Shown here piece by piece: positions 1-36,463 of a stretch of DNA of 36,463 nucleotides (position 1 is its first letter; each line of letters begins with the position of its first letter). Both the position numbers and the translations under genes were made by a program. Origin of the DNA: Clostridia bacterium (GTDB lineage: Bacteria > Bacillota > Clostridia > Christensenellales > CAG-138); the NCBI GenBank assembly GCA_017388175.1, contig JAFOTD010000027.1, positions 1 through 36,463 on the forward strand, given 5' to 3'. A model generated the notes under the pieces. The model was not told where the DNA came from. It ran no database searches and saw only the letters and a program-made list of their open reading frames with translations.

Positions 1-453
1 CAGCGCGACGGGATCGTAAACCTTCGGGATGATCCCGCGGCGGCTCTGCTTTGCCGCCTCCTCGCTCACCCGCTGCCAGCGCTCGATCCGCCCCTCATAC
101 GGCGGCTTCAGCACGACCACGCAGCGAAGGGACTGCACCGGAACGAAGGCGCACGCGCCGAGCTCGACGCATTTCTGGATAATTGTTTCCATCTTTCCCG
201 CCTTCGGCAGGCATTGAAAAAGCGTCACCGAAACGGACGGTTCGCTTTCCGCTCTGCGCCAAGCCGACGTGTTGAACGCGACTTCAGCCGGAGAAATCGA
301 GGAAATCACGGCGTCGCACTCGCTGCCGTTGCCGTCGCAAAGCTGCACCGCGTCACCGGGCGCAAGCCGCAGCACGCGCGCGATGTGCTTTACGTCTTCG
401 CCGCGCACGACGGCGGTATTCGATTGAATCTTATTCGTAAAAAAACGGTGCAT
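1..453 (-). CDS. rsmE: 16S rRNA (uracil1498-N3)-methyltransferase RsmE, partial (C-terminus beyond the left edge)
   Basis: RsmE methylates N3 of U1498 in 16S rRNA using S-adenosylmethionine. The visible 151 residues begin MHRFFTNKI and carry the family N-terminus: a PUA-like RNA-binding part with GEDVKHIARVLRLAPGD (about residues 18-34). The beginning of the SPOUT methyltransferase part follows, with LFQCLPKAGKMETIIQKCVE and SLRCVV. The SAM-binding knot lies outside the window. The start ATG (453-451) overlaps the prmA stop in a TAATG junction, so the two genes are translationally coupled. The prmA-rsmE order is widespread in Bacillota and supports the call. The reading frame is open to the window edge, with no sign of damage. 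Confidence 0.93.
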   Translation of the reverse strand, partial: MHRFFTNKIQSNTAVVRGEDVKHIARVLRLAPGDAVQLCDGNGSECDAVISSISPAEVAFNTSAWRRAESEPSVSVTLFQCLPKAGKMETIIQKCVELGACAFVPVQSLRCVVVLKPPYEGRIERWQRVSEEAAKQSRRGIIPKVYDPVAL

Positions 454-1409
454 TATCGGCAAAGGAAGGCGTTCCAGCCCTCGGCGCGGCTGTGCTCCGA
501 AACGGAGAAGCCGTTTTCCTGCAAAGCCTTCACGACTTCGTCGACGCGCTCGTCGATGATGCCGGAAACGACAAACACGCCGCCCGGCGCGACAAGCGGA
601 CGCGCAATCGGCGCAAGCGCAATGATGACGTCCGCGACAATGTTCGCCGCAACGACCGGATACTGTCCCGCGATCTTTTTCTGCAGGCGCGTATCGGACA
701 GAACGTTTCCGATCAGCACGTGGTAGTGTTCTTTTGAGATGCCGTTCATTTCGGCGTTCTCATAAGCGATCGACTCCGCGATCGGATCAATATCCACCGC
801 CGTCGCGTCGGTCGCGCCCAAAAGCCGTGAAGCGATCGAAAGAATACCGCTGCCGCAGCCGAGATCGAGCATCGTATCGCCGGGTTTGACCGTCTTTTCA
901 AGGAATTCGAGACACATACGCGTCGTGTGATGCGCGCCGGTACCGAACGCCATGCCGGGATCGAGTTTCAGAACAATGCGATCCGTTTCGGGACGCTCCT
1001 CCCACGACGGCAGGACGAGCAGGCGCGAGCCGATCGAAAGCGGCTTATAATACTTTTTCCAGTTGTTCGCCCAATCCTCCTCGTCGACCGAAACCACGGT
1101 CAGAAGAAGCGTGCCGAGATCGACCGGAAGATCGAGCGTTTTGAGGCGTTCGACCGCAGCCTTCGCCGCATCGACGATCGGCAGGTTCTCCGGGCAGTCC
1201 GCAACGTATCCCTTTACGCAGGGCGTGTCCGTTCCGATCTTATCCATGTCGGCAAAATCCCAGAAGATCGCCGCCTCGCGCAAAAACGCGTACGCCTTTT
1301 CATGGCTCTCCTCGATGGAAAGCCCCGTGATCCCCGCGCCGTTCAAAGCGGCGCAAACGGAATCAATCCCCGCGTCGGTCGTATAGACCGTGATCTCAAG
1401 CCATTTCAT
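453..1409 (-). CDS. prmA: Ribosomal protein L11 methyltransferase PrmA
   Basis: PrmA trimethylates ribosomal protein L11 at several lysine/N-terminal positions using SAM. The 318-residue length is normal. The N-terminal part (1-about 120) is the substrate-binding domain. The Rossmann methyltransferase core follows, with the PrmA signature LDPGMAFGTGAHHTTRMCLE (about 150-170), motif I LDLGCGSGILSIAS and the acidic AVDIDPIA. The catalytic-region NIVADVI (family NxxA type) is also seen. A GGGGGA ribosome binding site lies about 11 bases before the ATG. A promoter lies just upstream and overlaps the end of the neighbouring UPF0489 gene. rsmE follows with a one-base overlap, giving a two-gene ribosome-modification operon. 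Confidence 0.96.
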   Translation of the reverse strand: MKWLEITVYTTDAGIDSVCAALNGAGITGLSIEESHEKAYAFLREAAIFWDFADMDKIGTDTPCVKGYVADCPENLPIVDAAKAAVERLKTLDLPVDLGTLLLTVVSVDEEDWANNWKKYYKPLSIGSRLLVLPSWEERPETDRIVLKLDPGMAFGTGAHHTTRMCLEFLEKTVKPGDTMLDLGCGSGILSIASRLLGATDATAVDIDPIAESIAYENAEMNGISKEHYHVLIGNVLSDTRLQKKIAGQYPVVAANIVADVIIALAPIARPLVAPGGVFVVSGIIDERVDEVVKALQENGFSVSEHSRAEGWNAFLCR

Positions 1410-1443
1410 ATCGTTCGTTTTCCCCCGGAAACTCTTTCTTTAC

Positions 1444-1472
1444 AGTATAGCACGGATTCGGTTTCTATACAA
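1444..1472 (-). promoter_or_regulatory. Promoter for prmA-rsmE
   Basis: On the minus strand, -35 TTGTAT (1472-1467), 17-base spacer and -10 TATACT (1449-1444), about 35 bases before the prmA ATG. The -35 box overlaps the last bases of the upstream gene. Confidence 0.65.
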
Positions 1473-2181
1473 GATGCATGTACCGCGTAATGATCGGCAC
1501 AAGCGAATCCGCTTCCTTCGGCGCATAGCGCGGCGACAGGGCAAGATTCATGCAGGCGAACGGCTCGCGAACGCATACCGCCGCCGGATCGTTGTACACC
1601 GTCAGCGGAATCACCGGCTCCGCACCGTTTTTTCCTTCAAACAGGGTCGAAATGAACGATCTGAGACGGATCGGGCGATAGCCCTCCTCCGTCCGCTCAC
1701 AGAACGGCGGAAGATCCGCCCGTGAAAACGGATCGCGTACGAACGTCAGCGCGTCGATCCAGCGGAACGCCAGCGCGAACAGCAGATAGTTTGCTTCGTC
1801 AAGCTGCTTTTGCGCATAATAGCGGGAAAAGGCGTCGCGCTCCGCAGGCGGGATGCCGAGCACGTTGTTCAGCACGAACCCCGGCCCGGGCTTACCGATG
1901 CCCAGGTCGGCGTGCGCGTCGACGTGTACGACCGAAAACGGGCGCGAAAGCTTTCCCGCGTTCATCTGCTCCTTCCAGAACGTGAGCGCGCCGTCATGCG
2001 TTTCGGTGATGCGTCCCGGGATCGGCTTCTTTGCGTCAAGTCCCAGCGCATCTTCCAAAAACGAAACAACTGCGGCTTCCGTCCAGGGGCTTGCGCAGTC
2101 CGAAGAAGGGCGTTCCCCCTTCGGCGCAAGCGGACAGCAGTCGTTCAAAAAGAAATCCAGATCGAGATCCAATGCCCACAT
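1465..2181 (-). CDS. UPF0489 family protein (arginase/deacetylase-like fold)
   Basis: The 238-residue protein starts MWALDLDLDFFLND and has HVDAHADLGIG near residue 90. That HxDAHxD pattern resembles the metal-binding motif of ureohydrolases (arginases), and it is the pattern I associate with the UPF0489 family. A metal-dependent hydrolase role is therefore plausible, but the substrate is unknown. No membrane segment or signal peptide is present, so it is likely cytosolic. There is no ribosome binding site before the ATG. Instead a promoter places the expected transcript start on the A of the ATG, so the mRNA is probably leaderless. It is divergent from ftsA and followed by prmA. Family assignment is from recalled motifs and not from a search. 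Confidence 0.7.
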   Translation of the reverse strand: MWALDLDLDFFLNDCCPLAPKGERPSSDCASPWTEAAVVSFLEDALGLDAKKPIPGRITETHDGALTFWKEQMNAGKLSRPFSVVHVDAHADLGIGKPGPGFVLNNVLGIPPAERDAFSRYYAQKQLDEANYLLFALAFRWIDALTFVRDPFSRADLPPFCERTEEGYRPIRLRSFISTLFEGKNGAEPVIPLTVYNDPAAVCVREPFACMNLALSPRYAPKEADSLVPIITRYMHLV

Positions 2182-2187
2182 GCGGCT

Positions 2188-2216
2188 ATTTTACCGTTCT
2201 TTCGATTGAAAAACAA
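2188..2216 (-). promoter_or_regulatory. Promoter for the UPF0489 gene, giving a probably leaderless mRNA
   Basis: Minus strand: -35 TTGTTT (2216-2211), 17-base spacer, -10 TAAAAT (2193-2188), then six bases AGCCGC and the ATG. The usual start point, 7 bases after the -10 box, is the A of the ATG. Confidence 0.65.
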
Positions 2217-2321
2217 GTTGTTTTCAGAATTAGTCGGCGAATTGGTCTTAAAAATAATACATTTCTGTCACATTTGCATGTTAAAATTTTCAAAACGATC
2301 AAGAATCCGGCGGAAAATATA

Positions 2322-2350
2322 TTGCGACTTTTTAAATCCTTTGCTATAAT
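2322..2350 (+). promoter_or_regulatory. Promoter for ftsA-ftsZ
   Basis: -35 TTGCGA (2322-2327), 17-base spacer, perfect -10 TATAAT (2345-2350). It lies 25 bases before the ftsA ATG, in an AT-rich divergent region (2182-2375). Confidence 0.8.
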
Positions 2351-2375
2351 ATAGTTAACTTTGCGGAGGATTAGC

Positions 2376-3572
2376 ATGAAGCCTGCTGCGATATTGGACA
2401 TCGGCAGTTCGAAAGTAGTTTGTCTTTCGGGCAGCGTTTTAGATAAAGGCGGCATCGTCGTGCACGGTGCCGGTGTTTCCGGCTGCGACGGATACCTTGA
2501 GGATACGTTTTTGGACAAGCAGAGTCTGCACGACGCGATCGTAGACGCCGTCCAGAAAGCCGAACAGGAATCTCACACCCGCATCCGGGATATTGCTCTC
2601 ACAGTACCCGCTTCCTTCTCGAAACTGGTGCTTTCGGATATGACGATGACGCTCGGCGACCGTGCGCGCGTCGTCGATCCGGCGGACGTTGACCGGCTGA
2701 TTGAGCTCTCTTTCCGCAAGGTGGAAACGCCGTCCGGACACGTTCTGATGCACAGCACGCCGGTCTTCTTTCTGGTCGACGGCGTATCCTCGTCGGAGCT
2801 GCCGCAGGGTGTTGTGACCGAGGAAATTTCCGGATTGATCGCACATATGTTCGTGCGCGAAGACTATATCGAGACGATCCAGAACGCGCTGGACGATCTC
2901 GGCATTGAAATTTCGATGTGCATCAGCGCCGCCTTGGGAGAAGCTACGATGCTGATCCCCGAAGAGGAGCGCGTCCGCCCCGCCGTGCTGATCGACGTCG
3001 GCTACCGGCAGACGGACATCTGTGTAATTGAAAACGCCGCGCTGACCGGCATCGCTTCGATCCCGATGGGCGGCTACCAGTTTGCTTCCGACCTTGCGTT
3101 CGGTCTCGAAGTCACGCAGCAGTCCGCGGAGCAGGCAAAGCGCCGGTTCGTATTCTCGCTCGACTACGGCGATAAAACGGAGATTCTCCGTTCCGAAACC
3201 GCTTCGAAGCGCGTGGAAAACCGCACGATCGCCTACATCATCGAAGCGCGTGCGAATGACCTCGCCTCGCATATCCGCGAGGAGCTGGACCGAATGCAGG
3301 TCAATCTGGAATCACGCCCGATCGTGTATCTTTCCGGCGGCGGGCTTTTGATGATGCGCGGATCGCTCGACTTTCTCAAGAAAGCGCTGGGCTTTCCGAT
3401 TAAAAGGGACATGCCGTGGACGCCGCGGCTGTCCTCACCCAACTATTGCAGCGCGTTCGGCGCGCTGAACTTCGTCCTTCGTGCAAACCGCACGGAGGAA
3501 CGCCCGGAACAGCAGCAAAAGCCGGACGAAAAAAACTTTTTTCAAAAATTGAAGGACTTCTTCACGAAATAA
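2376..3572 (+). CDS. ftsA: Cell division protein FtsA (actin-like FtsZ membrane anchor)
   Basis: FtsA is a bacterial actin homologue that tethers FtsZ filaments to the membrane and recruits the divisome. The protein starts MKPAAILDIGSSKVVCL, the phosphate-1 loop of the actin ATPase fold. Later come VLIDVGYRQTDICVIE (phosphate 2) and PIVYLSGGGLLMMRG (adenosine-binding region), with an SHS2-type insertion between them. The last residues, FFQKLKDFFTK, form the amphipathic membrane-targeting helix expected of FtsA. I chose the ATG at 2376 because GGAGGA lies 6 bases before it; the upstream TTG at 2361 has no ribosome binding site. At about 398 residues it is near the usual length. ftsZ follows 21 bases downstream. 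The other dcw-cluster genes (murG, ftsQ) are not adjacent. Confidence 0.9.
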   Translation: MKPAAILDIGSSKVVCLSGSVLDKGGIVVHGAGVSGCDGYLEDTFLDKQSLHDAIVDAVQKAEQESHTRIRDIALTVPASFSKLVLSDMTMTLGDRARVVDPADVDRLIELSFRKVETPSGHVLMHSTPVFFLVDGVSSSELPQGVVTEEISGLIAHMFVREDYIETIQNALDDLGIEISMCISAALGEATMLIPEEERVRPAVLIDVGYRQTDICVIENAALTGIASIPMGGYQFASDLAFGLEVTQQSAEQAKRRFVFSLDYGDKTEILRSETASKRVENRTIAYIIEARANDLASHIREELDRMQVNLESRPIVYLSGGGLLMMRGSLDFLKKALGFPIKRDMPWTPRLSSPNYCSAFGALNFVLRANRTEERPEQQQKPDEKNFFQKLKDFFTK

Positions 3573-3593
3573 TCAAAGGGGGAACCACCATCC

Positions 3594-4841
3594 ATGTTTG
3601 AAACCAATGTAGACAGCACCAACTTTGCTCAAATCCGTGTCGTCGGTGTCGGCGGTGCGGGCTGCAATGCAGTCAACCGTATGGTTCAGTACGGACTGCA
3701 GGGCGTGGAATTTATCGCCGTCAACACGGATAAGCAGGCGCTTGCATTGAGCGCAGGACAGAAAAAGATTCAGATCGGCGAAAAGCTGACCAAAGGGCTC
3801 GGCGCGGGTGCGGATCCTGAGATCGGCCGCAAAGCAGCGGACGAAAGCCGCGACGCGATCATTGAAGCGCTCAAGGGCAGCGATATGATTTTCATCACCG
3901 CCGGTATGGGCGGCGGCACGGGCACCGGCGCAGCCTCCGTCATCGCGGAGTGTGCAAAAGAGCTCGGCATTCTTACCGTCGGCGTCGTGACGAAACCGTT
4001 CACGTTTGAAGGCCGCGTTCGTATGCGCAACGCAGAACAGGGCATCGCAAACCTGAAGCCCGCCGTCGATACGCTGATCACAATCCCGAACGATAAGCTG
4101 ATCTCGCTGGTCGGCAAGTCCAGCCTTCCCGATGCGCTGCGCGTTGCGGACGACGTGCTGCGTCAGGGCATCCAGGGTATTTCCGACCTGATCGCAGTTC
4201 CGGCCATGATCAACCTCGACTTCGCGGACGTCAAGACGATCATGAAGGAAAAGGGCATGGCGCACATGGGCATCGGTTCCGCGGTCGGCGAAAAGCGCGC
4301 GAGCGAAGCGGCGCGTCAGGCCGTCGAAAGTCCGTTGCTCGAGACCTCGATCAAGGGCGCAAAGGGCATTTTGATGAACATCACCGGCGGCAGCGATCTC
4401 TCGCTGCTCGAAGTCAACGAAGCGGCTGAAATCATCGCGGAAAACGCGGATCCCGAAGCGAACATCATCTTCGGCGCGGATATCGACGAGAGCATGGGCG
4501 ATGCGCTCCGCATCACCGTCATCGCGACCGGTTTCGACCGGGTGGAACCCGACAAGACGAGCGATCTTCAGATGGGCGGCGCGCCGGCAAGACGCAGCTT
4601 CACGGAGCAGCGTCCGTTCGGCGGTCTCAATATGAACGGCAGCACCGCGCCCGCATCCGCGCAGAACGCCTTCTCCGCCCGCACCTATGCGGAGCCTGAA
4701 AAAGCGCCCGATCCCGTCATGAACGAGCCGGAGCCGAAGCAGGAGCAGCCGCTGTATCGCGACCCTTCCGCGGGCGTTCGCAAAGACTATAACGAGCGGC
4801 CGTCCAACAAGCTGGACATCCCCGCCTTCCTGCGGAAATAA
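3594..4841 (+). CDS. ftsZ: Cell division GTPase FtsZ
   Basis: FtsZ is the tubulin-like GTPase that forms the division ring. The 415-residue protein has the nucleotide-binding motif [14 protein letters not shown] (about 15-28), the tubulin signature GGGTGTGAA (about 104-112) and the T7-loop region NLDFADVK, which completes the active site across the subunit interface. An acidic/Pro-rich variable linker covers about 325-400. The C-terminal peptide [10 protein letters not shown] binds FtsA. AAGGGGGAA lies before the ATG. ftsA is directly upstream and an intrinsic terminator lies directly downstream, giving a two-gene operon. Confidence 0.98.
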
Positions 4842-4847
4842 GAATCA

Positions 4848-4879
4848 AAAGGCAGGTGAGCATTTCACCTGCCTTTTTT
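4848..4879 (+). terminator. Intrinsic terminator of ftsA-ftsZ
   Basis: GGCAGGTGA (4851-4859) pairs with TCACCTGCC (4864-4872) around a 4-base loop, followed by a T-run (4873-4879). It separates ftsZ from the convergent comEC-like gene. Confidence 0.9.
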
Positions 4880-4883
4880 ATGT

Positions 4884-6074
4884 TTACAAAACAAACCAGA
4901 GGATCATGGAAACCGCCGACAGTCCGAGTCCGATCCACGGCGGACGTTTATGGTTCGGAAGAAACAGCGGCGAGCAAAAGAGCAGCGCGGCATAATACAG
5001 CGCGATTGCAGCGGGATGCGGCGCCGGAAGCCGCAGTGCGGGTACGTCGACGCCCTGCGCGACAAGCGAGATCAGCTTGATGCCGCCGTATGCCGGATAG
5101 GACAGAACGGTCGATACGTGGGGCATCAGTCCGTTCAGCAGCACGGACAGAAAGCCGAAGAGCAGCAGAACCGGCATCGTCGGAATCAACAGGATCGACA
5201 GCGGGATCGAAATCCAGGCGACCGATCCGAAATAATACGCCATAACCGGCAGCATTCCGATTGTCGCCGCGCTTGCGCCGGAGAGCGCCGTAAGGATCTT
5301 TGAGGCGCGCAGCTTTTTCGGGAATGGACGCCGAAACGATTTTGCAAGCAAAATCATTCCCGCCATCGCTGCAAACGACAGCTGAAAGCTGACCGAACGG
5401 ATTCCGGCAGGATCGCACAAAAGCGTCATCGCCATAGCGAAGCAGAATACGGACGGCATATCAACCTGACGCTCTCGTAGATGCGTCAGACGCAGCCCGA
5501 TCAGTACGAACGCCGCGCGCAGAACGGACGGTGAAAAGCCGGTCACGGCGCAGAGAAACAGCAGAAACAGCGAGAGCAGGCCGATCGACAGCGGCTTGTT
5601 TCCGGTGCGGACGGCCTTTCCGATCATGCCGGTCAGCAGTGTCACGTGCAGGCCGGAGACTGCAAACAGATGCATCAGTCCGACGTTTGCATACTGTGCG
5701 CGTTCCGCCTTGCCGAGCACACTTGTATCGCCGAGGAATATCCCTCTTGCCTCCGCCGACAAATCGCCGAACAGCACGTTTGCGTTTTCTCTCAGGTTCT
5801 GCCGCAGGTTTTGCAGAAATCCGGCAACCGGCCAGTCCGTCGGCATTGCGGTCGGCAAAAGAACGATCCGAACGAGCACCGTAAACGCGAGGATCGGCAG
5901 CAGGAAAAACGCGCTCCGTCTCCGGAACAGAAAAGCGGAGACCGGGATGAGCGCCGTGCATACGGCAAGCAAAACCCAATCCGGCGCAAGCGATCCGAGT
6001 ATCGCCGCGAGGACCGCGCCAAGCGCTGCGCCCGCCATCGGGCGCGTATGAAACCACGGTTTCGATTCGTTCAT
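4884..6074 (-). CDS. ComEC/Rec2-type DNA-uptake channel protein, competence domain only
   Basis: A polytopic membrane protein of 396 residues with many hydrophobic segments. The diagnostic ComEC motif HLFAVSGLHVTLLTG (about 132-146) and the family's FSPSVLRAAF and VSFQLSFAA stretches are present, so this is the channel domain that carries single-stranded DNA across the membrane during transformation. Full ComEC is usually 700-800 residues with an N-terminal OB-like domain and a C-terminal metallo-beta-lactamase nuclease domain; both are absent. The gene ends cleanly 5 bases before the ftsZ terminator, with no remnant of the missing part. A separate ComEC-like metallo-beta-lactamase lipoprotein is at 33640-34599. 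The ATG has no ribosome binding site and a consensus promoter ends 6 bases before it. Confidence 0.85.
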   Translation of the reverse strand: MNESKPWFHTRPMAGAALGAVLAAILGSLAPDWVLLAVCTALIPVSAFLFRRRSAFFLLPILAFTVLVRIVLLPTAMPTDWPVAGFLQNLRQNLRENANVLFGDLSAEARGIFLGDTSVLGKAERAQYANVGLMHLFAVSGLHVTLLTGMIGKAVRTGNKPLSIGLLSLFLLFLCAVTGFSPSVLRAAFVLIGLRLTHLRERQVDMPSVFCFAMAMTLLCDPAGIRSVSFQLSFAAMAGMILLAKSFRRPFPKKLRASKILTALSGASAATIGMLPVMAYYFGSVAWISIPLSILLIPTMPVLLLFGFLSVLLNGLMPHVSTVLSYPAYGGIKLISLVAQGVDVPALRLPAPHPAAIALYYAALLFCSPLFLPNHKRPPWIGLGLSAVSMILWFVL

Positions 6075-6080
6075 ACGATC

Positions 6081-6109
6081 ATTATAACAGGCGACAACCG
6101 ATATTTCAA
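6081..6109 (-). promoter_or_regulatory. Promoter for comEC-like gene, giving a probably leaderless mRNA
   Basis: Minus strand: -35 TTGAAA (6109-6104), 17-base spacer, -10 TATAAT (6086-6081), six bases GATCGT, then ATG. The expected transcript start is the A of the ATG. The same 50 bases must also hold the divergent sirtuin promoter; TTTCGA-17-TATAAC (6060-6088) is a weak candidate. Confidence 0.75.
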
Positions 6110-6127
6110 CAAAACGGGAGGATTCTT

Positions 6128-6844
6128 ATGAAAACGCTGCAGCAGTACATCGAAGAGGCAAAAAAGATTGTATTCTTAGGCGGCGCGGGCTTAAGTACCG
6201 AAAGCGGCATCCCGGATTTCCGTTCGAGCGACGGCGTATTCAAGGCAGTCAAAGCGTACGGCGTGCCGCCGGAAACGCTGCTGTCGATCGACTTTTTCGA
6301 GGATTACCCGGAAATATTCTACGATTATTATAGGAAGTTTCTGGTATATCCGGACGCGCAGCCGAACAACGCGCATAAGGCGCTCGCGAAGCTTGAGGAG
6401 ATCGGCAAGCTGAACGCGGTCGTCACGCAGAACATCGACGGCCTGCACCAGAAAGCCGGAAGCAGACACGTCTGCGAACTGCACGGAAGCATCTATCGCA
6501 ACCATTGCACCAAATGCCGCAGGGGGTATTCGCTGGATCAGATCATGGAGATGAAGGGCGTCCCGACCTGTGAATGCGGCGGCATCATCAAGCCGGACGT
6601 CGTGCTGTACGGCGAGGGGCTCGACAACTCCGTCGTGACCGACGCGATCCGCTCGATCCGTGAAGCGGACACGATGATCGTCGGCGGAACGTCGCTTGCG
6701 GTCTATCCCGCGGCGGGGCTGATCGACTATTTCCGCGGACAGACGCTGATCGTGATCAACCTTTCCTCCACCCCGCGCGACCGTGAAGCGACAATCTGCG
6801 TGCATGAAAAAATCGGAGAAGCGTTATCCTTTCTTTTGGATTGA
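6128..6844 (+). CDS. cobB: NAD-dependent protein deacylase, Sir2 (sirtuin) family
   Basis: Sirtuins remove acyl groups from lysines of proteins such as acetyl-CoA synthetase, consuming NAD+. Of 238 residues, FLGGAGLSTESGIPDFRS (about 18-35) forms the NAD loop. TQNIDGLHQKAGS (about 98-110) carries the conserved Asn-Ile-Asp, and the catalytic His is in ELHGS (about 117-121). A zinc module has CTKC and CEC (the four cysteines at roughly 125-156). Binding of the substrate backbone fits KPDVVLYGE. GGGAGGA lies 6 bases before the ATG. It is monocistronic or weakly linked to the following operon; the -35 box of that operon overlaps its stop codon. In this lineage it is usually annotated simply as an NAD-dependent protein deacylase. 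Confidence 0.93.
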   Translation: MKTLQQYIEEAKKIVFLGGAGLSTESGIPDFRSSDGVFKAVKAYGVPPETLLSIDFFEDYPEIFYDYYRKFLVYPDAQPNNAHKALAKLEEIGKLNAVVTQNIDGLHQKAGSRHVCELHGSIYRNHCTKCRRGYSLDQIMEMKGVPTCECGGIIKPDVVLYGEGLDNSVVTDAIRSIREADTMIVGGTSLAVYPAAGLIDYFRGQTLIVINLSSTPRDREATICVHEKIGEALSFLLD

Positions 6845-6868
6845 CATTCCGGAAAAGTCGGCTATAAT
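6841..6868 (+). promoter_or_regulatory. Promoter for the PII-like / antiporter / mrp operon
   Basis: -35 TTGACA (6841-6846) overlapping the sirtuin stop codon, 16-base spacer, -10 TATAAT (6863-6868). Both boxes are consensus. Confidence 0.85.
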
Positions 6869-6904
6869 GAAAGTTCGGAGAATGATAGTGAAAGGAGCGC
6901 AGAT

Positions 6905-7237
6905 ATGCAGCTATTGGTCATCACCATTGACAAGTGTGACGAGTTTCTGAATACGCTTGAGGGACTTCGCGCGCATGGCATGAACGGCATCGTGTTCAAC
7001 AGCACGAGCTTAAAGCATGCGCTGCTGGAAAGCGATATCAACGCCGCACCGATTTTCGCGGGGGTTAGCAAACTGGTCCGACACGAATTCGAACCGAGCC
7101 ACACGGCATTCCTCTTGTTGAATGACGATCAGATCGAACACGCAAAGCGCGTCGTTCGCCGCAATACGAACGGACTGGGCAAGAAAGGGGTCATGTTCAC
7201 GATTCCGATCAGCTCGTTTGAGGGAATCGAGGAATAA
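6905..7237 (+). CDS. Small protein of possible PII/ferredoxin-like fold, encoded with an antiporter
   Basis: This 110-residue soluble protein is not recognised with certainty. It begins MQLLVITIDKCDEF and shows alternating beta and alpha character (a strand, then LNTLEGLRAHGMNGIVFNS, a second helix, then TAFLLLNDDQIEHAKRVV and FTIPISSFEGIEE). That order is compatible with a PII/CutA-like ferredoxin fold, in which small trimeric proteins bind a nucleotide and control a partner transporter. AAAGGAG precedes the ATG. The antiporter starts 5 bases after its stop, so the two are almost certainly co-translated. A regulatory role for the antiporter is inferred from position and fold guess only. Confidence 0.55.
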   Translation: MQLLVITIDKCDEFLNTLEGLRAHGMNGIVFNSTSLKHALLESDINAAPIFAGVSKLVRHEFEPSHTAFLLLNDDQIEHAKRVVRRNTNGLGKKGVMFTIPISSFEGIEE

Positions 7238-7242
7238 TTATC

Positions 7243-8508
7243 ATGCCGACTCTTTCCGCGCTGATGGCGCTCGGGCTTGCCATGATCGGTGGGCTTGCTC
7301 TTTCGCGCCTGATGAAGATTTTACATCTGCCCAACGTGACCGGCTATCTGTTTGCCGGACTTCTCATAGGGCCGTACCTGCTGCCGCTGATCTTCGGCGA
7401 CGGCGTTTGTCTTCTGAACCATGAATCCGTAAACTCGCTTTCGAGCATCACGAACGTGGCGCTCGGCTTTATCGCGTTCTCGATCGGCGGCGAGTTCAAG
7501 CTTTCCTATATTAAAAAGCTCGGCGTCCGCATCATCGTGATCACACTCGTGCAGGCGATCACGACCGTATTGTTTGTGATCGGCGCGCTGCTGCTCATCC
7601 CGAACGAGAGCGATACGCACCGCATCTCGATGGCGCTGCTTTTAGGCGCGATCGCAGCCGCAACGGCCCCCGCCGCAACGCTGATGGTCGTCCGCCAGTA
7701 CCGCGCAAAGGGTCCCGTGACCGACACGCTGCTGCCGGTCGTTGCGTTTGACGACGCGGTCGGGCTTATGATCTTTTCGATCTGCTTCTCGCTTGCGAAA
7801 TCGCTGAGCACCGGCGCCGCGATCACCGTGAACGAGGCTGTATTAAAACCGCTTCTCGAGATCGTCATGTCGATCGGCATCGGTGCGATGCTCGGCGCGC
7901 TCCTCGCGCTTTGCATGCGCTGGTTCCACTCGCGTGCGAACCGGCTGTGCCTCATGATCACTGCGGTCATCCTGGGCGTTGCGTTTTCCGATCTTCTCGA
8001 CCTCAGCTCGCTGCTCGTGTGCATGATGATCGGCGCGATGTTTGCGAACCTCCGCAAGGACGCGGTCGAGATCCTCGACGGCACCGAGCAATGGACGCCT
8101 CCGCTGTTCATGCTATTCTTCGTGCTTTCCGGCGCGGAGCTGGACCTGACCATCCTGCCGATCGTCGGCATCATGGGAGTGGTGTACCTTATCGCGCGTT
8201 CGCTCGGCAAGTATTTCGGCGCGTTCTTCGGCGCGTTGCTCTCGAAATCCGAGCGCACAGTCCGCAACTTTCTCGGCATCACACTGCTGCCGCAGGCGGG
8301 CGTTGCGATCGGTATGGCGCAGTCCGTCGCTGCAAACCCCGAGTTAAGAGGCGCCGGTATCTCCACGCAGATCGTCGCGATCGTCCTGTTTGCGACGCTG
8401 GTCTATGAGCTCGTCGGGCCGGTCGCGACCAAGATCGCCCTGACCGCCGCAGGCGAGATCCCTAAAGTATCCAAAACAAACAAAAAACCAAAGGCGTCCA
8501 ACACATAA
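7243..8508 (+). CDS. Monovalent cation/proton antiporter, CPA2 family
   Basis: A membrane protein of 421 residues with about 12 hydrophobic segments, matching the Na+/H+ exchanger family in its KefB/NapA (CPA2) branch. VTGYLFAGLLIGPYLLP (about 29-45) is the typical TM2 region. LLPVVAFDDAVGLMIFS (about 163-179) carries an Asp-Asp pair in the membrane, the site that binds the cation and protons in this class. FFVLSGAELDL and LLPQAGVAIGMAQ are further family landmarks. It lacks C-terminal TrkA-N/KTN domains. It exchanges Na+ or K+ for protons across the cytoplasmic membrane; the ion cannot be told from sequence. It lies between the small possible regulator and mrp. Confidence 0.9.
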   Translation: MPTLSALMALGLAMIGGLALSRLMKILHLPNVTGYLFAGLLIGPYLLPLIFGDGVCLLNHESVNSLSSITNVALGFIAFSIGGEFKLSYIKKLGVRIIVITLVQAITTVLFVIGALLLIPNESDTHRISMALLLGAIAAATAPAATLMVVRQYRAKGPVTDTLLPVVAFDDAVGLMIFSICFSLAKSLSTGAAITVNEAVLKPLLEIVMSIGIGAMLGALLALCMRWFHSRANRLCLMITAVILGVAFSDLLDLSSLLVCMMIGAMFANLRKDAVEILDGTEQWTPPLFMLFFVLSGAELDLTILPIVGIMGVVYLIARSLGKYFGAFFGALLSKSERTVRNFLGITLLPQAGVAIGMAQSVAANPELRGAGISTQIVAIVLFATLVYELVGPVATKIALTAAGEIPKVSKTNKKPKASNT

Positions 8509-8535
8509 CCGACGCCGGAAAGGAATCCTATATCC

Positions 8536-9360
8536 ATGAGCGAATGCACCCATGACTGCAGCAGCTGCGCGCAGAACTGTTCCGAGCGTACGGAAGAGAA
8601 TGATTTCCGCGCGCATCTCAACGGCCTCTCCTCCGTGAAGAAGGTCATCGCCGTATTGTCCGGCAAGGGCGGCGTCGGCAAGTCGCTGGTCACGTCCCTG
8701 CTCGCGGTCAACGCGATGCGCAACGGCGATCACACGGCGATCCTTGACGCGGATATCACCGGCCCGTCAATTCCGAACGTATTCGGCGTCCATGAGAAAG
8801 CGACCGGCAGCGATGTCGGTATCTTCCCCGTCACCTCGAAGCTCGGCGTCGATATGATGTCGATCAACCTGCTTCTCGAAAACGAAACCGATCCCGTCGT
8901 CTGGCGCGGACCGATCATTGCCGGAACCGTCAAGCAGTTCTGGACCGACGTCATCTGGAAGGACGTCGATATCATGTTCATCGACATGCCGCCGGGAACG
9001 GGCGACGTTCCCCTTACCGTGTTCCAGTCCCTGCCGATCGACGGCGTCGTCGTCGTCACCTCGCCGCAGGAGCTCGTCGGCATGGTCGTGCAGAAGGCCG
9101 TCAACATGGCGAACATGATGAATATCCCCGTACTCGGCGTCGTCGAAAATTACAGTTATTTCGAGTGCCCCGACTGTGGCAAGCAGCATAAGCTGTTCGG
9201 CGAAAGCCATATCGAAAAGGTTGCAAAAGAGAACGGCGTCGATACCGTCTGCCGCATTCCGATCAACCCGAAACTTGCCGCCGCATGCGACGCGGGTCTC
9301 ATCGAACTGTACGAGGGCGACTGGCTGAACGCGCTTTCCGCCAAGATCGAATCGCTATGA
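8536..9360 (+). CDS. Mrp/NBP35 (ApbC-type) iron-sulfur cluster carrier ATPase
   Basis: This P-loop NTPase of the MinD/Mrp group carries Fe-S clusters to apoproteins. Of 274 residues, the first 17 hold a four-cysteine set (CTHDCSSCAQNC), as in the NBP35-type N-terminal cluster site. The deviant Walker A SGKGGVGKS is at about 41-49, followed by DADITGPSIPN and the FIDMPPGTGD motif (about 151-160). The C-terminal CPDC pair is the bridging-cluster ligand between subunits. AAGGAA lies upstream of the ATG. It is 27 bases after the antiporter and overlaps the next gene by ATGA, so translation is coupled. Confidence 0.93.
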   Translation: MSECTHDCSSCAQNCSERTEENDFRAHLNGLSSVKKVIAVLSGKGGVGKSLVTSLLAVNAMRNGDHTAILDADITGPSIPNVFGVHEKATGSDVGIFPVTSKLGVDMMSINLLLENETDPVVWRGPIIAGTVKQFWTDVIWKDVDIMFIDMPPGTGDVPLTVFQSLPIDGVVVVTSPQELVGMVVQKAVNMANMMNIPVLGVVENYSYFECPDCGKQHKLFGESHIEKVAKENGVDTVCRIPINPKLAAACDAGLIELYEGDWLNALSAKIESL

Positions 9361-9806
9361 CGCACGAAGAAAAGGCCTTACAATACTTCACGAGCGGCGC
9401 AAACTGCGCGCAGGCGGTTGTGCTCGCGTTTCATGACGAGCTCGGCATGGACGAAAAGACCGCCGCGCGGCTCGCTTCCTCGTTCGGCGGCGGCATCGGC
9501 AGACTGCGCGAGGTCTGCGGCGCGGTCTCCGGCATGATGATGGTCTACGGGCTTTTAAGAGGTTATGACGATCTCAAGAATCCCGACGCCAAGAAGCAGC
9601 ACTACGAAAACGTGCAGGCGCTTGCAAACGCCTTCCGCGAGGAGAACGGTTCGATCATCTGCCGTGAGCTTCTGTCGCTTCACGAAAACGAGCAGACGGA
9701 GCCAACCCCTACCCCGCGTTCGTCCGCGGCGTTTCACGCGCGTCCGTGCTTCGGCTTCGTGCAAAGCGCCGCAAGGCTTCTGGACGAGAAGCTGAACGAA
9801 CAGTAA
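9357..9806 (+). CDS. C_GCxxG_C_C family protein (cysteine-rich, likely redox)
   Basis: This 149-residue protein fits the C_GCAxxG_C_C family: GANCAQAVVLAF (about 14-25), FGGGIGRLREVCGAVSGMMM (about 43-62), then isolated cysteines in SIICREL and RPCFGF. Conserved cysteines of this family are thought to bind a metal or cluster or to do redox chemistry, but no activity is established to my knowledge. The ATG at 9357 overlaps the mrp stop (ATGA), which decides the start. Coupling to an Fe-S carrier makes a cluster-related role attractive. The C-terminal stretch EPTPTPRSSAAF looks like a low-complexity insertion. A terminator follows directly. Confidence 0.85.
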   Translation: MTHEEKALQYFTSGANCAQAVVLAFHDELGMDEKTAARLASSFGGGIGRLREVCGAVSGMMMVYGLLRGYDDLKNPDAKKQHYENVQALANAFREENGSIICRELLSLHENEQTEPTPTPRSSAAFHARPCFGFVQSAARLLDEKLNEQ

Positions 9807-9812
9807 GTAATG

Positions 9813-9840
9813 AAAAAAGGACGGTTTCCCGTCCTTTTTC
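9813..9840 (+). terminator. Intrinsic terminator, probably bidirectional
   Basis: GGACGG (9819-9824) pairs with CCGTCC (9829-9834) around TTTC, flanked by A6 on the left and T5 on the right. It ends the operon above and can serve the convergent gene ending at 9856. Confidence 0.85.
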
Positions 9841-9855
9841 CTTTTTGAAATTCCG

Positions 9856-10395
9856 TCAGTCGATTTCCTTCTGCTTTTCGGCACTCTCCGCGCCGAGTTT
9901 GCACAGAAGACCGGCGACGAGCATCATCACGCCGAGGCCGACCGATCCGCCGTCGTGGAAAGGCAGCTCCGCCACATCCTTCATGATGACTTTAAAAATA
10001 CCGTAGCAGATGCCGGCCAGAATCGACGCGCCGATCGGAATGCAGATCGCAAGAATACCGAGCCGCGTCAGTTCCTTTGCGCCGTCAAAGGTGAACGGCG
10101 TGCCGGCCTTGATCTCGTTTTTGAAATAGCGCTCCGCAAACTTCGCCAGCACTGCTTCGGCAGCACACATAATGATTCCGCAGGCCATCGCCGCATAGCA
10201 GGTCTGCGTATTGAGATCGCCTTTCTCAACCAAGCCCTTGATCGTCACGTCCCCGATTTTAAATCCTTCCGGGATAAACGCAAGACCGATGATGCCCAGA
10301 ACACATCCGACCGCACCGATGATGCAGAAGATGAATACGATGATGCTGAATACCTTTCCGATCTTGGAAAGCGTTTGCAATGTTTTTAATGTCAT
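9856..10395 (-). CDS. Four-helix membrane protein of unknown function (DUF2975-like?)
   Basis: The 179-residue protein has four hydrophobic segments: about 14-40 (FSIIVFIFCIIGAVGCVLGI), 66-85, 112-138 (LGILAICIPIGASILAGICY) and 150-168. The loop with FKNEIKAGTPFTFDGAKELTRLG between segments 2 and 3 recalls DUF2975 proteins, which have a similar size and layout; I hold that only loosely. AAAGGGGG lies 8 bases before the ATG and a good promoter lies upstream. It is monocistronic. In some Bacillota such proteins sit beside small HTH regulators; none is present here. Confidence 0.75.
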   Translation of the reverse strand: MTLKTLQTLSKIGKVFSIIVFIFCIIGAVGCVLGIIGLAFIPEGFKIGDVTIKGLVEKGDLNTQTCYAAMACGIIMCAAEAVLAKFAERYFKNEIKAGTPFTFDGAKELTRLGILAICIPIGASILAGICYGIFKVIMKDVAELPFHDGGSVGLGVMMLVAGLLCKLGAESAEKQKEID

Positions 10396-10424
10396 AACCG
10401 AACCCCCTTTTGATCATTTCCGTT

Positions 10425-10453
10425 ATCATACCACGCAATGCTGGACGCGTCAA
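10425..10453 (-). promoter_or_regulatory. Promoter for the four-helix membrane protein
   Basis: Minus strand: -35 TTGACG (10453-10448), 17-base spacer, -10 TATGAT (10430-10425). Confidence 0.75.
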
Positions 10454-10543
10454 TCAACAAGCGGGTATTTTTTGCGGGTAAGTCATGACGGCAGTCTGTC
10501 ATGCCGGATTCCCGCATGCCGGATTCTTCGTTTTTTATATTGT

Positions 10544-10571
10544 TTGACTTTCTAAGCGGACATGCTATAAT
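10544..10571 (+). promoter_or_regulatory. Promoter for the aminotransferase gene
   Basis: -35 TTGACT (10544-10549), 16-base spacer, -10 TATAAT (10566-10571). Just upstream, the motif ATGCCGGATTC occurs twice in tandem within about 10500-10526. Confidence 0.8.
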
Positions 10572-10601
10572 CGAGGTATCAGGAGTTGAAAGGAGACGTT
10601 T

Positions 10602-11888
10602 ATGATCCCGTATTCTCAGTTGGACAAGACCGCTCTCGAGGCGGAACTCTCTGCCGTTACCAAGGCGTATGAAGCCGTAAAGGCGAAGGGGCTGAAGCTC
10701 GATATGTCGCGCGGAAAGCCCGGAAAAGCGCAGCTCGATCTTTCGAACGACATGCTGAAGGTACTTCCCGACCGCGAAGATTGCTTCGACGGCGCACTGG
10801 ACGTCTGCAATTACGGCAATCTTGCCGGTATTCCGTCCGCGCGCAAGCTCTTTGCCGAGCTTCTGGACGTGAAGCCCGAAGAAGTCATCGTCGGCGGCAG
10901 CGCGTCGCTGCAGCTCATGTACAACCTGATCGCGACCGCGTTTTCGCACGGGCTTAAGAACAGTCCCGCGCCGTGGTCCAAGCGCGGCAAGGTGCGTTTC
11001 CTCTGCCCTGCGCCCGGCTACGACCGCCATTTCCGCATCACGGAGTTCTTCGGCATGGAGCTGATCCCGATCGCCATGACCGATGAGGGCCCCGATATGG
11101 ACGCTGTGCTGCAGTGGATCAAGGACCCGAGCGTTCTCGGCATCTGGTGCGTACCGAAATACAGCAATCCCGACGGCATCATCTACTCGAACCGCGTCAT
11201 CCATGCGCTCGCTTCCATGAAGCCCGCCGCGCCGGACTTTGCCCTGATGTGGGACAACGCGTACTGCATCCACGAGTTCGACGGCGATTACGTGCCGTTC
11301 CCGGATATGCTGAAGCTCTGCGCCGAATACGGCAACGCGGACATGGTCTATGAATTCGCTTCCACCTCGAAGGTCACCTTCCCCGGCGCCGGCATCTCCT
11401 GCATGTGCGCAAGCGAGGCGAATATCGCATACTTTATGAAGACCCTCGGCGTGCAGATCATCAGCTTCGACAAGGTGAATCAGCTCCGCCACGTTCGTTT
11501 CTTAAAGGACAAGCCCACCACGCTCGCGCTGATGAAGCGGCACGCCGCGATCCTGAAGCCTCGGTTTGACGCCGTCTGCGATGCGCTCGACCGCGAGATC
11601 GTTCCGCGCGGAATCGGACGCTATAACCGTCCGAAGGGCGGATATTTCGTGAGCCTTTACGCAATGCCGCAGACCGCAAAGCGCGCGCTGCAGCTTGTGA
11701 AGGAGGCCGGCGTCACGATGACGCCCGCCGGCGCGACTTATCCGTACGGACAGGATCCGTTCGACAGCAACATCCGCATCGCGCCGACGCTTCCCCCGGT
11801 GGAAGAGCTCAGCGTTGCGATCGACGTGCTGTGCCTGTGCCTTCGCATCGCCGCGCTCGAGCAGCTTCTTCGCACGAATGCAAACTGA
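10602..11888 (+). CDS. PLP-dependent aminotransferase (class I/II, aspartate aminotransferase-like PF12897 type)
   Basis: A fold-type I PLP enzyme of 428 residues. The N-terminus has LDMSRGKPGKAQLDLS (substrate/arm region), then NYGNLAGIPSARKLFAELL. CVPKYSNPDGI (about 184-194) holds the conserved Asn-Pro of the cofactor pocket. LMWDNAYCIHEF (about 223-234) holds the Asp and Tyr that contact the pyridine ring. STSKVTFPGAGISCM (about 258-272) holds the Schiff-base lysine. The long N-terminal region and RGKPG motif point to the PF12897 group annotated as aspartate/alanine aminotransferases. The exact amino donor is not determined. AAAGGAGA lies 6 bases before the ATG, and it is transcribed alone. 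Confidence 0.9.
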   Translation: MIPYSQLDKTALEAELSAVTKAYEAVKAKGLKLDMSRGKPGKAQLDLSNDMLKVLPDREDCFDGALDVCNYGNLAGIPSARKLFAELLDVKPEEVIVGGSASLQLMYNLIATAFSHGLKNSPAPWSKRGKVRFLCPAPGYDRHFRITEFFGMELIPIAMTDEGPDMDAVLQWIKDPSVLGIWCVPKYSNPDGIIYSNRVIHALASMKPAAPDFALMWDNAYCIHEFDGDYVPFPDMLKLCAEYGNADMVYEFASTSKVTFPGAGISCMCASEANIAYFMKTLGVQIISFDKVNQLRHVRFLKDKPTTLALMKRHAAILKPRFDAVCDALDREIVPRGIGRYNRPKGGYFVSLYAMPQTAKRALQLVKEAGVTMTPAGATYPYGQDPFDSNIRIAPTLPPVEELSVAIDVLCLCLRIAALEQLLRTNAN

Positions 11889-11911
11889 TCGTGAAATCAC
11901 GCACAAACCCT

Positions 11912-11940
11912 TTGACAGCGCATCGCGGATTCGTTATAAT
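11912..11940 (+). promoter_or_regulatory. Consensus promoter for the coiled-coil membrane protein
   Basis: Perfect TTGACA (11912-11917), 17-base spacer, perfect TATAAT (11935-11940). Confidence 0.9.
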
Positions 11941-11978
11941 AAACGTATAAATCATATATGAATTGGGAGGCGTATGTC

Positions 11979-12524
11979 ATGGAACTGAAAGACCAAATTC
12001 TGCAAACCAAAGAACGCAAAAAAGGCTTTTTGAAGGCCATGCCCGAAACGACGCGTACGCAGGTCGATACCTATGCCAAGCTGGATAAGATCGCCGGGAA
12101 TTACTGGATCCTGATCGTTTGCGCAGGCGTACTCGCGCTGATCAGCTATCTCGTCGCAGGCATCTCCAAAGGCGATTGGGTCATCAACCTGATCCCCGCG
12201 GCGCTCACCATTGCGGCCGGCGTCGTCGGCTCGTTTTACGTCAAGTCCCTGACGAAGAAGGCGAAGAAGGCCATCACGCTCGGCGCCCCCGACTACGTCG
12301 AAGAGCTCAACGCGATCAACGCCCGCCTTGCCGGTCTGGAAAAGGCTGAAAAAGCGCGTGTTGATGCGGAGCGTCAGGAAGCGAGAGCAAAGGCGCGCGC
12401 GGAAGCCGCACAGCGCGAAGCTGAGCTTGCTCTGCAGAAGCAGCAGGAAGCCGTGCAGAACGGCGCGCAGGTCGTGCAGAACGCAGCCCAGAATCCGGCA
12501 GAGCAGATCAATCCCGAAGAATAA
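11979..12524 (+). CDS. Membrane protein with C-terminal coiled coil, unknown function
   Basis: The 181-residue protein begins MELKDQILQTKERKKGF. I chose the ATG at 11979 over 11958 because GGGAGG (11965-11970) is correctly spaced only for the former. Two hydrophobic helices follow (about 44-63 WILIVCAGVLALISYLVA and 69-90 VINLIPAALTIAAGVVGSF). A long charged helix follows from about 100, rich in Ala, Glu, Lys and Arg (ARLAGLEKAEKARVDAERQE, then AREKAEAA-like heptads), ending in a Gln/Asn-rich tail. It is probably a small inner-membrane protein with a cytosolic coiled coil. It is monocistronic with a perfect promoter and its own terminator, so it may be well expressed. No family recognised. 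Confidence 0.8.
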   Translation: MELKDQILQTKERKKGFLKAMPETTRTQVDTYAKLDKIAGNYWILIVCAGVLALISYLVAGISKGDWVINLIPAALTIAAGVVGSFYVKSLTKKAKKAITLGAPDYVEELNAINARLAGLEKAEKARVDAERQEARAKARAEAAQREAELALQKQQEAVQNGAQVVQNAAQNPAEQINPEE

Positions 12525-12543
12525 TCCCCAATCCGTTCAAGAG

Positions 12544-12566
12544 CCACCCGACCCGGGTGGTTTTTT
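12544..12566 (+). terminator. Intrinsic terminator
   Basis: CCACCCG (12544-12550) pairs with CGGGTGG (12554-12560) around ACC, followed by T6. Confidence 0.92.
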
Positions 12567-13050
12567 GTTGCGCTTTGCGCAGCGGGACCGCGCCGAAGGA
12601 GCTCTGCGCTAACGACACGCTGCGGAGTCTCGGCTTTTCACGACGACCGGATATCGTTTCGTGCGCCGGAGCGCTTTCAAGAATCGGCGACACCGTACTG
12701 TTTCCGAACAGTCCGGGAAGCGTTCGGGCGGAAGAAAACCAAAACAAAAAGAGGAATTATGCGGTTCGTGTTACGGAGGGTAACTGTGCATAACAAGCCG
12801 CTATCGTTATCCTGAGGATGTCGTAGGAATGACGAAGGATTTCCCGCAGTACGCTGTCCGGCGATCGAAACATCGTCGAGACGGTTATAACCGTATATAC
12901 GCAGTATCGCATGCAGGCGATCCGGAACACAGAAGAACAGCCTATTTGCGCGCTAAAAAGGCCGCCCGGCGTAGGCGATCTTTATTGTCTTTTCGGAGTA
13001 GAAAGACACGACCGTCCCAAGGCGGTCGCTGCCTGTTTTTCTATTAATTC
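12567..13050 (+). other. Gene-free stretch with repeat-like fragments
   Basis: No convincing gene is seen in these 484 bases; the short open frames here have no ribosome binding site and no protein-like composition. The text around 12812-12850 (ATCCTGAGGATGTCGTAGG, then AATGACGAAGGATTT) has the look of a mobile intergenic repeat family common in gut Bacillota. The stretch near 12605-12640 (ACGACACGCTGCGGAGTCTC) is of similar style. ACTGTT-TCCG-AACAGT (about 12697-12712) can fold as a small hairpin. I infer decayed intergenic repeats. Confidence 0.45.
12999..13028 (-). terminator. Possible terminator of the AAA-CYTH gene
   Basis: CGACCG (13028-13023 on the minus strand) pairs with CGGTCG (13014-13009) over an 8-base loop, about 22 bases after the stop, followed by the modest U-rich TGTCTTTCT. 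Confidence 0.4.
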
Positions 13051-14154
13051 TTAAAGCTGCGTGAGGCTCTTTGAGATCATGTGCCCCTGATAGTTTACGT
13101 CTCCGGTGACCTCTTTGATGACATGAATCTCGGGCGGCAGATCGACCTTTTCGTCCTTGTCGCTGAGCTGTACGTCGAGGATCGCGTAATTCGCGTTGGT
13201 CGGGTACGTATCGACCGTGCAGTAGCGGCCTTTGTAAAGGAAGCAGAAGCGGCGCTTGCTGACGGAACCGAATTCAGGATCGACCTCTTCGATCTTGCGG
13301 AGATACTCCTTCTGCGAAAGCAGTCGTTCGTTTTCAATGCGCTCGATCGGAGAGATCGGACGTTTTTCGGTATAGAAATAGGAAATCGCATTGTTGGAAA
13401 CGACCTTCCTCGCGCGGCGCTCCGTGCCCTTTGCGCGGCCCTTGAGGTACGTCTGCGTAATGTTCTGCTCGACCGGCTCGTACGCAGCGAGGCCGTCTTC
13501 GTCGACGTACTCGATCAGGAACTTGCGTTCCAGCTGCGCGGGCGGAATCTCGCCGAGGATCGTATAGACCTCGTTCATCGCCTTTCGGATCTTGTTCTCG
13601 AAATTATAGGAGTTTCCGATCACGACACGATGCTTATGATTGCGCCAGCACAGAAGCGTGGCGTCCTCCTTCTCTCTCGCCTGCTCGAGCGTTTCGTAGC
13701 GTGCGGCATTGTCGTAATTATACGCAAACTCCGCGCCCTTCGACGAAGACACGAGATGGATCACCGCATCGTAGGATTCGAGGATCTCCTTTTCCGTCAG
13801 GTCGAACCGCGCGATGACCTGATTGAACTCCTTCTGCGAGACGTATGCCCGGTCGTCCATCACGCCGCGATCGCAGATGATCAGGATCTTGTCCTCCGGC
13901 ACGATCTGCGCCGCTTCCATCGCAAGCTTTTCCTTGTGAAGCTGTGAGGATACGACGAAATACTGAAAATCGAACATGGAAAGACAGTTCCCGAACGGCT
14001 TGATTCCGAATCCGCTGATGAGCTCCGTCGCGGCCTCCGGCACGATGAGCACACGGTAGCCGATGCTCGAAAGCTCCTTTACAAGGTGCGAGGTCAGCGT
14101 GGTCTTGCCGCCGGCAGGGCCGCCCGTCAGAACGATCTTTTTGATGCTTTTCAT
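13051..14154 (-). CDS. AAA-family ATPase/kinase fused to a CYTH domain (TTD14-like)
   Basis: This 367-residue protein has two parts. Residues 1-about 190 form a P-loop NTPase/kinase domain of the NadR/AAA_28 type, with Walker [10 protein letters not shown] (11-19), the lid/acidic motif [13 protein letters not shown] (about 87-99) and [10 protein letters not shown]. Residues about 205-365 look like a CYTH (triphosphate tunnel) domain: EFLIEY near its start, alternating charged strands ([21 protein letters not shown]) and a final [20 protein letters not shown]. The same pairing is known from Drosophila TTD14, which binds GTP and phosphatidic acid. A nucleotide- or polyphosphate-linked role is inferred. 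The start is set by AAAGGAT 8 bases before the ATG at 14154. Confidence 0.8.
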
Positions 14155-14204
14155 GGTGAGATCCTTTCGATCGGTACTTGAACGGCACAAATCCGTCCGT
14201 ATAC

Positions 14205-14233
14205 AGTATACCATACCCCGCCGTGGATTTCCA
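14205..14233 (-). promoter_or_regulatory. Promoter for the AAA-CYTH gene
   Basis: Minus strand: extended -10 TATGG-TATACT (hexamer 14210-14205) with a weak -35 TGGAAA (14233-14228) 17 bases upstream. Confidence 0.55.
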
Positions 14234-14257
14234 CCTCTTTTTTTCGACGCTCCGCTC

Positions 14258-14286
14258 TTTACAGTCCGCGCGATATTTGGTATCAT
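14258..14286 (+). promoter_or_regulatory. Promoter for fhs
   Basis: -35 TTTACA (14258-14263), 17-base spacer, -10 TATCAT (14281-14286), with the AGGGAGG binding site and ATG 16-29 bases further on. Confidence 0.7.
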
Positions 14287-14314
14287 TCTGCACGGAACGA
14301 ACAGGGAGGTTCAT

Positions 14315-15973
14315 ATGCTGACCGATATTGAAATCGCACAGCGCGCAACGCTGAAACCGATTGCCGACGTTGCCGAAAGCGCAGGCATCCCCGAAGACGC
14401 AATCGAGCCATACGGCAGATACAAGGCAAAGATCGACCCGCATTATATAAAAGGAAGCGGCGGAAAGCTGATTCTTGTCACTGCCATTACGCCGACTCCC
14501 GCTGGCGAAGGCAAGACGACCACCACGATCGGACTTGCAGACGCGCTGCACCGGCTCGGAAAGCGCGTGACCGCCGCGCTTCGGGAACCGAGCCTCGGCC
14601 CGGTGTTCGGCATCAAGGGAGGCGCGGCAGGAGGCGGATTTGCGCAGGTCGTTCCTATGGAGGACATCAATCTGCACTTCACCGGCGATTTCCACGCGAT
14701 CGGCGCGGCGAATAACCTTCTTGCTGCGATGATCGACAACCATATCCATCAGGGCAACGAACTCGGCTTTGCGCTCGATCGGATCGCATGGAGACGCTGT
14801 GTCGATATGAATGACCGCGCGCTCCGCAAGATCACCGTGGGCTTGGGCGGCAAGGCGAACGGCGTCCCGCGCGAGGACGGCTATGACATCACCGTCGCAA
14901 GCGAAGTCATGGCGGTCCTGTGCCTTGCGTCCGACCTGAAAGACCTGAAAGAGCGCCTCGGCCGCATGATCGCGGGTTACACAAAGGACGGCCGCCCGAT
15001 CACGGCAAAGGATCTGAAGGCGCACGGCGCGATGACCGCGCTTTTAAAGGACGCGATCCGGCCGAATCTCGTGCAGACGCTCGAGCATACGCCGGTGCTG
15101 ATCCACGGAGGACCGTTTGCGAACATTGCGCATGGCTGCAACAGCGTGATCGCGACAAAGCTTGCCTTGCAGCTTGGCGACTACGCCGTGACCGAAGCCG
15201 GCTTCGGCGCGGATCTCGGCGCGGAAAAGTTTTTCGATATCAAATGCCGCATGGCGGATCTGCATCCCAACGCGGTCGTGCTCGTCGCTACGGTTCGTGC
15301 GCTGAAATACCATGGCGGTGTGGATAAAGAGAATCTCACCGAGGAGAATATCTCCGCGCTGATTGCGGGCTTCCCGAACCTTTTACGGCATGCGGACAAC
15401 ATCCGCAAGCTCTTCGGTCTTCCCTGCGTCGTCGCGATCAACCGGTTCCCCTCCGATACCGACGCGGAGCTTTCCCTGTTGCACGAGCTCTGTGCCTCGC
15501 ACGATCTCGATACCGTCATTTCCGAGGTCTGGGCGAAGGGCGGCGAAGGCGGAGTTGCGCTTGCAGAACGCGTCATTTCGCTTTGCGAACAGCCGAACCG
15601 CTTCCGGTTCTGCTATGCCGCCGATACGACCCCGGAGGAAAAGCTCAATGCGATCGCGCAAAGAATCTATCATGCGGACGGCGTCGTTTTCACCGACGGC
15701 GCGCTGAGCGATTTGAAACAGCTCAAAGCGCTCGGGTTCGGCAGCCTTCCCGTTTGCGTTGCAAAGACGCAGTACAGTTTCTCCGATGACGCAAAAAGGC
15801 GCGGCGTACCGACAGGGTTCCGCATCACCGTTCGCAAGCTGCGCGTTGCGGCTGGCGCGGGATTTATCGTCGCGCTGACCGGTTCCGTCATGACGATGCC
15901 GGGACTGAGCAAGCACCCGGCTGCCGAAACCATTGACGTCGACGACAGCGGCAACATCGTCGGTCTGTTCTGA
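14315..15973 (+). CDS. fhs: Formate-tetrahydrofolate ligase (10-formyl-THF synthetase)
   Basis: Fhs joins formate to tetrahydrofolate with ATP, feeding one-carbon metabolism and, in acetogens, the methyl branch of the Wood-Ljungdahl pathway. The 552-residue length is typical. The ATP loop [14 protein letters not shown] is near residues 61-74. [20 protein letters not shown] (about 87-106) follows, then the family signature region [21 protein letters not shown]. Further on come [13 protein letters not shown] and the C-terminal [26 protein letters not shown] before 14315 decides the start over longer in-frame extensions. It is alone in its transcript; no other folate or Wood-Ljungdahl genes are adjacent, so acetogenesis cannot be claimed. 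Confidence 0.98.
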
Positions 15974-15984
15974 TTCGGTCTGCA

Positions 15985-16022
15985 GGAAGACCCTTCCGGA
16001 AACGGGAGGATCTTCCTTTTTA
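15985..16022 (+). terminator. Intrinsic terminator of fhs
   Basis: GGAAGA (15985-15990) pairs with TCTTCC (16011-16016); an inner CCG-GAAA-CGG stem closes it. A T5 tract follows. Confidence 0.82.
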
Positions 16023-16149
16023 TTCTTATGATCGGTTCTCCGATCGGATCTGGCGCTTTAGGGAATAATCAGGCTCCCATCCTTTCCGATCCTGTTCGGG
16101 ATCGTACATATTCGGTTCATTTTTTCTTCACATTTCTTTTATTAAGGGC

Positions 16150-16178
16150 TTGCTATTTGACGCTGTTTCCAGTATAAT
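16150..16178 (+). promoter_or_regulatory. Promoter for the secreted 5'-nucleotidase-like gene
   Basis: -35 TTGCTA (16150-16155), 17-base spacer, perfect -10 TATAAT (16173-16178). A 75-base leader follows, with the inverted repeat CATATA/TATATG at 16200-16219. Confidence 0.7.
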
Positions 16179-16259
16179 GTCTACGTATAGAACTGGGTAC
16201 ATATATCTTTTGGTATATGCTCACAACAGGTTCAAATAAGTAAGGAGGAAAAAAGAAAC

Positions 16260-19200
16260 ATGAGAAAAACCCTTTCTCTGGTCCTGGCAGTCCTGATGAT
16301 GCTTGCGCTGCTTCCCGCAGTCAAGCTTTCGACGGCTTATGCCGAAGACGCAGTGCCGACCTACAAAAAGGTCGAATCTGCCGAAGATCTGACTGACGGA
16401 TCGTACCTCGTTGTCGTCGACAGCAAGAAGCTCGACGGTGCCTATTATACCTTCAACGGTACCACGGCTACGTCGAACAACCTTGTTCGCGTTACGGACA
16501 TCGTCGACAACACGATCGAAGGCGACTATACTGCGAACGAGATCGAAATCGCTGTGGTCGAAGGCGGCTACACGCTCCAGAACAGCGCAGACAAGTATCT
16601 CAGTGCAGGCGACGGCAGCAATACCGTTGTTTTCGGTGACGAAGCGGTCGTCAACGGCATTACGCTTGGCAGCGATCTTAAGGTTTCGATCACCATGACC
16701 ACCGATGTTGCCCGCGAGTTCAAGCTGAACAATTCCAATGATCAGCCGTTCTTCCGGTACTACAAGGCCAGCTCTACCGGATCGAACTACTATCTGCCTT
16801 CCCTTTATAAGAAGGTAGAAGCGGAAGAGCCGGATCCCTCTCCCTCGACCGATCCCGAACCCTCTCCCTCGACCGAACCTGTTGATCCCGATCCCGAGAC
16901 CACAGCGATGGAGCTTGTGGAGAACGTCATCAACGGCAACGAAGTTGTCATCTTCTATCCCACCGACAGCAAGGTGATGACAGCGGAAGATTATCTCTAC
17001 AACAACAAAAAGCATGAGCTCGTCGCCGCAGACGCGACGCTGGCAGACGGCGTTCTGGCAGTTCCCGACGAGGCAGTTCGTCTGACTGTTGAAGTCACGT
17101 ACAACGCCGGCGATACCGAATTGCCCGAGCTGAACGTCAAAGGAACGGAAGGCACCTATAAGTATGCGTTCTGCACCGAAGACGATCTGTACCTTTATGC
17201 GGACGGTACGAACGTGCAGCTCGTAGAGCGCACCGAAGAGAACGAAGCGAACACGCTCTTCCAGCTTGAACCGGCAGAAGGCGGCTTCTACATCAAGTGC
17301 GACAGCGCAACCTACAACGGCAAGGCGCAGTACCTTGAGTATTACAACGGCTACTTCAGTGTATACGGTTTCAACGACAGCACGCCGAACATCTACACCT
17401 TCCAGTTCTACGCGGAACCCGAAGATGAGCCCATTGTCGAACCGACCGGCAACACGATCATTCTGTTCACGAACGACGTACACTGCGGCATCCGCGACGG
17501 CTGGGGTTACGCAGGTCTTGCGGACCTCAAGAAGACCCTCGAAGCAGAAGGCAACGAAGTCATCCTCGTTGACGCGGGCGACCACGTCCAGGGTGGCCCG
17601 ATCGGCTCCCTCACCCAGGGCGAAGCGATCATCGACATCATGAACTTTGTCGGTTATGATCTTGCAACGCTCGGCAACCATGAATTCGACTACGGCATGG
17701 ATCAGTTGTTTGCTCTCACCGAGCAGGCTGAATATCCGTACGTTTCCGCAAACTTCGTCAAGGTCGAAGGCAACGAGCCGGTGCTCGACGCTTACAAGAT
17801 CTTCGAAGCAAACGGCAAGAAGATCGCGTTCGTCGGTATCTCCACCCCCGAATCGATCACCAAGTCCACGCCGACGTACTTCATGAACGAAGACAACACC
17901 GCTTACGTCTACGGCTTCTGCCAGGATGCAACCGGTGAAGGCGTCTACACCGCAGTGCAGAATGCAATCGATGCAGCCAAGGCGGAAGGCGCGGATTACG
18001 TCATCCTCGTCGGTCATATGGGTATTGACGAGCAGTCCAGCCCGTGGATGTCCACCGAAGTCATCGCGAACATCACCGGCGCAGATGCATTCATCGACGG
18101 TCACAGCCACAGCGTCATCAACGAGGTTGTCGAGGATAAGAACGCCGGCGGCAAAGGCGTTCTCCACGGCCAGACCGGCACGAAGCTTGCGAACATCGGC
18201 AAGCTGACGATTGATGCAGACGGCGGTCTCACAATGGAGATCCTCCCCGCATCCGAGAAAGTCAAGGACGATCCGGAAACCGACGAATACATTAAGGGCA
18301 TCGAAGACGAGTTCAACGCTCTGCTGAACACCGTTGTTGCGCACACCGATCATGATCTCACGATCCTTGATCCGGATACCAACAATCGTGCAGTCCGCAG
18401 CAAGGAAACCAACCTCGGTGACCTGTGCGCGGATGCGTATCGTTACATGTTCGATGCGGATGTCGCGTTTGTCAACGGCGGCGGCGTTCGTGCGAACATC
18501 CCGACCGGCGACATCACGTTCCAACAGATCATCAACGTTCATCCGTTCGGCAACACAGCGGTGCTCGCGGAAGTCACGGGTCAGCAGATCCTTGATGCAC
18601 TCGAGATGGGCGCACGCGTCAACCCGGGTGAGAACGGCGGCTTCCTGCAGGTTGCGGGCCTGAAGTACGAGATCCACAACTATATTGAGCCGAACTGCGT
18701 TGTCGGAACGGATAAGATGTGGGCAGGTCCCGTCGATGCGTCGCTTCCGTACCGCGTCCAGAACGTTCAGGTTCTGAACAAGGAAACCGGCGAATACGAA
18801 GATCTCGATCTCGAAAAGAAGTACACGCTTGCATCCCATAACTACATGCTCATGGATATGGGCGACGGCTTTGCGATGTTCGGACCGAACATTACCATCC
18901 TTGAGGATTCCGGCAAGCTCGACAACCAGGTCCTGATCGACTACATCCAGTCGATGCCCGAAGTGGACGGTGTCCATCAGGTTGAAGGCTACACCGATCC
19001 GAAGGGCGAAGGCCGTATCAAGATCTTCACCGAAGTTCCGAAGGTTCTCCCGACGTTCTACGGCGAAGATGTGATGGCTGCCGATGTACTCGAAGAAGTG
19101 GACGGCGAAGAGCTCTATCGCTACGACGTGAAGGTCAAGAATTTTGATCCGGAAACCGAAGTTGTCGGCATGCAGATGTTTGTTGCATTCGATAACGAGG

Positions 19201-20153
19201 CGCTTGAATTCGTCAACGCGTACTCCGTGTTCGAAGGCAACCTTGGCGTCAATGAAGCGGACGGCGTTCTTTCCTTCGCATGGGCGACCAGCGGCGAGGG
19301 CGTCACGATCGAAGATGAAACGGTTATCGTATCGTTCTACTTCAAGCTGATCAAGCCGCTCGAAGACGGCGAAGCTGTTGAATTCCTCTTCGTTCCCTCT
19401 GCAAACGACGGAATGACCGGATACTCCTACGTCGACGGTGAGACCGTTGTTGAGGCAGCGGAAGTCAGCACCGAAGACGGCAGCATCACTTTCTCCACGC
19501 CGAGCGAACTCACCATCTACGGCGAAGACGTCATGTCGCTTGACGTGATGACCGTTGAAAACGGCGAACGCCTCTATCGTTATGATATCCGCGTGAAGGA
19601 TCTGCCCGCGGCAGGTCTCAAGGTCAACAGCGCGCAGATCTTCCTCGCATGCGACGAGCTTCTCGAGCTCCGTAAGTCGGAAGGCATGTTCGACTGGACC
19701 ATGGGCGAAAAGAACGGTAAACTGATGTTTGTCTGGGCGTCCGAGACCCCGGTCGAACTCAAGAACGACGACATCGTCCTGACGCTCTACTTCGCGGCTC
19801 CGAATGCAAAGGGCGGCGAGGTCGCACAGATCGCGTTCACGATGAACACGCTGAATACGCTCAGCGCAATGTCGATCGTCTATGGCGGCGAAGTGCTCGA
19901 GATCGAAGCCTCCACCGTTGACGGCAGCATCACCTTCGCGGAAGTCACACTCGGCGATGCAAACTGCGACGGTCATGTCACCGCGGCTGATGCAGCGTTG
20001 ATCCTCCGCTCCCTCGTCGGACTCGCTGAGCTCTCCGAGCAAGGCGCGCTCAATGCAGACGTTGACGGCGACTGCGAAGTCACCGCAGAAGATGCGGCTC
20101 TGATCCTCCGCTACATCGTTAAGCTGATTGAAGTCTTCCCCGTGGAAGAATAA
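16260..20153 (+). CDS. Secreted multidomain 5'-nucleotidase-like metallophosphoesterase with cohesin-like and dockerin domains
   Basis: A 1297-residue exported protein. A signal peptide ends near residue 28 (STAYA|ED). Next is a module starting YKKVESAEDLTDGSYLVVV (about 34-190), a Pro/Ser/Asp linker (PSPSTDPEPSPSTEP) and a second module (about 220-390, VMTAEDYLYNNKKHELVAAD). A calcineurin-like metallophosphoesterase follows (about 398-650) with TNDVHCG, DAGDHVQGG, LGNHEFDYG and GHSHS metal ligands. The 5'-nucleotidase C-terminal domain is at about 700-900 (FVNGGGVRANIP). Two cohesin-like beta domains occupy about 925-1225, each starting FYGEDVM or IYGEDVM. A type I dockerin closes the protein (1230-1297), with paired calcium loops DANCDGHVTAADAALILR and DVDGDCEVTAEDAALILR. 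It probably hydrolyses extracellular nucleotides. AAGGAGG precedes the ATG. Both N-terminal modules recur in the protein at 27649-30318. Confidence 0.93.
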   Translation: MRKTLSLVLAVLMMLALLPAVKLSTAYAEDAVPTYKKVESAEDLTDGSYLVVVDSKKLDGAYYTFNGTTATSNNLVRVTDIVDNTIEGDYTANEIEIAVVEGGYTLQNSADKYLSAGDGSNTVVFGDEAVVNGITLGSDLKVSITMTTDVAREFKLNNSNDQPFFRYYKASSTGSNYYLPSLYKKVEAEEPDPSPSTDPEPSPSTEPVDPDPETTAMELVENVINGNEVVIFYPTDSKVMTAEDYLYNNKKHELVAADATLADGVLAVPDEAVRLTVEVTYNAGDTELPELNVKGTEGTYKYAFCTEDDLYLYADGTNVQLVERTEENEANTLFQLEPAEGGFYIKCDSATYNGKAQYLEYYNGYFSVYGFNDSTPNIYTFQFYAEPEDEPIVEPTGNTIILFTNDVHCGIRDGWGYAGLADLKKTLEAEGNEVILVDAGDHVQGGPIGSLTQGEAIIDIMNFVGYDLATLGNHEFDYGMDQLFALTEQAEYPYVSANFVKVEGNEPVLDAYKIFEANGKKIAFVGISTPESITKSTPTYFMNEDNTAYVYGFCQDATGEGVYTAVQNAIDAAKAEGADYVILVGHMGIDEQSSPWMSTEVIANITGADAFIDGHSHSVINEVVEDKNAGGKGVLHGQTGTKLANIGKLTIDADGGLTMEILPASEKVKDDPETDEYIKGIEDEFNALLNTVVAHTDHDLTILDPDTNNRAVRSKETNLGDLCADAYRYMFDADVAFVNGGGVRANIPTGDITFQQIINVHPFGNTAVLAEVTGQQILDALEMGARVNPGENGGFLQVAGLKYEIHNYIEPNCVVGTDKMWAGPVDASLPYRVQNVQVLNKETGEYEDLDLEKKYTLASHNYMLMDMGDGFAMFGPNITILEDSGKLDNQVLIDYIQSMPEVDGVHQVEGYTDPKGEGRIKIFTEVPKVLPTFYGEDVMAADVLEEVDGEELYRYDVKVKNFDPETEVVGMQMFVAFDNEALEFVNAYSVFEGNLGVNEADGVLSFAWATSGEGVTIEDETVIVSFYFKLIKPLEDGEAVEFLFVPSANDGMTGYSYVDGETVVEAAEVSTEDGSITFSTPSELTIYGEDVMSLDVMTVENGERLYRYDIRVKDLPAAGLKVNSAQIFLACDELLELRKSEGMFDWTMGEKNGKLMFVWASETPVELKNDDIVLTLYFAAPNAKGGEVAQIAFTMNTLNTLSAMSIVYGGEVLEIEASTVDGSITFAEVTLGDANCDGHVTAADAALILRSLVGLAELSEQGALNADVDGDCEVTAEDAALILRYIVKLIEVFPVEE

Positions 20154-20164
20154 CTCCTTACTTA

Positions 20165-20200
20165 AAAAACGGGATCGCTGAAAAGCGATCCCGTTTTCTT
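20165..20200 (+). terminator. Strong bidirectional intrinsic terminator
   Basis: A 14-base stem, AAAACGGGATCGCT (20166-20179) with AGCGATCCCGTTTT (20184-20197), and a GAAA loop. T- and A-runs on either side let it serve both convergent genes. Confidence 0.93.
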
Positions 20201-20245
20201 TCTGCAAAACCTCCGATGCCCGGCGGCTTTTCCAAATTATTGTTT

Positions 20246-20803
20246 CTATAACAGTTTCATCCGCTCGTTCAGGCGCTGATAGACCGGGCGCATCCACGGC
20301 TCCGAACACGCTTTGATCGCCTCGTCCGGCAGAAACCACTTCACCGCGCTGTTCTCGTCCGCTTTGATGCGCAAAGGCTCCGAATCGTCCGCAATCAGCA
20401 GGTACGTGCCGTTCAGATGCAGATGTGCCGGGACGAACTTTCCGCGCTTATAGTGCGGGTTGACGGTCAGCGTTTCGATCGACAGCAACTCTTCCGACGC
20501 CGGACGTACGGATACAAGTCCGGTCTCCTCCCTTGCCTCTTTCAGCGCGACCTTCAGAAGATCGCGTTCGCCGTCCGCATGACCGCCGGTCCACGCCCAC
20601 GAGTCGTAGATATTGTGATAGATCATCAGCACGCGATCGCGCGATTCGTTCGTGATCCACGCGGACGCGGTCACATGGCAAAGAAGATTACTGCGTTCGT
20701 ATACGTCCTCAAAGAGCGCAAGGCAGTCCAGCATGACCGCCTTGTCCGCCGCTTCCTGCTCATCGCACGGCTGATATAGGAGCAAAGCGTTTTTGAAGTC
20801 CAT
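20246..20803 (-). CDS. Nudix hydrolase
   Basis: This 185-residue cytosolic hydrolase carries a Nudix box near residues 72-95: GGHADGERDLLKVALKEARE followed by ETGL. The REETG core that binds the metal is intact, while the first Glu of the classic motif is shifted by one. Nudix enzymes cleave nucleoside diphosphates linked to another group; the substrate here is unknown. ITNESRDRVLMIYH before the box and a C-terminal WFLPDEAI match the common Nudix layout. The start at 20803 lies one base after the stop of the upstream zinc-ribbon gene, so the two are translationally coupled; the longer in-frame extension upstream is rejected for that reason. Confidence 0.88.
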   Translation of the reverse strand: MDFKNALLLYQPCDEQEAADKAVMLDCLALFEDVYERSNLLCHVTASAWITNESRDRVLMIYHNIYDSWAWTGGHADGERDLLKVALKEAREETGLVSVRPASEELLSIETLTVNPHYKRGKFVPAHLHLNGTYLLIADDSEPLRIKADENSAVKWFLPDEAIKACSEPWMRPVYQRLNERMKLL

Positions 20804-20804
20804 T

Positions 20805-22763
20805 TTAATACCCTGAATAGCAGTTGCTGTATTCATTATACGTGATATGCGGGAGATACGTGACGCCTTCGTCGACCGTTCGGTTCGCTCCGTTGATAAA
20901 CAGAACCAGATCCCTGGTCGTGTCAGTATTCCCGATGTAGTAGAATCCGTCTCCCGAAGCTGTCGGATAATCGTATTCTCCGTTTTCGCTGACCAGCACG
21001 GTCTTTCCTTCCTCATACCGGAACCAGGACTCGTTCCCCTGTTCGTCCTTAATACGGTAGTATAATACCCTATTCCCGATCATACCCGAATCCGGTCTGG
21101 CATGCTCTGCGATCAGCGCAGTCTGACCGTTCCGATAGGCATACAGCGTGCGGGTACGCGCTTCCGGTTCCCTGACCTCATACACGATCTCGCCGCTCTC
21201 CGACACGCCGATGCAGGACGCATTCCCGGCGATCCGGATACTCTTTCCGTCCCGATACAGCATGATCGTGCCCGGGGATGACGGTTTGCTTTTACCCATT
21301 TGGTAAACGACGGTGTTCGTGTTCGGTATCAGACGGATATAATCCAGAACGTGTTCAGGAATATGCATTATCCTGTAATCCGGATTGTACCACACGTCGT
21401 CGCCGATCGTTTCGCTGTCGATGCAAAGCCTGCCGCCGTTGCCGGTATCAGCCTCCTCCATGAAAAGGATCCTGCCGTCCTCCGTCAGGATCGGCTCAAA
21501 ATCCGGATCGTACCGGTTCAGCCTCTCCATCGGCTGCGGCTTTCCGTCCCGGATCCTGATCCGATACAGGTACGTATCGTCCCATTCGTCCGTTCGCAGA
21601 TACATCGCCCTCCCTGCATCGTCAAACAGGACGCGATCGATCTCGTCAAAGTCCAGCCCGAGCCGGACCTTCTCCGCCCCGCACGCCGCGTAAATCGTTC
21701 CGTCGGAGGTGCGGTACACGATCATCGGCAGTTTGTAGCTTGCCTTATAATGCCCTTCCTCGCCGTAATGGTACCAGAAAAGCTCCTCCATGGTATCCAT
21801 ACTCTCCCCATCGTCCGTCACGCGGCGGCATTGTTTCCCATCAAAGAAGAACAGCGCGTTTCCTCGGGAATCTTCGGCAACGAAATATGCTTCTCCGGTC
21901 GGATAGATGTAGATCGTCGTATACACGTCGCCCGCGATTCGTTCGATCTCTCCGCTCTCGATCCCGATCCGATAGAACACGCTGCTGCGGAAATAGTATA
22001 CGGCAGTGTCATTTTGCGAGATGCAGAACAGCCCATCGTCGGCACGATCCAGCGCTTTCGGTTCCTTGCCGAGCTTCTTTGCGTACAGCATGCCGCTTTC
22101 GTCCCGGTATACCCAGCCGCTGTAATCGCCGAATCTTGCCGCCTTGTCCGGAACGATCTCGGGAACAAGCGTTCCAACGGAACAAAGCCGCGGTTCCATC
22201 CACAGTGAATCCGTTTTGACGTCATACTCGAACATGGTGCAATCTTCGTTAAAATAACAGGTTAAGACGTTCTCGTCTATGCGGACCGGGTCTTCGTTTT
22301 GTCCGTTGATCCGTTTTGCGTACAGCGTCTCGTTTACCGTGTACAGGACTGTGTGAAGATCCGTGCTGCACCAGATCCGCACCTCATCACCGTCCGAACA
22401 GCGGAACAGCTCCGTGGTCGTATTTGAGACGGTGTCGGCGAGATAATACGTCCCGTCCTTTGCATAGATGATGGGCTCTGCGGCGACCTCCCGGGTCGGG
22501 ACCTCCTCTTTCCCTTTACGAAGGATCAGTATGAGCAGCACCGCGATCGCGGCGGCAAGCACCAGCACGATCCCGCCGATCAGGAGCGGCGCCCTGAGGC
22601 TCTTCTTTTTCGCCGAGGCGACCGGTTGCTCCGGCTTCACCGGCGCCGAGGTCGGCTTCTCGGAAGGCGCCGCCTGCGTTTTTTCGACAAGACGCGCGCC
22701 GCAGCTTTTACAAAACACTGCGTTTTCCGTAATCGGTTTCCCGCATTCGGGACAAACCTTCAT
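20805..22763 (-). CDS. Zinc-ribbon membrane protein with large extracellular beta-propeller-like domain
   Basis: The 652-residue protein starts MKVCPECGKPITENAVFCKS, a double CxxC zinc ribbon (CPEC, CKSC). A Pro/Ala/Lys linker follows, then one membrane helix (about 56-80, LLIGGIVLVLAAAIAVLLIL). About 570 residues of short beta-strand repeats follow, such as IIYAKDGTYYLADT, MLYAKKLGKEPKALD and ALFFFDGKQCRRVTD. The topology suggests a cytosolic ribbon and an outside propeller (DUF5050-like, by style). The function is unknown; sensing or cell-envelope display is possible. AGGGGGAA, 6 bases before 22763, sets the start. The Nudix gene is coupled downstream. A second zinc-ribbon membrane protein is at 34596-35288. 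Confidence 0.8.
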   Translation of the reverse strand: MKVCPECGKPITENAVFCKSCGARLVEKTQAAPSEKPTSAPVKPEQPVASAKKKSLRAPLLIGGIVLVLAAAIAVLLILILRKGKEEVPTREVAAEPIIYAKDGTYYLADTVSNTTTELFRCSDGDEVRIWCSTDLHTVLYTVNETLYAKRINGQNEDPVRIDENVLTCYFNEDCTMFEYDVKTDSLWMEPRLCSVGTLVPEIVPDKAARFGDYSGWVYRDESGMLYAKKLGKEPKALDRADDGLFCISQNDTAVYYFRSSVFYRIGIESGEIERIAGDVYTTIYIYPTGEAYFVAEDSRGNALFFFDGKQCRRVTDDGESMDTMEELFWYHYGEEGHYKASYKLPMIVYRTSDGTIYAACGAEKVRLGLDFDEIDRVLFDDAGRAMYLRTDEWDDTYLYRIRIRDGKPQPMERLNRYDPDFEPILTEDGRILFMEEADTGNGGRLCIDSETIGDDVWYNPDYRIMHIPEHVLDYIRLIPNTNTVVYQMGKSKPSSPGTIMLYRDGKSIRIAGNASCIGVSESGEIVYEVREPEARTRTLYAYRNGQTALIAEHARPDSGMIGNRVLYYRIKDEQGNESWFRYEEGKTVLVSENGEYDYPTASGDGFYYIGNTDTTRDLVLFINGANRTVDEGVTYLPHITYNEYSNCYSGY

Positions 22764-22795
22764 GATCGTTCCCCCTGTCATTTACCGTTGAAATC

Positions 22796-22824
22796 ATACT
22801 ATCACAGAATGCTCTTGCCCGCAA
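22796..22824 (-). promoter_or_regulatory. Promoter for the zinc-ribbon/Nudix pair
   Basis: Minus strand: -35 TTGCGG (22824-22819), 17-base spacer, -10 TAGTAT (22801-22796). It overlaps the divergent ung promoter, so the two may compete for polymerase. Confidence 0.5.
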
Positions 22825-22843
22825 GCGCGCTTTGGTGTATACT
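22815..22843 (+). promoter_or_regulatory. Promoter for ung
   Basis: -35 TTGCCC (22815-22820), 17-base spacer, -10 TATACT (22838-22843). Confidence 0.65.
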
Positions 22844-22866
22844 GAAAAAAAAGATCGGAGGCGGGT

Positions 22867-23535
22867 ATGGTACACATCGGAAATGACTGGGACGCGCTTT
22901 TGCAGGACTATTTTGCGTCGGAACCGTATCAGGCGCTGCGGCGGTTTCTCGCCGAGGAATACCGCACGCATACGATATATCCGAGCATGTACGATATCTT
23001 TAACGCCTTAAAATACACCAGCTTTTCCGACACGAAGGTCGTCATTCTCGGGCAGGATCCGTATCACGGGCCAGGGCAGGCGCACGGACTTTGTTTCTCC
23101 GTCAAGCGCGGTGTAGAACCGCCTCCTTCGCTCAAAAACATCTTTTCCGAGCTGCATGAGGACTTGGGCCTGCCGATCCCGAAAACCGGCGAATTGACCG
23201 CGTGGGCGCGTCAGGGCGTGCTTCTTTTGAACACGGTGCTGACCGTGCGCGAGCACATGCCGAATTCTCACAAGGGGCACGGCTGGGAGGCGTTTACCGA
23301 CCGCGTGATCGAGCTGCTGAACGAAAAGCAGACGCTGATCGTGTTCCTGCTGTGGGGCGCGAACGCGCGCAACAAGGCGAAGATCGTGACGAACCCGATC
23401 CATATCAAGCTGGAAGCGCCGCATCCGAGCCCGCTCTCCGCATACAACGGTTTTTTCGGCTGCCGGCATTTTTCCAAGGCGAACGCATGGCTTGAAAAAA
23501 CAGGCCAGGCGCCGATTGACTGGCGTCTCGACTGA
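22867..23535 (+). CDS. ung: Uracil-DNA glycosylase, family 1
   Basis: Ung removes uracil from DNA to start base-excision repair. The 222-residue protein has the water-activating motif GQDPYHGPGQAHGLCFSV (about 59-76), with the catalytic Asp and the uracil-excluding Tyr. The middle motif LLLNTVLTV follows. The leucine-loop motif HPSPLSAYNGFFGCRHFSKA (about 182-201) has the catalytic His. LLWGANARNKA is also family-typical. CGGAGGCGGG lies before the ATG. It is a single-gene transcript with no clear terminator before the tRNA promoter. Confidence 0.98.
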   Translation: MVHIGNDWDALLQDYFASEPYQALRRFLAEEYRTHTIYPSMYDIFNALKYTSFSDTKVVILGQDPYHGPGQAHGLCFSVKRGVEPPPSLKNIFSELHEDLGLPIPKTGELTAWARQGVLLLNTVLTVREHMPNSHKGHGWEAFTDRVIELLNEKQTLIVFLLWGANARNKAKIVTNPIHIKLEAPHPSPLSAYNGFFGCRHFSKANAWLEKTGQAPIDWRLD

Positions 23536-23569
23536 CCCGAAAAACTTTTTGCAAATTGCAAAAAAAGGA

Positions 23570-23598
23570 TTGACAAAACCGACAATCTTCGGTATTAT
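23570..23598 (+). promoter_or_regulatory. Promoter of the tRNA-Glu gene
   Basis: -35 TTGACA (23570-23575), 17-base spacer, -10 TATTAT (23593-23598), 12 bases before the mature 5' end. Confidence 0.82.
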
Positions 23599-23609
23599 AT
23601 CTCTTGCGT

Positions 23610-23685
23610 GCTCGGTTCGTCTAGTGGCCTAGGACACCGCCCTCTCACGGCGGTAACACGGGTTCGACTCCCGTACCGGGTACCA
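23610..23685 (+). tRNA. tRNA-Glu (anticodon CTC), CCA encoded
   Basis: The 76-base gene folds as a cloverleaf. The acceptor stem GCTCGGT pairs with ACCGGGT (two G-U pairs). The anticodon stem CCGCC/GGCGG holds the loop CTCTCAC, with anticodon CTC reading GAG. The T-arm ACGGG/CCCGT holds TTCGACT. The discriminator is A, followed by encoded CCA. The body closely follows bacterial tRNA-Glu. It is a solitary gene with its own promoter and terminator. Confidence 0.95.
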
Positions 23686-23692
23686 CGATACC

Positions 23693-23721
23693 AAAAAAGT
23701 CCTCAAATCGGGGACTTTTTT
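23693..23721 (+). terminator. Bidirectional intrinsic terminator after tRNA-Glu
   Basis: An A6-GTCC arm (to 23702) pairs with GGAC-T6 (23712-23721). Both strands give a U-tract, so it also serves the minus-strand small gene ending at 23745. Confidence 0.85.
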
Positions 23722-23744
23722 CATTTCGGCAGCAATGGTGGTAG

Positions 23745-24229
23745 TCACCGTTCGTACCGCTTGATCAGGCTCTGAAGTTCTCTCTGCTTGTTCGCCGGGA
23801 GATCGCCCATCATGTTCCGAAGTTTTTCGATCATGCCTTCATCGCGAGAATAACCGTCTTCACGGCTATAGCGACCCATGCGGTCACGGCGCGAGGAATA
23901 ACGGCTGCGCTCGGTGCGCTCATCGTCTGCGTACTTCGGCTCGGCGTAGGACATACGACCATCGTCATACGACCCACGATAAGATCCACGATAAGAACCA
24001 CGATACGATCATGTTCTTTGTGCCGCGCTCTGCCGTGCTTCTTCGCTGACGCGCTGCAGATCAATATTCATCTGCGCGATGAATTTATTGACAGCTTTTG
24101 CCGACTTGTACTGCTTGTGCGCGAAATCCTTGACAAACGTATCAAATTCAAGGAAACTCTCGCAGCATCTTGCGACGACTTCTTCTTCCGCGTCATAGCG
24201 CTTTTGCAGTTCCTTCTTTTTCCGAACAT
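23745..24229 (-). pseudogene. Broken small gene: one frameshift and one in-frame TGA; coiled N-part and SYRG-repeat C-part
   Basis: From the ATG at 24229 the frame reads MFGKR and is then lost. Adding one A to the A5 run at 24221-24217 restores a sensible 73-residue helical protein (MFGKKKELQKRYDAEEE at its start, FIAQMNIDLQRVSEEA near its end). It stops at TGA 24011-24009. Beyond that TGA the same frame continues without a break: three SYRG repeats, SYDDGR, an Arg/Tyr/Ser-rich stretch and a charged helix IEKLRNMMGDLPANKQ, ending at 23745. Together this gives about 161 residues with one nonsense codon (CGA to TGA would explain it). The C-terminal helix resembles small phage-like Bacillota proteins, as far as I recall. 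An independent 69-residue product from ATG 23954 is possible but has no ribosome binding site. Confidence 0.6.
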
Positions 24230-24245
24230 TGCGTTTCCATCCGTT

Positions 24246-24644
24246 CTACCGTTCCCGTTCGAGTTGTTCAACGACAAGCAAATCTGCAGGCAGCCAGTTC
24301 ACGCTGCGAAGACGATCCCTGGAAAGCCATGCTGCGGATTCATGTTCGAGGAGCTTCAGCTCGCCCGATACAACCGATGCGAGGAAGCATTTCATCGAAA
24401 GGTGAAACGTCGGGTACTCGTATTCGACCGTCATGAAATGCCGCTCCACACGGATCACGGCGGACAGCTCCTCGTGAATCTCGCGCACGATCGCCTGTTC
24501 CGGCGTCTCGCCGGGCTCAATCTTCCCGCCCGGGAACTCCCAGTAATCCTTATACGCGCCGTATCCGCGCTGCGTTGCGAAAATCTCCGATCCGTTCCCG
24601 ATGATCGCGGCGGCGACACGCACCGTTCTTTTCGGCTGTTCCAT
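24246..24644 (-). CDS. MutT-type Nudix (8-oxo-dGTP diphosphatase-like)
   Basis: MutT enzymes hydrolyse oxidised nucleotides such as 8-oxo-dGTP to keep them out of DNA. The 132-residue length is typical. The start MEQPKRTVRVAAAII is MutT-like. The Nudix box is GGKIEPGETPEQAIVREIHE followed by ELSA; the final Gly of the motif is Ser here, while the metal-binding REIHEE is intact. The C-terminus DLLVVEQLERE fits the family. It starts 5 bases after the ABC transporter stop, using a ribosome binding site inside that gene's end, so it is the last clear gene of the minus-strand peptide operon. Whether it has a role in that system or is a passenger is unknown. Confidence 0.85.
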   Translation of the reverse strand: MEQPKRTVRVAAAIIGNGSEIFATQRGYGAYKDYWEFPGGKIEPGETPEQAIVREIHEELSAVIRVERHFMTVEYEYPTFHLSMKCFLASVVSGELKLLEHESAAWLSRDRLRSVNWLPADLLVVEQLERER

Positions 24645-24649
24645 TCCTG

Positions 24650-26374
24650 TCAGCCCTCTTTCCCTGCCGTTTCAATTACGCCGTCCTCCGTAAACTCCAA
24701 CACGCGGTCGCAGATGGAAAGCGCCGCCGGACGGTGGGTCACGATCACGACGGTCTTGTCCGTCATGCTGCGAAGATTTTCCAGAAGGCGCTTTTCCGTT
24801 TCCGTATCAAGCGCGCTCGTCGCCTCGTCAAGAAGCAGAACCGGACTGCCGGAAAAGATCGCCCTCGCGATGGCGATACGCTGCATCTGACCTTCGGACA
24901 GTCCCGCGCCGTGCTCGCCGAGCAGCGTATCCGCGCCCTGCTCGAGTTCTGAAACGAACGCATCGGCGCACGCAATGCGAAGCGCGTCCTTCAGTCTCCG
25001 TTCATCCGATACAGCGACAGGATCTGAGAAGCTGACGATCTCACGAATCGTTCCGCTCATCAGGAAATTCCCCTGCGGCACGTACGCAAACAGTCTGCGG
25101 AATGCGCTTGTCAGCTCCCGGACTTCCCCTTGTCCGTTCATATAGTACCGGCTGCCGGTGTCCGGCTGCATCACGCACATCAGCAGCTTCAGCGCCGTGG
25201 ATTTGCCGCACCCGCTCGTGCCCGTAAACGCCGTATATTCGTCTTTTTTGATTTCGAGGGACAGATTCTTCAGCACAATCGGCATCTCGGTTTTCTCCGT
25301 CTCTGAGAGGCTCTCCGTAACGGGATAGTAGGCAAAATCGACGTTTAAAAGGCCGAATGCGGAAAGACTGTCCGCATAAAAGTCCTGCATTTCGGAAAGC
25401 GGCAGCGCTTCCGCGCCGTCTTCCTTGAATTCCTCCGCCTCCATCAGACGCTCGGCGCTCGCGAGCATTGCGTAGTATTTGGGCAGATATCCCGTGATAT
25501 TGGCGATCGGCGTCTGAATCTGTGTAATCAGCTGCATGATCGCCGTCAGCGTTCCGAAACTGACCGTTCCGATCAGAATGCCGTATCCGCACCAGCCGAC
25601 GCCGAGCAGATACATGCCCATCATCGCGGCGCCGAAGCCGACGTTGCAGAGATTCGAGAAGCGAATCCTCCGCATGCGCGCGCTTCTGTGCGCCAGCATT
25701 TTCTCCGCCGCATCCGTCCGCGTCTGTGCTTCCGCGGCAAAGGAACGGAGCATCAGAAGGCTTTCGATGCGTTCCTGCAAAAAGACGCGCAGCCGACCGT
25801 CAGATTCCTGAACGTTCTTATGCAGCCGCTTCATGACTTTTCGAAACAGAATCGTAAAAGCGCCGATCACGAGTCCGCCCGGAATCAGAACCAACGCAAA
25901 GCGCGGCTCGATGGCGATCACCATTGCGAGCGCGCTGACGAGCTTCACCGCCATGCCGACGAGTCCTGGCAGAATCTCCACGTACCCGTCCGCAACGACG
26001 ACCGTATCGTTGGTCAGTCGATTCATCCATTCGCCGGAATGCACGGCGCTGACGCGCAGATAATCCTTTTTCAGCAGCGTATGCAGCAGCCGTTCTTTGA
26101 ACACGTTTTCAAACGTCGATTTGGAGCGTTCCGTGAGCCATCTCAGAACCGCGCGAAGTGCAAGCTGCGCAACCGTCAGTCCCACAATCAGAAGGACGTA
26201 ATGCCAGAATCCGTTCCGGTTCCCCGCAACGGCAGAATCAACGATGCCGCGAAGCAGCAGCGCATACAGAACGCCGGAAGCGCCCTGTAACGCCTGTACA
26301 AGGAGCAGCCCGACAATATACCACTTCCTGCTTCCCGGCACGTTCATGAGCCATTTTCGCGCGGAATCCTTCAT
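24650..26374 (-). CDS. ABC transporter, fused permease and ATPase (exporter type)
   Basis: This half-transporter has 574 residues. Residues 1-about 310 are a six-helix membrane domain (WYIVGLLLVQALQGASGVLY onward), and about 340-570 are the nucleotide-binding domain. The ATPase motifs are complete: Walker A GTSGCGKST (about 385-393), Q-loop YVPQGN, signature LSEGQMQR (about 490), Walker B VLLLDEATSALD (about 508) and switch His in VIVTHRPAAL. There is no N-terminal C39 peptidase domain, so any peptide it exports must be trimmed elsewhere. It follows a PqqD-like gene and an HprK-like gene downstream of a short peptide gene, which suggests peptide export. It would act as a homodimer in the membrane. 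AAGGAT precedes the ATG. Confidence 0.9.
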   Translation of the reverse strand: MKDSARKWLMNVPGSRKWYIVGLLLVQALQGASGVLYALLLRGIVDSAVAGNRNGFWHYVLLIVGLTVAQLALRAVLRWLTERSKSTFENVFKERLLHTLLKKDYLRVSAVHSGEWMNRLTNDTVVVADGYVEILPGLVGMAVKLVSALAMVIAIEPRFALVLIPGGLVIGAFTILFRKVMKRLHKNVQESDGRLRVFLQERIESLLMLRSFAAEAQTRTDAAEKMLAHRSARMRRIRFSNLCNVGFGAAMMGMYLLGVGWCGYGILIGTVSFGTLTAIMQLITQIQTPIANITGYLPKYYAMLASAERLMEAEEFKEDGAEALPLSEMQDFYADSLSAFGLLNVDFAYYPVTESLSETEKTEMPIVLKNLSLEIKKDEYTAFTGTSGCGKSTALKLLMCVMQPDTGSRYYMNGQGEVRELTSAFRRLFAYVPQGNFLMSGTIREIVSFSDPVAVSDERRLKDALRIACADAFVSELEQGADTLLGEHGAGLSEGQMQRIAIARAIFSGSPVLLLDEATSALDTETEKRLLENLRSMTDKTVVIVTHRPAALSICDRVLEFTEDGVIETAGKEG

Positions 26375-26407
26375 CTTTTTCGATCCTTCTCTTCGTCCGT
26401 TAAACCG

Positions 26408-26668
26408 TTATTCCTCTATCGCTCCGACGTCACGAAGTTTTTGAATCGCGTCCTTTACGTCGCGTTCGATCGCGCCGTCCGGTGCGGAAAAACGCGCACG
26501 CATCGCCGCAACGATTTCAGCTTCCGTCGTTTCGCATTGTAAGAGATCCAATACTACGCCGAGGGTTTTATTCCCGCGAACCATGCCGGAAAACTTCGCG
26601 TTCCCGGAGGGAACAAGGACAGATTCATCCCCCATGCTGTGAAATATAAAGTCTTTGCTGAGTTTCAT
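26408..26668 (-). CDS. PqqD-like peptide-binding protein (RiPP recognition element)
   Basis: This 86-residue protein resembles PqqD: an N-terminal beta hairpin (SKDFIFHSMGDESVLVPSGN), the motif FSGMVRGNKTLGVVLDLLQ (N-x-T-x-x-x-x-x-x-L pattern typical of the family) and a winged-helix rest, with ETTEAEIVAAMRARF then VKDAIQKLRDVGAIEE. PqqD-type domains bind the leader of a precursor peptide and present it to a modifying enzyme. The ATG is 3 bases after the HprK-like stop, so the two are tightly coupled. With the short peptide upstream, it defines a RiPP-like locus. Confidence 0.82.
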   Translation of the reverse strand: MKLSKDFIFHSMGDESVLVPSGNAKFSGMVRGNKTLGVVLDLLQCETTEAEIVAAMRARFSAPDGAIERDVKDAIQKLRDVGAIEE

Positions 26669-26671
26669 TCT

Positions 26672-27409
26672 TTATCCTTTCATTGCCGACGAAGCGACCT
26701 TTGCCGCCTCCGGATCCATATTGCAGCCGAGCCGCCAGAGCGGTACGATCGACGTCAGCCGGTCGATCAGACGCAGCGTTTTCATCATCGCCGCTGCGTC
26801 AATCGGACGGTAAATCTGCTGCAGCAGCATCGGATAGGCCTCGCCCGCCGTGATTTTGCGGATGCCGTTCTGTTCGGCGCGTTCGAGAATACACACGCCC
26901 TTCAGCGGAACCGCGATATTCGCGCTCAAACGGTGCTTTCCGTCCCACGGCGTTCCGAACGCGGTGGCGCCGCTCTCCGAAACGCGGATCAGCGGCTTAT
27001 CATCGTTCACCATTACCGCACGTTCTTTGAACAGCTCCCGCCAGAGTCGCGTATGCGTGCTTTTTCCGGTTCCGCTTTTCGCCGTAAAAAGATACGCCTC
27101 ACCGTCGACGGCAATACAGGAACCGTGCATCAGAAACGTATCGAAAGCCGGCATGCGCTCGGCAATCGCGCGATACACCGCAAGCGATTCAAGATAACTG
27201 TCCGGATAGTTCCGGGCGGGCTGATTCACAAGCTGATCCTCGCGTCCCATCATGACCCGCTCGAATGCGATATCCTCCCGCGTCGTGCAGACGGAGAAAG
27301 AAAACGCGTCGTCTGCCGTGCGATAGGTTTCGCAAAGCAGGTGTACCCGTTCATACGTCGTTGAGATCTGAATCGTTGTATCCGCGAACCGGTAGTTTTC
27401 TGTAATCAT
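26672..27409 (-). CDS. HPr kinase-like (serine kinase-type) protein of the peptide cluster
   Basis: The 245-residue protein has an HprK-type P-loop FTAKSGTGKSTHTRLW (about 107-122), then VMVNDDKPLI and GTPWDGKHRLSANIAVPLKG, which are landmarks of the HprK-like kinases found beside PqqD genes and in some lasso-peptide clusters. In the lasso peptide paeninodin such a kinase phosphorylates a C-terminal Ser; that is family knowledge, and the activity here is inference. Canonical HprK regulates sugar metabolism, but the N-terminal HprK domain is absent, so this is not the metabolic enzyme. I chose ATG 27409 (MITENYRF); a TTG at 27484 is in frame but lies inside a hairpin. Confidence 0.82.
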   Translation of the reverse strand: MITENYRFADTTIQISTTYERVHLLCETYRTADDAFSFSVCTTREDIAFERVMMGREDQLVNQPARNYPDSYLESLAVYRAIAERMPAFDTFLMHGSCIAVDGEAYLFTAKSGTGKSTHTRLWRELFKERAVMVNDDKPLIRVSESGATAFGTPWDGKHRLSANIAVPLKGVCILERAEQNGIRKITAGEAYPMLLQQIYRPIDAAAMMKTLRLIDRLTSIVPLWRLGCNMDPEAAKVASSAMKG

Positions 27410-27470
27410 GAATCCGTTTTCCCGAATCTCCGCCTGTTTGCGGCGGCTTGCCGTTTCCCTTAAATGATGC

Positions 27471-27497
27471 GGGGGCGAAAACAACTGTTTCCGCCCC
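27471..27497 (-). promoter_or_regulatory. Hairpin between the peptide gene and the kinase gene
   Basis: On the minus strand, GGGGCG (27497-27492) pairs with CGCCCC (27477-27472). Four more pairs lie inside after one mismatch, with loop AGTT. No U-tract follows, so it is not a classic terminator. It could stabilise the upstream peptide mRNA or reduce downstream expression. Confidence 0.6.
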
Positions 27498-27520
27498 GAT
27501 TGTTTCTATTCAGCTTTTGG

Positions 27521-27619
27521 TTACGGCAGCTCGGGCAGTTCGATATCACTCGGGTTGGTGATGATATCCGCGCTCTCAAATGCGATAACTTCCATATCGA
27601 TCTTCTCGTACGTTTCCAT
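27521..27619 (-). CDS. 32-residue peptide, putative RiPP precursor ending DIELPELP
   Basis: The gene starts at ATG 27619 behind a perfect AGGAGG, 6 bases away, and encodes METYEKIDMEVIAF, then ESADIITNPS, then DIELPELP. A longer upstream frame is rejected because only this ATG has a ribosome binding site. I read it as a leader (1-23, acidic, no Cys) plus a short core rich in Pro, Glu and Leu. It has no signal peptide and no double-glycine site. HprK-like, PqqD-like and ABC transporter genes follow, which is why I call it a precursor. The same last eight residues end the lipoprotein at 30357. Ser and Thr in TNPS are possible kinase targets. No product class is known to me. Confidence 0.7.
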   Translation of the reverse strand: METYEKIDMEVIAFESADIITNPSDIELPELP

Positions 27620-27648
27620 AGTTTTCCTCCTGAGAATACGCTGTATAA

Positions 27649-30318
27649 TTACCGGTTTCGTCCTGTGAGATACGACTGTGCGGCCGTCGCATACGCGTAA
27701 ATTGCGCATGCGGCGTTTTGCGGCGCCTCGGTATTGTATGCGTCAAGCATGCTCTTTACGTAGGACAGTCCGGAAACATTTACGGTTGCTTCGCCGTTGT
27801 CGGTCGTGACTTGAATCGTATGCGTATCGGCAAGTTTGCTTGCCTTGACGTTCGTGATCTCGACCATATACTTGCTGCCGCTTCTCGCGGCCGTATAGGT
27901 TTCGCCGTCGACTACAACGTCGAACGCGCCGTTGTACGACGTATTAACCTTGAAATAAACGCGGATTGCCGTTTCGCTGTCTACGATCAGAGAATGCGTG
28001 ATCGCAGTGATATCGCCGCCGGTGATGTTCTTCACTATCGCATAATCCGCAACTGCCGTCTTGATCGCGTCGATATCATAGCTTTCGGCATAGAACGTAT
28101 TCATCTCCGCGTAATGCTCGGAAAGCGTCCAGCCTTTGATTCCCGCCTGGAAAATCTGCACGTAGTGACCGTAGTCCGCAACGGAGTGCGCAAGCGTGAT
28201 CAACTTTTCATCCGTAATCGTGCCGTCATCGACCGCCTTGTCAAACGCCTTGAAGTAGTCCGCAACGGAGTAGGTCTTTTCGATCGTGAGTCCGTCGCCG
28301 TAGTGGAACGTTGCAGTAATCGGTTCCGCCATCTGCATCGCATTCACGAAGCAGGTAAAACCGTCGCCGTCAAGCTCCGCGCGCTCGGTAACCGGGCCGT
28401 GCTCGATCGCAAAGGTCATGTAGCTTTCGCTGTAATCAACGCCTTCGATCTCGGGAAGATCCATATGGAACTTAACGCCGATCTGACCGGAGAGCAGCAG
28501 AGACACCGTTCTGAACGCCGGTTCGGAGGGAACGACTTCGGTATCCAGTCTGTACAGATAGATCGGGTTCTTCACACTGGAATCCTCCTTGTAGCAGGAG
28601 AACAGACCTTGGGAATTAAAGCGGAAATACTTGTTCGTATCTTCCCCCTGGGAAGCCGCAACGACCGCGCCGTCTTCGCCGAACGTGAGCGTAAACACGC
28701 CGCGGAGGTCATTGGTTTCCTGCGTTCTCAGATTGTTGCCCGATCCCGCCGCGTACAGATAACCGTTGTTGAGCGGATCAAAGAAGGTCCAGCCGTTTTC
28801 CGCGTCGCCGCCGAGCGTAAGCTCATAGACCAAAAGCTGATCGACCGCTTTCGTCGCGATGATGTCCACGTCAACGAGTGCCTTGTCGCCCTCCAGCATG
28901 ATCTCCGCCGCACGGCGGTTGTTCGCCCACTGCTGCGCGAGCGCGTACGCTTTGTCTTCATTTATTCCGACCACGATATAAGTGTCGCCCGCGGTCAGAT
29001 CCTCCGCGGAGGTGATCAGGGTGTAGCTTCTGGTCACGAGCACCTTCCACTGTGCGTGAAACGTCACGTCGCCGGTGATCGCAACTTCCGCGCCGGGCGC
29101 GTAGACCGTATCGTCTCCGTCCATCTTCCATCCGGCAAACACCTGTCCTTCAGGCGCGGTGAAGCCGTTTTCCGGAAGCGTAAACGGGCTGGTGGCGTCC
29201 GTGACGGCATCCATCGTGCCGCTGCCGCCGTTTGCGTCGAACGAAACGGTGTAGACTGCCTCGGGCGTCGGGCCTTCGCCGTTCTCGGAGAAGAACTGGA
29301 AAGTATAGATCGTCGTATTGGTGTCCATGCCGTAGACGGTGAAATATCCGCTGTAATACTCAATGTACTGCGCCTTGTTGTTGTGAGTTGCAGTGTCGCA
29401 CTTGATATAGTAATTGTCGGTACCCGCCGCAGCTGTTTCGAGCTGGAAGAGCGTGTTTGCGCCCTGCTCGTCAACGAGCTGCACATTGGTGCCGTCCGCC
29501 ATAAGGTATTTGCCATCCGCGGTCGCAAAAGTATACTTATTGTCCGCGTCGACGGAAACGGTCAGACGAGCCGCCTCTTCGGGAACCGCGAGAACGTCGT
29601 CGGTCAGCGTGGCGTCAGCGGCGACAAGCTCGTGCTTCTTGTTGTTGTAATAGTAGTCTTCGGCGGTCATGACCTTGCTCGCCGCCGGATAATAAATGAC
29701 GACAACGTCGCCGTTGGACGGAACGCGCTTGAGCGTCATGTCCGTGAACGTCGGCTCGGGCGTTGCAGTCGGCGTCGGCGTCGGTTCCGTGCCGCTTCCT
29801 TCCGTCTCCCAGATGATCTCGATCTTTTCGAGATACATCGCGCCGTAAGCAGAACGTAAGCCGATATATGCATATTCGCCGCTGATCATCAGTTCCGTGC
29901 TCGTGCCTTTTACAATCGTTCCGAGCAGCGTGCCCTGGTTCGAGCTGTTATACAGATCGGTCGCCGCGGAGTACGCTGTATCCTTGCCGTATACGTTCAG
30001 CGTTCTGCCGTTTGCGGTATTGGAGTTCCACGTGACGGAGATCTTCTTGACAGTGCCTGCGGAACCGGTCGTAACGATACCGCTGTTGTTGTTGTTGGAA
30101 CGAAGCTGAACGGAGTCGTTTCCGCCCGCGCTGTTGCCCGCATAAGCGGCGCCGGAAGTGCCATTTTTGCTCCACGTAATGTAGCTCGTGGTAGTAGCCC
30201 CTGTGAACGATCTGTCGATCGTATCGGTCGTTTCGTCCGCAAACGCTACTGCGGGCAAAATCGACAGAACCATACATGCCGCAAGCAGCAAGGCGAATAG
30301 TTTCCTGTGTTTCATCAT
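27649..30318 (-). CDS. Secreted multidomain protein sharing modules with the 5'-nucleotidase-like protein
   Basis: An exported protein of 889 residues. The signal peptide is MMKHRKLFALLLAACMVLSI and onward to AFA|DE. Residues about 30-170 form a Thr/Ser/Asn-rich beta domain (SYITWSKNGTSGAAYAG), then a TPTPTATPEPT linker. Module B is at about 200-350 (VMTAEDYYYNNKKHELVAAD). An InlB-type repeat is at about 360-430 (VSFDANGGSGTMDAV through VTFHAQWK). Module A is at about 435-600 (YTLITSAEDLTAGDTYIVV). The C-terminal region of about 270 residues (RTVSLLLSGQIGVKFHMDLP onward, ending AQSYLTGRNR) recurs in secreted Clostridia proteins as I recall. No catalytic motif is seen; adhesion or binding is likely. 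No sortase motif or transmembrane anchor is seen at the end. AGAGGAGAGG precedes tandem ATGs (30318, 30315). Confidence 0.88.
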   Translation of the reverse strand: MMKHRKLFALLLAACMVLSILPAVAFADETTDTIDRSFTGATTTSYITWSKNGTSGAAYAGNSAGGNDSVQLRSNNNNSGIVTTGSAGTVKKISVTWNSNTANGRTLNVYGKDTAYSAATDLYNSSNQGTLLGTIVKGTSTELMISGEYAYIGLRSAYGAMYLEKIEIIWETEGSGTEPTPTPTATPEPTFTDMTLKRVPSNGDVVVIYYPAASKVMTAEDYYYNNKKHELVAADATLTDDVLAVPEEAARLTVSVDADNKYTFATADGKYLMADGTNVQLVDEQGANTLFQLETAAAGTDNYYIKCDTATHNNKAQYIEYYSGYFTVYGMDTNTTIYTFQFFSENGEGPTPEAVYTVSFDANGGSGTMDAVTDATSPFTLPENGFTAPEGQVFAGWKMDGDDTVYAPGAEVAITGDVTFHAQWKVLVTRSYTLITSAEDLTAGDTYIVVGINEDKAYALAQQWANNRRAAEIMLEGDKALVDVDIIATKAVDQLLVYELTLGGDAENGWTFFDPLNNGYLYAAGSGNNLRTQETNDLRGVFTLTFGEDGAVVAASQGEDTNKYFRFNSQGLFSCYKEDSSVKNPIYLYRLDTEVVPSEPAFRTVSLLLSGQIGVKFHMDLPEIEGVDYSESYMTFAIEHGPVTERAELDGDGFTCFVNAMQMAEPITATFHYGDGLTIEKTYSVADYFKAFDKAVDDGTITDEKLITLAHSVADYGHYVQIFQAGIKGWTLSEHYAEMNTFYAESYDIDAIKTAVADYAIVKNITGGDITAITHSLIVDSETAIRVYFKVNTSYNGAFDVVVDGETYTAARSGSKYMVEITNVKASKLADTHTIQVTTDNGEATVNVSGLSYVKSMLDAYNTEAPQNAACAIYAYATAAQSYLTGRNR

Positions 30319-30356
30319 ACCTCTCCTCTATCTCCCTCTGTTCTATTAAAATCTTA

Positions 30357-30830
30357 TTACGGAAGCTCGGGCAGTTCAATGTCGCCGCTGTGATCTTCCG
30401 TAGGCTTCGGCGTCGGAGCCTGCGTCGTCTGCGGCGTGGCTGTGGGATTCGTCCCTGCCGTAGGGGTCTGCGTTGTCGCAGGTTTCGGCGTCGCGGACGC
30501 TTTTGCCGTCGGCGCGGTTCCCGGCGCAGTCGTTTTCTCCGGCGCATCGGTTTCCTGCGGCTGCTCCGTCTGCGGTGCTTCGGTCGCGGTCGGTTCCGAC
30601 GTCTTTGGCGGAACCGTTGGAAGATCGGTGCCCTCACGGCCCGGCTCAGTCGAAATCACCTCGTCCTCGGAAATCTCAATCGGTTCGGCGCTGCTGTTCT
30701 GCGGCGCGTCCGGGGTGGACGCCGGATTTGTCGGATCCTTCGATCCGGATGTGCAGCTTCCTGCGCAGCCGATCAAGCCGATCAGCATGAAAAAGCATAT
30801 GACAAGAATCCAACCTGTTTTTTGTTTCAT
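30357..30830 (-). CDS. Lipoprotein with Pro/Thr-rich stalk and the precursor-like tail DIELPELP
   Basis: The 157-residue lipoprotein has a lipobox ending in Cys22 (LIGLIGC). Residues 50-74 read PIEISEDEVIS, then TEPGREGTDLPTVP, similar in pattern to the 32-residue peptide (VIAFESADIITNP, then ELPELP). A long low-complexity stalk of Pro, Thr, Ala and Gln follows (about 76-145), and the protein ends DIELPELP. The tail codons differ from those of the peptide gene at three bases, all synonymous. It heads the minus-strand string leading to the peptide, kinase, PqqD and transporter. GGGGGAA precedes the ATG. It could be a membrane-displayed substrate of the same machinery; the function is unknown. 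Confidence 0.78.
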   Translation of the reverse strand: MKQKTGWILVICFFMLIGLIGCAGSCTSGSKDPTNPASTPDAPQNSSAEPIEISEDEVISTEPGREGTDLPTVPPKTSEPTATEAPQTEQPQETDAPEKTTAPGTAPTAKASATPKPATTQTPTAGTNPTATPQTTQAPTPKPTEDHSGDIELPELP

Positions 30831-31018
30831 TCGGATTCCCCCTTTCGTTTCGCTTCCTTTGGAAATGATGAGCGTTCGGACCGTTTTTCAAGTCGCGCAC
30901 AGGCATTGTGTCTCCGGTTGAGCAAACGGGAATTGAATAAAATACCGTTTGAACGCGTATGATTATTCGGCTTGTTGCTTCCATTCGGCCATAATGACCC
31001 AACACTCCATCTTAATTT

Positions 31019-31047
31019 ATCTTATCATATCTGTCCTTTGTTTGCAA
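31019..31047 (-). promoter_or_regulatory. Promoter for the lipoprotein/peptide operon
   Basis: Minus strand: -35 TTGCAA (31047-31042), 17-base spacer, -10 TAAGAT (31024-31019). Confidence 0.6.
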
Positions 31048-31141
31048 TCATTAATTCCATATTATATTATCAGTTCCGGTGCGAAACGCTGTCCCTCGTT
31101 CTGCCGCCGCGCGTTCGGATTCGATTGCTTGAAAAAAACCT

Positions 31142-31170
31142 TTTACGCATGCGCAATCGTATGGTATAAT
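31142..31170 (+). promoter_or_regulatory. Promoter for barnase-barstar
   Basis: -35 TTTACG (31142-31147), 17-base spacer, extended -10 TATGG-TATAAT (hexamer 31165-31170). Confidence 0.75.
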
Positions 31171-31186
31171 GCATTTGGAGGAACAT

Positions 31187-31810
31187 ATGAAACGTACGAA
31201 TCGCATTCTTTCCGCGCTTTTTGCGCTCTTGTTGTTGCTGACGCTGTTCGGCTGCTCTTTCAGATCGGACACCGTTTCCCGGACGGAGCCCCCGTCTGAA
31301 ATCGTCGATCTTCCGATCTACGTTCCCGAAGCGGAAACGGCTTCTCCGGCTGGCGAAGAAGCGTCTGCCACGGCGCAGTCCGCGCAAATTCCCGACGAAC
31401 CTATACCGGCGGAGACGCCGATCGCTTCGCCGACGTCTGTACCGGCCGATACGCCCCTCCCCGTTTCGGAGGACGGCGAATACTGGACAAAGGACGAGGT
31501 TGCTCTGTACATCCACCTTTTCGGGCATTTACCGAAAAACTACATTACCAAGAACGAAGCGCAGGCGCTCGGCTGGACCGGCGGATCCCTTGAGCCGTAC
31601 GCGCCGGGCTGTTCGATCGGCGGCGGTTATTTCGGCAATTATGAGGGGTTGCTGCCGTCAAAAAATGGCCGTTCCTATACAGAATGCGATATCGACACGC
31701 GCGGCGCAAAAAGCCGCGGCGCAAAGCGCATCGTGTTCTCAAACGACGGTCTGATCTATTACACCGATGACCACTACGAATCGTTTACGCTTTTATACGG
31801 GGAGGAATAG
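31187..31810 (+). CDS. Exported barnase-family ribonuclease, lipoprotein-anchored
   Basis: The 207-residue protein starts MKRTNRILSALFALLLLLTL and has lipobox FGC (Cys about 22). A Pro/Ala/Ser-rich stalk follows (to about 95), then a barnase domain: YWTKDEVALYIHLFGHLPKN, YITKNEAQALGW, the SIGGGYFGNYEGLLP loop, and the catalytic set Glu in YTECDI, Arg in RGAKRIVFS and His in DDHYESF. Guanyl-preferring RNases of this family cleave single-stranded RNA; barnase itself is freely secreted, whereas this one carries a lipid anchor and stalk. GGAGGA before 31187 decides the start. A barstar-like gene follows by one base, which supports an active, toxic nuclease. Confidence 0.92.
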   Translation: MKRTNRILSALFALLLLLTLFGCSFRSDTVSRTEPPSEIVDLPIYVPEAETASPAGEEASATAQSAQIPDEPIPAETPIASPTSVPADTPLPVSEDGEYWTKDEVALYIHLFGHLPKNYITKNEAQALGWTGGSLEPYAPGCSIGGGYFGNYEGLLPSKNGRSYTECDIDTRGAKSRGAKRIVFSNDGLIYYTDDHYESFTLLYGEE

Positions 31811-31811
31811 T

Positions 31812-32087
31812 ATGGAATTCATCATCATCGACGGACGGCGCATGACCTCGGTCGAGGCGACGCACGCGCACCTTGCAAGGACGCTGCGGCTGCCGGAGTA
31901 TTACGGACACAACCTTGACGCGCTGCACGACTGTCTCACCGATCTTTCCCGCGACGTGTGGATCATTCTGATCAACGGCGACATGATGGACGAAGCGCTC
32001 GGCGATTATGCCGTGAAGCTTCGGCGTGTCTTTACGGACGTCGGCAATCTTCCCTACGCCTGCCATTTTGTCGAGCATCGCTCCTGA
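31812..32087 (+). CDS. Barstar-like ribonuclease inhibitor
   Basis: The 91-residue cytosolic protein belongs to the barstar family. It starts MEFIIIDGRRMTSVEATHAH and carries LPEYYGHNLDALHDCLTDLS (about 31-50), the helix and loop that plug the barnase active site, with an acidic residue matching the inhibitory Asp. It ends LPYACHFVEHRS. It protects the host from the nuclease encoded just upstream before export. GGGGAGGA lies at the end of the nuclease gene and the ATG follows its stop by one base, so the two are translated together. A strong terminator ends the pair. Confidence 0.93.
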   Translation: MEFIIIDGRRMTSVEATHAHLARTLRLPEYYGHNLDALHDCLTDLSRDVWIILINGDMMDEALGDYAVKLRRVFTDVGNLPYACHFVEHRS

Positions 32088-32101
32088 GTCCAAAAAATAC
32101 A

Positions 32102-32133
32102 AGCCCGTCGGATTTCTCCGGCGGGCTGTTCTT
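32102..32133 (+). terminator. Bidirectional intrinsic terminator after barstar
   Basis: An 11-pair stem, 32102-32112 with 32117-32127 (AGCCCGTCGGA to TCCGGCGGGCT), with loop TTTC. T-rich on the right; on the minus strand it is followed by TGTATTTTTT. Confidence 0.9.
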
Positions 32134-32138
32134 TTGCG

Positions 32139-33302
32139 TCAATCCGCGTACAGCAGTTCGTATTCAAAATAGTCATCCTGCGGGATGCCGTCAATCAGAT
32201 ACGGGCAGTAAACCGTCTCATCCTCGGTCTGGCTGAACGTAATGACAGCGGTAACGCCGTCCGTGGTGCGGACTTCGGCGAGCAGACGCGACTCGTGAAA
32301 ACGGGTCATGTACAGCATCGTTCCGACCGGTAGCGTTGCAGGCTGTCCGTCGATCGTGCAGGGCAGTTCCCGCTTCAGCTGCAGCAAAAAGCTGTAATCC
32401 CCGATGTCGCCGATCCTCTGCCGGATCTCCTCCTCCGTCCACGCATGTGTGCTGAGCCATTCGCCGTCCGTTTCAAAATGCTCGCCATGGCAGCTGCGCC
32501 AGCCGCCGTGCGAACCCAGCAGATCGGTGATTTCCCAACGCTCAAGAACGCCGTTTTCATCGAGCCAGATATCATCGTAAACCGTCTCGTCCCGCACGAG
32601 CTTGCCGTCCTCGAAATGCAGCGCTATCGTGACATAATCGTCGGACGCCATATCAATGGTAACCACGAGGTCCGTATACGGCGTCTCCGGATCAAGGTCG
32701 ATCAGCATAGCTCTTTCAAGCTCTGCTCCCTCTTCGAGAGAGATTGATTTTTTACCCGCGGTGATCGTCGTTCTGTTCTTCTTATAATCGAGCTTGAACG
32801 ATATTTTTTCCGCCTTGCCGTCCATATCGAGGTCGAAGGTGAACATCTGTCCTTCCTTCTTGCCCTTCGGATTCATATCATACATCCGGTACACGGCCGG
32901 CAGTCCGGAACCGTCCTTGATCGCCTTGGTCGGCTGGAAGCTCTGCGGCGCGTTATACGTCTGCTGCGGCGTGGGCTCCGGCGTAGGTTCCGGCGTCGGT
33001 TCCGGCGTGGGTTCCGGCGTGGGTTCCGGCGTCGGTTCCGGCGTCGGTTCGGGAACCGGCGGCAGCGTAGGATCCTGCGTGGGATCCGGGGTTGCGAGCA
33101 CAATGATCTCGTCCGTATCCCCGGGTGCCTGCGCTTCCGTATTTTCCGTCTGCTGACCGGCCGCATCCGTCGCTTCCGTCTCCTCCGTCTGCGTTGCGGC
33201 CGTCCCTTCCGTCTCCGGCGTGTCGCTTTCCGTATTTCGTTCCGCGCACGCGGCGCTCAGCAGCAGTGCGATGCAAAGCAAAAACCATACTATCCGTTTC
33301 AT
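32139..33302 (-). CDS. Lipoprotein with TPEP repeats and a conserved extracellular domain of unknown function
   Basis: The 387-residue protein starts MKRIVWFLLCIALLLSAACA with lipobox Cys19. A Thr/Glu-rich segment follows (ESDTPETEGTAATQ), then about seven TPEP repeats (about 92-120) as a stiff stalk. The folded domain (about 130-387) has MFTFDLDMDGKAEKISFKLD, a DxDxDG-like loop that may bind calcium, and YDDIWLDENGVLERWEITD. YLIDGIPQDDYFEYELLYAD forms the end. No enzyme motif is recognised. GGAGGA lies 5 bases before ATG 33302, which rejects the longer frame. It has its own promoter. The stalk design matches other surface proteins in this window. Confidence 0.8.
   Translation of the reverse strand: MKRIVWFLLCIALLLSAACAERNTESDTPETEGTAATQTEETEATDAAGQQTENTEAQAPGDTDEIIVLATPDPTQDPTLPPVPEPTPEPTPEPTPEPTPEPTPEPTPEPTPQQTYNAPQSFQPTKAIKDGSGLPAVYRMYDMNPKGKKEGQMFTFDLDMDGKAEKISFKLDYKKNRTTITAGKKSISLEEGAELERAMLIDLDPETPYTDLVVTIDMASDDYVTIALHFEDGKLVRDETVYDDIWLDENGVLERWEITDLLGSHGGWRSCHGEHFETDGEWLSTHAWTEEEIRQRIGDIGDYSFLLQLKRELPCTIDGQPATLPVGTMLYMTRFHESRLLAEVRTTDGVTAVITFSQTEDETVYCPYLIDGIPQDDYFEYELLYAD
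32965..33060 (-). repeat. 12-base tandem repeat coding for TPEP units
   Basis: GGCGTNGGTTCC (plus-strand view) recurs about seven to eight times with small third-base changes. It encodes the TPEP stalk of the lipoprotein and may vary in copy number by slippage. Confidence 0.85.
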
Positions 33303-33368
33303 ATTGTCCTCCGTTGTTCGGTTCCTCGAATAATCCCATCGCAATTATGCGGTGATCTGTACCGTATC

Positions 33369-33397
33369 AGTATACCATATGCTGCCCGAGAATGCAA
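33369..33397 (-). promoter_or_regulatory. Promoter for the TPEP lipoprotein
   Basis: Minus strand: -35 TTGCAT (33397-33392), 17-base spacer, -10 TATACT (33374-33369) with TATGG before it. Confidence 0.75.
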
Positions 33398-33476
33398 ATA
33401 ACGACTTGTTTTCCGTTTTAACGGACAGGAAATGTTGTTCAATACCGGTATAGGAACAAACAGGAGGATGAAAACG

Positions 33477-33632
33477 ATGATGGAATGGATTCGGTACAGA
33501 ATGCTGATGCGCCGTCTGCGCGGCGAAATCGCCGTCCTGACGATCGGACAGCGAAAAAAAGCGTCGGGAACCACAGCGGAAGCGATCAAATCCGCTGCGA
33601 CTGCTTGCAAAGCTTGCGGAAGTATTGTATAA
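33477..33632 (+). CDS. Possible small basic protein (51 residues)
   Basis: An open frame from ATG 33477 (or 33480), 9 bases after a perfect AGGAGG (33462-33467), encodes MMEWIRYRMLMRRLRGEIAV then TIGQRKKASGTTAEAIKSAA, ending CKACGSIV. It is basic and partly amphipathic. It contains the promoter of the next gene and stops 7 bases before that gene's ATG. No family is recognised and no promoter is obvious. The clean ribosome binding site is the main support. Confidence 0.4.
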   Translation: MMEWIRYRMLMRRLRGEIAVLTIGQRKKASGTTAEAIKSAATACKACGSIV

Positions 33633-33633
33633 T
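33605..33633 (+). promoter_or_regulatory. Promoter for the ComEC-like lipoprotein, giving a probably leaderless mRNA
   Basis: -35 TTGCAA (33605-33610), 17-base spacer, -10 TATAAT (33628-33633), six bases ACGGAT, then ATG 33640. Confidence 0.8.
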
Positions 33634-33639
33634 ACGGAT

Positions 33640-34599
33640 ATGAAATCCGTGCTTCGCCTGTTCGTTTGGGTTCTTGCGCTTCTGCTGCTGTTGACCGGCT
33701 GTGCCCCGCTGCACGGCTGTTTCGATACGGCGGACGTTTCCGCAGCCGAGAAGCAGGCGAAACTGGATGCGCTTTTATCCGCGCGGCCCGCGTCAGGGAG
33801 TATAAACGCGCCCGCGCTTTCGGTCACCATGATCGACGTGGGACAAGGCGACAGCATTCTGCTCGTCTCGCCGGAAGGCAGGACGATGCTCGTGGACGCC
33901 GGTCCGTCGGATGCGTTTTCAAACATTTCCGACGAATTGCAAAAGCGCGGCGTTTCCTCGCTTGACGTAGTTGTCGCAACGCATCCGCACGATGATCACA
34001 TCGGCTCGATGGCGTCCGTGCTCGACGCATACCCGGTCGGCGCGTTCTATACGATTGCAGAGGATTTGCCCACCGACGCATGCATTGCCATGCGCGCCGC
34101 GCTCGAACGCAACGGCTGCCCGGTTTCCTTTGCGGAAGCCGGCATGACGATCCCCTGGGCGGAAAGCTGTACGGTCACCGTTCTGAATCCGATCGCGTCC
34201 TACGCGGATGCGGAAACGGAGATGAATGATCTGTCCGTCGTGCTGCACGTGCGTTACGGCGATACCGCCGTTCTGTTGACCGGCGACGCCGAAGAAAAGG
34301 CGGAAAACCGGATGCTCGACACGCTGCCCGCCTCGATGCTGAGGGCCGACGTACTCAAGCTCGGACACCACGGCTCGTCGACCTCGACAAGCGCTGCGTT
34401 CTTCCTTGCCGTCGATCCGGACTATGCGGTTGCCTCCTGCGGAAAGGATAACGATTACGGGCATCCGCACTATGAAACGCTTTCGCTGCTGTATGACACC
34501 GATACGGCGTTTTACGGAACCGATATGGACGGCTCCGTTACATTCCAACTCGACGGCGAAACGGTTGCCGTCGAAACCTCACGAAAGGAGACCCCATGA
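33640..34599 (+). CDS. ComEC-like metallo-beta-lactamase-fold lipoprotein
   Basis: The 319-residue protein starts MKSVLRLFVWVLALLLLLTG with lipobox LLTGC (Cys about 21). The metallo-beta-lactamase domain begins LSVTMIDVGQGDSILLVSPE, the opening typical of the ComEC nuclease domain. Metal ligands are THPHDDHIGS (about 111-120, HxHxDH), TGDAEE (about 215) and LGHHGSSTSTS (about 242). In ComEC this domain degrades the non-transported DNA strand; free-standing versions are common in Clostridia. An extracytoplasmic nuclease or phosphodiesterase role is likely. The ATG lacks a ribosome binding site and lies 6 bases after the -10 box; TTG 33625 is rejected for the same reason. The next gene overlaps by ATGA. 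Confidence 0.88.
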   Translation: MKSVLRLFVWVLALLLLLTGCAPLHGCFDTADVSAAEKQAKLDALLSARPASGSINAPALSVTMIDVGQGDSILLVSPEGRTMLVDAGPSDAFSNISDELQKRGVSSLDVVVATHPHDDHIGSMASVLDAYPVGAFYTIAEDLPTDACIAMRAALERNGCPVSFAEAGMTIPWAESCTVTVLNPIASYADAETEMNDLSVVLHVRYGDTAVLLTGDAEEKAENRMLDTLPASMLRADVLKLGHHGSSTSTSAAFFLAVDPDYAVASCGKDNDYGHPHYETLSLLYDTDTAFYGTDMDGSVTFQLDGETVAVETSRKETP

Positions 34600-35288
34600 A
34601 AACCTGTCCTGTTTGTCAAAAAGTCCTGACCGATCAGGCAAAATTCTGTTATTACTGCGGAGCGTCCCTTCTGAACGCCGAGGCGGACGTCGTCATGCCC
34701 GCGGGTATTTCCGAACAGCCGGCTGTTTCCGATGAAGCGCCCGTGGACTTCCCCGAGCAGTTGCTTCCGACCGTGCCGGAGACGCAGCCCGACAGCGATG
34801 TTTTCGTTTCCGCGCCCGACCCCATCATCCCGGAGCCCGAACCGGCGCCCGAACCCGTGATCCCGGAGCCCGAACCGGCGCCCGAACCCGTGATCCCGGA
34901 GCCCGAACCGGAGCCTGTTTTTGAGACGCCGGTATATGAAGCGCCGAAGCAGGAGACGCCTGCCGCCGAACCGCTCGCCACGCCCGTTTCCGAAAGCAAA
35001 GCCGAGCCGACGGTACTCGCCACCGATTCACGTTCGCTGATGACGACGGCCGGATACATCTTCACGACGCTCCTGTTCCACGTCCCTCTGATCGGTTTGA
35101 TCTTCATGTTCATCTGGGGCTGCGGCAAAACGAAGAACATTTCTTTAAAGCGCTTCTCCCTCGCGTTTCTGATCATACGGCTGATCTGCTACCTCCTCAT
35201 CGTTGCGGCAACTGTGTTCCTGGTGGTCAGCTTCTCCGGCGTGATCCAGTCTCTGTACGATGCGGTTATGCCGATCCTGTTCCCGTAA
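34596..35288 (+). CDS. Zinc-ribbon membrane protein with EPEPAPEPVIP repeats
   Basis: The 230-residue protein starts MKTCPVCQKVLTDQAKFCYY followed by CGAS, a double-CxxC zinc ribbon. An acidic/Pro stalk follows (about 40-130) with near-perfect repeats of EPEPAPEPVIP. Two hydrophobic helices come last (about 148-170 TAGYIFTTLLFHVPLIGLIF and 190-215 AFLIIRLICYLLIVAATVFL). It is probably an inner-membrane protein with a cytosolic ribbon. It overlaps the metallo-beta-lactamase gene by ATGA, so it is made together with it. The function is unknown. Its N-terminus matches in type that of the protein at 20805-22763. Confidence 0.82.
   Translation: MKTCPVCQKVLTDQAKFCYYCGASLLNAEADVVMPAGISEQPAVSDEAPVDFPEQLLPTVPETQPDSDVFVSAPDPIIPEPEPAPEPVIPEPEPAPEPVIPEPEPEPVFETPVYEAPKQETPAAEPLATPVSESKAEPTVLATDSRSLMTTAGYIFTTLLFHVPLIGLIFMFIWGCGKTKNISLKRFSLAFLIIRLICYLLIVAATVFLVVSFSGVIQSLYDAVMPILFP
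34822..34915 (+). repeat. 33-base-type tandem repeat coding for EPEPAPEPVIP
   Basis: Units such as CCGGAGCCCGAACCGGCGCC followed by CGAACCCGTGAT recur two to three times almost unchanged, pointing to recent duplication inside the gene. Confidence 0.8.
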
Positions 35289-35296
35289 ACGATCCT

Positions 35297-35322
35297 TCCC
35301 CGGCTTTGTCCGGGGATTTTTT
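35297..35322 (+). terminator. Intrinsic terminator of the metallo-beta-lactamase/zinc-ribbon operon
   Basis: TCCCCGG (35297-35303) pairs with CCGGGGA (35310-35316), followed by T6. Confidence 0.9.
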
Positions 35323-35326
35323 GTAT

Positions 35327-35356
35327 AGAAAAAGAGACGGCTTTAAACCGTCTCTT
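35327..35356 (-). terminator. Intrinsic terminator of rplJ-rplL
   Basis: On the minus strand AAGAGACGG (35356-35348) pairs with CCGTCTCTT (35340-35332), followed by a U-run reading TTTTTC. Confidence 0.9.
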
Positions 35357-35372
35357 CGTGTTTTGGATTCGA

Positions 35373-35741
35373 TTATTTGATTTCGCAGGTTGCGCCGACT
35401 TCCTTGAACGCGGCAACGAGTGCTTCTGCTTCTTCCTTGGAGATGCCTTCCTTGACGGCCTTGGGCGCGTTGTCGACAACTTCCTTTGCTTCCTTGAGGC
35501 CGAGGCCGGTCTTCTCGCGGACGACCTTGATGACCTTGATCTTCTCCGGTCCGATGTCCTTCAGGATGACGTCGAACTCGGTCTTTTCTTCAACTTCTTC
35601 TGCTGCTGCAACGGGGCCAGCGACTGCGACTGCGGTAGCTGCTGCGGATACGCCGAACTCCTCTTCGAGAGCCTTAACGAGTTCGTGGAGTTCCAAAACG
35701 GACATTGCCTTGATATCGGCGATCAGTTGTTCCTTATTCAT
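35373..35741 (-). CDS. rplL: 50S ribosomal protein L7/L12
   Basis: L7/L12 forms the flexible stalk of the large subunit that recruits translation factors. The 122-residue length is standard. An N-terminal dimerisation helix pair ([20 protein letters not shown], about 13-32) is followed by an Ala/Val/Pro hinge ([16 protein letters not shown]). The C-terminal factor-binding domain has [20 protein letters not shown] and [19 protein letters not shown] cysteine near the end (GATCEIK) is unusual but harmless. AAGGAGA lies 6 bases before the ATG. It follows rplJ by 61 bases and is followed by a terminator. Confidence 0.98.
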
Positions 35742-35802
35742 GATATTTCTCCTTATAAAATTTTATGATTTTTGTGTTTGTACGGCTGCGCCGTTTTGGT
35801 CG

Positions 35803-36327
35803 TTATGCTTCTGCGTTTTCTGCAGCGGCATTGGGATCGTTCTTCTTGGCGATCTGGTCGAGCACGATTGCAAGACCGGAGATCGGCGACATCATGCTGC
35901 CCAGCATACGTGCGATGAGCACTTCGCGGCTCGGCAGATCTGCGATCGCTTCCACTTCCGCGGGCGTCGTGACCTTGCCCTCTACGATACCGCCCTTGAA
36001 TTCGCACTTCTTGGCCTTCTTGATGAAGCCCTTGAGAATTCTTGCAGGGGTTACCGCATCGTCGTAACCGAATGCGAATGCGTTGGTGCCGTGGAGCATA
36101 TCGTCTGCGCCTTCGAGTCCGAGCTGATCAAAAGCACGGCGGACACAGTGGTTCTTCAGAACGACGTACTCAACGTTTTCCTTGCGCAATTCGGCACGCA
36201 GCGCGGTATCCTCGGCGACGGTCAGACCGCGGTAGTCGAACAGGATCACGGACTTTGCCTGCTTGACTTTGTCCGCAACTTCCGCGACTTTTGCAGCCTT
36301 CATTTCTAGAATCTTTGCATTTGCCAT
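35803..36327 (-). CDS. rplJ: 50S ribosomal protein L10
   Basis: L10 anchors L7/L12 dimers to the ribosome. The 174-residue protein starts MANAKILEMKAAKVAEVADK. SVILFDYRGLTVAEDTALRA (about 30-49) follows, then the RNA-binding NVEYVVLKNHCVRRAFDQLG. The C-terminal helix that carries L7/L12 is at about 145-165 (SPISGLAIVLDQIAKKND). AGGAGG lies 8 bases before ATG 36327, so the longer frame into the leader is rejected. It is regulated by the L10 leader directly upstream, in which L10-L12 bind their own mRNA. Confidence 0.97.
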   Translation of the reverse strand: MANAKILEMKAAKVAEVADKVKQAKSVILFDYRGLTVAEDTALRAELRKENVEYVVLKNHCVRRAFDQLGLEGADDMLHGTNAFAFGYDDAVTPARILKGFIKKAKKCEFKGGIVEGKVTTPAEVEAIADLPSREVLIARMLGSMMSPISGLAIVLDQIAKKNDPNAAAENAEA

Positions 36328-36341
36328 GGTTGCACCTCCTT

Positions 36342-36463
36342 GTAACGTGAAAAGCCCTCCGTCGCAGAACGGAGGACTCGAAAACAAAAGGCGCTTTCTT
36401 GTCTACCTCGGCAGGATTTACACGCATGTGCGACACCGGCTGTCTTTGGCGACGGAACTTAAC
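36342..36463 (-). ncRNA. Ribosomal protein L10 leader (autoregulatory), possibly cut at the right edge
   Basis: The minus-strand leader of rplJ contains the conserved pieces AAAGACAGCCGGTGTCGCAC and AATCCTGCCGAGGTAGACAA, the hallmarks of the L10 leader family in Bacillota. A terminator-like hairpin follows, CCTCCGT/ACGGAGG (36375-36369 with 36362-36356), then GCTTTTC, suggesting attenuation when L10-L12 is in excess. The 5' end may extend past the window. Confidence 0.88.

Follow-up and report, generated by a model that had tools for sequence, protein, structure and literature searches.

A small leader peptide and a stalk lipoprotein encoded in one gene string of a Clostridia bacterium both end in DIELPELP, and in related loci such tails are again shared between linked genes, and covary from locus to locus. 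Although the tendency towards shared tails is strong, it falls short of a law; the covarying tails point to a common extracellular partner. The window, meaning the whole 36,463-nucleotide stretch of DNA that was analysed, encodes on its minus strand the stalk lipoprotein, an 889-aa secreted protein, the leader peptide, an HprK-like kinase, a PqqD-like protein, an ABC exporter and a NUDIX hydrolase, in that order. The features concerned are:

30357..30830, minus strand: stalk lipoprotein, 157 aa (ORF), with a lipobox (LIGC, by reading), a Pro/Thr-rich stalk and C-terminal DIELPELP
30609..30629, minus strand: inner, membrane-proximal TDLPTVP of the stalk, tip-like (regular-expression match)
30357..30383, minus strand: stalk tip DIELPELP-stop, reading GACATTGAACTGCCCGAGCTTCCGTAA
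27649..30318, minus strand: large secreted protein, 889 aa, with a Listeria-Bacteroides repeat (PF09479, E 9e-10)
27521..27619, minus strand: leader peptide, 32 aa, METYEKIDMEVIAFESADIITNPSDIELPELP, with AGGAGG before the ATG
27521..27547, minus strand: peptide tail DIELPELP-stop, reading GATATCGAACTGCCCGAGCTGCCGTAA
27472..27497, minus strand: GC-rich hairpin GGGGCGGAAACAGTTGTTTTCGCCCC between the peptide and kinase genes (by reading), without a T run
26672..27409, minus strand: HprK-like kinase, 245 aa (PF07475 and TIGR04249, both below cut-off)
26408..26668, minus strand: PqqD-like RiPP recognition element (RRE), 86 aa (PF05402, E 3e-9, above cut-off)
24650..26374, minus strand: ABC exporter (permease and ATPase) of MsbA/CydD type, 574 aa (PF00664, PF00005)

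Reading both tails confirmed that the two genes end alike, and that the 27 bases concerned differ at three positions, all of them synonymous. The DNA similarity between the genes is confined to the tail and extends on neither side, in agreement with the original observation that the proteins are unrelated upstream, one tail following a small leader and the other an anchored Pro/Thr stalk; the accompanying proposal that the amino acids are conserved rather than the DNA is likewise supported. The codon pattern for ELPELP-stop has two sites in the window, against zero expected from 100 shuffles, and three across the whole assembly (1.99 Mb; as this is 75% complete, more copies may be missing), with none for a reversed-pattern control. 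The third site belongs to a solo paralogue of the peptide, MEKYEGIDLEIILFESADIITNPSDIELPELP, encoded on contig C45, where no RiPP genes were found within the 3.1 kb of surrounding sequence. Hence the motif is not common at the protein ends of this genome, as far as it is assembled, and the proposed association with the locus withstands a genome-wide search.

The 32-aa form of the peptide was preferred because AGGAGG precedes the ATG at 27619, which is probably the start, the mechanical ORF (27521..27709, 62 aa) probably being too long. The peptide family is present in 25/151 relatives and, with the window's genome counted in, the leader occurs in 31/391 genomes of the class and 3/398 of the phylum; a Y, a D and a Ser are invariant. 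In the window peptide the border runs DIIT, then NPS, then DIELPELP, with the Ser three residues past T21. Among its neighbours, the HprK-like kinase carries an SGxGKSTH P-loop and NDDKP, both invariant in the 19 relatives compared, while the RRE matches the lasso RRE TbiB1 weakly (E 0.5) and the exporter matches the MsbA model TIGR02203 below its cut-off. Among the proteins of the string, Pfam and NCBIfam identified no SpI-like (S24/S26) leader peptidase, NTP transferase LppN, macrolactam cyclase or B2 peptidase. The same genome has a single SpI-like leader peptidase candidate (E 2.6e-25), on contig C33, away from the string. In the orthologous locus G007:C73, a 149-aa protein with no Pfam match is a putative leader peptidase by its position, and similar proteins are found in 53 of 80 public loci, these being the best 80 among the matches listed by HprK homology. 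A role in anti-phage defence was considered and rejected, as the sole matches were of ATPase type and came from the exporter.

A lipoprotein search of the 23 genus genomes gave matches in 11, at 14 places; leaving out four with partial query coverage inside long frames, ten orthologous genes in nine genomes were kept. Their tails are DIELPELP (window, G007), PIELPELP (G006, G011, G021), AIELPDFP (G013), PIELPSFP (G004), PIVLPELP (G010), and both DIELPEL and PIVLPEVP (G012), such that I-x-L-P is retained in all ten tips. Judged on complete family peptides, the peptide tail resembles the type of the stalk in six of the nine stalk genomes: that of the window (two peptides), G007 (DIILPELP, NELPELP), G011 (DELPELP), G006 (VIELPDFP), G010 (NPIVLPEI) and G021 (SIELPPLS). 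In G010, IVLPE replaces IELPE in lipoprotein and peptide alike, despite their lying on different contigs. The clearest tails are those of G019 (a 59%-complete assembly with no HprK match), which has two loci, each with its own tail. At G019:C15, three neighbouring genes share WTPV(I/V), in a secreted protein (ENWTPVV), a peptide (GSWTPVI) and a lipoprotein (EEAWTPVI), and at G019:C16 the type is WSPY(I/V), in a lipoprotein (ESWSPYV) and a peptide (DSWSPYI), with a second peptide there ending in the mismatched NPNP. At G001:C1, the peptide HELPEIPTDPNNP accompanies a lipoprotein ending in DIELPEIP.

Among the best 80 public loci, 34 have a leader peptide by profile, and in each of the seven top-scoring tail matches within a locus the partner of the peptide is the anchored protein adjoining it. 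These matches are ELPFVPA/ELPFVPA, NTGGAGNED/SVGGAGTED, EGKQVDPF/EGELLDPF, ELPILP/ELPIIP, DDDITMPEI and DGDITTPEI with DAPIELPEI, and ETPIVP/ELPFVP. The shared tails therefore differ by locus, encompassing ELPEIP, WTPVI, WSPYI, ELPFVPA, GGAGxED and EGxxxDPF.

Covariation of the two tails across loci, which had been set as a test beforehand, was found in sets assembled blind to the tail. Proteins with an N-terminal hydrophobic segment, a low-complexity body and a length between 85 and 320 counted as stalks, and each peptide was paired with the closest same-strand stalk no more than 4 kb away, without using the tail. Of 104 peptide rows, 24 had a stalk, and their own-pair score was 499, against 345.5 (sd 23.9) and with 0/20,000 permutations reaching it; this set counts one L253 ORF twice, misses the stalks of G001:C1, G007:C73, G019:C15, L237 and L280, and draws some of its genus loci from an initial search whose query, the full-length window peptide, contained the tail. 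Public loci only, with one pair each, gave 13 pairs scoring 291 against 206.5 (sd 20.7; 11/50,000 permutations), and removing two near-duplicates left 11 pairs (33/50,000). Just 4/13 public peptides match their own stalk better than any other, because many tips share an ELPxxP consensus. A hand list of 20 pairs scored 554 against 327.9 (sd 28.3; 0/20,000), with 8/5,000 for its six non-LP tips; as this list was partly picked by tail similarity, the conclusion rests on the tail-blind sets.

The rule has exceptions. Mismatched pairs occur at L143, at L259 and others, at L207 (with the tip as the rule placed it) and at L350. No family peptide was seen in the gap before HprK in G004, G006, G010, G011, G012, G013, G021 or G022 (three frames, by eye). 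Hence the predicted link between tail, peptide and stalk holds as sharing and covariation, but is looser than originally claimed. A class-wide sample of 49 regions yielded 51 peptides by profile and one rule-defined stalk, the tip of which (DVELPFVPFD) has no clear match to its peptide end, DIETGGDEW; an earlier independent set of 29 loci yielded two peptides and one stalk, at the same G239 locus as the class-wide stalk. With one stalk among 51 class-wide peptides, only some members of the peptide family come with a stalk.

Two loci, L207 and L280, have an inverted arrangement, in a protein located between the peptide and HprK. By reading, it comprises a Sec-like signal, the motif after a plausible cleavage site, a stalk and a C-terminal membrane segment. 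The predicted mature N-terminus is IDLPFVP in L207 and DNETEMTGG in L280, with the adjoining peptides ending NELPFEKV and DNETEVGG, respectively. Both topologies look to put the motif at the membrane-distal end, the lipoproteins having an N-terminal anchor and a C-terminal motif. A sorting signal resembling LPXTG was rejected, as the tail has neither a following hydrophobic stretch nor a basic end, and the motif at the predicted N-terminus in L207 and L280 also contradicts it.

The large secreted protein contributes the closest genetic association of the peptide. Its C-terminal ~290 aa contain a domain here named surfC, for which no convincing relative was found among PDB sequences (best E 0.4), and by reading it has no C-terminal anchor. 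The surfC profile matches directly before 38/103 peptides. Across the best 80 public loci, in sets compiled by hand, surfC co-occurs with the peptide (20/34 versus 3/46 loci; Fisher p 4e-7) and with the stalk (12/24 versus 11/56; p 0.014), while peptide and stalk are weakly associated with one another (14/34 versus 10/46; p 0.08).

This organisation resembles that of the linear polyphosphorylated peptides (LPPs) encoded by lpp clusters of Bacillota (Popov et al. 2026, PMC13381572). In that paper, an HprK-like kinase phosphorylates core Ser3, an SpI-like peptidase cuts after T-1, the conserved set includes an MsbA-like transporter, and the biological role is stated as unknown. Shared with the window are a short precursor with a conserved N-terminal leader and variable C-terminus, a discrete RRE, an HprK-like kinase and an MsbA-like transporter, and a T followed by a Ser at the leader/core border (DIIT-NPS). 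In contrast, the window's YEKI...MEVI..FE..DIIT departs from the LPP leader consensus YxxPxVLxHQxIxFETxxS given there, and although several relatives of the window peptide carry YxxP, the remaining leader motif differs. The string also lacks the SpI-like peptidase and NTP transferase of LPP clusters, and adds a core-bearing stalk and a surfC protein; the main text of PMC13381572 does not contain the words lipoprotein, surface protein, membrane-anchored or transmembrane. Hence, with the leader consensus, the peptidase and the NTP transferase all absent from the string, the locus is LPP-like, not a proven LPP member. The original suggestion that modification falls on the tail gains no support from this likeness, as the equivalent of the LPP phosphosite, Ser3, would be the Ser that immediately precedes the window tail, a place where by reading the stalk tips have no conserved Ser. 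Paeninodin-type lasso clusters, as described in the same paper, similarly combine an HprK-like kinase with a split, PqqD-like RRE, whereas the window string has no macrolactam cyclase or B2 peptidase.

The favoured explanation, to which we assign a probability a little short of even, is that the processed peptide and the stalk tip present a single ligand in two forms to the same extracellular partner, which may be the secreted protein encoded with them. The PqqD-like recognition element would bind the leader, the HprK-like kinase would probably phosphorylate the conserved Ser where leader and core meet, the leader would be cleaved off by a peptidase, and the ABC transporter would export a short acidic proline peptide, roughly NPS-DIELPELP. 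The lipoprotein would bear the same sequence, leaderless, on the distal end of its membrane-anchored stalk. Were one extracellular partner to bind both the free and stalk forms, the free peptide would compete with, or modulate, what the stalk tip holds. The best candidate for this partner is the large secreted protein, with its surfC domain recurring directly before peptides and no C-terminal anchor apparent by reading. As the window border fits that of LPPs, and the stalk repeats the part after the Ser, the tail would be what is recognised outside the cell, in both free and tethered form. A fuller version, possible but doubtful, has a RiPP-producing cell bearing its own (phospho)peptide core at a stalk tip, the free and tethered ligands competing for a shared partner, the pair co-evolving in each locus, the stalk buildable from either end, and the system controlling how the co-encoded giant secreted protein is retained on the cell surface.

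The export genes, the varying cores, and a stalk that shares the core without the leader would also suit immunity by mimicry, with the exported peptide hitting a surface target of competitors, and the stalk acting as the producer's decoy or competitor. The patchy distribution of LPPs, with many gains and losses, is called typical of conflict genes in PMC13381572, and is a further point in its favour. However, nothing here supports toxicity of the peptide, its tight partner is the secreted surfC protein, and a stalk and HprK occur together in many loci where no peptide was detected nearby, making this an unlikely explanation. HprK is the commonest stalk neighbour, with a rule-defined stalk at most 1.5 kb upstream in 24 of the best 80 HprK loci, and in G004 and G013 a stalk adjoins HprK with no secreted protein or exporter called beside them. 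Such proximity could reflect both tails being substrates of one tail-recognising enzyme, such as the kinase or an extracellular transferase, that modifies each. This seems improbable, given that the known LPP kinase target is the Ser before the tail (PMC13381572), that by reading no Ser, Thr or Tyr is conserved among the stalk tips, and that the stalk is without the leader to which the recognition element would bind.

Tail identity is strongest among close relatives, with mismatches in the wider sample, as might be left by descent alone, through a 3' end copied between genes or a single precursor gene, the match having no present role. That the DNA similarity ends at the tail, with synonymous changes, and that different loci match on different tails, renders this very unlikely; nor would copying of a 3' end be expected to place the motif at a predicted N-terminus, as in L207 and L280. 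Chance likeness between short acidic, proline-containing ends of low-complexity proteins has the least probability, being close to negligible and already contradicted by the present data. Tail scores of at least 22 do also occur between loci (27/14,221 pairs across the best 80 public loci), but are set against 7/1,229 pairs within the same locus, and the permutation tests, the distinctive WTPVI and WSPYI tails and the codon-pattern controls all argue against it.

Display of the core on a stalk suggests an extracellular site of action for the peptide, on the surface of the producing cell. It also suggests which residues matter, namely those of the tail that follows the conserved Ser, and offers a handle for finding the partner. 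Neighbouring genes that supply one short ligand in a free and a tethered version may constitute a more general principle; no description of a RiPP core on a stalk was found in a literature search that excluded preprints, most subscription journals and supplementary files. Enterococcal sex pheromones and their inhibitor peptides also involve lipoprotein genes, with near-identical short peptides competing for one partner. The likeness is an analogy of working only. The pheromone derives from a lipoprotein signal peptide, whereas the sequence here caps the far end of a stalk anchored in the membrane.

Smaller features of the locus were also assessed. The hairpin between the peptide and kinase genes was rejected as a terminator, the terminator scan making no call there, and no known RNA elements were found in 24000..32000. 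A leader-like segment inside the stalk was not kept as a general feature, being present in 5/37 proteins (one of the 37 rows, from G013, being a wrong frame) versus 2.7% in shuffles; four of these five segments come from the window's genus.

Four loci (L145, L152, L154 and L155) encode two leader peptides in tandem, followed by one protein of 441 or 442 aa, one that is PqqD-like and one of 152 or 153 aa, with an IxLP-type tail on one member of each peptide pair. At L155, the 441-/442-aa protein is a radical SAM protein (PF04055), and the 152-/153-aa protein is S24-peptidase-like (PF00717, below the cut-off). At L366 (G252:C42:1-6200), GGIELPPDWV is the common end of both leader peptides of the locus, which lacks a rule-defined stalk, that is, a stalk protein recognised by features other than its tail. 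Leader-family peptides at six further loci (L040, L041, L042, L043, L044 and L050) end in TPLPETGE or TPLPETGEP, for which no counterpart was found in a stalk. As sequences, these ends look like an LPXTG motif, but without its usual membrane segment.

Within the stalk proteins themselves, an ELPxxP-like motif recurs as a second, inner copy in the window and at L224 (YETPIIP), L243 (LNMPELP), L257 and L230.

Elsewhere in the window's own genome lie a paralogue of the leader peptide, whose last 17 residues are identical (SADIITNPSDIELPELP), and a lone peptidase:

L049:3233-3331 (G000:C45): solo paralogue of the window leader peptide
L393:3703-4161 (G000:C33): RiPP-type S24/S26-like peptidase standing alone, away from the window

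No RiPP or stalk gene was called on the 7.6-kb contig carrying the paralogue. The peptidase is a candidate for cleaving the leader in trans.

Between the leader peptide and the HprK-like kinase gene is a further element:

27472..27497 (-): hairpin

Genus loci seem to carry a comparable GC-rich element ahead of HprK, where, judged from three-frame translations, the sequences appear alike.

The stalk lipoprotein gene is adjoined in the window by two genes:

31169..31810 (+): secreted barnase-type ribonuclease (PF00545)
31812..32087 (+): barstar inhibitor (PF01337)

Comparable neighbours accompany the stalk lipoprotein in several genus loci.

Part of the 889-aa protein, the large secreted protein encoded between the stalk lipoprotein and the leader peptide, is matched (E 1e-48) by another product of the window, the end of which we take to resemble dockerin repeats:

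16260..20153 (+): secreted protein, 1297 aa
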